Of a DNA stretch of 40,403 nucleotides, positions 1-40,403 are shown piece after piece. Every line of letters starts with the position of its first letter. Within the stretch, counting starts at the first letter, position 1. This DNA is from Planctomyces sp. (GTDB taxonomy: Bacteria; Planctomycetota; Planctomycetia; Planctomycetales; Planctomycetaceae), in NCBI GenBank assembly GCA_005798445.1, contig SYJG01000425.1, forward strand, positions 1 through 40,403. The letters run 5' to 3'. The position numbers and the translations under genes were made by a program. The notes under the pieces were generated by a model, which worked only from the letters and a program-made list of their open reading frames with translations, searched no databases and was not told where the DNA came from.

Positions 1-2928
<2,928 letters not shown>

Positions 2929-2997
2929 TTTGGTCTTGGTTAGAGTGCCTTCAAAGAATGAACGACGAAGTTTTCTTTTTCCATTGCGAGTGAATGA

Positions 2998-3369
2998 ATG
3001 CCGACCATCAATCAATTGGTTCGTAAACCTCGAACCATTCAAAAATCGCGGTCTAAGACCCCGGTGCTGGAAGGCTGCCCGCAAAGACGCGGCGTCTGCC
3101 TCTTGGTGAAAACAGTGACGCCGAAGAAACCGAACTCGGCGCTTCGAAAAGTGGCCCGTGTTCGCTTGTCGAACGGCAAAGAAATCACGGCCTACATCCC
3201 AGGCGAGGGACACAACCTGCAAGAACACTCGATCGTGCTCGTTCGCGGCGGCCGTGTCCGAGACCTTCCTGGTATTCGGTACAAAGTCATCCGCGGAGTA
3301 CTCGACACACTGGGTGTCACCAACCGCAAACAGGCCCGCAGCCGGTATGGTGCCAAACGTCCCAAATAG
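2998..3369 (+). CDS. rpsL: 30S ribosomal protein S12
   Basis: A 123-residue S12 of normal length, starting [10 protein letters not shown]. It contains the decoding-centre loops [11 protein letters not shown] (41-51) and GGRVRDLPG (84-92). S12 sits at the A-site of the small subunit and monitors codon-anticodon pairing. Lys43 and Pro91 are the drug-sensitive type, but residue 88 is Arg (codon CGA, 3259-3261) where Escherichia coli and most bacteria carry Lys; this is treated as a finding. The start is fixed by homology; the ribosome-binding site is weak (GAG about 8 bases upstream). It lies 69 bases after rpoC and 54 bases before rpsG, so the three genes are probably cotranscribed. Confidence 0.98.
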
Positions 3370-3423
3370 TTTTGCAATTTGACTTCTCCCATGACACAGG
3401 TTTGAAAGCAGCGAGAGACTTTA

Positions 3424-3897
3424 ATGGCCAAGCATTTCACAGCGAGCAGCAAGCAACTCAAACCCGATCCACGATTCGGTTCGGTCTTGGCGTCGAAATT
3501 CGTCAACTGCCTTATGCACGACGGCAAGAAGAGCGCCGCGCAGGGCGTCTTCTATTCGGCAATGGACATCATCAAGAAGAAGTTGCCCGATGAAGAACCG
3601 ATCAATGTGTTTTTGGCGGCGGTCGACAATGTGAAGCCGGCGATCGAAGTTCGCTCACGCCGTGTCGGTGGTGCGAACTATCAAGTGCCGACGTCCGTGA
3701 ATCCCAAGCGCCGCCAAACGCTGGCGATTCGATGGATTCTCTTGGCCGCCCGCGGCAAGAAGGGCCGGCCAATGGACAGCCGCTTGGCTGAGGAATTGAT
3801 CGCCGCATTCAAACGTGAGGGCACGGCCATGACAACTCGCGAGAATGTGCATCGCATGGCCGATGCCAACAAGGCCTTCTCTCACTTCGCCTGGTAG
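3424..3897 (+). CDS. rpsG: 30S ribosomal protein S7
   Basis: A 157-residue S7, a primary 16S rRNA-binding protein of the 30S head. Recognisable blocks are [16 protein letters not shown], the [21 protein letters not shown] segment (two stretches around residues 68-88) and the basic C-terminal block with [19 protein letters not shown]. Length is normal for the family. The start ATG at 3424 follows a GAGAG-like ribosome-binding site. It is the last gene before a strong intrinsic terminator (3914-3956), so the rpoC-rpsL-rpsG transcript probably ends mostly here and fusA needs its own promoter or read-through. Confidence 0.98.
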
Positions 3898-3913
3898 TTT
3901 TGGAAACACATCG

Positions 3914-3956
3914 CAGCGCGTGGAAGCCGGTGGTCCGGCAGCCACGCGCTGTTTTT
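3914..3956 (+). terminator. Rho-independent terminator after rpsG
   Basis: A perfect 10-bp outer stem (3914-3923 with 3942-3951) encloses a second 5-bp stem (3926-3930 with 3935-3939) with a TGGT loop. It is followed directly by five T residues (3952-3956) and a T-rich stretch. It starts 16 bases after the rpsG stop and precedes fusA. Confidence 0.88.
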
Positions 3957-4000
3957 CTTTGGTGCCGAGCACGAACGCCTCCCGGCAATCTCGCCACTGA

Positions 4001-4030
4001 GTTTTCGTAGTCGCGGTTTTCGTAGTCGCG
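4001..4030 (+). repeat. Two tandem 15-bp copies just upstream of fusA
   Basis: The 15-mer GTTTTCGTAGTCGCG occurs twice without a gap (4001-4015 and 4016-4030). The fusA ribosome-binding site (GAGGA, 4031-4035) begins at the next base. The repeat lies in the presumed fusA leader; it may be slippage or a regulatory duplication. Confidence 0.85.
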
Positions 4031-4041
4031 GAGGACCGGTC

Positions 4042-6135
4042 ATGTCACACGACATCAAAGCCATTCGCAACATTGGCATCATCGCACACATCGACGCCGG
4101 AAAGACGACGACGACCGAGCGGATTCTGTACTATGCCGGCGCGTCGCATCGCATGGGAAACGTCGATGACGGGACTACGATCACGGACTTCGATCCGGAT
4201 GAAGCGCGGCGTGGAATTACGATCTACTCGGCGGCGATCACCTGTCGGTGGAAAGACTCGACGATCAACATCATCGACACGCCGGGGCATGTGGACTTCA
4301 CGGCCGAGGTCGAACGCAGCTTGCGAGTGCTCGACGGCGGCGTGGTCATCTTCAGTGCGGTCGATGGGGTCGAGGCTCAAAGCGAAACTGTGTGGCGTCA
4401 AGCCGACCGTTACGGTGTTCCTCGCATCTGCTTCATCCACAAGATGGACCGCATCGGTGCGAATTACGAAACGGTTCTGAAAGATATTGAAAGTCGCCTG
4501 CATGCGACGCCTCTAGCAGTGCAGATTCCCATCGGTGCGGGCTCGCTTCCCGATGAAAACTGTTTCAAGGGAATCATCGACCTGATCACGATGCAGGCGC
4601 TGTATTGGGATACCGAATCGCTCGGCGCGAAGTTCGAGGAGCGTGAGATTCCCGCGGAGTTTGCCGACGAAGCTCAGTATTGGCGACACAAGCTTTTGGA
4701 AACTGTCGCCGAGATGGACGAGCAAGCTCTCGAACAATATCTCGAGTCGCAGGATTTGCCGTCTGACACGATCCGTCGTCTCGTCCGGAAAGGGACCATC
4801 GAGCGACAGTTCTTTCCAACGCTGTGCGGCACATCGCTGAGGTACGTCGGAGTGCAAGCGCTGATGGATGCCGTCGTGCAATTCTTGCCTTGCCCGCTCG
4901 ACCGGCCGGCCATCGAAGGCTTACCGCTGGCGGTAAAAAAAAGTTCGCAGCAAACCAAAATCGAAAAACGCAAGACCTCAGTTGACGAGCCTTTCTGTGG
5001 CCTCATCTTCAAGATTCAGGCCGACAAACATGGAGACTTGTGCTTCCTGCGGATTTACTCCGGGACGCTGAAGAGCGGCTCGAAAGTGCTTAACCCGCGG
5101 ACGAATGCGAAGGAATTGGTCAGTCAGATTTGGCGTGTGCAGGCGGACTCACGCGAGAAGATTGAGGCCGATGAAGCGTTTGCCGGCGACATCGTCGGTG
5201 CGATCGGACCAAAAGAAGTCGCAACGGGAGACACACTGTGTGCGACTCAGAATCCGATCCTGCTGGAGAAGATCACGTTTCCGGAGACGGTGATCTCGAT
5301 GGCGATCGAACCGGACAGCAGCGCGGAACGGAAGAAACTGGAAGAGACCCTGCGTCGGTTGGCCAAACAAGATCCAACGTTCAAAGTGCGGATCAACGAA
5401 GAGACCGGCGAGACGCTCGTCAGCGGCATGGGTGAGTTGCATCTCGAAGTCATCATGGATCGGATGCAGCGCGAGTTTGGGGTGAAGGCTCGTGTTCACA
5501 AGCCGCGCGTCAGTTATCGCGAGACCGTCCGCAAGGCGACCACGGTTGAAGGGGAGTTTTCGCGGCAAGTCGGTGCTGCGACGCACTCCGCAAAAGTCCG
5601 TTTGCGAGTCGAGCCATTTGAGGGTGAGGCAGCGGTCAGTGTCGAAAACGATTTGAAGCCCGGAACGCTGCCTGCCGCCATGATGTCTGTCCTGGAACAG
5701 TCCGTTGAGGAAGGGGCAAACGCCGGCGGCATGTACGGCAACCCGCTCATGCGAGTCCGCTTTCGAATCGTCGACGTGGTCTACAAAGAGGGGGAGTCGA
5801 ACGACGTCGCACTCACCGCTGCGGCAGCGAAGGCGGTCGCAGAAGGATTGGAGAAGGCCGGTTGTGTCTTGCTGGAACCGGTGATGAAGTTGGAGGTCGT
5901 GACGCCGGAAGAGTTCATCGGCAACGTTCAAGCCGATTTGAATGCTCGCCGCGCGACAATCGTGCGGACGGAGAATCGCGGCCGGTTGTGGGTCATTGAA
6001 GCGGAAGTCGCGCTGGCGAAGATGTTTGGCTATTCGACACAGGTGCGTGGCCTCTCTCAGGGGCGTGCGTCGTATTCGATGGAACCGCTCAAGTATGCGG
6101 AAGCTCCGCCAGAAGTGCTGGAGTCGATGTGGTGA
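4042..6135 (+). CDS. fusA: Elongation factor G (translocase GTPase), divergent G motifs
   Basis: A 697-residue EF-G, which drives tRNA-mRNA translocation. G1 is AHIDAGKTTTTERILYYAG (15-33) and G3 is DTPGHVDF. Domains II to V follow, ending in the standard Gly-Arg-Ala-x-Tyr-Ser-Met-Glu-Pro-Leu-Lys-Tyr segment. The start has a good GAGGA ribosome-binding site 6 bases upstream. Two departures from consensus are visible: the G4 motif reads HKMD (His133) instead of NKMD, and the switch I segment reads ARRGITI where most EF-G proteins have QERGITI. No tuf follows, unlike the classical str operon. Planctomycetes often carry more than one EF-G-like gene, so this copy could be a specialised paralogue (for example spd-type EF-G). 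Family assignment is secure; the exact subclass is not. Confidence 0.93.
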   Translation: MSHDIKAIRNIGIIAHIDAGKTTTTERILYYAGASHRMGNVDDGTTITDFDPDEARRGITIYSAAITCRWKDSTINIIDTPGHVDFTAEVERSLRVLDGGVVIFSAVDGVEAQSETVWRQADRYGVPRICFIHKMDRIGANYETVLKDIESRLHATPLAVQIPIGAGSLPDENCFKGIIDLITMQALYWDTESLGAKFEEREIPAEFADEAQYWRHKLLETVAEMDEQALEQYLESQDLPSDTIRRLVRKGTIERQFFPTLCGTSLRYVGVQALMDAVVQFLPCPLDRPAIEGLPLAVKKSSQQTKIEKRKTSVDEPFCGLIFKIQADKHGDLCFLRIYSGTLKSGSKVLNPRTNAKELVSQIWRVQADSREKIEADEAFAGDIVGAIGPKEVATGDTLCATQNPILLEKITFPETVISMAIEPDSSAERKKLEETLRRLAKQDPTFKVRINEETGETLVSGMGELHLEVIMDRMQREFGVKARVHKPRVSYRETVRKATTVEGEFSRQVGAATHSAKVRLRVEPFEGEAAVSVENDLKPGTLPAAMMSVLEQSVEEGANAGGMYGNPLMRVRFRIVDVVYKEGESNDVALTAAAAKAVAEGLEKAGCVLLEPVMKLEVVTPEEFIGNVQADLNARRATIVRTENRGRLWVIEAEVALAKMFGYSTQVRGLSQGRASYSMEPLKYAEAPPEVLESMW

Positions 6136-6141
6136 GTGCTC

Positions 6142-6203
6142 CGCTCGTAGTGACCTCATTGATGGGGGCAAACCCGATCCGATCGATTGGGTCAATACGA
6201 GCG
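6142..6203. repeat. Imperfect palindrome downstream of fusA
   Basis: Arms 6142-6163 and 6182-6203 are complementary at 18 of 22 positions with an 18-base spacer; both outer ends are CGCTCGTA in the same orientation after reverse complementing. It starts seven bases after the fusA stop and has no T-run. It is probably one of the dispersed palindromic elements of this genome, though no second copy lies in the window. Confidence 0.6.
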
Positions 6204-6287
6204 ATCCAGAGGCTCCGGCGGAACGATGGGGCCGAGTTGCGATATGTCCGCACGGATTCAATCGCTCAACGAATCAATTAAGTACAG

Positions 6288-6320
6288 AAAAAAGGCCGTC
6301 AGCAGAAAGTGCTGACGGCC
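6288..6320 (-). terminator. Rho-independent terminator of the beta-helix gene
   Basis: Read on the minus strand, a perfect 11-bp stem (6320-6310 with 6304-6294, loop CTTTC) is followed directly by six T residues (6293-6288). It lies about 57 bases past the stop of the minus-strand gene at 6377. On the plus strand it has no T-run after the stem, so it acts chiefly for the minus strand. Confidence 0.92.
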
Positions 6321-6376
6321 TCGGAATTGATGTCTTGCAGAACTTGCAACCTGCACCGATCCGCCTGGCAAGCAGA

Positions 6377-8062
6377 TCATCGCAAACGACGACCTGAGTT
6401 GGTGGCGTCAGTGCCGGTGAAGCCCGCAGAGGTGGTACGATTCGCCGCCGTGTTCACTCGGCCCCCGACAGTCGTATCCACGGAGGTCCGAGGCAGCGAA
6501 TTCACGGTGGTTCGAGGCAAGGAATTCGTCCCCGTCGCCACTTGGCTGCCGCTTGGAGTTGTGGTTCCAGAGGTCGGCGTTGCGGGAATGATGGTCACAT
6601 AGCCCTGCGGTTGCTGATTAGCGACCCGAGAGACTCGGCTATTCCCAAAGTCTCCACCGGCAGCGGTCACGAAGTTGTTCTCGAAGTATGGAGCAACCAA
6701 AGTGAGTCCCCCGTTCGACGTGGACCAGGCTGAGCCAGCACCCTCGCGGGTGTCCGGGGAAAAGAAATTGTTACCGCCAAACCGATTCTCCGACGAATTG
6801 CGAATGAACCGAGAAGACTCCACTCGCGCGGTTCCATTCTCAACGTGGATGGCACCACCCTGCCGCGCGAAGTTCGAGTCGAAGAGGATGTTGGTGACAG
6901 TCACGAACCCCGCTTGAACATTGATCCCGCCTCCCTTCAGGAGTCCATCTTCGGACGGAACCGTGACGCAGTTGCCGGCGATCACGGACGAACCGACTTC
7001 GAGGTTGCCGTAGGTCAAAATTCCCGCCCCGCCGATTCCGGAGCGAATCGGTACGAGAAGGTTTCGCGTAATCTCCGAATCGCGAATGACCGCGTTGGCT
7101 CCGTAGTCGTTGTAAATCCCAGCCCCGCCAATCGCCGAATTGAGGCGGTTGGCATTGACCTGCGAATTCTCCAGCCGCATGCTGCCCCGGTTGTCGATGC
7201 CAGCACCGGTTTCACCAGCGGTGTTTCCGGCGATGACCGTATGGCGAATCGTCGCGACTCCGGTGGCACCGTTGTAGATGGCTCCGCCATCTGCGGTCGT
7301 GCCGTTGTAGTAGAAGCTGCTGTTGGAGATGTTGAGAAGACCGGCGTTGTAGATGGCTCCGCCGGCTTTTGGAGCGGTGTTCGCCGTGAAGGTACAACCA
7401 GCAACATTCAAGATCCCGTAATTGGCAATCGCACCACCGACAGGATCAATGCTGCCGCTTCTCAGGAACGTCAGGTCAACGACGCTGGCGTTGCCAGTAA
7501 AGTTGACTCGATTGAGCGTCAGGTTTTCCTGATTGGTGATGGCTCCGCCGGGCGTCCCTCGGGTCGAGCCGTGGGCCAGGTTCAAGTCGGAAATGACCAC
7601 GTTAATGTCACGGCTGACGTTGCCGTCGTTGACGGCGAAGAATGGAGTTCCGACGAGGAAGTCCAGTCCTCTACCGTCAAACGTGACCCGTTCGTCGGCA
7701 CGCGTGTTGAGATTGTCCGGGACTCCGTTCAACGTCAAATCGTCGGTGATCTGAAACGCGCCGAATCCGCGATCCAGGCTCATTTGGAAAACACGACCGG
7801 CCAATTCCGGTGCGATCACAATCGTGTCTGCTCCCAGATTGTTGTTCGCGAAAGTAATCGCTTCGCGCATGCTCGTTCGATTGTCCGCTTGCACGACATC
7901 AAGATTCGTATCGACGGTGATTATTGTCGGAAGCTTTCGGACTTCGAGGATTTCCGCCGGGCCTGAAGCCCAGCGGGACTGAGTCGGACGGGCACGGCGA
8001 GCACGATTGGTTTGAAACAGTGCGGCGAAGTTTTTCATCACGGATTCAGCGATACGAGTCAT
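6377..8062 (-). CDS. Secreted right-handed beta-helix (Pmp-like) surface protein
   Basis: A 561-residue protein with a basic N-terminus followed by an LEPR-like motif (ILEVRKLP, about residues 38-45), the short planctomycete motif that precedes many large secreted proteins. A TSMREAITFANNN motif follows, then many turns with GGAIYN / GGGI and F-x-x-N patterns, as in polymorphic outer-membrane proteins and choice-of-anchor beta-helix proteins. The C-terminus is Thr/Ser/Gly rich and ends in RRLR, with no obvious membrane anchor. The start ATG (8062) has an AGGAG ribosome-binding site about 9 bases upstream. The gene stands alone, with its own terminator at 6288-6320. Function is unknown; a structural or adhesive cell-surface role is inferred from the fold only. 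Confidence 0.8.
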   Translation of the reverse strand: MTRIAESVMKNFAALFQTNRARRARPTQSRWASGPAEILEVRKLPTIITVDTNLDVVQADNRTSMREAITFANNNLGADTIVIAPELAGRVFQMSLDRGFGAFQITDDLTLNGVPDNLNTRADERVTFDGRGLDFLVGTPFFAVNDGNVSRDINVVISDLNLAHGSTRGTPGGAITNQENLTLNRVNFTGNASVVDLTFLRSGSIDPVGGAIANYGILNVAGCTFTANTAPKAGGAIYNAGLLNISNSSFYYNGTTADGGAIYNGATGVATIRHTVIAGNTAGETGAGIDNRGSMRLENSQVNANRLNSAIGGAGIYNDYGANAVIRDSEITRNLLVPIRSGIGGAGILTYGNLEVGSSVIAGNCVTVPSEDGLLKGGGINVQAGFVTVTNILFDSNFARQGGAIHVENGTARVESSRFIRNSSENRFGGNNFFSPDTREGAGSAWSTSNGGLTLVAPYFENNFVTAAGGDFGNSRVSRVANQQPQGYVTIIPATPTSGTTTPSGSQVATGTNSLPRTTVNSLPRTSVDTTVGGRVNTAANRTTSAGFTGTDATNSGRRLR

Positions 8063-8280
8063 TTGCGATCTCTCCTGGGGAACGAGCTTGTGGTCGATCG
8101 CTCAGTGACGAGCGATTGCCAGGACCGAATCCGTCAGGGATCTGCAAATTGCCCCGGCGATCAAGAACCGCTGATCGAGGGGGCGAAGCGACACGACTCG
8201 CGACCCGATTTCAGATTTTTTCCAAACTTTTTGAGTCGGTCGGTTGCGATGCAGCCCATTGGCTTAACGACGGTTTCCGG

Positions 8281-8337
8281 ACGTGGAGCAAGTTTTCAAC
8301 GTGCTTGTCACGGGCACGTTGAAAACGTACCCCACGT
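8281..8337. repeat. Dispersed palindrome, family A (copy 1)
   Basis: Arms 8281-8304 and 8314-8337 are complementary at 21 of 24 positions, including a perfect 13-bp inner stem (8292-8304 with 8314-8326, loop of 9). Each arm contains ACGTGG followed by GTTTTCAAC. The same sequence family occurs at 17152-17179. It lies within the 477-base gap between the beta-helix gene (start 8062, minus) and the small ORF at 8540 (plus); the rest of that gap shows no gene, only a weak 7-bp hairpin at 8097-8116. Confidence 0.8.
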
Positions 8338-8539
8338 CACTGCGGCTTCGCCGCCTGATTTCCTGCCGTTCGCCTTTGGAGCGGCTTGCCCGCCAGTTCG
8401 CTCGGCGAGTTCCAGGACGGTGGAGACCCAGAAAGAGAATTCCGAAAAATCTCTGTCGCGGCGACCGGGTGTTTGGCGGTCTGTGGTTGGGCCGAAATGG
8501 CCAACACGTACTTCACCCACAAGCAACAAAGGAAACCCA

Positions 8540-8755
8540 ATGAGCACTCCCCTCTCCGAACAATTCCGAGACAACGCGCAAGACCATTACGATCGAGTTC
8601 ACGATCACATCGAACGCGGCGACTACGGAACCGCTGCTCTGGAGTTTTTAGGAGGCGTCGTCAACCAAGTTTTCGAGGCCGCGACATAGTCCGATGAAGA
8701 CGAAGAGACCGCTACGGAGTCTGATGAATTTGACGACGAAGATTTTGAAGACTGA
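8540..8755 (+). pseudogene. Small acidic protein interrupted by an in-frame amber codon
   Basis: From ATG 8540 (AAAGGA about 7 bases upstream) the frame reads 49 codons starting MSTPLSEQFRDNAQDHYDRV, then TAG at 8687-8689. The same frame continues for 21 more codons that are almost all Asp, Glu, Ser or Thr (beginning SDEDEETATESDEF and ending DFED) up to TGA at 8753-8755. The acidic tail looks like the natural C-terminus of a roughly 70-residue protein, so the TAG looks like a recent nonsense change, a stop that is read through, or a sequencing error. The 49-residue part alone (8540-8689) may still be made. I do not recognise the family. The 208 bases from 8756 to 8963 show no feature. Confidence 0.5.
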
Positions 8756-8963
8756 GCGGTGTGAGCGCAGCGGATTATCACTTCGGAGTGACATGTCGCC
8801 GGGTTGATTATTGGGACTCAGATTGAAGTTTGCGCGATTTCAAAGAGCCGATCGAACCGGACGCTAGCGCGTTCCGGCTGATTTGCCAGGCGCAAACATC
8901 AAACTGAACCTCAATAACCGCAAGCCGCCGGCTTACCCGTCCGATGGCCGTGTTTGCCGGCGA

Positions 8964-9539
8964 CTAATTTTCTCCGAGTTCCTTTCCCCATTTCGAGCGA
9001 ATGATCACAAGTCGTCTTTGAACGGCGCGGACCGTCATCTTAAGCTGATTCGCGATTTCATCGGGCTTGTGCCCGTCCAGTGTGAGTAGCGCCACTTCCC
9101 TTAACTGAAGCTCGTCTCCGAGTCCCTCCAACTCTCTTTCAGTGGTATCGCTTAAGATGGCCAGGTCTTCGGGCGTTGGTTTCCGGTTGGCGATTTCGTC
9201 GAATAGGCTTGCGGGAGTTCGGCCTCCTCCCCTTTTTTGTGCCATCTCACGGCGTGCGTGGGTGGCCATCCTCTTAAAAGTCATCGAGAGGAGAAGCCTC
9301 CATAGATCTCGGCGATTATCGGGAAAGGTGTCCTTCTTCTTTTGCAGAAGACTGAGGAACACGCTCTGCAACACATCTTCTTCATCGGTGAATCGCTTCG
9401 GCCTGTTGGTCATGACGGCCCGAGCAAGTTGTCCCAGCTCGCTGGAACACGCTTGCCAGATCTCTTCTAACGCTTCTTGATTGCCAGCCTTCAGGTCAGC
9501 CAGTAATCGTGTAATCGTTCCTTGGTAATCGTTCGACAT
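8964..9539 (-). CDS. ECF-type RNA polymerase sigma factor
   Basis: About 191 residues from MSNDYQGTITRLLADLKAGN. The region 2 part includes DEEDVLQSVFLSLLQKK (the D-x-x-Q-x-x-F core-binding segment) and region 4 is a helix-turn-helix (EVALLTLDGHKPDEIANQLK, then an Arg-rich recognition helix with RAVQRRL). An upstream GTG at 9587 would overlap the leader of the divergent kinase almost completely, so ATG 9539 is preferred; 50 bases then separate the two starts. Planctomycetes contain several ECF groups encoded next to large Ser/Thr kinases, which are thought to replace anti-sigma factors. The divergent kinase at 9590 is the obvious candidate partner. Confidence 0.85.
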   Translation of the reverse strand: MSNDYQGTITRLLADLKAGNQEALEEIWQACSSELGQLARAVMTNRPKRFTDEEDVLQSVFLSLLQKKKDTFPDNRRDLWRLLLSMTFKRMATHARREMAQKRGGGRTPASLFDEIANRKPTPEDLAILSDTTERELEGLGDELQLREVALLTLDGHKPDEIANQLKMTVRAVQRRLVIIRSKWGKELGEN

Positions 9540-9589
9540 ACTGACACACCCACTTTCCACAACAGACTCGCGATCTTTGGAGGCCACTC

Positions 9590-12500
9590 ATGAGCCAACC
9601 GACTCTGCCAGCCGGCGACGACACACCCAACAACAACGCCCCGCATTCGGCGGACGACAGCTTTATCGTGGCCAAGAAACGCGAGCAACTCTTCGGCGAC
9701 TTCGAGGACGCGTGGAAGTCAGCGACTCAGCCGAGCATTGAGACTGTTCTCGGCCCAGTTCCTGAGACGGATCGTGAGACGGTTCTGCGAGAGTTGCTCG
9801 GCATCGAGCTGGACCAACGGCTGCGGCGTGGCGAGGTTCCGCAGCTCGCGGCATATCGCTCGCGGTTTCCCGACCACGTTCCTTTGGTTGACGCGACTTA
9901 TTGCCAAGCGATGAAAAAGCCGAACGTCGCGCGGTTCCGGTCCATTGATCGGTTGGGGATCGGCGGTCAGGGAGAAGTCTGGCTGATGCTCGACCCTCAG
10001 ATCGACCGCCGCGTGGCCCTGAAGATCTTGAAGCCGACGGAGAAAGGGTCGCAGCACTCGCTCACCTTGTTCCGTCGCGAGGCGGAGGTCAGCGGCAAGC
10101 TCGAACATCCCAACATTGTCCCGGTGTATGACGTCACGGCGGAACTCAATGAGTCGGGTCAGGCCGATCCCAATTCCCCCTGTTATGTGATGCGAGTGTT
10201 CGGTGATCCGCGTCTGCATGTCGCCACCGCCGCCTTTCATGACCGTCCGCGCTCGGCCGAGGAGCAGCCACTGCTCGCGGCCTTGCGAGCGTTCGATAAG
10301 GAGCAGTCCCCCGAACACCGCCGGGAGTTGGAAGGTCAGCTCGCGAAGTTTTCGTTCGACCCGCAGCAGGCGTGCGACCAAACCCTGAAGACGGCGGTCG
10401 AGTCGATTCTCGATCCCAAGGAAGACTCCGAGGCCGGGACGTTGGCCAGGGCCATCACCAAACTGCATGGCGGCGAGTGGTCTGAGCCAGCGCTGAAGGA
10501 TCTGTTGGATCGCTTCCAGCGTATCTGCGACGGAGTCGCCTACGCCCACAGCCGAGGCGTGATCCATCGCGACTTGAAACCAGAGAACGTCATGCTGGGC
10601 GAGTATGGCGAGACGTTGGTCGTCGACTGGGGGCTCGCCAAGCTGGTGGGCCGCGACGAAGAGCATCAAGCCGCCAACCTCGAAGGGGCGCTGCGAGTCG
10701 CGTCGGAAGGGGCCGATCCACATCAATCGCAGCACGGCGATGTGATGGGAACACTGGCCTACATGTCGCCCGAACAAGCGCTGGGCCATATTGGTGAACT
10801 CGGCCCAGCGACCGATATCTACAGCCTCGGCGCGATCCTCTACAGCGTTTTGACCGGCCAGTCTGCCTTCAAAGGAACGTCCACGGAGGAAGTCCTGGCG
10901 CGAGTCCTCAAGGGCGAATTCCCACGGCCGACCAAAATCGAACCGCGCGTGCCCAAGCCATTGGAAGCAATCGTGCTGAAAGCGATGTCGCTCAAACCAC
11001 CCGGTCGCTACGCCAAAGCGCGCGACCTGGCCGACGACGTGAAACGCTGGCTGAACGACGAACCGGTCTCGGCTTGGCCCGAACCCTTCACCGTTCGTGC
11101 AAATCGCTGGGTGAAGAACCACAAGACTGCCGTGACATCGACGGCCGCCTCAGTCTTAGCGGCCTCGATCTGCCTGTCAGTCTTGTTCGTGATGGTTTCG
11201 TCACGAAACCAATCGTTGGCATATGCCAATCGCGATCTTGATACCGCGAATCAGAGTCTGATTGCCAAGAACGCTGAGATCACAGAATCCAATCACCGCG
11301 AGCGTGATGCTGCAGAAGAGGCGCGGATGCATAGTTTGCTCGCGTCGGAACTCGCGCACGAAGTGATCTTTGAATTTGATCCGTTCCTGAAAAACATGAC
11401 GGGTGCCGCAGAGGTGCGTCAGACGGTACTCCAGCGAGTGACGCCGCTGATTCGCAAAATATCCACACGCTACACGTCTCCTGGAAAACGAGAGCGGACA
11501 GAGCTTCATGCGATGCTCCGGATCGTCGATCTGATGACCGAATTGGGAAGTTCGGAAGTGGGTGAAGCAGCCGGTTTGATTGACTCGACTTCCAACGTTC
11601 TGAAAGACGCGGAAGCAGTTTCTCGGCAAGCTGTGGATGCGGCACGAAAGCTTTTGGAGTCGGCCCCGGACAGCTTTCATGCCCGACATGATCAGCAGGT
11701 CGCAAGGAATAAGCTGGCCGATTTGCTGTACCACATGGGCCAATTTGATGAATCAGAACGGCTCTTCGTGCAGACACTTCAAGAAGTGGAATCGCGTGAC
11801 GAACGCATGGCTCGCGAAGAACCGGACTCGCAGCGCGATCTGCCATTTGTTCTGCAGCGTCTAGGGCTTGTCTGCCAGCGAACTGGCCGAGCCGCTGATG
11901 CCTTGAGGTATTACACCCGAGAGCGTGATGTGCTGGTTCCGCTGGCGACTGGTCTCGCCGTGACGGACACACTGCAACGCGATCTGCTCGTTGCCCACCT
12001 CGACGTGGGAAATCTGCAACTTCGACAGGGTCCGTTGAAGGAAGCGGAACAATCCTTCCAGAGCGCTTTGGGAATTGCCGAACAACGAGCGAGTGCGCTT
12101 CCAGCGAATCGACAAGCTCAGCGAGACCTGGTCGTGGCGCTGATGGGGCGCTCGGATCTGCTGACCGCCGGCAACAAATTGAAAGATGCCGACTCTGACT
12201 TGAAGCGTGCCATTGTGATGCTGGATTCGCTGGTCAATCAGAACCCGCTGGACTTTGAATTGAACCGAACTCTGGCCACGGTTCTTGGAAGTCAGGCCGA
12301 CCTCTATTTTCGCCTGGTGCAACTGACGGAAGCAGAAACCTCGGCGCGTCGGGCTCTTGCGTTGCGTGAGAATCTCACGGCCAAATCACCTGGGCATCAG
12401 GTGCTGCGAGCGGAATTGGTCACATCCTGGAATTCTCTGGGACAGATTCTCAGTCAGCAGAAGAAGCTCCCTGAAGCACAACAGTTGTTGGAAAGAGGTG

Positions 12501-13606
12501 TCACGGAAGGTGAACGGCTATTCGTTGAGGCCAAAGGCTTACGCAATGCCGACCTATCACGTTCCATTTCGATCGCCTGCAACGAACTCGGCAAGCTCCA
12601 CTCCGCTGAAAACAAAAACTCCGAATCGTTGAAGTGGTTCAAGAAAAGCCTCACTTTCAGCGAGCAAGCGGCCAAGGAGCATCCAGAAGACCGACGAGCA
12701 CAACGTGATTTCTGCATCTCACTTTCGCGTCTCGGTGATATCCACCAGCAATCCGGTGACTTGGAAATCAGTCGAGATCTGTTTCGACGGGCGCATACGG
12801 GTTATCTCCGTTTAGCCGAGGAATCACCACGAGATCTGTCAGCACAATTCGACATCATTGCGATCGGAGATCGCTTGGCACGCTCCGAAGCGCTCGTGGG
12901 AAATCTGACAGCCGCTCGTGCGGCGTTCGCGGATGCCCTTCGAGCCAACGCAAACATCCGGAAAGTCGTGGACAGCCCGCAGTTGAAACTGAATGAAGCG
13001 AAACTTCGTCGCGCGGCCGGACTCCTGTCGCTGATGATCCCCGACTTAAAGGATGCTCGTACCGCATTTGAATCATCCGCACAACTTTTCAAGGAGTTGC
13101 AGGAACGGAAACAATTATCGCCCCGCGACGCGGAACTCCTCAAAAAGCTCGAGGACGAATTGCAGGATGTGGCGCAGCGTGAATTGGCACTCGGAGACCT
13201 TGCGGAAATCGAAAGCCGTCCACAAGACGAACTCCTGAAACTGCTCACCATCCGCAGCGTGGAATCTGCACGCATGGGGCGACTGGAGGATGCTGAAGAG
13301 GCTATTCGGAAAGTTGAAGAATCCAAGCCACAGGATTTTGAAACGCTTTTTGACCTCGTTCGTGCTCATGGAATGCTGGCCGTCAGACTGGCTGACAAGT
13401 CCGTCATCAAGACCGATCCTGCCCTGGAGGAACAGCGACGACAGCAGGTCGAGCACGCTGTGAGAATCTTGCGTCAGGCGGTTGATGTCGGCTTCAACAA
13501 TCTGAGCCTGTTGAAACTCGACCGAGATCTCCATGAGCTTCGCTCACATCCGGATTTTCAGGCCGTTATAAAACAGCTAGAAGCTCAAGCAAATCCGAAG
13601 CCGTAA
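9590..13606 (+). CDS. Ser/Thr protein kinase with transmembrane segment and C-terminal TPR-like region
   Basis: A 1338-residue protein. Residues 33-105 form the N-terminal helical domain usual in planctomycete kinases. The kinase domain spans about 117-490: Gly loop GIGGQGEV (123-130), Lys145 in RVALK, catalytic HRDLKPEN with Asp328, DWG (346-348) in place of DFG, and the MSPEQA segment. The kinase is therefore predicted to be active. A charged insert of roughly 100 residues lies between the hinge (YVMRVFG, about 199-205) and the helix before HRD. One transmembrane helix is at about 514-536, then about 800 residues of TPR-like helical repeats, presumably on the other side of the membrane. GGAGG lies 6 bases before the ATG. 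The gene is divergent from the ECF sigma gene. A role in signalling to that sigma factor is inference. Confidence 0.9.
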   Translation: MSQPTLPAGDDTPNNNAPHSADDSFIVAKKREQLFGDFEDAWKSATQPSIETVLGPVPETDRETVLRELLGIELDQRLRRGEVPQLAAYRSRFPDHVPLVDATYCQAMKKPNVARFRSIDRLGIGGQGEVWLMLDPQIDRRVALKILKPTEKGSQHSLTLFRREAEVSGKLEHPNIVPVYDVTAELNESGQADPNSPCYVMRVFGDPRLHVATAAFHDRPRSAEEQPLLAALRAFDKEQSPEHRRELEGQLAKFSFDPQQACDQTLKTAVESILDPKEDSEAGTLARAITKLHGGEWSEPALKDLLDRFQRICDGVAYAHSRGVIHRDLKPENVMLGEYGETLVVDWGLAKLVGRDEEHQAANLEGALRVASEGADPHQSQHGDVMGTLAYMSPEQALGHIGELGPATDIYSLGAILYSVLTGQSAFKGTSTEEVLARVLKGEFPRPTKIEPRVPKPLEAIVLKAMSLKPPGRYAKARDLADDVKRWLNDEPVSAWPEPFTVRANRWVKNHKTAVTSTAASVLAASICLSVLFVMVSSRNQSLAYANRDLDTANQSLIAKNAEITESNHRERDAAEEARMHSLLASELAHEVIFEFDPFLKNMTGAAEVRQTVLQRVTPLIRKISTRYTSPGKRERTELHAMLRIVDLMTELGSSEVGEAAGLIDSTSNVLKDAEAVSRQAVDAARKLLESAPDSFHARHDQQVARNKLADLLYHMGQFDESERLFVQTLQEVESRDERMAREEPDSQRDLPFVLQRLGLVCQRTGRAADALRYYTRERDVLVPLATGLAVTDTLQRDLLVAHLDVGNLQLRQGPLKEAEQSFQSALGIAEQRASALPANRQAQRDLVVALMGRSDLLTAGNKLKDADSDLKRAIVMLDSLVNQNPLDFELNRTLATVLGSQADLYFRLVQLTEAETSARRALALRENLTAKSPGHQVLRAELVTSWNSLGQILSQQKKLPEAQQLLERGVTEGERLFVEAKGLRNADLSRSISIACNELGKLHSAENKNSESLKWFKKSLTFSEQAAKEHPEDRRAQRDFCISLSRLGDIHQQSGDLEISRDLFRRAHTGYLRLAEESPRDLSAQFDIIAIGDRLARSEALVGNLTAARAAFADALRANANIRKVVDSPQLKLNEAKLRRAAGLLSLMIPDLKDARTAFESSAQLFKELQERKQLSPRDAELLKKLEDELQDVAQRELALGDLAEIESRPQDELLKLLTIRSVESARMGRLEDAEEAIRKVEESKPQDFETLFDLVRAHGMLAVRLADKSVIKTDPALEEQRRQQVEHAVRILRQAVDVGFNNLSLLKLDRDLHELRSHPDFQAVIKQLEAQANPKP

Positions 13607-13610
13607 CGAA

Positions 13611-13634
13611 CCTGTTGTGGCCAACCACAACGGG
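13611..13634 (+). terminator. Terminator-like hairpin after the kinase gene
   Basis: A 10-bp stem (13611-13620 with 13625-13634, one G-T pair) with a CCAA loop starts 4 bases after the kinase stop codon. There is no T-run, so it may only stabilise the 3' end. Confidence 0.5.
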
Positions 13635-13797
13635 TCAGGAGACCGGCCACGACAACACCGATCGCTGGCCAACAACCTTCCGCTTGTCTTCAGGCTGAAC
13701 TATTCCGACAACTCGACATGCCGAATACTCGCCATCGCGGTTTCTGAATGGCCATAATCGGAGCGTCTTTCTTGGTTGCGCCTTGATGTGGTGAGTT

Positions 13798-14637
13798 ATG
13801 GATCTCATTGCCGAGCAATGCCGACGGAATGTGGAGGCGGATGACACCTGGGCGCTGTACTTGGCGCATCGCGAGCGTGTCACGCGGATTTTGCAGGATG
13901 CGCGAACGGAGTCGGGTGAGCGGTTGTGTTTGCTAGGTGCCGGGAACCTCAATGACCTGGACCTTGCTGCATTGTCGGCCGCGTTTCGCGAAATTGTGCT
14001 TGTAGATGTCGATGCCGTGGCATTGCAACGCGGCTTGTCGCGGCAAGGATTTGCCGAGGATGCCCGCTTTCGCTTGGTTGCTCCGACGGACGTCTGCGGC
14101 GTGTTTGCAGAATTCGCCGAAATGGCTAACGGACAACAAGTCCGAGATGATGCGATTAACAAATGCCTCCAAAAACTTACGCAACTCCCTGACTTTGGCG
14201 AGCCTGTCGGATTCGACGTCGTGGCCTCGGTCGGATTGCTCACGCAGTTAATTGATGGCGTGATGCGGTCGGTCGGCGAGTCTCATCCGCGCTCTTGGGA
14301 ACTCGTCTCGGCCATTCGGATTCAGCATTTGCGTTTGATGCTGGAGTTGACGATTGCTGGTGGCGCGACAGTGCTGGTAACGGAGGTGGTGTCGTCGGAC
14401 TCTTGCCCAGCGCTGTTTTCCGCGGGCGAAGGCGGCCTGCTGGAACTCTTGAGACGCGAGATCGCGGCGAAAAACTTCTTTACTGGGACGAATCCGGCGG
14501 CGCTGCAACACTTGCTTCGGACGGAAATCTGCCTCGCAGAACAATTGGCGAACATACAGCTCACAGAGCCGTGGTTGTGGCAGTTCTTGTCGCGGGTTTA
14601 TGCGGTGTATGGGCTGACGGTGCGGAAGCGCGGTTGA
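13798..14637 (+). CDS. Rossmann-fold, methyltransferase-like protein of unknown function
   Basis: A 279-residue protein. The segment LCLLGAGNLNDLDLAAL (43-59) followed by EIVLVDVDAVAL (65-76) matches motif I and the acidic end of strand 2 of class I SAM-dependent methyltransferases. The rest (helical, with conserved-looking PWLWQFLSRVYAVYGL near the end) gives no substrate clue. There is no signal peptide or membrane segment. The start at 13798 is preceded only by a weak GGTGAG. It lies 190 bases downstream of the kinase and 378 bases before the sigma-70 gene. Assignment rests on one motif, so the activity is uncertain. Confidence 0.65.
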   Translation: MDLIAEQCRRNVEADDTWALYLAHRERVTRILQDARTESGERLCLLGAGNLNDLDLAALSAAFREIVLVDVDAVALQRGLSRQGFAEDARFRLVAPTDVCGVFAEFAEMANGQQVRDDAINKCLQKLTQLPDFGEPVGFDVVASVGLLTQLIDGVMRSVGESHPRSWELVSAIRIQHLRLMLELTIAGGATVLVTEVVSSDSCPALFSAGEGGLLELLRREIAAKNFFTGTNPAALQHLLRTEICLAEQLANIQLTEPWLWQFLSRVYAVYGLTVRKRG

Positions 14638-15015
14638 TGCACTGCCCCGCAGTTGGATTGCGCCGGTTGCCATGACGCGGCAAAGTTGGGCGGTCGCGCG
14701 GATTGTTCCGGTCGCAATGAAACCCAGCAGCGCGTCAAACCTGGAGGGCTCGTCGGAGCATCCGGTCGCTCCGTTACGACTGCTCTGTTTGCCCCCTCGT
14801 TGCGACTGATCCGGTCTACCGAAGCCCTTCTCTTTGAGATGTCCGCGCAGGCGCGTCGATACCTCTCTTGGATTCACGCATGGAAGCGCTGTGCGATGGC
14901 CCGGTTCGGCAAGAGGTCGAACGACAGTGGCCCGCCTTGCCGCATTGGTGGCTCGAATCTGATGCCCGGCCCTGCCACTTCCCGTCACTCTTACCAGAAG
15001 ACTTGCAGGACTTTC
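14638..15015. other. Intergenic region upstream of the sigma-70 gene
   Basis: 378 bases without a convincing gene. An open frame runs through much of it into the sigma gene, but its translation (Arg, Ser, Gly and Ala rich, no domain) looks non-coding and the sigma gene has a better start with a ribosome-binding site at 15016. No hairpin with a T-run and no promoter I can defend was seen. Confidence 0.5.
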
Positions 15016-15861
15016 ATGCCTACCACTGCGACTACTCGCCGCCGTTTGCCGTCCCGAGTTCAAAACCCTTTGGAGACCTACCTCCGTGAGATCAACGAAA
15101 CAGCCTTGCTGACTGCTCAGGAAGAGAAGGATTTGTCGAACGCGATCCATGACGGCGATACCGCCGCTCGCGACCGGATGGTCCGGGCGAACTTGCGGCT
15201 GGTGGTCAACATCGCACGGGCCTACACCAACAAGGGCCTGCCGCTGCAAGACCTTATCGAGGAGGGGAACCTGGGACTGCTGCGAGCCGTCGAGGGCTTT
15301 GACCCGAACATGAATACGCGGTTCAGCACCTACGGCAGCTACTGGATCAAGCAGTCGATCAAACGAGCACTCGTCAATTCGGCCAAAACGATTCGCATTC
15401 CGGCGTACATGGTCGAGCTGCTCTCGAAGTGGCGTCGTGCGACGGCGCAACTGACTGATGAACTTGGCCGCCCGCCGACACCGGAAGAAATCGCGAAGTT
15501 GTTGGAGGTTCCGAAAAAGAAGCTGCGAATCGTCAAGAAGGCGATTCAGCTCTACAACTCGACGCCGCAAACCGAGCAAGCCGATAGTGGTTGGACTCTG
15601 GGCGAAATGGTGGCCGATCAGCGGCAAAAAGGCCCCGAAGCCGAAATGCTCGAGACAGACAATCTCACGCACGTCTACAAAATGCTGGAGACGATGGACC
15701 CGCGCGAAGCGACGATCCTACGAATGCGATTCGGCCTCGACGATTCCGAGCCGAAGACACTCAAGGAGATCGGCGAGTCCATGGGCCTGACCCGCGAGCG
15801 TGTTCGGCAGATCGAGAACGAAGCCCTCAATCGTCTCGCCAAAGGCCTGATGGGGGACTGA
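15016..15861 (+). CDS. Sigma-70 family RNA polymerase sigma factor (group 2-like, 281 residues)
   Basis: The start MPTTATTRRRLPSRVQNPLE follows AGGA 5 bases upstream. Region 1.2 is NPLETYLREINETALLTAQE; region 2 carries RMVRANLRLVVNIARAYTN, then DLIEEGNLGLLRAVEGFDP and TRFSTYGSYWIKQSIKRAL (regions 2.3-2.4 for -10 recognition). Region 3 follows (TAQLTDELGRPPTPEEIAKL), and region 4.2 ends MGLTRERVRQIENEALNRL, which matches RpoD-type -35 recognition. Region 1.1 and the non-conserved region of RpoD are absent, so this is a short RpoD/RpoS-like factor. Planctomycetes often have several of these, so it may be an alternative rather than the housekeeping factor. The small membrane gene at 15956 and methyltransferase at 16363 follow on the same strand. 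Confidence 0.93.
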   Translation: MPTTATTRRRLPSRVQNPLETYLREINETALLTAQEEKDLSNAIHDGDTAARDRMVRANLRLVVNIARAYTNKGLPLQDLIEEGNLGLLRAVEGFDPNMNTRFSTYGSYWIKQSIKRALVNSAKTIRIPAYMVELLSKWRRATAQLTDELGRPPTPEEIAKLLEVPKKKLRIVKKAIQLYNSTPQTEQADSGWTLGEMVADQRQKGPEAEMLETDNLTHVYKMLETMDPREATILRMRFGLDDSEPKTLKEIGESMGLTRERVRQIENEALNRLAKGLMGD

Positions 15862-15955
15862 GTCTGGCCAAGTCGCTGATCGAGAAGTAGCCTTTCGCCT
15901 CGTCCGCTTGCCAGCAACTCTTGTCTGGAAGCGGCGAGCAGCGAAAGGCTCTACG

Positions 15956-16339
15956 ATGAAACAAGCCGCGTTGGTTCTCGGTGGTGCGGTGCTCGGCGGA
16001 TTGGTCGGGTACTACGTTTTTTTCTGGCTGACTCGGCAAGGCTTCTACGGGTTGGTTCTTCCCGGCGGCCTGTTGGGCATGGGGGCCGGCATTGTGAAAT
16101 GCCGTTCGCGCTGGCCTTCGATCGTTTGTGGAGTGATGGCTCTGACTTTGGGCCTCTTCACTCGCTGGCAGTTCGGGCACTTCGATGAGGACGCCAGCTT
16201 CAGCTACTTCTTGAGCCATGTGCATCAACTCAGTTCAGTCACCCTTTTGATGCTTGCAGCCGGAACGGCCATTGGATTCTGGGTACCATTTCGGCGTGTC
16301 GAATCAGATCGCGTACCAAGCGGTCCACCTTCCGCGTAA
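15956..16339 (+). CDS. Small integral membrane protein of unknown function
   Basis: 127 residues from MKQAALVLGGAVLGGLVGYY. Four hydrophobic stretches are visible: about 3-26, 33-48, 54-70 and 92-110. The first has a GxxxG-like Gly repeat. The chosen start (15956) has AAAGG at a spacing of 7, whereas an upstream in-frame ATG at 15908 would add a charged N-terminus with no ribosome-binding site. No family recognised. It sits 94 bases after the sigma-70 gene and 23 bases before the methyltransferase, so it is probably cotranscribed with the latter. Confidence 0.7.
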   Translation: MKQAALVLGGAVLGGLVGYYVFFWLTRQGFYGLVLPGGLLGMGAGIVKCRSRWPSIVCGVMALTLGLFTRWQFGHFDEDASFSYFLSHVHQLSSVTLLMLAAGTAIGFWVPFRRVESDRVPSGPPSA

Positions 16340-16362
16340 GCCCTCAGAGCAGGCAAGAATCG

Positions 16363-17142
16363 ATGACAATCTCTGTTTCCGAAACCGAGCCGACACCATT
16401 CGATGATGGCGAGTTCTACGACATCCTCATGGGTCAGATGGCGGACTACGACCTGGATTTTTATCGCCAGTTAGCTCGCGAAGCTGGCGGGCCCGTGCTC
16501 GACCTTCCCTGCGGAACGGGAAGAGTCCTCCTGCCATTGCTGCAAGAAGGAATCGACATTGAAGGGGTGGATCTGTCGGCGGGAATGCTTGCGAGACTAC
16601 GGCAGAAAGCCGATGGGTTGGGATTACAGCCGCGAGTGCATCAAGCCGGCTTCACAGACTTTCGTTTGGAACGACAGTTTGCGCTGATCATCAGCCCGTG
16701 CAATTCCTTCGTCCACAATCTGACGGCCGAGGATCAAATACTGTCGTTGCGACTCTGCCGCGAGCACTTGTTGCCGGGTGGTTTGCTGGTGATCGACACG
16801 TTTTTTCCCGGCTCGCAATTCCTGGCGACGGACAACCAGCGAGTTTTGGAAGGGGAGATCACACATCCCACGACCGGGAATCGCTTGCGGATGTACGACT
16901 CGCGATCGCTCGACCGCGTGCGGCAGCTTTTTGATTCCAAGAATGAAGTCGAAGAACTCGACGCGGACGGTCGGCTCCTGTCGACACGCTCGTTTTCGAC
17001 AACCATTCGCTGGATTTACAAAACGGAAATGGAACTGCTGCTCCGCATCGCGGGGTTTTCCCGTTGGGAAATTTACGGCGGCTTCGATCGCCAGCCGCTG
17101 GAATTGGAAACTGATGGGATGATCGCGTTCGCATGGAAGTAG
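16363..17142 (+). CDS. Class I SAM-dependent methyltransferase
   Basis: 259 residues. Motif I is PVLDLPCGTGRVLLPL (44-59), the acidic end of strand 2 is IEGVDLSAGML (about 68-78), and post-motifs include FALIISPCNSFVHN and LLPGGLLVIDTFFPG, as in the methyltransferase 25/11-type fold. The C-terminal beta-rich part (residues about 165-259) is like that of small-molecule methyltransferases of this type. The substrate cannot be read from sequence. It is 23 bases after the small membrane protein gene and convergent with hemA across a strong hairpin (17152-17176). Confidence 0.88.
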   Translation: MTISVSETEPTPFDDGEFYDILMGQMADYDLDFYRQLAREAGGPVLDLPCGTGRVLLPLLQEGIDIEGVDLSAGMLARLRQKADGLGLQPRVHQAGFTDFRLERQFALIISPCNSFVHNLTAEDQILSLRLCREHLLPGGLLVIDTFFPGSQFLATDNQRVLEGEITHPTTGNRLRMYDSRSLDRVRQLFDSKNEVEELDADGRLLSTRSFSTTIRWIYKTEMELLLRIAGFSRWEIYGGFDRQPLELETDGMIAFAWK

Positions 17143-17151
17143 CTGTCCGCA

Positions 17152-17176
17152 TGGGGCAGGTTGAAAACCTGCCCCA
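17152..17176. repeat. Family A palindrome (copy 2), between convergent genes
   Basis: A perfect 11-bp stem (17152-17162 with 17166-17176) with a 3-base loop in the 38-base gap between the methyltransferase (+) and hemA (-). Read on the minus strand it is AACGTGGGGCAGGTTTTCAA and onward, the same family as the element at 8281-8337. No long T-run follows on either side, but the position suggests service as a bidirectional terminator. Confidence 0.8.
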
Positions 17177-17180
17177 CGTT

Positions 17181-18467
17181 CTAATCTCGCAGATGAAATA
17201 GTCGCTTGAGTGCGTCGATCAGTCCGTCCGGCGTCCCCGATTTCGCTTCGTGACGCAGAGCTTCGAGCGGCGGGTGCAGCAGCTTGTTGACGATGCGCTC
17301 GACACCCCGCTCGACGGCTTCGAGATCGGAGGGCGAAAGATGCGACAGCTTCGAACGCAGGCGTTCGAGTTCATCGCGGCTGACGTCGTGCCATTGCTCG
17401 CGCAGGCGTTTGACGATCGGGCCGGTTGCCATGTGATAGACATCCTGCATGAACCGTTCGGCCTCCTCGTCAACGATCAGTTGCGCCTTCTCAATCTCTC
17501 GATAACGCGCCTTGCGGTTCTGCTCGCAGGTTTCTTCGAGAGCGTCGATGTCGTAAAGGAAGACGTTGTCATCCAGGTCGGCAATGGCCGGAGCGAAATC
17601 GCGTGGAGCACCGAGATCGAGGATGAAGACCGGCTTCTCACCCGAACGACGACGCGCCTCGCGGAAGCGATTAACGTCAACGACTGGTTCGTTCGCACCG
17701 GTCGTGCTGACGATCATATCCGCGTGAGCCAGTTCTTCATCGAGCGCTTCCCACGAGCGCGGCCGCGCCCCCACGGACGCGAATTGTCCGGCGAGCTTCT
17801 CGGCGTTTTCGAGGCTGCGATTGACGACGGTGACCTGCCGCACCCCTTCTTCGCAAAGGTAACGCAGCGTTTCCTCCGCCATCTCGCCGGCTCCGAGGAT
17901 CAGCACTCGCTTGTCGTCGAAGCGGTCGAAGATGCCACGGCCGAAGTCGCTGACGGCCACGCTGGCGATCGAGACTCGTCCCTCAGCCAGCCGTGTGTCG
18001 GATCGCACGCGAGCCGACACGCGGATCGCTCCTTGAAACATCGCGTGCGTCAGCGGTCCACAAGCGTTGTGCTCTTGAGCGGCGCGGTAGGCTTCTTTGA
18101 CTTGGTTCACGATCTGCGGTTCGCCGAGCACCATGCTGTCGAGGCTCGACGCGACGCGAAACAAATGCCGCACCGCGTCCGGGCCGGTCTCGGCGAGTAG
18201 TTCGTCAGAGAACTCTTCCAGTGGAAGACGATGAAAGTCCGAGACGAACTCGGCGATCTGTTTGCGAGTCGGCGCGGCGTCGGGCGACTCCTGAGCCGAA
18301 TAGACCTCGACGCGATTGCAGGTCGAGAGAACCACGAACTCGGCCGAACGGAAGCGGCCAGCCAGCTCGTGATACGCGGCTTCGAGCTTGTCTCCCGCAA
18401 ACGCGAGCCGCTCGCGAATCGACAGGTTCGCCGATTGATGATTGCAGTACACGACCTGGAGGTTCAT
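17181..18467 (-). CDS. hemA: Glutamyl-tRNA reductase
   Basis: 428 residues from MNLQVVYCNHQSANLSIRER. The enzyme reduces glutamyl-tRNA to glutamate-1-semialdehyde, the first committed step of C5-pathway haem synthesis. Catalytic Cys50 is in STCNRVEVY, followed by SLDSMVLGEPQIVNQVKEAY, the NADPH-binding VLILGAGEMAEETLRYL and the C-terminal dimerisation helices. Length is normal. ATG 18467 is preferred over an upstream in-frame start (18518), because the upstream part is encoded by a repeat. The start overlaps the stop of the upstream ccsA-like gene in an ATGA, so translation is probably coupled. The ccsA/hemX-hemA pairing is known from Bacillus and other bacteria. Confidence 0.96.
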   Translation of the reverse strand: MNLQVVYCNHQSANLSIRERLAFAGDKLEAAYHELAGRFRSAEFVVLSTCNRVEVYSAQESPDAAPTRKQIAEFVSDFHRLPLEEFSDELLAETGPDAVRHLFRVASSLDSMVLGEPQIVNQVKEAYRAAQEHNACGPLTHAMFQGAIRVSARVRSDTRLAEGRVSIASVAVSDFGRGIFDRFDDKRVLILGAGEMAEETLRYLCEEGVRQVTVVNRSLENAEKLAGQFASVGARPRSWEALDEELAHADMIVSTTGANEPVVDVNRFREARRRSGEKPVFILDLGAPRDFAPAIADLDDNVFLYDIDALEETCEQNRKARYREIEKAQLIVDEEAERFMQDVYHMATGPIVKRLREQWHDVSRDELERLRSKLSHLSPSDLEAVERGVERIVNKLLHPPLEALRHEAKSGTPDGLIDALKRLFHLRD

Positions 18468-19462
18468 GTGACGTACCCCTCCGAATTGTGTCGGAAAGGA
18501 ACAGATTGCAAATTGCAAATTGCAATTTGCAATTTGCGAATTGAACCGCAGGGTCGTGGTGGCTGCGTTCGTGTCTCCTCAATTTGCAATTTGCAATGCC
18601 TCACCCGAAACGATGTCTTCGCTCCGCTATGAAACGTGGTCAACGAAAGCACCTGCAACCCAATCAAGATTGCCAGCAAAAATCCGCCCGCCCACAGCGT
18701 CAGTGCCGCGACCTGCTTGCCAGTCGAGCGGCGTGTCGTCAACAGCCAGACGAACAGCGACATCATCGCCACCCAGACAACTCCGTGGCCAAGCACGATC
18801 GGGTCGGAGAAGGACAGCACGGCTCCGACCTCTTGCGACGTTAAGCCCAACGCGACGCCGCTGCCGAGCCCCAGTGTCAGTACCGGCACACTGACCACCA
18901 CCGCCCACCAGTTCCAACGGGCCAGCTGAGCGAGACTCGGCAACAAGACTCCCGGCTGCGAAGCGTGATGCTGCTTCAATCGACGGTGCTGCACGACGTA
19001 CATCACGCTCAGCATGACTCCGACGACGACTCCCGTGATCCCGACCGCCAGTAGTGAGGCGTGCAGCATCACCAGTCCGCGATTTCCGGCGATCAGAGGA
19101 TTGGGCTGCTTGCTGACTAGGTACGACGCGCCGACGAACAACAAGACGATTGGCAGCAAAAACAGCCCGACCGCCAACTCGCGGTCCACGGTCGTCAGGA
19201 ACAGGTACAACAGCACGACAATCCACGCGAGCACCAGCAACCAGTCGTGCGGAGAACTGAGCAGCGGCGGCAAGTTTTCTTGCCGGCCACGGATCAGCAG
19301 ATATCCCGTCTGAGCCGCAAAGCCCGCGAGGCCAAAGACCAACCCGATCCAGCGAGCGACCGGCCAGCGCTTCAGCAACCGCGCGGCATCCAGCCCCAAC
19401 GCCACCACATAGCTGGCGAGGAAACAGAAGACGCTCACTTTGGCGAAGAATTCGATCGGCAT
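18464..19462 (-). CDS. CcsA/HemX-family cytochrome c assembly protein with repeat-derived C-terminal tail
   Basis: 332 residues, multi-pass membrane protein (about eight hydrophobic segments). The Trp-rich block QLARWNWWAVVVSVPV and His residues in VMLHASLLAVG and VLGHGVVWVAMM fit the CcsA/HemX/CcmC haem-handling family. The membrane core ends near residue 280 (LQVLSLTTFHSG). The last 45 residues (CKLQIEE, then KLQIAICNLQ) are translated from the AATTTGC repeat at 18508-18594 and are probably not ancestral. The stop TGA overlaps the hemA ATG. The start lies only 3 bases after the PIN gene stop and has no clear ribosome-binding site, so translational coupling to the PIN gene is likely. A role in haem delivery for cytochrome c assembly or in control of HemA level is inferred from family and context. 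Confidence 0.85.
   Translation of the reverse strand: MPIEFFAKVSVFCFLASYVVALGLDAARLLKRWPVARWIGLVFGLAGFAAQTGYLLIRGRQENLPPLLSSPHDWLLVLAWIVVLLYLFLTTVDRELAVGLFLLPIVLLFVGASYLVSKQPNPLIAGNRGLVMLHASLLAVGITGVVVGVMLSVMYVVQHRRLKQHHASQPGVLLPSLAQLARWNWWAVVVSVPVLTLGLGSGVALGLTSQEVGAVLSFSDPIVLGHGVVWVAMMSLFVWLLTTRRSTGKQVAALTLWAGGFLLAILIGLQVLSLTTFHSGAKTSFRVRHCKLQIEETRTQPPRPCGSIRKLQIAICNLQSVPFRHNSEGYVT
18508..18594. repeat. AATTTGC / GCAAATT repeat element inside the ccsA-like gene
   Basis: A perfect palindrome of two 7-bp units per arm (GCAAATT twice at 18508-18521, AATTTGC twice at 18524-18537, GC between), followed 43 bases later by two more AATTTGC units (18581-18594). It is much more AT-rich than its surroundings. 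It encodes the C-terminal tail of the CcsA-like protein. Confidence 0.9.
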
Positions 19463-19465
19463 GAA

Positions 19466-19894
19466 TCAGACGGTCCAATCTTCCACAGACAGTCCAGGAA
19501 CTTTCTCAAAGTCTTTCAAGTTCTGCGTGATGACTTTCGCACCCCGAGCTAAAGCGATCGAAGCAATGCGTAGGTCGTGTGTCCCGACACCAAGTCGCTT
19601 CGACTTCAAATTCCGAAAGACCACCAACGCGGATTCGTCAAATGGCAGGACGTTGAGCGTGCGGAACGATTTCACCAACTCGAATAACGCTTGATAACCC
19701 CGCAAAAGTTGCGGCTCGGTTTGGGCGTGGTGAATCGCCGCAAGCCACCCATTGGTCTGTACTTGAAATGTCACCGCCGTCGTCCATTGGTCATTGGCGG
19801 GGATCATCCGCAGCTTTGCCATGATCCGATCCGACGCCGGCTGTACCTGTTGTTGCAGCAACGAGAGGATGTTCGTGTCGAGGATCACCAGCAT
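19466..19894 (-). CDS. PIN-domain protein (VapC-like toxin), catalytic Glu apparently lost
   Basis: 142 residues. PIN motifs: Asp6 in ILDTNILSLL, Asp107 in GTHDLRIASIAL, and Asn125/Asp128 in TQNLKDFEKVPGL. VapC-type PIN proteins cleave RNA using a cluster of acidic residues. The second position, normally EE in a pattern like EEQTRGW, reads QVQTNGW (Gln44, Val45), so one metal ligand seems missing. The start ATG 19894 lies 7 bases after the stop of the antitoxin-like gene, the usual toxin-antitoxin order. The stop is 3 bases before the ccsA-like gene. Family is clear; toxin activity is doubtful. Confidence 0.85.
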   Translation of the reverse strand: MLVILDTNILSLLQQQVQPASDRIMAKLRMIPANDQWTTAVTFQVQTNGWLAAIHHAQTEPQLLRGYQALFELVKSFRTLNVLPFDESALVVFRNLKSKRLGVGTHDLRIASIALARGAKVITQNLKDFEKVPGLSVEDWTV

Positions 19895-19901
19895 GGTTCG
19901 A

Positions 19902-20201
19902 TCACTTCGCTCCGGCTGTCACGCGTCGCTTGGATGTTTTCTTGCGAGCCGCTGCCACCTCTTTTCTCGCCTCCGCGTAATCTCGATCCCGTTCCCGCTT
20001 CATTTCACGAACCATCAACTTAAAGAAAGGATTGTCCGCCTGGCTCCCAACAATCGACTCCCAGCCATCGGCCGCCGCTGGCGCGGGAATTGGGGCCTGT
20101 TTCAATCGAGCGACCTCGGCTTCGAGGCGGGCGACTCGTGCTTCGAGACTTTCGACGGTCGTCCCGTTTTCGCGGTGTCGGCCGTTGGCGGGCGTTTTCA
20201 T
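19902..20201 (-). CDS. Probable antitoxin-like coiled-coil protein preceding the PIN gene
   Basis: 99 residues. Residues 14-36 (TTVESLEARVARLEAEVARL) form a clear short coiled coil; a Pro/Ala linker follows, then a charged helix (FFKLMVREMKRERDRDYAEA) and a Lys/Arg-rich tail. GGAG lies about 7 bases before the ATG. Position directly upstream of a PIN gene with a 7-base gap is the basis for the antitoxin call; no known DNA-binding fold is recognised. It could instead be a conserved helper of unknown role. Confidence 0.6.
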   Translation of the reverse strand: MKTPANGRHRENGTTVESLEARVARLEAEVARLKQAPIPAPAAADGWESIVGSQADNPFFKLMVREMKRERDRDYAEARKEVAAARKKTSKRRVTAGAK

Positions 20202-20329
20202 GGGAAGGCTCCAAAGTTTCCGAATCGAACCAACAACAGTATGCCGTCTCCATGAGCGGCTCGCTACGCGGATTCATCGCCGACGCATACCGAGTGTGCC
20301 GACGATGATTGGTTGCCGTTCGGTAATAC

Positions 20330-21646
20330 TCACGGCTTCGTCAGCTCTTTCACCGTTGCCACGATTTGGTCCTCAAGCCCCGCTTTCCACTTCGACGGCT
20401 GCATGTAGACGATCATGGACGAGTCCCCTTCGTAACCTCCTTCGACAAGGACTCGTTCAGAAGGGATGTAGGCCATGACATCGTTGGCGTAGCCGGTGAC
20501 CCATGTCTGGCCTTGGCCGAGTTCGCGTTTCAGTCGCAGCGAGTAATCGACGACCACCTCACCTCCGAGCGCGACCCAATTCACGTTGCCAAGCTTCCAG
20601 ACTTGCACCGGATACGGGTACGTCGGCGCGAGGGGCATGCCGGCGTCGATGTCTTTGAGGAACAGCTTCGCTCGCGTTCGCTGGTAGCGATCGGCGGACT
20701 CGGCGGTCTTCGCCAATTCATCGCGCGACGGAATCATGGAGAACTCCAATGGGATCTCACGGAATCGAGTTGTCACCTCACCGCTAACGGGAGACATCTC
20801 GGTCGCCACAACTTTGCCGACGGAGAGGGCCAGCATCCGGCCATATTGCTCGGCGAGTTCTACCTTGCGGCGCGGGAGCGGATTCTGATCGGCACCGCAA
20901 CCGCTGAAGAAGAGCGCAGTCGCGCCAGGATGCCGCTCCTCCAAATACAACTGCGCGAAACCGGCGTAGTCGCCGCACCACTGATAGAAGCCCAGCACTG
21001 TGTTGTGGCAAGCATACCCGAAGATCATGCCGCGTAACTGAGTCCCATCGGCGGACAGCACTCGCAGCACCGGAACCTCGTGGTCGATCGGGCCGGTCCC
21101 GATCGGCGGTCGTCGGTTTGAGGCGAATCCACAATTGCCAACTCCGGTCGCCAGGCGAGCCGGCTTGAGGTCGGCCATCGCGGTGTCGATCGCTTCGGTC
21201 ACGCGCGCGTCGAGCCACTTCTGATTGGCCATGACTTGCTGCCAGTCCTCTTCCTTCATGTCGAGCATGTGTGTCAGCGTTTGATCGAGCGCCGGGCCGC
21301 AGTGCGTGTGCGAGCAACAAAACATGAGGTCGGCTCGCTCCAATTTGTGCTTGGCCTTCGCGGCGGCAGAGACTCGCTCGGCCATGACCTTCGGCACGCC
21401 GACCAGATCGAGCGACACCATCACGACCCGCTTGCCGCCCGCGTCCTGCAACGCGGCCGCGCGAGCATAGAGATCGTGGACCTTTCCCTCGGACGCATGA
21501 GTCCGCCCGCCGTAGCCGCTCATCCACATCGGCTTTTCGGGTGTGATGACGACTCGCGAGAAGCCAGCCTTCCAGCCAGAGTCCTGTGCAACTACGGTCG
21601 CCGAGAGAACGAAAAAGAGTGACCAGATCAAACAGCATCGAAGCAT
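20330..21646 (-). CDS. Secreted neutral/alkaline ceramidase-family hydrolase
   Basis: 438 residues. A signal peptide covers about 1-20 (CLIWSLFFVLSATVVA, cleavage before Gln-Asp). The mature start GWKAGFSRVVITPEKP and the block MFCCSHTHCGPAL (His-rich, zinc-binding in the family) are typical of neutral/alkaline non-lysosomal ceramidases, which hydrolyse N-acyl bonds of sphingolipids; FSGCGADQNPLPR and WVALGGEVVVDYSLRL also fit. Many planctomycete members have unknown substrates, so ceramidase activity is not certain. The C-terminal immunoglobulin-like domain of classical enzymes is reduced or absent. GGAG lies about 8 bases before the ATG. The oxidase gene lies 98 bases upstream, across a palindromic element. 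Confidence 0.85.
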   Translation of the reverse strand: MLRCCLIWSLFFVLSATVVAQDSGWKAGFSRVVITPEKPMWMSGYGGRTHASEGKVHDLYARAAALQDAGGKRVVMVSLDLVGVPKVMAERVSAAAKAKHKLERADLMFCCSHTHCGPALDQTLTHMLDMKEEDWQQVMANQKWLDARVTEAIDTAMADLKPARLATGVGNCGFASNRRPPIGTGPIDHEVPVLRVLSADGTQLRGMIFGYACHNTVLGFYQWCGDYAGFAQLYLEERHPGATALFFSGCGADQNPLPRRKVELAEQYGRMLALSVGKVVATEMSPVSGEVTTRFREIPLEFSMIPSRDELAKTAESADRYQRTRAKLFLKDIDAGMPLAPTYPYPVQVWKLGNVNWVALGGEVVVDYSLRLKRELGQGQTWVTGYANDVMAYIPSERVLVEGGYEGDSSMIVYMQPSKWKAGLEDQIVATVKELTKP

Positions 21647-21680
21647 CGTAGTGTCTCCAAGTGTGAGGCTTTGTTTCTCG

Positions 21681-21774
21681 GCCGATGGCAGTGAGCCGAA
21701 AGCCGATCGCCGTTATCACAAATTCAAATGGGTTGTGATAACGGCTATCGGCCATCGGCCAACGGCTTTCGGCC
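21681..21774. repeat. GGCCGATGGC-type palindromic element, overlapping the 3' end of the oxidase gene
   Basis: Inner arms 21703-21720 and 21734-21751 are complementary at 17 of 18 positions, with a 13-base spacer. The outer parts carry permuted GCCGATGGC and GCCGAAAGCC modules on both sides. It fills most of the gap between the ceramidase-like gene and the oxidase gene and supplies the last codons and the stop of the latter. Confidence 0.85.
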
Positions 21775-22971
21775 GGACAGTCGGGCAAGGCTGAGGAAGT
21801 CGATTGGTAGCTCGGTGCGGCCTGTTGTTGCCAAGTCGGCGAAGACGCTTCCGAGAACCGAGGTGAACTTGAATCCGTGGCCGGAGAAACCGCAACCGAT
21901 CACGACGTTGGGAAACTCTGGATGCCGATCGACGACGAAGTGCCGGTCAGGGGTAACGGTGTAGAGGCAGGTCGAATGCCGTGCGGGCTGTGAACGAACT
22001 GCTGGCAGGCAACTTTGTAAGAAATTCGCGATCGGCTGGACGTCAGAGTCATGCAGTTGGCGATCGACGAGCAACGGATCAGCGACGATATCGCCGCCGG
22101 AGTGTTGAGCAACTTTGAGAACTCGTCCGTCGAGCGAAGGGAAGCCGTAGAAGGTGGATGCCATTTTGTCAGTAGCCCGGACGCCTACGTCCGGGCGCTC
22201 GGACGTAGGCGTCCGAGCTACGAATTCAGGCGGCATCTCGAAATAGAACGTCGGCATCGACGCATCGAGGTTGTATGCCGGTGATGTCGTCTCGAACCAA
22301 AAGATCGGTTTGCGGAGCACCTGCAACGGCAGCTTGAGGTCGGCGAGCACCGACGCCGCCCACGAACCGGCGGTGATGACCAGCGACGCAGCCACGAACT
22401 CGCGCGTTGCCGTGCGCACGCGAACCTCGCGGCCGGTGCTCGACCAGGAGACGACCGGTTCATCGAACAACAGCGTCGCTCCGTGAGCAGTTGCGCGATC
22501 CAGATGCGTGCGCACGCAGTCTTCGACTTTCAAGAATCCGGCGTCCGGTTCAAAGACGACATCAAACTCATCCGGGACGCGAAAGCCGGACCAGCGCTGT
22601 GTCGCTGCGAACGCAGACAGATTTTCGATGGTCAGTCCGTGCTGACTCGCGGAGAGCCGTGCGCCAGAGATCGCTTCGCTGTCGGGCAGGCCGGCGAGCA
22701 GCAGGCCGCACTTCCAGAACAACTGCTGTTGCGATTCGGCTTCGAGATCGGCCCACAAGTCGTAGGCTTTCAGCAGCAGTGGGACGTAGTCGGGGTGCTC
22801 GAAGTACGCCTTGCGGATGATCCTCGTCTCTCCGTGCGAGCTGCCTCGATCGTGAGCCGGACCAAAGCGGTCGAGGCCGAGCACTCGCAGGCCGCGCCGA
22901 GCGAGGTGATACGCCGCTCCGCTGCCGAAGCCGCCGGTTCCCAACACGATGACATCGAACACTTCCGGCAT
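21745..22971 (-). CDS. FAD-dependent amine oxidase of the sarcosine / N-methyltryptophan oxidase family, with in-frame palindromic insert
   Basis: 408 residues. The FAD-binding start DVIVLGTGGFGSGAAYHLAR, the HDRGSSHGETRIIR block and the C-terminal VIGCGFSGHGFKFT match monomeric sarcosine oxidase and N-methyltryptophan oxidase. Cys335 in STCLYTVTPDRHFVVD aligns with the cysteine that binds FAD covalently. These enzymes oxidise N-methyl amino acids to the demethylated amine, formaldehyde and H2O2; the substrate here is unknown. Residues 251-267 (ARTPTSERPDVGVRATD) come from a palindrome inserted just before the STFYGFPSL strand. Residues 400-408 come from a second repeat. Both inserts keep the frame and no catalytic motif is lost. 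The start has only a weak ribosome-binding site. Confidence 0.9.
   Translation of the reverse strand: MPEVFDVIVLGTGGFGSGAAYHLARRGLRVLGLDRFGPAHDRGSSHGETRIIRKAYFEHPDYVPLLLKAYDLWADLEAESQQQLFWKCGLLLAGLPDSEAISGARLSASQHGLTIENLSAFAATQRWSGFRVPDEFDVVFEPDAGFLKVEDCVRTHLDRATAHGATLLFDEPVVSWSSTGREVRVRTATREFVAASLVITAGSWAASVLADLKLPLQVLRKPIFWFETTSPAYNLDASMPTFYFEMPPEFVARTPTSERPDVGVRATDKMASTFYGFPSLDGRVLKVAQHSGGDIVADPLLVDRQLHDSDVQPIANFLQSCLPAVRSQPARHSTCLYTVTPDRHFVVDRHPEFPNVVIGCGFSGHGFKFTSVLGSVFADLATTGRTELPIDFLSLARLSGRKPLADGR
22172..22221. repeat. Near-perfect palindrome inserted in frame in the oxidase gene
   Basis: Arms 22172-22192 and 22201-22221 are complementary at 20 of 21 positions (the exception is a possible G-T pair), with an 8-base loop. 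Each arm carries the core GGACGCCTACGTCC or its complement. It lies entirely inside the minus-strand coding sequence. Confidence 0.93.
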
Positions 22972-23029
22972 GTGGCACCGTTTGTCAGATCGAAGGGGCG
23001 GTCTTAGTCTGTCTCACTTGAAGGAGAAT

Positions 23030-23083
23030 GTAGACGAGTCACTCCGTGACTCGAACCTTCCGGTCACGGAGTGACCGGTCTAC
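23030..23083. repeat. GTCACTCCGTGAC-type double palindrome
   Basis: Each half is itself a dyad (CGAGTCAC-TCC-GTGACTCG, and CCGGTCAC-GGA-GTGACCGG). The two halves 23030-23052 and 23061-23083 are complementary at 19 of 23 positions, ending GTAGAC and GTCTAC. It lies in the 156-base gap between the divergent oxidase and MFS genes. Confidence 0.85.
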
Positions 23084-23127
23084 GTTAGAGGCTAAAGCGT
23101 CACGCTCAACACCGACAAGGCAACGAC

Positions 23128-24390
23128 ATGCACCAGGAATCGGACCTGTCACGAACACGATTGCTGGGGCTTTGTGGAATTCTGCTGTCGGCGACGCTCA
23201 TCAATTACGCTTGCCGGATGCCGTTCTCACAGACGGCGGTGCAAATTCAAGAGGCGTTCAGCACCGATGATGGAGGCTATGGCGTCGTCGAGGGGTTTTT
23301 CGGACTCGGCTTCGCGTGCGGTGGATTGCTGTTTGGGTTTCTGGCGGACAAGGTCAATGTGCGGTGGCTGTATCCGGCGGTGATGCTGGCGTGGGCGTTG
23401 GCCGGAGCGGCGGTCGCCTGGGTGGATAGCTTGTGGGGCTTGGTCGTCAGCCGTTATCTGCTGGGACTGTTCGAGGCCGGGCATTGGCCGTGTGCGCTGC
23501 GGACGACGCAACGTCTCTTCAAACCGGCTCAGAGGACGTGGGGCAATAGTCTGCTGCAAAGCGGCGCTTCGATCGGAGCCATTCTGACTCCGCTGTTGAT
23601 CGCGGGGGTGCATCGCTTTGATCCGGCGCAGTGGCGGCTGTCGTATGTGCTGACCGGGTTGCTGAGCCTGCCGTGGGTCGTGGCCTGGTGGCTGACGGTG
23701 CGAAACTCTGACTTGCAGCGTCCGGTGATCGCCACCGATGAGTCGGCTTCCGGCACGGGCGAGGAACGTCGGCTGGAAGCGCACACGTCGTTGTGGCAGA
23801 TTTTGTTTTCGCGGCGTTGGCTGGTGTTGGTTGTGATCACGATCTCGGTCAACACGACGTGGCAGTTCATTCGCGTTTGGCTCCCCAGCACGCTGGAGAA
23901 GCAGCATCATTACGAGCACGAGTTCGTGCAGTATTTTTCGTCGGTGTATTACGCGGCGACGTGCGTGGGCAGTCTCGGTGCGGGTTGGCTGGTGGGGCGA
24001 TTGGCTCAACAAGGCTGGAACGTGCATCGCGCGCGGTTGGCGGTGTTCGCGGGCTGTGCGTTGTTGGTGGCGTGGCTGGTGCCGACGGCGTTCATGGCTC
24101 CGGGTTGGCTGTATTTGGGAAGCTGGCTCGTGATCGGCATCGGAGCGCTCGGCGTGTTTCCGGTTTATTACTCGCTGAATCAAGAACTATCGGCCGAGCA
24201 TCAAGGTCGCGTAAGCGGCGTCCTGAGCTTCTCGTCGTGGCTGGTGCAGTTCTTCGTGCATCCGGCGGTTGGCAATGCCTTCAAAGCGAACCCGGCGACT
24301 CGGCCGCTGTTATTCGCGATCATTGGAGTATTGCCGCTGTTTTCGCTGCTGGTGCTGATGGCGTTTTGGGGACGGAGGGAAAAGTCGTGA
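23128..24390 (+). CDS. Major facilitator superfamily transporter, anion:cation symporter-like
   Basis: 420 residues with about twelve hydrophobic segments in two halves separated by a polar loop near residues 200-220 (DLQRPVIATDESASGTGEER). The N-terminal NYACRMPFSQTA, the GFLADKVNVRW loop after helix 2, and SRYLLGLFEAGHWPCALRT fit the ACS family (hexuronate, glucarate, phthalate and related organic anions). The transported solute cannot be told. The stop TGA overlaps the GTG start of the next gene. The gene is divergent from the oxidase; a shared metabolic role is possible but not shown. Confidence 0.88.
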   Translation: MHQESDLSRTRLLGLCGILLSATLINYACRMPFSQTAVQIQEAFSTDDGGYGVVEGFFGLGFACGGLLFGFLADKVNVRWLYPAVMLAWALAGAAVAWVDSLWGLVVSRYLLGLFEAGHWPCALRTTQRLFKPAQRTWGNSLLQSGASIGAILTPLLIAGVHRFDPAQWRLSYVLTGLLSLPWVVAWWLTVRNSDLQRPVIATDESASGTGEERRLEAHTSLWQILFSRRWLVLVVITISVNTTWQFIRVWLPSTLEKQHHYEHEFVQYFSSVYYAATCVGSLGAGWLVGRLAQQGWNVHRARLAVFAGCALLVAWLVPTAFMAPGWLYLGSWLVIGIGALGVFPVYYSLNQELSAEHQGRVSGVLSFSSWLVQFFVHPAVGNAFKANPATRPLLFAIIGVLPLFSLLVLMAFWGRREKS

Positions 24391-24605
24391 AGAAGCGCCG
24401 CCGCAAACGCCGCGAGGCAACCGTCGAGTCGTCTTACGTCTGCGACATCTGTGGCGAGGAAATTGTCATTCCGGTCGATGTCTCGGCTGGCGAATCACAA
24501 GAATTTGTCGAGGACTGCCCTGTCTGCTGTCATCCGCAGACGATCCGCATCGAAGTCGAGACCAACGGCGAAGTGCGTGCCTGGAGTGACGGCGAAGCCA
24601 ACTGA
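24387..24605 (+). CDS. CPXCG-type cysteine-rich zinc-ribbon protein
   Basis: 72 residues from a GTG start (24387) that overlaps the MFS stop in a GTGA; GGAGGG lies 7 bases upstream. The basic start KKRRRKRRE is followed by YVCDICGEEI and EDCPVCCHP, giving two Cys pairs (C-x2-C, and CPVCC in place of CPxCG) spaced as in the small CPXCG family, and a strand-rich tail (IRIEVETNGEVRAW). Function in this family is unknown; zinc binding is inferred. Translation is probably coupled to the transporter. The next gene is convergent, one base away. Confidence 0.85.
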   Translation: MKKRRRKRREATVESSYVCDICGEEIVIPVDVSAGESQEFVEDCPVCCHPQTIRIEVETNGEVRAWSDGEAN

Positions 24606-24606
24606 A

Positions 24607-25500
24607 TCATTGCGCCAGCGACTGCATCCATTCGAGAAACTGTTTTGCGTAGCGGTCGAGGTTTTCTTCACCGCCACCGCCTCGGAGCGGCGAACACATT
24701 TCGTAGGCGACCGCTCCCTGAAAGCCGATGGCGCGCAGCGCGGCAAAGAACGAGCGGTAGTCGATGAAGCCTTCACCCACCGGAACGGCGCGGATCGCGT
24801 CCGGTTCCGGGACATAGTTCACGAGGTTCGGCACATAGCTGAATCGCGGCCGGCGCACATAATCGGCGACCGTCGTATGCACGATCCGTGAACCGAGTCG
24901 CTTCACCGCCGCGACTATGTCCGATCCATGAAGAGCCGGCGACCACGCATCGAACGCGGCCTGGCAGTTCGGTTCGTCCACATCATCGAGCAGATCAGCA
25001 AAGCTCTCGAAGTGTGCGGCGGTGTCATGATGATTCTGCAACGCCAATGTCACGCCGAAGTCGGCGGCGCGGCGAGACGATTCCTTCAACGACTCGACGC
25101 ACCAGTTCCAGGCTTGGTCGTAGCCGACGTTAGCTCGGCTGTAGCCGGTGAAGACGCGGACCAGCTTGCAACCCAACGTCGCGGCCAGCTTCGCCAACTG
25201 CGTGATGTAGAGCACCTGCATCTCGCGCGTCGGGATGTCCGGCCGGTCGCTGCCGATCGTGAAGTCGGTGTACCCCGCGAGACACGCGACCTTCAAGCCG
25301 AGTTCGTCGATCCGCCAGCGCAGGCGTTCGGTGGCGACGTTCTCAAAGTCGAGCACCGACAAATGCGGCCGCTTGGCCATGAGCATCACCCCTTCGTACC
25401 CCAGCGACCACGCGCGAGTCAGAAAGTCATCCAGGCTCAGCCGAGCCTGACCCGGCCAGACGCCGGCGTAGCTCACGGAATGCAGAACGGTTTGAAACAT
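24607..25500 (-). CDS. Sugar phosphate isomerase/epimerase-family TIM-barrel protein
   Basis: 297 residues from MFQTVLHSVSYAGVWPGQ. It shows the AP-endonuclease-2-like TIM-barrel pattern: GYEGVMLMAKRPHLS, LKVACLAGYTDF, CKLVRVFTGYS, VTLALQNHHDTAAHF, NCQAAFDAWSPALHG and FQGAVAYEMCSPLRGG, with metal-ligand-type Gln/His/Asp/Glu at strand ends. The reaction and sugar are not predictable. The open frame extends upstream to 25620, but that part is read from the 25509-25626 repeat; ATG 25500 has GGAG 7 bases upstream and is preferred. Last gene of the minus-strand run from mutL. Confidence 0.85.
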   Translation of the reverse strand: MFQTVLHSVSYAGVWPGQARLSLDDFLTRAWSLGYEGVMLMAKRPHLSVLDFENVATERLRWRIDELGLKVACLAGYTDFTIGSDRPDIPTREMQVLYITQLAKLAATLGCKLVRVFTGYSRANVGYDQAWNWCVESLKESSRRAADFGVTLALQNHHDTAAHFESFADLLDDVDEPNCQAAFDAWSPALHGSDIVAAVKRLGSRIVHTTVADYVRRPRFSYVPNLVNYVPEPDAIRAVPVGEGFIDYRSFFAALRAIGFQGAVAYEMCSPLRGGGGEENLDRYAKQFLEWMQSLAQ

Positions 25501-25508
25501 GGTGGTCT

Positions 25509-25626
25509 CCTGGAGTGCTGCGGCCCGACGCAGCCCTCCATTCACTTGAAAGAGCGACTCGATCAATCTGTTGTGTTTCAGCTGCGCAAATGAATGGAGG
25601 GCGGTGTCGAGCCACCGCACTCCAGG
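25509..25626. repeat. TGGAGTGC...CCTCCATTCA palindromic element with long spacer
   Basis: Arms 25509-25544 and 25591-25626 are complementary at 31 of 36 positions, with a 46-base spacer. The element fills nearly the whole gap between the prepilin peptidase stop (TAA at 25627-25629, directly abutting) and the isomerase start (25500). Confidence 0.9.
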
Positions 25627-26928
25627 TTATCGCGGCCTGCGCCACTGTTCCCATTGCGATTGGCCTCGGCCGGAGGATTCGCCCGGCCACGAGTCGCGTC
25701 TCCATTGGCCTTGTTGGCGATCGACCGATTCTCCGGAAAAGTGAAACAAGTGATCGGCTGAAGTCCACTCGCAATTTTCAAACACGTCGTCGTCAGGCGA
25801 CCAACCGAAAAGTCGTCGGATCGCGCGGATGAACAGCAGCATTACGAACATGCCTACCGGTAAGAACAACGCGCTTGCTCCAAGAAAGACCGGGTTTGAG
25901 AACAGCGGTTCGAAGCGAATCCAGATCCATTTCCAGCCAAGCAACGTGATCAAGGTGCCGAGGCTGAGAAACGGTCCAAATGGGATCTCGCGATTCCAGG
26001 CAAACAGCCGCGTCGCGAAAATCAGCACGACTGACAAAAACGCCGCAATGACGATCGCGACGACGGTCGGTTGCCAACCGAGAAAGGCTCCGACCATCGC
26101 CATCAACACCACGTCGCCGAAGCCCATTGCCTCACGTTTCAACGCGGCGTGGCCAACGAGACGAATCACCCAAATCATGCCACCGCCGACCAGCCAGCCA
26201 GCCAGGCTGACGGACAGCGCGTGCCAGCGCGGGAAATGCAGAATCCAATCAGGAACTGGCGATCTCGCCCCCCCCTTCGGCCACGCCCCTGAGAAGTAGG
26301 CAACGATCGAATTCCAATGGACCGGATCTTGAGTCCACACAGGCACCAGCCAGAAATTTCCGAACATGGCCGCTCCGGCCACAGCCAGCACCATCGGCGG
26401 TAGCGTGACCGAGTCGGGAATGATCATCAGCTCCCAGTCGATCAACGACGCGACGAGCAGGGCTTCGATCAACACAAAGTGATAAACGACTCGCCAATTC
26501 ACAGCCGCGACGCTCATCGGACCGACGAGGTCGTTGAACTTCAGCGAGCCGACCGAGACGCTCAAGCAACTGTCGGTGAGCGGCGCGAATCGTCCCTGCG
26601 GCACCTCCAGAAAATAAACCAGCACGAACAGCAATCCGTTGGCCAATTCGATCAGCGGATACTTGCCGGGAATGCCTCGCTTGCAAAAGCGACATCGTCC
26701 TCGCAACCACAGCCAACCGAAGATCGGCACGTTGTCTTTCGCCGGCAGAGGTGTGCCGCAGCGGTCGCAATAGGACGACAGGGGACTTGTCAGTGAACGC
26801 CAGGCTCCGAAGACCGTCTCGTGCGGGGGAAAGCGATGCACGCACACGGTCAGAAAACTGCCCAGCACCGCACCGTAGAGAAACATGAAGACGACCATGA
26901 AGGCCGGAGGCAAATCGTATGGAATCAC
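25627..26928 (-). CDS. Type IV prepilin peptidase (A24 family leader peptidase/methyltransferase)
   Basis: 433 residues. The cytoplasmic loop has two CxxC pairs (Cys54/57 in YCDRCG, Cys79/82 in CRFCKRG). The two catalytic aspartates are Asp164 in SLIDWELMIIPD and Asp272 in MGFGDVVLMA. Several transmembrane helices surround them. It cleaves and N-methylates prepilin-like substrates; DUF1559 proteins such as the one at 32419 are likely clients. GTG 26928 is the start, with GGAGG about 6 bases upstream. It overlaps the aroK stop by four bases (GTGA). Longer than usual (about 250-300): there is an extra loop near 195-235 and a polar C-terminal tail rich in Gln, Arg and Trp (from about residue 400). 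Confidence 0.92.
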   Translation of the reverse strand: MIPYDLPPAFMVVFMFLYGAVLGSFLTVCVHRFPPHETVFGAWRSLTSPLSSYCDRCGTPLPAKDNVPIFGWLWLRGRCRFCKRGIPGKYPLIELANGLLFVLVYFLEVPQGRFAPLTDSCLSVSVGSLKFNDLVGPMSVAAVNWRVVYHFVLIEALLVASLIDWELMIIPDSVTLPPMVLAVAGAAMFGNFWLVPVWTQDPVHWNSIVAYFSGAWPKGGARSPVPDWILHFPRWHALSVSLAGWLVGGGMIWVIRLVGHAALKREAMGFGDVVLMAMVGAFLGWQPTVVAIVIAAFLSVVLIFATRLFAWNREIPFGPFLSLGTLITLLGWKWIWIRFEPLFSNPVFLGASALFLPVGMFVMLLFIRAIRRLFGWSPDDDVFENCEWTSADHLFHFSGESVDRQQGQWRRDSWPGESSGRGQSQWEQWRRPR

Positions 26929-27557
26929 GAAGTGCCTCCATCCCCACGAAACGCAGGCGAGCGGGGCGGCGTCAGCCCCCCGGTGGCAGCGGCATCTGTG
27001 ATAATTTCAACCAGGGGACTGACGCCCCCCGCTCGCCGAAAACTGGCAGCGAGCTGTTGCAACACGTCTTCGACGAGCTGTTCCGTGGCCGCGGTGTCGG
27101 CATCCAGCGTGATCGTCGCACACTCGCGATACAGCGGCTCGCGCATCGTCAACAGGCGTTCGATCTCCGCTCGGCCGCCGTCGCTGGTGAGATTCGGTCG
27201 CCGCTGACCGGTCGTGGGATCGGTCGCCAGCCGGCGTTCGATGGTGTCCACCGACGCTTGCAGCCAAATCACCGAGCCAGCGGACTTCATGTCCGCACGA
27301 GTGGCCTCATTCAGAATCGCACCCCCACCGGCCGCGAGCACCAACCGGTCACGCTTCAGCAATTCCGAAAGTAGCTCCCGTTCGAACCGGCGAAACTCCG
27401 GCTCACCGTCGGTCGCGAAGATGCTCTGGATCGAACGTCCCGCACGGCGTTCAAGTTCGACGTCGGCGTCGAGCCACTCCCAACCGAGTCGCTGCGCCAA
27501 CGGTGCGGCAAGTGTGCTCTTGCCAGTGCCGCGGTAGCCGATCAACGTGATGACCAT
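26925..27557 (-). CDS. aroK: Shikimate kinase with repeat-derived C-terminal tail
   Basis: 210 residues from MVITLIGYRGTGKSTLAAPL; the family is usually about 170-180. Walker A is GYRGTGKST, the shikimate-binding acidic patch is LDADVELERRAGRSI, then EFRRFERELL, the AAGGGAI motif and the lid-region RRPNLTSDGG. It phosphorylates shikimate in the chorismate pathway. An upstream in-frame extension (to 27629) is read from a repeat and rejected. Residues 174-201 (SPLVEIITDAA and TGGLTPPRSP) are encoded by the palindromic element at 26956-27036; the stop overlaps the prepilin peptidase GTG. aroDE is next upstream on the same strand. Confidence 0.93.
   Translation of the reverse strand: MVITLIGYRGTGKSTLAAPLAQRLGWEWLDADVELERRAGRSIQSIFATDGEPEFRRFERELLSELLKRDRLVLAAGGGAILNEATRADMKSAGSVIWLQASVDTIERRLATDPTTGQRRPNLTSDGGRAEIERLLTMREPLYRECATITLDADTAATEQLVEDVLQQLAASFRRAGGVSPLVEIITDAAATGGLTPPRSPAFRGDGGTS
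26956..27036. repeat. GGCGAGCGGGG palindromic element forming the aroK 3' end
   Basis: Arms 26956-26980 and 27014-27036 both carry GGCGAGCGGGG and GGCGTCAG (or complements) and pair along their length with a bulge and about one mismatch; the spacer is about 33 bases. It lies wholly inside the aroK coding frame, at the end. Confidence 0.85.
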
Positions 27558-27568
27558 TGTGAAGAAAT

Positions 27569-27700
27569 CCCAAGGCCCAAATTCCAATGTCCAAGGAATG
27601 TCCAAAGTCCAAATCCCAAAGTCCAACACCGGCCGGTTCGATTTCTTGGAATTTGGGGCTTGGTCATTCTTTGGGCATTGAGTTTTGGTCCTTGGACATT
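27569..27700. repeat. CCAA-rich palindromic element between aroK and aroDE
   Basis: Arms include 27569-27587 with 27645-27663 (CCAAGGCCCAAATTCCAA type, 17 of 18 core matches) and AATGTCCAAGGA (27586-27597) with TCCTTGGACATT (27689-27700). Many TCCAA or TTGGA units occur inside. It fills nearly all of the 148-base gap between the aroDE stop and the aroK start. Confidence 0.85.
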
Positions 27701-27705
27701 TTCCA

Positions 27706-29202
27706 TCACGGATTCAATCGGATGGGCGACAATTCGCGCCGTAGTGCTTCGCGCATGTGCTCGATTGGCGCGGGCTGACTGGTGAAGAGTTCAAACTGCG
27801 AGGCCGCTTGGCGGATAAACATCTCCAGGCCAGAGATCGTGCGACATTCACGCTGTTTGGCTTGTTTGATGAGCAGCGTGTTTTCCGGATTGTAGATCGT
27901 GTCGAAGACGAGCATTCCGTCGCGCAGCCAATTGTCGGCAAACGGCGTGTCATCCACGTTCGGGTGCATGCCGACGGGCGTGCAGTTGATGAGCACGTCG
28001 GCGTACTGCGCTCCGCGGTTCTCCCAGAGCACATGTTGGCACCCCAGCTTCTCGGCGAGTTCTTTCGCTCGCGTGTGTGAACGGCTGGCAATCGTCAGGA
28101 TGCCGCCGTTCTTGACCACACCAGCACCGATGGCTTTCGCAACTCCGCCGGCACCCAACATCGTGACGCGTTTGCCGGCGAGGACGAAGTGGTTGTCGGG
28201 TTCGGACTCCAATCCAATCGCCAGTGTTTGCAGCGCGGCGAGATAATCCGTGTTCGTCGCGTGCCACTGGCCGCCGGCATCCTTCCACAACGTGTTCGCG
28301 GCTTCGATGGTTCTCACTGCCTCGTCGGTGAACTCCGCCTTGCCGATGACCTCTTCTTTGTGGGGAATCGTGACGCTGTAGCCCTTCACGTCGAGCCAAT
28401 CGAAATCGAGCAGCGTCGAGGTCAGCTTGTCCTTCGGCACTCGAAACGGAACGTAGACGGCATTCATTCCCAAGTGCTGAAACGCCGCGTTGTGAATCAA
28501 TGGACTGTAGGTGTGTGACAACGGATCGCCGAGCACTCCAAAAACCTGCGTGTCGGCGTTGATCTGGTCGAAGCGGTAGAGACGCCGCATCTCATCGAAC
28601 GACAACTGCCCCGGAGCCAACTCGCGGTCCTTGTTGAACGTCGCGTAGGTCAACGGCGAACCGTATTTTCCGCAGAGCACTCGGCTGGCCATGCCGAACT
28701 CGCCCATGCAAAACCCGGCGGTCGGCACGCCGCTGTGCTTGGCCAGTCGCAGCATTCGCGCCATGTCGCCCGGCGAGTTCGCCATCGTCGCCAGCTTGAT
28801 GATGTCCGGGTCGAGCTTGGTCATCCGAGCATGAATGTCGGCCAAGTCTTCCGGCGTCTCGCGGAAATTGTGGTAGCTGATGATCCGCTTGGTCTTGCCG
28901 TACCGCCGAATCTGCATGGCGATGTCCCACTCCAGATCGACGTACTCGACCCCTTGCACGATCGCCTGTCGCAACAGCGTCTGCCGCTGCTCTTCGGTGT
29001 CTCGCCAGCGCCCTTTGTCCTCGGTACGGCGGATCGTGATGACCACCGGGGTCGGCCGGTCTTTCAGGAGCCGCCCCAAATCGGGGAGATGTGACAAATA
29101 ATCCAAGCGGTACTCGACCAGCTCGGCCCCCTTCTGGGCGAGAGCCTGATGTTCCAAAGTCACCATCTTGTGGCGAGTGCGGCCAATACTGACACAAATC
29201 AT
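27706..29202 (-). CDS. aroDE: Bifunctional 3-dehydroquinate dehydratase (type I) / shikimate dehydrogenase
   Basis: 498 residues from MICVSIGRTRHKMV. The N-terminal type I dehydroquinase (about 1-215) has VEYRLDYL, VITIRRTEDKGRW, ISYHNF with His111 and the Schiff-base Lys136 in DIIKLATMA. The C-terminal shikimate dehydrogenase (about 220-498) has GVLGDPLSHTYSPLIHN, KGYSVTIPHKEEV with the catalytic Lys, and the NADP-binding VTMLGAGGVAKAIGAG. Together they catalyse two successive steps to shikimate, the substrate of the AroK encoded next. The fusion is known in plants and Chlamydiae. An upstream extension to 29310 overlaps the DUF2887 gene and is rejected. The ribosome-binding site is weak. Confidence 0.94.
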   Translation of the reverse strand: MICVSIGRTRHKMVTLEHQALAQKGAELVEYRLDYLSHLPDLGRLLKDRPTPVVITIRRTEDKGRWRDTEEQRQTLLRQAIVQGVEYVDLEWDIAMQIRRYGKTKRIISYHNFRETPEDLADIHARMTKLDPDIIKLATMANSPGDMARMLRLAKHSGVPTAGFCMGEFGMASRVLCGKYGSPLTYATFNKDRELAPGQLSFDEMRRLYRFDQINADTQVFGVLGDPLSHTYSPLIHNAAFQHLGMNAVYVPFRVPKDKLTSTLLDFDWLDVKGYSVTIPHKEEVIGKAEFTDEAVRTIEAANTLWKDAGGQWHATNTDYLAALQTLAIGLESEPDNHFVLAGKRVTMLGAGGVAKAIGAGVVKNGGILTIASRSHTRAKELAEKLGCQHVLWENRGAQYADVLINCTPVGMHPNVDDTPFADNWLRDGMLVFDTIYNPENTLLIKQAKQRECRTISGLEMFIRQAASQFELFTSQPAPIEHMREALRRELSPIRLNP

Positions 29203-29266
29203 GGGATGAGCCGGATTGAGCAACGAGTGAGATGTCGATTCGAAGCAGACGCGGGGCCGAACCCGA

Positions 29267-30148
29267 TTACTCCCGCGTTTTGGCCGAATGCCGAGCGATC
29301 CATTTTTCAACCGCTTCCAGCGACTTGGCTTTCAGGGCGAATTCCAACAGTCGTTCCTTTTGAGATATTTCAAGTTGCCGGATTCGCTGTGACAGTTCTT
29401 TGGGAACGGGTGGAAACCGAACCTTCAGACACACCTGCACGGCCCGATTCAGCGCCAACTCAGCCCCGCGCTTCTCGCCGCGCTTCTCGCCGCGCTTCTC
29501 GCCGATTTCGATGAACTCGCGGCCCCACACCGTTTCTTCCACAGGGGGCAAATCTTCGATCATCATCATTTCCAACTCCCGTCTGTGCTTGTTCGGAAAT
29601 CGCTGTCCCAACCAATCCGCAAAGACACCGAGTAACACGTCACGATGCCGCTCGTCCAGATCGGCTCCCCGCAACACACGATACAGTCCAGCGGCCTGAG
29701 TTTCCAAAGTTGGCAAACTTTCTTCCACCAGCGGCTGAAACACCGACGCCAGCGGGTGTCCGGCATAAGTTCGAGCAAACTCTGGCAACACTTCTTTCAG
29801 AACAACGCTGCGCACGATTCGCGACCACGGGGGCGTCTGCGGATCGAGTCCCGTCCGGCCGAACATGATCAGACCTTGGACGGGCCGCATCGCGTGTGCT
29901 TCTTGCACGGCGGCCATCTCCGTGACAAGCCGAGTATAGATTCGCTCGTCACGCTGGAATTGAAATTCGACGACTGTGATCGGCTGCGTCGCATCGACCG
30001 GTACGACGATTCCGTCGGCCTCTCGTTCGAGCGACTTCACCGTGAACGGCAAGAGCGAACAGGCTCCCGGAGTCGGCATACCAGCCAACTCGAACAGCCA
30101 CTGCGGCTGCACGGCGAAGATTTGAAAAATTTGTTTGTCGGTCTTCAT
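29267..30148 (-). CDS. DUF2887 / Rpn-like PD-(D/E)XK nuclease-family protein
   Basis: 293 residues. The start MKTDKQIFQIFAVQPQWLFE and the core EADGIVVPVD plus ITVVEFQFQRDERIYTRL give Asp and Glu-x-Gln at the places of the PD-(D/E)XK catalytic motif, as in DUF2887 proteins (distant relatives of recombination-promoting Rpn nucleases). A tandem GEKR repeat (three exact 12-bp copies, 29467-29502) lies before the C-terminal third. There are no terminal inverted repeats or target duplications, so it is not an IS. It lies 15 bases after the mutL stop and 64 before the aroDE start. The activity is unproven in this family. Confidence 0.8.
   Translation of the reverse strand: MKTDKQIFQIFAVQPQWLFELAGMPTPGACSLLPFTVKSLEREADGIVVPVDATQPITVVEFQFQRDERIYTRLVTEMAAVQEAHAMRPVQGLIMFGRTGLDPQTPPWSRIVRSVVLKEVLPEFARTYAGHPLASVFQPLVEESLPTLETQAAGLYRVLRGADLDERHRDVLLGVFADWLGQRFPNKHRRELEMMMIEDLPPVEETVWGREFIEIGEKRGEKRGEKRGAELALNRAVQVCLKVRFPPVPKELSQRIRQLEISQKERLLEFALKAKSLEAVEKWIARHSAKTRE
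29467..29502. repeat. Three exact 12-bp tandem repeats in the DUF2887 gene
   Basis: Unit CGCGCTTCTCGC repeated at 29467-29478, 29479-29490 and 29491-29502; it encodes consecutive Gly-Glu-Lys-Arg units. Copy number changes would keep the frame. Confidence 0.95.
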
Positions 30149-30163
30149 GGTGGATTGTCGGCG

Positions 30164-32149
30164 CTACCCCAGTCTTCCGAACTGGCGTTCGAGTTCGTTC
30201 TCCGTCAGCACCAGCGCCGTCGGGCGGCCGTGCGGGCAGTGGTGGGCGTCGTCGATCAAGTGGCGTTGGGCGAGCAGGCTGTCGATTTCCTCCGGCGAGA
30301 GCCGCTGTCCGGCCTTGATCGCGGCTTTGCAGGACATCATGTGCAGCAGCGAATCGAGCAGGTCGCGGCGATCAGGCGCTTTCTCCGGCTGGTCGAGTTG
30401 CTCGGCCAGATCGCGGACCAGTTGTGGGAGGTTGGCCTTTTTGAGCATCACCGGATAGCGATCGACCAGCACTGTCTGGCGGCCGAATTCTTGAACGCCC
30501 AGGCCGAGCTGATTCAGCACGTCGGCGTACTCCAACAGCAACGCGGTTTCCTTCGGTGTGAGTTCGACCGTCTCTGGGACGAGCATCCGCTGCGATTCGA
30601 CGGCGTTGTCGAGCACGCGCGGACGCAGGTACTCGTAAACAATCCGCTCGTGCAGTGCGTGCTGGTCGATCAGCGTCAGCCCCTCGTCTGTTTCGACGAC
30701 GATGTAGGTGTCGCGAATCTGCATGGCCCGCAATTCTCCGTGATTCACGCGGCTCGCGTGGCGATTCACCACATCGCTGTTCGGCAACTCAGCCGGAGCC
30801 GAAGTGGTCGCGAATGATGCCAAGTCCGCCGCCGGTTTCGTGATCTGAGAATTGAGATTGGAGATTTCAGATTCGTCCGACACCGTCGGCGATTCAGCCA
30901 CGCCGACACGCGGCAACTCGGCTGGTGGTCGAGGCACGTTGTTCCACAACGAGTTGTTCGACGACGAACCACTCGAGGACGAACCCATCGGCGGCGACCA
31001 AGACTGCAGCTCGACGCCGCGCGGTCGCGGGCCGGCTCCGGCTGTCGCGAAACCGCCGTTCGACGGAAGTCGCATCGTTGATTCAAAGTTCAAACTCAAA
31101 AACTTCGTCCGCAGCATCGACAACAATTGTCGGAACAGAGCTTGGCCATCGGCGAAGCGAACCTCGGATTTGGTCGGGTGGACGTTCACGTCCACAATCT
31201 CGGCGGGAACTTCCAGAAACAAGAACGAAATCGGCTGACGGCCGATCATCAGCAAGCCGCGATACGCTTCGGTCAGTGCGTGTTGCAGCGAGCGGTCTTG
31301 AATCCAGCGGCCGTTGAGAAACAGATGCTGGCTCTTGCGAGTGCTCTTGCTGACCGACGGATGGCCGACGTAGCCCCACATTCGCACCCCCTGCGATTCC
31401 GATTCGACCGGGATCAGGTTGTCCGCCAGTTCGTTGCCGAACAACAAGCGGATGCGGTCGAGCAACTGAGTCGTGCCGGGCAACTCGAAGACGACTTTGC
31501 CGTTGTGCCGCAGCACGAGATGCAGTCGCGGTTGTGCGAGGGCAATGCGAGTGAAGTGCTCGGTGATGTGCGCGAACTCGGTGCCGATGGACTTCAAAAA
31601 CTTCCGGCGGACCGGCGTGTTGGCGAAGAGTTGCCGCACTTCAATCTGCGTTCCGACCGGACAGCCGCAGGGCTGCGGTGGCGCGATCTGTCCGAATTCG
31701 GAGAGGATTTCGTGGCCCGACAAGCTAGCCCGACGCGCGAGCGAGGGGTCTTCCGCTGCAACCCCTCGCTCGTGCGTCGGGCTAGAGTCGGTCGCCGCGT
31801 CGGGCGTGCGGCTGCGAATACGAAGCCGGCTGACCTCAGCGATCGACGCCAGCGCCTCGCCGCGAAAGCCCATCGTTTGCACTCGAAAGAGGTCCTCGGC
31901 CGAGGCGATCTTGCTCGTCGCGTGAGCGGTCACGGCCAGCAGCAAGTCGTCGGGATGGATCCCTTCGCCGTCATCGACGATGCGAATCAGTTCCCCGCCG
32001 CCAGCTTCGAGATCGACTTCGATCCGTGTCGCCAGCGCGTCGAGGCTGTTTTCGAGCAGCTCCTGGACGACGTTGGCGGGACGCTCAATGACCTCGCCGG
32101 CGGCGATTTTGTTGACGACCGAAACGTCGAGTGCATGAATCCGAGACAT
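30164..32149 (-). CDS. mutL: DNA mismatch repair protein MutL with in-frame palindromic insert
   Basis: 661 residues. The GHKL ATPase motifs are present: IAAGEVIERPANVVQELLEN (15-34), RIVDDGEGI and TMGFRGEALASI. The dimerisation domain carries the endonuclease motif DQHALHERIVYE (from Asp495), plus SCKAAIKAG and CPHGRP, so this is the nicking type found in bacteria without MutH. Residues 122-142 (SSPTHERGVAAEDPSLARRA) are encoded by a palindrome inserted between RLRIRSRT and the VGTQIEVRQLF strand, inside the ATPase domain. The flexible linker near 430 contains another repeat-like segment (SEISNLNSQI). The start is the first ATG of a standard MSRIHAL sequence. First gene of the minus-strand run. 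Confidence 0.96.
   Translation of the reverse strand: MSRIHALDVSVVNKIAAGEVIERPANVVQELLENSLDALATRIEVDLEAGGGELIRIVDDGEGIHPDDLLLAVTAHATSKIASAEDLFRVQTMGFRGEALASIAEVSRLRIRSRTPDAATDSSPTHERGVAAEDPSLARRASLSGHEILSEFGQIAPPQPCGCPVGTQIEVRQLFANTPVRRKFLKSIGTEFAHITEHFTRIALAQPRLHLVLRHNGKVVFELPGTTQLLDRIRLLFGNELADNLIPVESESQGVRMWGYVGHPSVSKSTRKSQHLFLNGRWIQDRSLQHALTEAYRGLLMIGRQPISFLFLEVPAEIVDVNVHPTKSEVRFADGQALFRQLLSMLRTKFLSLNFESTMRLPSNGGFATAGAGPRPRGVELQSWSPPMGSSSSGSSSNNSLWNNVPRPPAELPRVGVAESPTVSDESEISNLNSQITKPAADLASFATTSAPAELPNSDVVNRHASRVNHGELRAMQIRDTYIVVETDEGLTLIDQHALHERIVYEYLRPRVLDNAVESQRMLVPETVELTPKETALLLEYADVLNQLGLGVQEFGRQTVLVDRYPVMLKKANLPQLVRDLAEQLDQPEKAPDRRDLLDSLLHMMSCKAAIKAGQRLSPEEIDSLLAQRHLIDDAHHCPHGRPTALVLTENELERQFGRLG
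30841..30873. repeat. Possible repeat-derived segment in the mutL linker
   Basis: An AT-richer stretch with TCTGAGAATTGAGATTGGAG, translated on the minus strand as SEISNLNSQI in the disordered linker of MutL. It has only weak dyad symmetry and no second copy in the window. Suggested because similar segments recur in planctomycete proteins, from memory. Confidence 0.35.
31725..31785. repeat. Near-perfect palindrome inserted in frame in mutL
   Basis: Arms 31725-31749 and 31761-31785 are complementary at 24 of 25 positions (the exception is a G-T pair), with an 11-base spacer. Both outer ends are CTAGCCCGACGC or its complement. It lies entirely inside the coding sequence. Confidence 0.95.
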
Positions 32150-32236
32150 CGCGCTGAGTGACTCCTTTCTGGCCTTGGGAAGTTATCGGATTGCGGGGCG
32201 GGCGTCTCGCCTGAGCAATCATCATTCGGTCGGGGA

Positions 32237-32341
32237 GTCTCTCGTCTCCCTTGCCCTTCGGGAGAGGGTCAGGGTGAGGAAGCCGTCCGTGATTGAATCC
32301 CTCATCCGGCCTTCGGCCACCTTCTCCCAAAGGGAGAAGGG
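32237..32341. repeat. GGGAGAGGGTCAGGGTGAGG-type repeat between mutL and the DUF1559 gene
   Basis: The left part contains GGGAGAGGGTCAGGGTGAGG; the right part has two hairpins, GGCC-TTC-GGCC and a perfect 9-bp stem CCTTCTCCC (32320-32328) with GGGAGAAGG (32332-32340). This G-rich type of repeat is widespread between bacterial genes. It lies in the 269-base gap between divergent genes. Confidence 0.75.
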
Positions 32342-32418
32342 AAGATTCGTAACCGCTTCCAAACCTCGTACAAACTGGCATCGCATGGTTCTCGCGTGGT
32401 CTCCTAGAATTCCGCACC

Positions 32419-33528
32419 ATGTTTGAGATCGAACGAAGACCTTGGAATTCTGCCGTCCGCAGCCGACGCGGCTTCACGCTGATCGAGCTGTTGGTCGTGA
32501 TCGCCATCGTGGCCATTCTGGTCGCTCTTTTGCTGCCAGCCGTCCAACAGGCTCGCGAGCGGGCGCGGGCCGTCCAGTGCCAGAACAATCTCAAGCAGAT
32601 CGGGCTGGCCTTGGCCAGCTACGAAAGCTCGCATCACTGTTTTCCACCGAGCTTTGTGCGGCAAGAAGATGGCAACCCGCCACCACCGCCGGGAGGCGAG
32701 GTATTGCAGTTCCGCGTGCATTGGAGCGGTTTCCACATGCTGCTGCCGCATCTGGGACAGCAGCCGTTGTACCGCCAGTACGACTTCCGCAAGACGTGGC
32801 TGTCGAGCCTGACGGATCTCGATGATCATTCGATGTGGCCGCTCAATGCGACCGCCATTTCGACGCTGATCTGTCCCAGCGCAGCACATCCGATCATGTC
32901 GCTGGGCGGCCCCAGTTTGTGGATGCAGGGTGCTCCCACCGATTATTCGTTCAGCCACGGAGCGGACATCATTCGGGCGGTGTCCAGTCAGGAGGCGGCG
33001 TGTCCCGGTGGGCTGCTGCACTATTGGCAACAGACTCCGCACGAGACTCGCGGCGTATTTGGATACAACAGCACTTGCCGGCCGCAAGACATTGGCGATG
33101 GAACTTCGTCGACATTTACGCTGGGTGAGAAGGCCGGCGGCCGGCTGACCTACGGCGGCCCCAATTCCAGTTATGCGACGTTGCCAGTCGAGTACCCGTG
33201 GGCGATGGCGGCGGTCGTGTATCTTTCTCCGGCGGGATCGACCTGGGTGGTCGATGCACTGGCCGTGACACGCGACATCCAACTTCCCGACTGCCCGGTC
33301 TCGCCCGCCGGGACAGGCATCCCCTTCCCAATGAATCCACGTCCTCTGGAAATGGGGGTGACGTCGAACGAGCGGCAGTTGTACTCGTTCCAGTCGGACC
33401 ACTCCGGCGGAGCACAATTCCTCTTCGCCGACGGAAACGTGCGATTCCTCAGCCAGAACATCGACCAGGGGATCTTCGAGGCGCACTCAACCATCGATGG
33501 CCATGAACGCGTCGCGTCGCAGCAGTAG
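32419..33528 (+). CDS. DUF1559 prepilin-like secreted protein
   Basis: 369 residues. A type IV prepilin-like signal (RRGFTLIELLVVIAIVAIL, cleavage after Gly18) is followed by LLLPAVQQARERARAVQCQN and LKQIGLALASYES, the standard DUF1559 start. The C-terminus has the family motif FLFADGNVRFLSQNI. Planctomycetes carry dozens of these proteins; they are probably processed by the A24 peptidase (such as 25627-26928) and exported as pseudopilin-like surface proteins, but their function is unknown. A small lipoprotein gene and a TPR lipoprotein gene follow, which is a common neighbourhood. Confidence 0.93.
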   Translation: MFEIERRPWNSAVRSRRGFTLIELLVVIAIVAILVALLLPAVQQARERARAVQCQNNLKQIGLALASYESSHHCFPPSFVRQEDGNPPPPPGGEVLQFRVHWSGFHMLLPHLGQQPLYRQYDFRKTWLSSLTDLDDHSMWPLNATAISTLICPSAAHPIMSLGGPSLWMQGAPTDYSFSHGADIIRAVSSQEAACPGGLLHYWQQTPHETRGVFGYNSTCRPQDIGDGTSSTFTLGEKAGGRLTYGGPNSSYATLPVEYPWAMAAVVYLSPAGSTWVVDALAVTRDIQLPDCPVSPAGTGIPFPMNPRPLEMGVTSNERQLYSFQSDHSGGAQFLFADGNVRFLSQNIDQGIFEAHSTIDGHERVASQQ

Positions 33529-33570
33529 TGATCGCGCGACGGGTGCAATTCGGGAAGCCGGGAATCGAAG

Positions 33571-33999
33571 ATGAGACGGATCGTTCACTCATTTTGCACA
33601 GCTCATTACTGCCTGCTTCTGAGCATGCTGACTGGCTGCGGACAAGAGGACGGAACCCTGGCCGAAGTCAGCGGCGACATCACTTTTTGCGGTCAACCAG
33701 CCGTGGCGGAGATTCTGTTCGAGCCGCTGAACTCGGCGGGAACCTCGACCGGCCGACCTGCCACGGCGACGAGCGACGAATCGGGACGATTCCGATTGAT
33801 GTTGGACGAATCGCGTTCCGGTGCCAAAATCGGCCGCAACCGGGTGGCCATCCGCGTGCAACGGCTTCGTCCGTCGAACAACGCTGCCGCGAAGTCCGGC
33901 AACTCACCGGACGGCGTGATCGGAACACTCAAGGCCACGAAGCTCGTTCGCGAAGTTCACGCTGGCGACAACCAATTCCATTTTCGGCTGACGCACTAA
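33571..33999 (+). CDS. Small lipoprotein with carboxypeptidase-regulatory-like beta-sandwich
   Basis: 142 residues. A lipobox LTGC places the lipidated cysteine at Cys23 (SMLTGCGQEDG). The mature part has the pattern EVSGDITFCGQPAVAEILFE, then TATSDESGRFRLML, which matches transthyretin/carboxypeptidase-regulatory-like domains often encoded just after DUF1559 genes in planctomycetes. There is no catalytic motif; a structural role at the cell surface is inferred. It lies 42 bases after the DUF1559 gene and 40 before the TPR lipoprotein. Confidence 0.8.
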   Translation: MRRIVHSFCTAHYCLLLSMLTGCGQEDGTLAEVSGDITFCGQPAVAEILFEPLNSAGTSTGRPATATSDESGRFRLMLDESRSGAKIGRNRVAIRVQRLRPSNNAAAKSGNSPDGVIGTLKATKLVREVHAGDNQFHFRLTH

Positions 34000-34039
34000 G
34001 GCACAGTGCGCGGCAACCAGCAACGATCGGCAAAACACG

Positions 34040-35431
34040 ATGAAGTCCATGATACTGATGGCACTACTGATGCTCACTGCGTTCTCTGGTTGCGGTGGCG
34101 AGCGTCTCTCGCCGGCCGCACTTGCGGCGCGAAAGGCGTTGCAGTTCGCTCGGCCGCAAGAGGCGCTCGACAAACTCTCTGAGGGTACGGGGGAGTCCAC
34201 GCCGGTCGGTCATTTCCTGCGAGCGTGCGCGCTCGAGCAACTGGAACGGTTCGACGCCGCGAAGGCCGAGATCAAGCTGGCGCTCGATGCCGCACCGAAC
34301 AATCCCAAGTACAAAGGCTATTCCCTGCGGCTGAAATTGTTCGAGGGTGACGAGACGGCGATTACTCCTCTTCTGGAACTGTACGACGAGAACCCGTCAT
34401 CAGCGGCGGTCTCGCTGTATGCGATCTTCGCGTATCAGGCCAAGCATGTGAAACAGCGTTCGGAAAGTAAGCTGCGAGCGGCTCGCGTGCAGTTGGACAG
34501 AGCTCAAGCCGCCTTGAAGACCGCGTTGTCTCTGTCTGGTGAGATTCCCGAACATCATCGCGAACTGCTCGGCATGGCGGTCTGGTTCGAGCAAGCGGAC
34601 GATGCGATCAAGCTGGTCGACGCTCTGCTGCGCGAAGATCCGGACAACCCCGAGTTTCTGCGGGACCGCGTGAAAGTTTTGCTCATGGCCAAGAAACCGA
34701 ACGAAACGATCTCGGCAGCCACGGCGTTGTTCAAGCAGCAGGAGCGAACCGAGGCGGCCGCGGTTGAGTTCGGCGACACCTTGAATCGGCTCCCCCCCTC
34801 ACCGGTGGTGCTGCGACAGTATGAGTCGCTCCGCGAGACCTTCCCCAAAAACACAGCCCTCGTGTTGCGGCATTGCTGGTCGCTGGGCAAGGCGGGCCGG
34901 TCCGAAGAAGCGTGTACTGAATTGTCGAATGCCTTCGACCAGCAGACCGACCCGCGCCGCCGTCGCACGCTCGCTCAATCAGCCGTCGCCATCCCGATCG
35001 AAGCCGGGGACGCCGACACCGCCGCTCAACAGTTGAAACGATTCCGCAAAGAGATCCGCGACGACCAGATGATCGCCTACTTCGAGGGACAGTTGGCCGC
35101 GATCCGCAAGGACTACGCCGGCTCAGTCACGAAGATGCAGGACGTCATCAACATTTACCGGGCAGACAGCAACGCGTCGCCGGAACTGGCCCGCATCGCA
35201 CTGGATCACATGCAGAAAACGCTCACTGAACAGCAACTCGGTGAGCAGATTCGCAACGCGGCTGAGTTGACTCTTCGCCGAGGCGGCATCAACCAGTACG
35301 ACTCAGTCAACATTCGCAAAGAGGCTCAATCGCTGCTCAACCTGCTGGAAGTCCACGACCGCCCCATCACGGAAAAGCCCAAGTCGGAAGGCCCGGCCAT
35401 CGTCATCCCCGACGACGTTCCAGTGAATTGA
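34040..35431 (+). CDS. TPR-repeat lipoprotein
   Basis: 463 residues. The signal MKSMILMALLMLTAFSGCGG has a lipobox (FSGC, Cys18). The mature protein is helical throughout, with TPR-type pairs (for example FDAAKAEIKLALDAAPNNPK, and LGKAGRSEEACTELSNAFDQ). The C-terminus is Pro/Glu rich. TPR proteins are scaffolds; no partner can be named. Likely cotranscribed with the DUF1559 and small lipoprotein genes. Convergent with the BBP7 gene, 18 bases away, with no visible terminator hairpin. Confidence 0.85.
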   Translation: MKSMILMALLMLTAFSGCGGERLSPAALAARKALQFARPQEALDKLSEGTGESTPVGHFLRACALEQLERFDAAKAEIKLALDAAPNNPKYKGYSLRLKLFEGDETAITPLLELYDENPSSAAVSLYAIFAYQAKHVKQRSESKLRAARVQLDRAQAALKTALSLSGEIPEHHRELLGMAVWFEQADDAIKLVDALLREDPDNPEFLRDRVKVLLMAKKPNETISAATALFKQQERTEAAAVEFGDTLNRLPPSPVVLRQYESLRETFPKNTALVLRHCWSLGKAGRSEEACTELSNAFDQQTDPRRRRTLAQSAVAIPIEAGDADTAAQQLKRFRKEIRDDQMIAYFEGQLAAIRKDYAGSVTKMQDVINIYRADSNASPELARIALDHMQKTLTEQQLGEQIRNAAELTLRRGGINQYDSVNIRKEAQSLLNLLEVHDRPITEKPKSEGPAIVIPDDVPVN

Positions 35432-35449
35432 TCCGGCGACATGCCTGTT

Positions 35450-36709
35450 TCAAAACGTCAGGTCGACGCCGAGATTCAGCGTCTGGATCAAGAGATGACT
35501 TTGATGCGATTGAAACGCGGGGCTCTGCGGATTAGCGGCCGGATTGGCGGGAGCGCCGATCAAAGTCGGGTTGATGTTGAAGTCGATCTGATCGTCCGCC
35601 CTGGCCACCCTCGGCAATACGATCGCGGAATAGCCGAGTCGCAACGCGAGGTTGGGCCGCAGATTCCAATTCAAGTTCGCACCGAGCTCAGGCACGACCG
35701 TCCATTTATGCGACTCGTGACTGCCGCTGTTGCTGCTCAACGCATACAGACCAGCCGGAGTGCTGTCCGTCGCTCCCGTAAAGTAGGTTCTCGCCGTCCG
35801 TCCGCGGATGTCCACAGTCCGAGACATATTTCCCGGTGAGAACTTCCCCAACAAACTGAGCGACCATTGTTTCCCGGTGTAGGTGCTGCGAAATCCCAGA
35901 TCGAGTCCGTGAAAAACGTTTTGGGAAGAGAAGTCATCGAAACGATCGACAACGTTGATGCCCGACAAATTCATCGGAAAGACACTGTGCTGGCGAATTC
36001 GCAAGGCATCATTGAAATAGGCGAAACGATAACCGAAGAGAGCCTCCCACCGTTGGCCGGCGTGATCCCCAATGTGTTCCGAGAGGTCGAAATTCACTCC
36101 GTAAAAATTCCCGTTCTTCGCAGTCACCGAGATGTTGCCAGTGATCTGTTCATTCACGGGAAGGGGAGTCGCCACGTCATCAGGAAACGCGACCAGCGCG
36201 GCTGCGGGATCGTCGCTGGTCGCATCGACGTACGGCCGCGCAAGGATCGTGGTTGCGGGATTGTCCGAGGTGAAGAAGAAGCGCGACGACTGACTGGGAA
36301 GAAACGTGAACCCCGCTTCGGCCCCTAGGCCATAGTCGTTGTCGTACAGGAAGCCTGCTCCGAACCGGAATCCTGGTACGACTCCGCGATTGACAGGTCC
36401 ACTCAACAAAACGCTGGTGGCATTTCCGGGGCCGATCACTCCGGCGACGTCATCATCCGTTCCTGCCGGACTGGTCGTCACCAGTGCTGGCAACTTCGCT
36501 CCCTGGATCCAGCCGAAAAGGAAGTCGGCTGTGAACCAGCGATCGTCATCGCTCGGCGCAAACGTCAGCACTTCCTGCGGCTGGAAGTCGAGACGGCCGA
36601 CCTCGCTGCCCGTCGGGGCCGCAGAGTTCGGCGGCAGAGCCTCTTGGGCAAATGCTCGCCCCAGCAGGCTGAGTGCCAGTCCGCAGGCGAGGATGATCCG
36701 AATTCGCAT
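35450..36709 (-). CDS. BBP7-family outer-membrane beta-barrel protein
   Basis: 419 residues from MRIRIILACGLALSLLGRAF, a signal peptide ending at AFA before QEALPP. GGGAG lies about 7 bases upstream; an in-frame start 105 bases earlier is rejected because it precedes the signal peptide. The domain begins WFTADFLFGWIQGAKLPALV, the usual BBP7 opening, and shows alternating amphipathic strands with aromatic girdles. The last residue is Phe (LGVDLTF), as in outer-membrane barrels. A porin-like or structural role is inferred. BBP7 proteins are characteristic of planctomycetes. Confidence 0.88.
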   Translation of the reverse strand: MRIRIILACGLALSLLGRAFAQEALPPNSAAPTGSEVGRLDFQPQEVLTFAPSDDDRWFTADFLFGWIQGAKLPALVTTSPAGTDDDVAGVIGPGNATSVLLSGPVNRGVVPGFRFGAGFLYDNDYGLGAEAGFTFLPSQSSRFFFTSDNPATTILARPYVDATSDDPAAALVAFPDDVATPLPVNEQITGNISVTAKNGNFYGVNFDLSEHIGDHAGQRWEALFGYRFAYFNDALRIRQHSVFPMNLSGINVVDRFDDFSSQNVFHGLDLGFRSTYTGKQWSLSLLGKFSPGNMSRTVDIRGRTARTYFTGATDSTPAGLYALSSNSGSHESHKWTVVPELGANLNWNLRPNLALRLGYSAIVLPRVARADDQIDFNINPTLIGAPANPAANPQSPAFQSHQSHLLIQTLNLGVDLTF

Positions 36710-36872
36710 GACGCAGCTCCCTCGATGACTCGGCTCACGATTTCGCAAACCGGTTTGTCGTCCGTGACAGTTTCTCAATCTGTTTGATCCAATTTCGTCG
36801 AACTTAATGGCCAATCATGGCTGGCTGTTGGTGATCCTCACTTGGACTTGTTTGGTCATTGGATCGCTGCCC

Positions 36873-39407
36873 TTAGGGAGCGGCACCGACCTGAACTGTG
36901 ATCGTCTGCGTGCTCAGGCCACCGACTCCGTCGCTCGCTTGGACGTCAACGGTGTAGATGGCGGGCTCCGGTAGCCCCGGCAGATTAAAGGTCAGCACTC
37001 CCCCGGTCGTGATCGTGAAGAAATCTTGATCCACTCCGCCGACAATTGAATACGTCAACAACTGAGCCGGGACATCGGCATCACTGGCCATCACGGTCAA
37101 AACATCGGTCGTACTCCCGTCCACAGTGATGGACGACGGCGTTGTGAACACCGGGTTGTCGTTCGCATCCGCGACCGTGATCGTGAGATTCTGCACCGCC
37201 GAACCGCCACTTCCGTCGTTCGCCGTGACCTGCACTTCATACGTATTGTTCGCTCCATCATCCGTCGGACTTTCGAAGTCTGGAGCCGTGTTGAACTTCA
37301 GCACGCCGTTGACAATTCCGAAATCTGTCTGGTCAAGCCCGCCGGTAATCGTCAGCGTCACCGACTGTGGTGGCAGATCCGCGTCCGTGACGGTCGTCAA
37401 CACTGTCGTCGTATTCTCCACCACGTTCGGCGTGGCGCTGGATACGAAGACGGGCACGTCGTTCGCGTTAATGACTCGGACTGTTAGGTCTTGCACCGTC
37501 GAACCGCCGTTGCTGTCGCTGGCCGTGACTTGCACTTCGTAGAAATTGTCCGCATCCACATCCGTCGGAATCTCGAAATTTGGAGCCGTCTTGAACGTCA
37601 GCACGCCGTCAGTGGTGATGTCGAACTTCGTCTGATCGGCTCCACCGCTGATGGCGAATGTCACTGGAGTGTCCGAGTCCGTGGCCGTGACCGTCGTCAC
37701 CGCCGTCGTGTTCTCCGGAACGTTCGGCGGAGTGTCGTCGGACGTGAACACTGGCTGAACGTTCGCCGTCACATGGAAGATCGCATCGGGATTCTCGACA
37801 GTGCCGGTTGAGACTCCGTGCTTGTCGGTAGCCCTGACAACGATGGTCGCGGTTCCCCGCTCATTCGAATTCTTGAAGTTCAACGTCAACCGGTTGTCTT
37901 TGATGAGGTCGCTTGGGTTCGTAAACACAAATAATTCCGCCAGATTGCTGCTTGCACTGGCAACCACGGAATAGGTCAGCTCTTCGTTCCGAACGATCGT
38001 GTCAACGCCGGTGATTCTCAGGAAGTTGGACGCGGTCGTGTCCACTGGGAAAGTGCTACCGGTCTTGTCGTTTGGATTCGGTGGATTCGTGGCGTTGATT
38101 TCCGCGGTCGTCTTTGCGACTCCGTTTGCGTAACTCCTCAGCGGAAGATTATCGAGTGCCCCGCGGACAGCCGGAGCGACGCCCGTTGCACTGGATGCGT
38201 CAAATTTTTTGAGGGTACTCGTCGTGGTTGACAGACTGTTGACGACGGCCGTGTCGTCGGGGCCGACCAATCGACCGAAGACCGTGAACCCGCCGTTCTG
38301 GTTGTCGAGATTGGACGAGTTGTCCGCGAGATTGAAGAAGAACTGATTGGTCGCGCTGTCGGGATTACCTCCCAATTTCGCCATCGCGACCGTGTCAGCG
38401 AGGTTGGACCGGTTGGTGCCATCGAATTCATTTTTCACAGCCGGATTGGTCGGGATCGCCGTGATGGATGCGGGGGACGCAGTGATCGGTGGGGTCGCTG
38501 TGGGGTCGGCATTCACCTTGTCGTTGTATTTGAACCCGCCACCTTGCAAGACAAACCCGCTCGCCAAACGATGGAAGATCGAATTGTCGTAGGCTCCCGA
38601 ATTCACATAGTTGTAGAAGTTTTGAACGGTCTGCGGAGCGTCTTCTTCCAACAGATCCACATTCACGTCACCGCCGGTCGTATGAATCTGAACTTGACTG
38701 GTCACGATGTTAGGATCGTCGAAGACACCCGTGAGATCCACGATGGTCGGTGCCGTCGGATCCACGTTGACTTCCTCCGGTTGTCCGTTGCGAAGCGTCG
38801 GAGCTTCATTGATACCGGTGGACCTTCCGGTCCCGGCTGTGGGAAGTGGGAAGTCCTCCAACGATTCAAACTCCGTGATTGTTGAGCTGGTGTTCAACAG
38901 CAGCTCGCCGGTCACCACAACGCCGTCGATCGGCAAATCCTTGTTGACCGGCCCGGTGCCGACGACCACGGTCACACCGTTTCCAAGCGTGCCGGAAATC
39001 ACGGAATTCGCATCCCCTGTGAGCGTGTAGGTTCCGGAGGGCACCACCGAGAACGAGAACTTTCCGTTCCGGTCCGTCGTCGTCTGAGCGTCCACGCCGA
39101 CCGCATCACCCGCCACGCCTCTCAGATGCACGGTGACACCTTTCACGACCAGTTCGGCTTCGCCGTCATCCTGGTTGCCGTCTTGATTAAGATCGACGAA
39201 ATCCCTGACGCCGCGGCTCGGCGGGACACTCAGCGGTTCGCTGTGTGCGTCGATAAAGGCGACTCCAAATACTGAGCCAGTCGCGGCAGGAACGACACGC
39301 TGTTCCAAACTCTCGACAGGCAGCCGAGTGCGCCGTGTCTGCCGACGCAGCCGTTGCTTCATCGAAGTCCCACGCAACCACTCACGCAATTTCCAGGTCA
39401 AAGGCAT
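36873..39407 (-). CDS. Large surface protein: SdrD-B-like domain, cyclophilin domain and cadherin-like repeats
   Basis: 844 residues from MPLTWKLREWLRGTSMKQRL (GGAG about 6 bases upstream; a GTG/ATG further out is possible). The basic N-terminus ends in an LEPR-like motif (VESLEQRVVPA). Residues about 45-150 are a SdrD B-like unit (FVDLNQDGNQDDGEAEL, GKFSFSVVPSGTYTL). About 235-405 is a cyclophilin-type peptidyl-prolyl isomerase: TTGGDVNVDLLEEDAPQTVQ, NSIFHRLASGFVLQGGGF, NQFFFNLADNSSNLD and GGFTVFGRLVG. Three cadherin-like repeats follow (ANDVPVF and ANDNPVF borders, Asp/Asn calcium-binding pattern). A secreted, calcium-dependent adhesin or matrix protein is inferred. BBP7 lies 163 bases downstream on the same strand. 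Confidence 0.88.
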   Translation of the reverse strand: MPLTWKLREWLRGTSMKQRLRRQTRRTRLPVESLEQRVVPAATGSVFGVAFIDAHSEPLSVPPSRGVRDFVDLNQDGNQDDGEAELVVKGVTVHLRGVAGDAVGVDAQTTTDRNGKFSFSVVPSGTYTLTGDANSVISGTLGNGVTVVVGTGPVNKDLPIDGVVVTGELLLNTSSTITEFESLEDFPLPTAGTGRSTGINEAPTLRNGQPEEVNVDPTAPTIVDLTGVFDDPNIVTSQVQIHTTGGDVNVDLLEEDAPQTVQNFYNYVNSGAYDNSIFHRLASGFVLQGGGFKYNDKVNADPTATPPITASPASITAIPTNPAVKNEFDGTNRSNLADTVAMAKLGGNPDSATNQFFFNLADNSSNLDNQNGGFTVFGRLVGPDDTAVVNSLSTTTSTLKKFDASSATGVAPAVRGALDNLPLRSYANGVAKTTAEINATNPPNPNDKTGSTFPVDTTASNFLRITGVDTIVRNEELTYSVVASASSNLAELFVFTNPSDLIKDNRLTLNFKNSNERGTATIVVRATDKHGVSTGTVENPDAIFHVTANVQPVFTSDDTPPNVPENTTAVTTVTATDSDTPVTFAISGGADQTKFDITTDGVLTFKTAPNFEIPTDVDADNFYEVQVTASDSNGGSTVQDLTVRVINANDVPVFVSSATPNVVENTTTVLTTVTDADLPPQSVTLTITGGLDQTDFGIVNGVLKFNTAPDFESPTDDGANNTYEVQVTANDGSGGSAVQNLTITVADANDNPVFTTPSSITVDGSTTDVLTVMASDADVPAQLLTYSIVGGVDQDFFTITTGGVLTFNLPGLPEPAIYTVDVQASDGVGGLSTQTITVQVGAAP

Positions 39408-39770
39408 CACTCCACTCCCCTGTTGAATTCCAGCCCGCACTCAGTCTTGCCGTTCTGATGATTTCGTCGCAGCCTTCGGCGGAAATTGCCGCAGTCCGAC
39501 TTTGACGATTAGGAAAACGATAGCGGCGCTGGAGACACTATCGTCAATGGAATCTCCCGCGGATTACAGAAAGATTGAGCGCGCCGAGATTCGCCGAGTC
39601 TCGATCGGATTTCCCTTCGGCGGGCCGAGTTCCTCCAATGACAGTTCGCCGCCACGATTTGTGCCGTGAGCGGCGGCCCCCAGCACTCCGGGATTCGAGG
39701 TCGTTTGGCGTCGCCATGACATCCTGCGCGGACTCGATACGATGCCCCGATCGCTATCAGAGTTTTCAGC
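39408..39770. other. Intergenic region between divergent surface-protein and kinase genes
   Basis: 363 bases holding the leaders of two divergent genes. No convincing ORF, terminator or promoter was found. A short dyad (CCGCC, 39650-39654, with GGCGG, 39671-39675) is too weak to call. Confidence 0.4.
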
Positions 39771-40097
39771 ATGGCATTGAGCGTCGAGCAGTTTCTCAAC
39801 CACATCACCGCCAGCGAACTGGTGTCTGCGGACGACATGCAGCCGCTACTGGCTGCGCTGCCGGATGACCTGCCGCCCAAAGATGGCGAAGCGTTGGCTC
39901 GTGAACTGGTCCAGCAGAAGCGGCTGACCAAGTTTCAGGCTGAGCAGCTTTGTGCCGGGAAAGGGAAGTCGCTGACGTTGGGCAACTACGTCATCCTCGA
40001 CAAGCTGGGCCAGGGTGGCATGGGGATGGTGCTCAAGGCTGAGCACAAGCGGAGGAAACGAGTCGTCGCGCTGAAGGTGATGATGGGCCGGCGATGA
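39771..40097 (+). pseudogene. Ser/Thr protein kinase, N-terminal fragment (frameshifted)
   Basis: 108 codons. Residues 1-66 form the helical N-terminal domain seen in planctomycete kinases (SVEQFLNHITASELVSADDM, LTKFQAEQLCAGKGKSL). The kinase starts at GNYVILDKLGQGGMGMVLKA (Gly loop) and reaches the ATP-binding Lys in VVALKVMMG. The frame then ends at TGA 40095-40097, four residues later. The kinase continues in another frame at ATG 40094. One base appears to be missing between ALKVM and the following AMKS-type stretch. Either a real frameshift mutation, a sequencing error, or two coupled ORFs. The ribosome-binding site is weak. Confidence 0.8.
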
Positions 40098-40403
40098 AAT
40101 CGGCCGACGCGGTGAAGCGGTTTCATCGCGAGGTTGAGGCGGTCGCGAAGTTGACTCATTCGAACATCGTTGCGGCGTTCGATGCCGACGAAGACAAGGG
40201 GACGCACTTCCTCGTCATGGAGTTCGTCGAAGGGGACGACCTCTCGCAGTTGGTCAAGAAGTATGGGCCGCTGTCGGTCGAGCAGGCGATCGAGTGCATC
40301 ATTCAGGCGGCGCACGGGTTGGCTCATGCGCACGCGGCACGAGTCATTCATCGGGACATCAAGCCGGCGAACTTGCTGCTCGACAAGCATGGGACGGTGA
40401 AGA
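40094..40403 (+). pseudogene. Ser/Thr protein kinase, continuation in second frame (cut by window end)
   Basis: The frame from ATG 40094 stays open to the window end (103 codons). It begins MKSADAVKRFHREVEAVAKL (helix C with its Glu), then THSNIVAAFDADE, HFLVMEFVEGDDLSQLVKKY and VIHRDIKPANLLLD with the catalytic Asp and Asn. This is exactly the part of the kinase missing from the upstream ORF, so the two are halves of one gene. The ATG overlaps the upstream TGA (ATGA). The remainder lies outside the window. Confidence 0.8.

Follow-up and report, generated by a model that had tools for sequence, protein, structure and literature searches.

Whether a long palindrome that is read through as part of an enzyme belongs to that enzyme or is a guest in its gene, and how it came to lie there, is the question raised by positions 22172-22221 of the window, the whole stretch of 40,403 nucleotides of Planctomyces sp. 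DNA analysed here. Earlier reports listed palindromes inside genes and did not decide whether elements of different origin gather at hotspots there (PMC3767692). A genus with several close genomes, in which palindrome families are many and more than one RAYT occurs, makes the hotspot question directly testable. The best explanation as a whole, to which we assign a probability of roughly 0.88, is that a dispersed GTAG-type REPIN was inserted in frame in a permissive turn of an oxidase gene and that such slots were later refilled. The preliminary description of this locus recognised neither the REP dimer, nor how far its family extends, nor the reuse of slots by other palindromes.

The host gene

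The gene encodes an oxidase that matches Pfam DAO (1e-44), NCBIfam PRK11259 (N-methyl-L-tryptophan oxidase; 6e-125, 417 bits versus a cut-off of 257) and sarcosine oxidases of the PDB (2.5e-86). Beside the profile match, the cysteine that carries the covalent flavin is present: Cys335 lies in the aligned CLYTVTPD motif and is retained, as had been stated. The palindrome encodes residues 251-267, immediately before STFYGFPS, and in solved relatives the strands that flank it are joined by a turn of just a few residues. Both the assignment of residues and the short loop of relatives before STFYGFPSL had been proposed in the preliminary description, and the sequence, the orthologue alignment and the solved structures bear them out. 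Residues 251-267 and similar modules should be read with a warning, as they are not conserved enzyme features. The features concerned are as follows.

21745-22971, minus strand: host gene, monomeric sarcosine / N-methyl-L-tryptophan oxidase-like FAD enzyme, 408 amino acids (Pfam, NCBIfam and PDB matches)
22172-22221, no strand: whole REP dimer (REPIN, better described so than as a simple palindrome), 50-nt inverted repeat, in frame in the oxidase gene
22172-22196, plus strand: first REP, with GTAG tag 22172-22175, stem 22175-22183 / 22188-22196 and loop CCTA 22184-22187 (from sequence and helix 1 covariation)
22197-22221, minus strand: second REP, in inverse orientation, with stem 22197-22205 / 22210-22218, ending in CTAC 22218-22221 (from sequence and helix 2 covariation)

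In three congeners the reported oxidase match contains in-frame stops (one TGA in G011, L028; one TGA and one TAG in G004, L029; one TGA in G005, L030), which may reflect a pseudogene, an error or an overrun of the match.

Architecture of the palindrome

The 50 nucleotides read GTAGCCCGGACGCCTACGTCCGGGC + GCTCGGACGTAGGCGTCCGAGCTAC. The preliminary description gave their coordinates exactly and understated their symmetry, as the 21-bp arms with a loop of 8 are actually arms of 25+25 nt with no loop, 23 of 25 positions being paired (92% complementary). Each half is also a perfect 9-bp hairpin of its own, with a 4-nt loop, beside GTAG. Its sequence makes the palindrome more aptly a REPIN (REP dimer), built of two GTAG-type REPs of 25 nt in inverted order.

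As a single strand, the 64 nt around the element have folding energies of -28.2 kcal/mol (DNA) and -47.8 kcal/mol (RNA), with z-scores of -8.8 and -9.9 against dinucleotide shuffles, none of 200 of which folded as well. Among 33 copies of the family, covariation was found in the two small hairpins (score 0.234 versus 0.090 in shuffled alignments; 4 pairs, 49 double-change cells), whereas the single long stem showed none above the shuffled level (0.063 versus 0.071). Thus the conserved unit is the hairpin of a single REP, and one long hairpin as the selected structure is ruled out. The unit has the short stem-loop with GTAG at its foot that marks GTAG-type REPs, with covarying positions in its stem. 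The inverse pair is what is dispersed, plus-minus pairs being found at nearly all loci with a spacing of 0 to ~20 nt, and two forms coexist, one spacer-free of 50 nt and one with 4-20 nt between the REPs. The base before the REPs is preferentially C, often in TTC or TCC.

Spread of the family and its reading frame

The preliminary description had suggested a genome-wide search for the palindrome core and a count of genic copies and of their frames. In the genome of the window (G000), DNA search found about thirty loci of the family and a covariance model ~46 (90 strand hits), with 22172-22221 as the top match of model R2 within this genome. The catalogue of the family rests on model searches of genomes. 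All 12 genus members were matched, with one locus in G001, ~5 in G008 and at least 75 in G006 and G010, the counts for G006, G010 and G002 being lower bounds. Outside the genus, matches were found in 3 of 58 other sampled genera of the host's taxonomic family, and among the named-genome matches listed all were labelled planctomycete-type MAGs, a number of them filed as, for example, Candidatus Kuenenia. In the genomes covered, the family is specific to this genus of planctomycetes and to a few relatives.

Many copies are intergenic, and at least nine confirmed copies in G000 lie in coding DNA, mostly in the 50-nt form. Besides the oxidase, at least eight further genes of this genome with orthologue support hold the family in frame, most of them with clear Pfam matches (PSD1/PSCyt2, SpoU methylase, hydantoinase B, MnmE, a Cys/Met PLP enzyme, DUF4175, HEAT/cytochrome c and asparagine synthase). 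Frame 0 of the element (GTA GCN CGG ACG) and frame 1 are open, and frame 2 is closed by TAG. Frame 0, read as VxRTPTSxxPDVGVRxT, a 17-residue module that recurs in otherwise unrelated proteins, is used by 8 of the 9 G000 genes, oxidase included, and by 11 of 12 genes when three congener genes are added (P ~0.003 if the two open frames are equally likely; binomial, our own calculation).

Insertion into the oxidase gene

We aligned the G000 oxidase with orthologues from 11 congeners, 12 genus members in all. Five (G000, G002, G006, G010 and G007) carry the element at the same position and seven do not: G003, G005, G011, G008 and G001 have a short loop, and G004 and G009 hold instead of the REPIN a remnant of another dispersed palindrome (GGGGCACGTTTCCAACGTGCC). 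The intervening DNA measures 85 nt in the carriers and 43, 40, 34, 28 or 25 nt in the rest, lengths that are identical modulo 3, and the reading frame is kept in all 12. This comparison shows that the palindrome was inserted in frame, with a predicted gain of 17 amino acids, as had been claimed. The preliminary description would have taken the same 17 residues in palindrome-free orthologues as a sign of normal coding sequence, and they are absent there. We saw no target-site duplication and, within any one species, no pair of an empty and a filled site. The gene trees of the oxidase and of mutL conflict, so that the order of gain and loss is unreadable from them; in the former, G004, which lacks the element, falls among the carriers.

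A further palindrome of the window, TAGCCCGACGC..GCGAGCGAGGGG at 31725-31785, lies in mutL (30164-32149, minus strand) at about residues 122-142 and is unrelated in sequence to the oxidase element. It is likewise an in-frame insert, present in G000, G005 and G003, and the other congeners lack it, most of them with a short site. The earlier view that at least two unrelated palindrome families have entered coding DNA in frame therefore holds and is an underestimate.

Slots shared by unrelated palindromes

At 44 orthologous site-genome pairs from four congeners, genic and intergenic, we found the family at 30, an unrelated palindrome at 9 and none by the score used at 5; palindromes occurred in 4 of 176 flank tiles taken as control. 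Across congeners, the eight further genes gave 85 sites, of which 47 held the family, 14 another palindrome and 24 none. Another palindrome was present at 14 of 36 REPIN-free sites versus 6 of 142 matched coding control windows (P 3e-7), and with a stricter score at 9 of 36 versus 2 of 142 (P 9e-6). Across ten species, at least five types of palindrome occupy the hydantoinase-B slot, all in frame and mostly beginning directly after a TTC codon, with REPIN subtypes in five species and four different unrelated palindromes in G004, G007, G009 and G010. The MnmE slot carries a CTT-type REPIN in G000 and G002, its variants in G003, G004, G009 and G011, exactly the 50-nt sequence of the oxidase gene in G006 and G010, and a half-and-half chimera in G007. 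Furthermore, other palindromes (TCCGCC..GGCGGA) are nested inside REPINs at L070 and, in G006, at the sites orthologous to L057 and L003. Since the other palindromes that share slots also occur elsewhere, they are dispersed families in their own right. The aligned sequences show the same in-gene slots in use by different palindromes, and these spots look like reusable landing sites.

Such reuse might need no special mechanism. If many families enter genes at random and few loops tolerate 15-40 extra residues, the survivors would coincide, and we see the odds on this account as even. The window alone has two in-gene palindromes in 40 kb, which extrapolates to a few hundred per genome, and with such numbers about 1000 tolerant sites would yield the observed reuse of 25-39%; moreover, no second palindrome type was found at the mutL slot in nine other congeners, which fits random entry. 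Tolerant loops in limited number may thus be enough. However, several unrelated palindromes begin directly after the same TTC codon of the hydantoinase-B gene, and independent insertion predicts neither the replacement of subtypes at the MnmE slot nor the chimera in G007.

Active replacement, by which existing hairpins attract or template new ones and occupied slots are rewritten in place, is possible, and we would hold it only tentatively, as a rather unlikely account. It could proceed through a HuH transposase acting on single-stranded hairpins or through hairpin breakage and repair from another copy. The oxidase sequence and the chimera at the MnmE slot, the palindromes nested inside REPINs and the excess at REPIN-free sites over control windows all speak for it, and it would also explain the near-identical oxidase copy in five species. 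Against it, DNA and covariance searches of G000 found no second copy identical to the oxidase element that could serve as donor, no intermediates were observed, and filtering by permissive sites may suffice. That palindromes of different families actively displace each other at fixed positions within genes, the existing hairpin directing the next insertion or conversion, seems to us a shade less probable again. If it were true, genes would carry exchangeable cassettes of 15-40 residues, their sequence dictated by the palindrome family active in the species. The filling of slots by unrelated palindromes suggests one way in which repeats provide proteins with new segments.

Conservation of the oxidase element

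On a tree of the five carrier species the oxidase flanks accumulated 0.35 changes per site, and their changes at codon positions 1, 2 and 3 (84, 53 and 274) are biased to the third position, so the flanks are under strong purifying selection. The element changed once in 50 nt where 17.5 changes were expected from the flanks (Poisson P 5e-7), with none of its 16 third codon positions changed versus ~11 expected, and no 50-nt window of the flanks had one change or fewer. In 30 other orthologous pairs, the hairpin arms diverged less than their flanks (median 6.9% versus 15%; Wilcoxon P 0.017), and arm divergence was bimodal, with either 0-3 or 5-20 differences in 44 positions. Gene conversion from an identical G000 copy as the source of the conserved element was rejected, the DNA and covariance searches of that genome having found no such copy.

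These figures could be taken to mean that the element is no neutral passenger and is kept by selection on DNA or RNA structure, through protein binding or mRNA folding. We consider this unlikely, and somewhat more so than active replacement: the bimodal arm divergence means that many sites change subtype, several congeners do without the element in the oxidase, and recent refilling gives the same pattern. The conservation of the oxidase element reflects either constrained sequence or recent refills, which the data do not separate. That the stretch is ordinary coding sequence, palindromic by chance, is suggested by its open frame in a gene under purifying selection and is next to incredible given the same family at many unrelated loci, shuffle z-scores of about -9 and its absence both from the orthologues of seven congeners and from the solved structures of the family; the orthologues without the element led us to reject it.

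Putative mobiliser and route of insertion

According to the preferred reading, insertion of a dispersed REPIN with later refilling, one copy would have entered the permissive turn region of the oxidase gene, probably at the protein surface. It would have survived because two of its three frames are stop-free and the insertion adds a net length divisible by three, and it would be read through as VARTPTSERPDVGVRAT (predicted translation). A RAYT/TnpA-REP HuH transposase may move the hairpins in single-stranded DNA form, and permissive slots would in the course of time take up other REPIN subtypes and unrelated palindromes.

RAYT-like genes are many in the genus, and several are flanked by other GTAG REPs. 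Only one adjoins the present family, a 3' fragment in G008 that is cut by the contig end and has its stop codon against a REPIN. Since G008 has only ~5 loci of the family, chance adjacency in this single case is unlikely (~6e-4, our own estimate). In G000 and the high-copy genomes, no RAYT-like locus examined is flanked by the REP of the oxidase element. We infer that a RAYT mobilised the family. GTAG hairpins from other families flank the RAYT-like genes at L015, L012, L117, L118 and L152, which form ready RAYT-REP pairs.

Relation to known repeats

GTAG-tagged REP dimers, with several families per genome, are known from Planctomycetes and are abundant in Opitutus terrae (PVC), and those inside ORFs encode 20-30 amino acids, often in repair genes (Di Nocera 2013, PMC3733652). 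The oxidase element shares with them the tag, the short stem-loop, the inverted dimer and the intragenic copies, and differs in its stem sequence and host genus, both new. The oxidase REPIN is thus a new family of a kind whose GTAG REPs, dimers and copies in ORFs were already known. Beyond that set lie the comparative evidence of insertion, the conservation across species at the DNA level and the unrelated palindromes in one in-gene slot. REPINs are described as lying mostly outside genes and as vertically linked to a single RAYT (Bertels and Rainey 2011, PMC3116915; 2021, PMC8049555). The present family resembles them as a miniature mobile unit of two inverted REPs that persists in lineages, but many of its copies lie in genes and a cognate RAYT was seen only in G008.

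The Rickettsia palindromic elements RPE-4, RPE-6 and RPE-7 are in-frame palindromes in protein genes that orthologues have in common at matching loci, and the R. japonica study concluded on a common origin of its RPE types (PMC3767692). In contrast, the palindromes that share slots here are unrelated in sequence and form separate dispersed families. The oxidase element inserts in frame into protein genes as an RPE does; however, RPEs are CGTC-tagged Rickettsia sequences, and it is GTAG-tagged and planctomycete. It works like an RPE and is not one. At the 'dimorph' loci of E. coli, short segments swap at a fixed position, many of them intragenic and frame-preserving, with some palindromic units (Touzain et al. 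2010, PMC2884548). These exchanges are within a species and mostly non-palindromic, whereas here palindrome stands for palindrome between congeneric species. Unrelated palindromes exchanging at fixed in-gene slots are the less expected part of our findings and go beyond the reports found in the open-access literature.

Further palindromes of the window and the genus

Another GTAG-type palindrome (GTAGACGAGTCACTCCGTGACTCG..) lies just upstream of the oxidase gene at 23027-23086, and in G007 the same family occupies site L004. Inverted repeats of differing sequence were found at four more places, 21679-21775, 25509-25626, 18502-18597 and 8280-8338, and palindrome families seem to be unusually numerous in the genus. 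In the distant congener G001, hairpin-like inserts of 132-147 nt (e.g. GCAAGCTTCCAGCTTGC) are present at the hydantoinase-B (L398) and DUF4175 (L418) slots.

Follow-up and report, generated by a model that had tools for sequence, protein, structure and literature searches.

A REP dimer translated within MutL of a planctomycete belongs to a dispersed repeat family that flanks RAYT transposase genes in relatives

The window analysed here, a stretch of 40,403 nucleotides from an uncultured Planctomyces sp. (contig SYJG01000425.1), contains an intact mutL gene whose reading frame runs unbroken through a palindromic element. The ATPase, second and C-terminal Pfam domains of MutL are all found, the endonuclease-type motif DQHALHERIVYE is present, and the gene is the sole MutL match in the assembly. 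The features of the locus are as follows:

30164-32149, minus strand: mutL host gene, 661 aa, intact
31718-31789, minus strand: full insertion in mutL, 72 bp, 24 codons, MutL residues 121-144, delimited by a codon alignment of mutL from 12 congeners against empty sites, with ends uncertain by a few bases
31725-31785, no strand: REP dimer (REPIN), 61 bp, two inverted REP arms with CTAG tails pointing outward
31725-31749, plus strand: REP arm 1, CTAGCCCGACGCGCGAGCGAGGGGT, C:G subfamily
31750-31760, no strand: 11-bp spacer separating the REP arms
31761-31785, minus strand: REP arm 2, CTAGCCCGACGCACGAGCGAGGGGT
22172-22221, no strand: unrelated GTAG-tagged inverted pair, in frame in a FAD-dependent oxidoreductase gene (21745-22971, minus strand)

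The arms of the mutL palindrome are 25 nt long and complementary at 24 of 25 positions (96%). The first-pass annotation had described this geometry correctly, including the 11-nt spacer and the preserved frame; its figure for the added length (61 bp, 21 residues) has to be replaced by 72 bp and 24 residues, since 7 bp on one side of the palindrome and 4 bp on the other are missing from empty sites too. It had also proposed a strong RNA hairpin, and folding confirms this: an 81-nt mutL region folded as mRNA reaches -63.4 kcal/mol (z = -8.0), and none of 200 shuffled sequences was as good. An Rfam search returned zero matches within the window. Just upstream of the mutL start, at 32230-32345, lie two stretches that resemble GGGAGAGGGTCAGGGTGAGG, one in each orientation, which look like another dispersed repeat.

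The history of the insertion was approached by comparing mutL across 12 species of the genus, the genome of the window being G000. The insert is found in three of these congeners (G000, G003 and G005), and the site is empty in the other nine. Accordingly, GFRGEAL and GT(Q)IEV stand 72 residues apart in the three carriers and 48 in the nine other species, the latter value being shared by nearly all other readable planctomycete MutLs. Thus, the expectation that the inserted residues would be absent from relatives holds, while the idea that RLRIRSRT and VGTQIEVR are adjacent in ordinary MutL does not, since empty-site proteins already have 48 residues between GFRGEAL and GT. A target-site duplication was sought by eye at filled and empty sites of mutL and rarA, and none was clear.

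In a MutL tree built with the insert removed, the carriers fall within a five-species group that also includes G006 and G009, and two changes are needed. Since the carriers form no clean clade in this protein tree, loss or recombination in G009 has to be invoked, and one gain followed by such an event fits the distribution of carriers. The mutL gene of G009 (L036) groups with that of G005 on the MutL tree, yet its empty segment is G006-like, which suggests loss or local recombination. In a separate case, mutL of a Planctomycetia MAG (L228) has its own insertion at this MutL loop, distinct from the present one and about a dozen residues long or longer.

The arms of the mutL palindrome belong to a large dispersed family. 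A genome search with the 25-bp arm gave 91 matches at three or fewer mismatches and none for a reversed-pattern control, and the broader family pattern recovered 614 arms in G000 against 3 for its control, or about 300 dimers of this mobile hairpin. The suspicion that the palindrome is a mobile repeat is therefore well founded, given both these hundreds of copies and the three filled and nine empty sites among congeners. All 12 congeners carry the family, with 91-614 arms each. Outside the genus its distribution is patchy: two genomes of other families have 440 and 442 arms, and many have near zero.

The copies are organized mostly as doublets. Among sampled sites of G000, 86 of 94 were inverted pairs whose tails point outward, with lengths of 57-98 bp and most often 60 bp; these dimer surveys are samples rather than counts over whole genomes. 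Positions 3 and 19 of the arm pair in 166 of 172 arms (A:T in 121, C:G in 45), and five mixed dimers, in which one arm is of the A:T and the other of the C:G type, keep this pairing within each arm. In other words, the hairpin of each single arm is conserved, not only the long stem formed by both, as expected of the REP units in a REPIN (PMC3116915). The tails of the 172 arms include CCAG (65), CTAG (38), TTAG (23) and GTAG (4). With a tail of the form YYAG and GTAG in only 4 of 172, the family is placed outside the GTAG superfamily.

The relation of the family to transposase genes surfaced through the lower-scoring Y1_Tnp genes of relatives, one of whose proteins was then searched in the genus. 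Within the genus, a Y1_Tnp/RAYT gene of G010 (L356) has exact AGCACGACGCGCCAGCGAGTG arms of the A:T type on both sides, one of G001 (L359) has exact CACACTAGCCCGACG arms of the C:G type on both sides, and the RAYT gene of G006 is flanked by AACCCGAAGCG variant arms; in G008 an arm pair lies just upstream of the RAYT gene, on one side only. Among other relatives, arm-flanked Y1_Tnp genes are found in G050 (two; L334 and L337), G018 (L312 and L330/L336), G035 (L320), G040 (L346) and G024 (L348), with arms on one side only in G026 (L333), and these arm-flanked genes are the weakly scoring ones. The HxH motif is expected in the Y1/HUH enzyme class, and the RAYT protein of G035 has it (NHVHVVV). 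Used as a query, this protein finds relatives in 8 of 12 congeners, including one in G011, where a Pfam search alone finds no Y1_Tnp gene. At one of the G050 genes (L334, 1374-2538), seven REP arms lie head-to-tail upstream and inverted arms downstream.

This query detected no RAYT of the linked clade in G000, G003, G005 or G009, and neither the eight Y1_Tnp genes of G000 nor the best-scoring ones of the genus have an obvious excess of arms nearby. The absence from G000 weighs less as evidence because its assembly is a fragmented, 90%-complete MAG of 553 contigs and repeats break assemblies. Other paralogues of the linked RAYT clade adjoin other repeats; for instance, a paralogue in G007 adjoins GGGGGCTGACGCC, which resembles a palindrome found in rarA of G004, G007 and G010. 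Since the arms flank RAYT-type (Y1/HUH) transposase genes in relatives, including G010 and G001, the element is assigned to the RAYT-associated REPINs. Pairing within each unit, inverted doublets in high copy number and a flanked Y1/HUH gene, the last in relatives, are all observed here.

A classical MITE, with terminal inverted repeats and a DDE transposase, would share the small size and the inverted repeats of about 25 bp at both ends. Terminal repeats of that kind need no pairing within an arm, however, and here such pairing is conserved, in mixed dimers too; moreover, the arms flank RAYT genes and the comparison of filled and empty sites gave no clear target duplication. A MITE is accordingly a very improbable identity for the element. 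An assembly or binning artefact deserves mention because the genome of the window, like those of most congeners, is a fragmented MAG, but the insert occurs at one and the same codon in three separate genomes and its sequence has diverged among them, which makes the chance of such an error almost negligible.

The mutL copy is one of a larger number that are translated. With a codon-usage model that asks whether the sequences to either side of a dimer are both coding and share a strand, 13 of 86 dimers in G000 and 4 of 63 in G006 were found open and in frame within coding sequence. Among the 149 dimers of these two surveys (17 in frame), no out-of-frame copy was found inside a gene; the same-strand, different-frame copies that were inspected lie at gene ends, past a stop codon or ahead of a start. 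The in-frame hosts include MutL, RarA/MgsA, a protein kinase, a penicillin-binding protein, two DUF1592 proteins, two DUF1553 proteins and one DUF1549 protein, and in most of those hosts that were scanned, the insert lies within or next to a Pfam domain. In the Ser/Thr protein kinase (L135, element 1498-1567), the copy is read in frame within the activation loop, between DFG and APE.

The frame itself is biased. The right arm is read as (P/H)SL(A/T)RRA in 16 of 17 cases, namely 13 of 13 in G000 and 3 of 4 in G006, one LALRA variant (L015) being allowed. The exception (L395 in G006, element 1498-1560) is read as TTRWRVVLV and stands directly ahead of a hydrophobic, membrane-like helix. Assuming independence and equal frames, the chance of the same reading in 13 of 13 cases is 1.2e-4 if the two open frames are even, and that of all 13 lying in frame is 6e-7; the 17 cases are not all independent, since L371 of G006 is apparently the orthologue of L127 of G000. 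Scaling 13 of 86 dimers to about 300 gives an estimated 25-73 in-frame genes in G000 for this family alone, with a point value of 45. In a distant genome (G051), 0 of 23 dimers were in frame, a difference from G000 that is not significant (Fisher p = 0.07) and that was obtained with a poor codon model (13 of 40 training ORFs kept). Most simply, the element would insert blindly and selection would retain the copies whose peptide suits the place, the others presumably being removed by purifying selection.

Certain sites have received palindromes more than once. In one region of rarA, the present element occurs in G000, G005 and G011, a palindrome with 31-nt arms in G004, G007 and G010, and a third palindrome in G002, where its arms were tested, and in G006, while G003 has none. 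Three unrelated palindromes thus occupy one rarA site (L245-L255) in different species, all of them in frame, and a similar pattern of insertions is seen in a DUF1592 gene family. The GTAG-tagged pair at 22172-22221 of the window is the same phenomenon in another repeat family, its arm having 36 genome matches at three or fewer mismatches. An imperfect 43-nt inverted repeat at 21679-21775 overlaps the 3' end of the same FAD oxidoreductase gene.

The place of the insert in the MutL protein was examined with an AlphaFold2 model of residues 1-360, based on a 50-sequence alignment. Mean pLDDT is 88.8, falling to 51-58 for residues 121-140, and the insert sits between strands 108-114 and 144-151; the insert is thus modelled as a loop, with low confidence. 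Between carriers, amino-acid changes affect 4-6 of 24 insert codons, compared with 2-7 of 63 flanking codons. The hairpin has an energy of about -67 kcal/mol in G000 and G005, and in G003 it has dropped to -33.8 kcal/mol (z -1.9), the stem pairing being largely decayed, with no restoring changes and with the frame kept. Loosely evolving insert codons and decay of the G003 hairpin favour a tolerated insert over a maintained function of RNA or protein.

These observations bear directly on the possibility that the hairpin is kept for regulation, in which a stem-loop in the mRNA would slow translation or be cut by RNase and so tune mismatch repair. The great stability of the hairpin in two carriers speaks for such a role, and REPs have often been argued to be RNA elements (PMC3733652). 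The decayed stem of G003, the nine congeners that do without the insert and the presence of the same element in many unrelated genes count against it, leaving a regulatory role very unlikely. An evolvable mutator switch can be rated equally low. In that scenario, repair and hence the mutation rate would change as the element comes or goes close to the part of the ATPase domain that faces MutS; the alignment places the insert just after residue ~117 of E. coli MutL, an influence on MutS binding may be possible, and two genome-stability genes, mutL and rarA, both carry copies. Against this, the insert evolves loosely and most other identified in-frame hosts are non-repair genes. A bolder version, in which REPIN gain and loss in mutL and rarA makes a heritable, reversible change of loops by which a parasite tunes the mutation rate of its host, is slightly less probable still.

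The best reading is that a surface loop of MutL harbours a selfish element which the protein tolerates, and it is very likely that a REPIN spread by RAYTs was inserted once in mutL and is translated there as a flexible, mostly neutral loop of 24 residues. Two inverted REP units of one family, tails outward, would be spread by RAYT transposases (Y1/HUH tyrosine enzymes) acting on small REP hairpins, and one such copy, probably moved by a RAYT, would have reached mutL in the line from which G000, G003 and G005 descend. Its retention is attributed to a length that is a multiple of three, the lack of a stop codon, a hydrophilic peptide and a location where a loop of the ATPase domain joins two beta strands. 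The product would be a MutL with a flexible, mostly neutral extra loop, and this protein probably still works.

The kind of element is known, and three published systems are close to it. REPINs, or RAYT-associated REP doublets, were described as extragenic (Bertels and Rainey 2011, PMC3116915). The present family resembles them in its inverted short imperfect palindromes, its hundreds of copies, mostly doublets, and the RAYT gene beside the family, and differs in that a sizeable share is translated in frame, in its YYAG rather than GTAG tail and in that no linked RAYT was found in the assembly of G000. REP dimers of the GTAG and CGTC families that lie within genes encode 20-30 residues, and many of their hosts serve replication and repair; they are known from PVC bacteria, Opitutus terrae among them, and from R. 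conorii (BMC Genomics 2013, PMC3733652); mutL is unmentioned in the main text of that article. Dimers within genes, a similar peptide length and repair-gene hosts are shared with them, while the tail found here is neither GTAG nor CGTC. The present analysis adds a single genus in which filled and empty sites can be compared, together with the frame bias and the shared hot spots.

Rickettsia palindromic elements, of about 105-150 bp, are rickettsial and lie in frame in conserved proteins (Ogata 2000, 2002; reviews PMC2229807, PMC10969869). Like them, the present element is a palindromic repeat translated in conserved proteins and apparently tolerated; size and host set it apart, as it is a REP dimer of 57-98 bp in Planctomycetes with RAYT partners. 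The parallel drawn with these elements by the first-pass annotation is supported by the repeated arms, the empty sites of congeners and the loop model, and it concerns the way in which the element works. No published description of the planctomycete family was found in the open-access literature subset, and the family, its scale, its frame bias and the shared hot spots look new.

The element is a clear and new example of a DNA parasite in a bacterium that is translated as part of normal proteins. Filled and empty sites within one genus indicate that REPINs linked to RAYTs do not only lie outside genes, and that various conserved proteins include them in translated form. They also provide a natural experiment for asking which loops of a protein tolerate 20-25 additional residues, and in what frame these are read.
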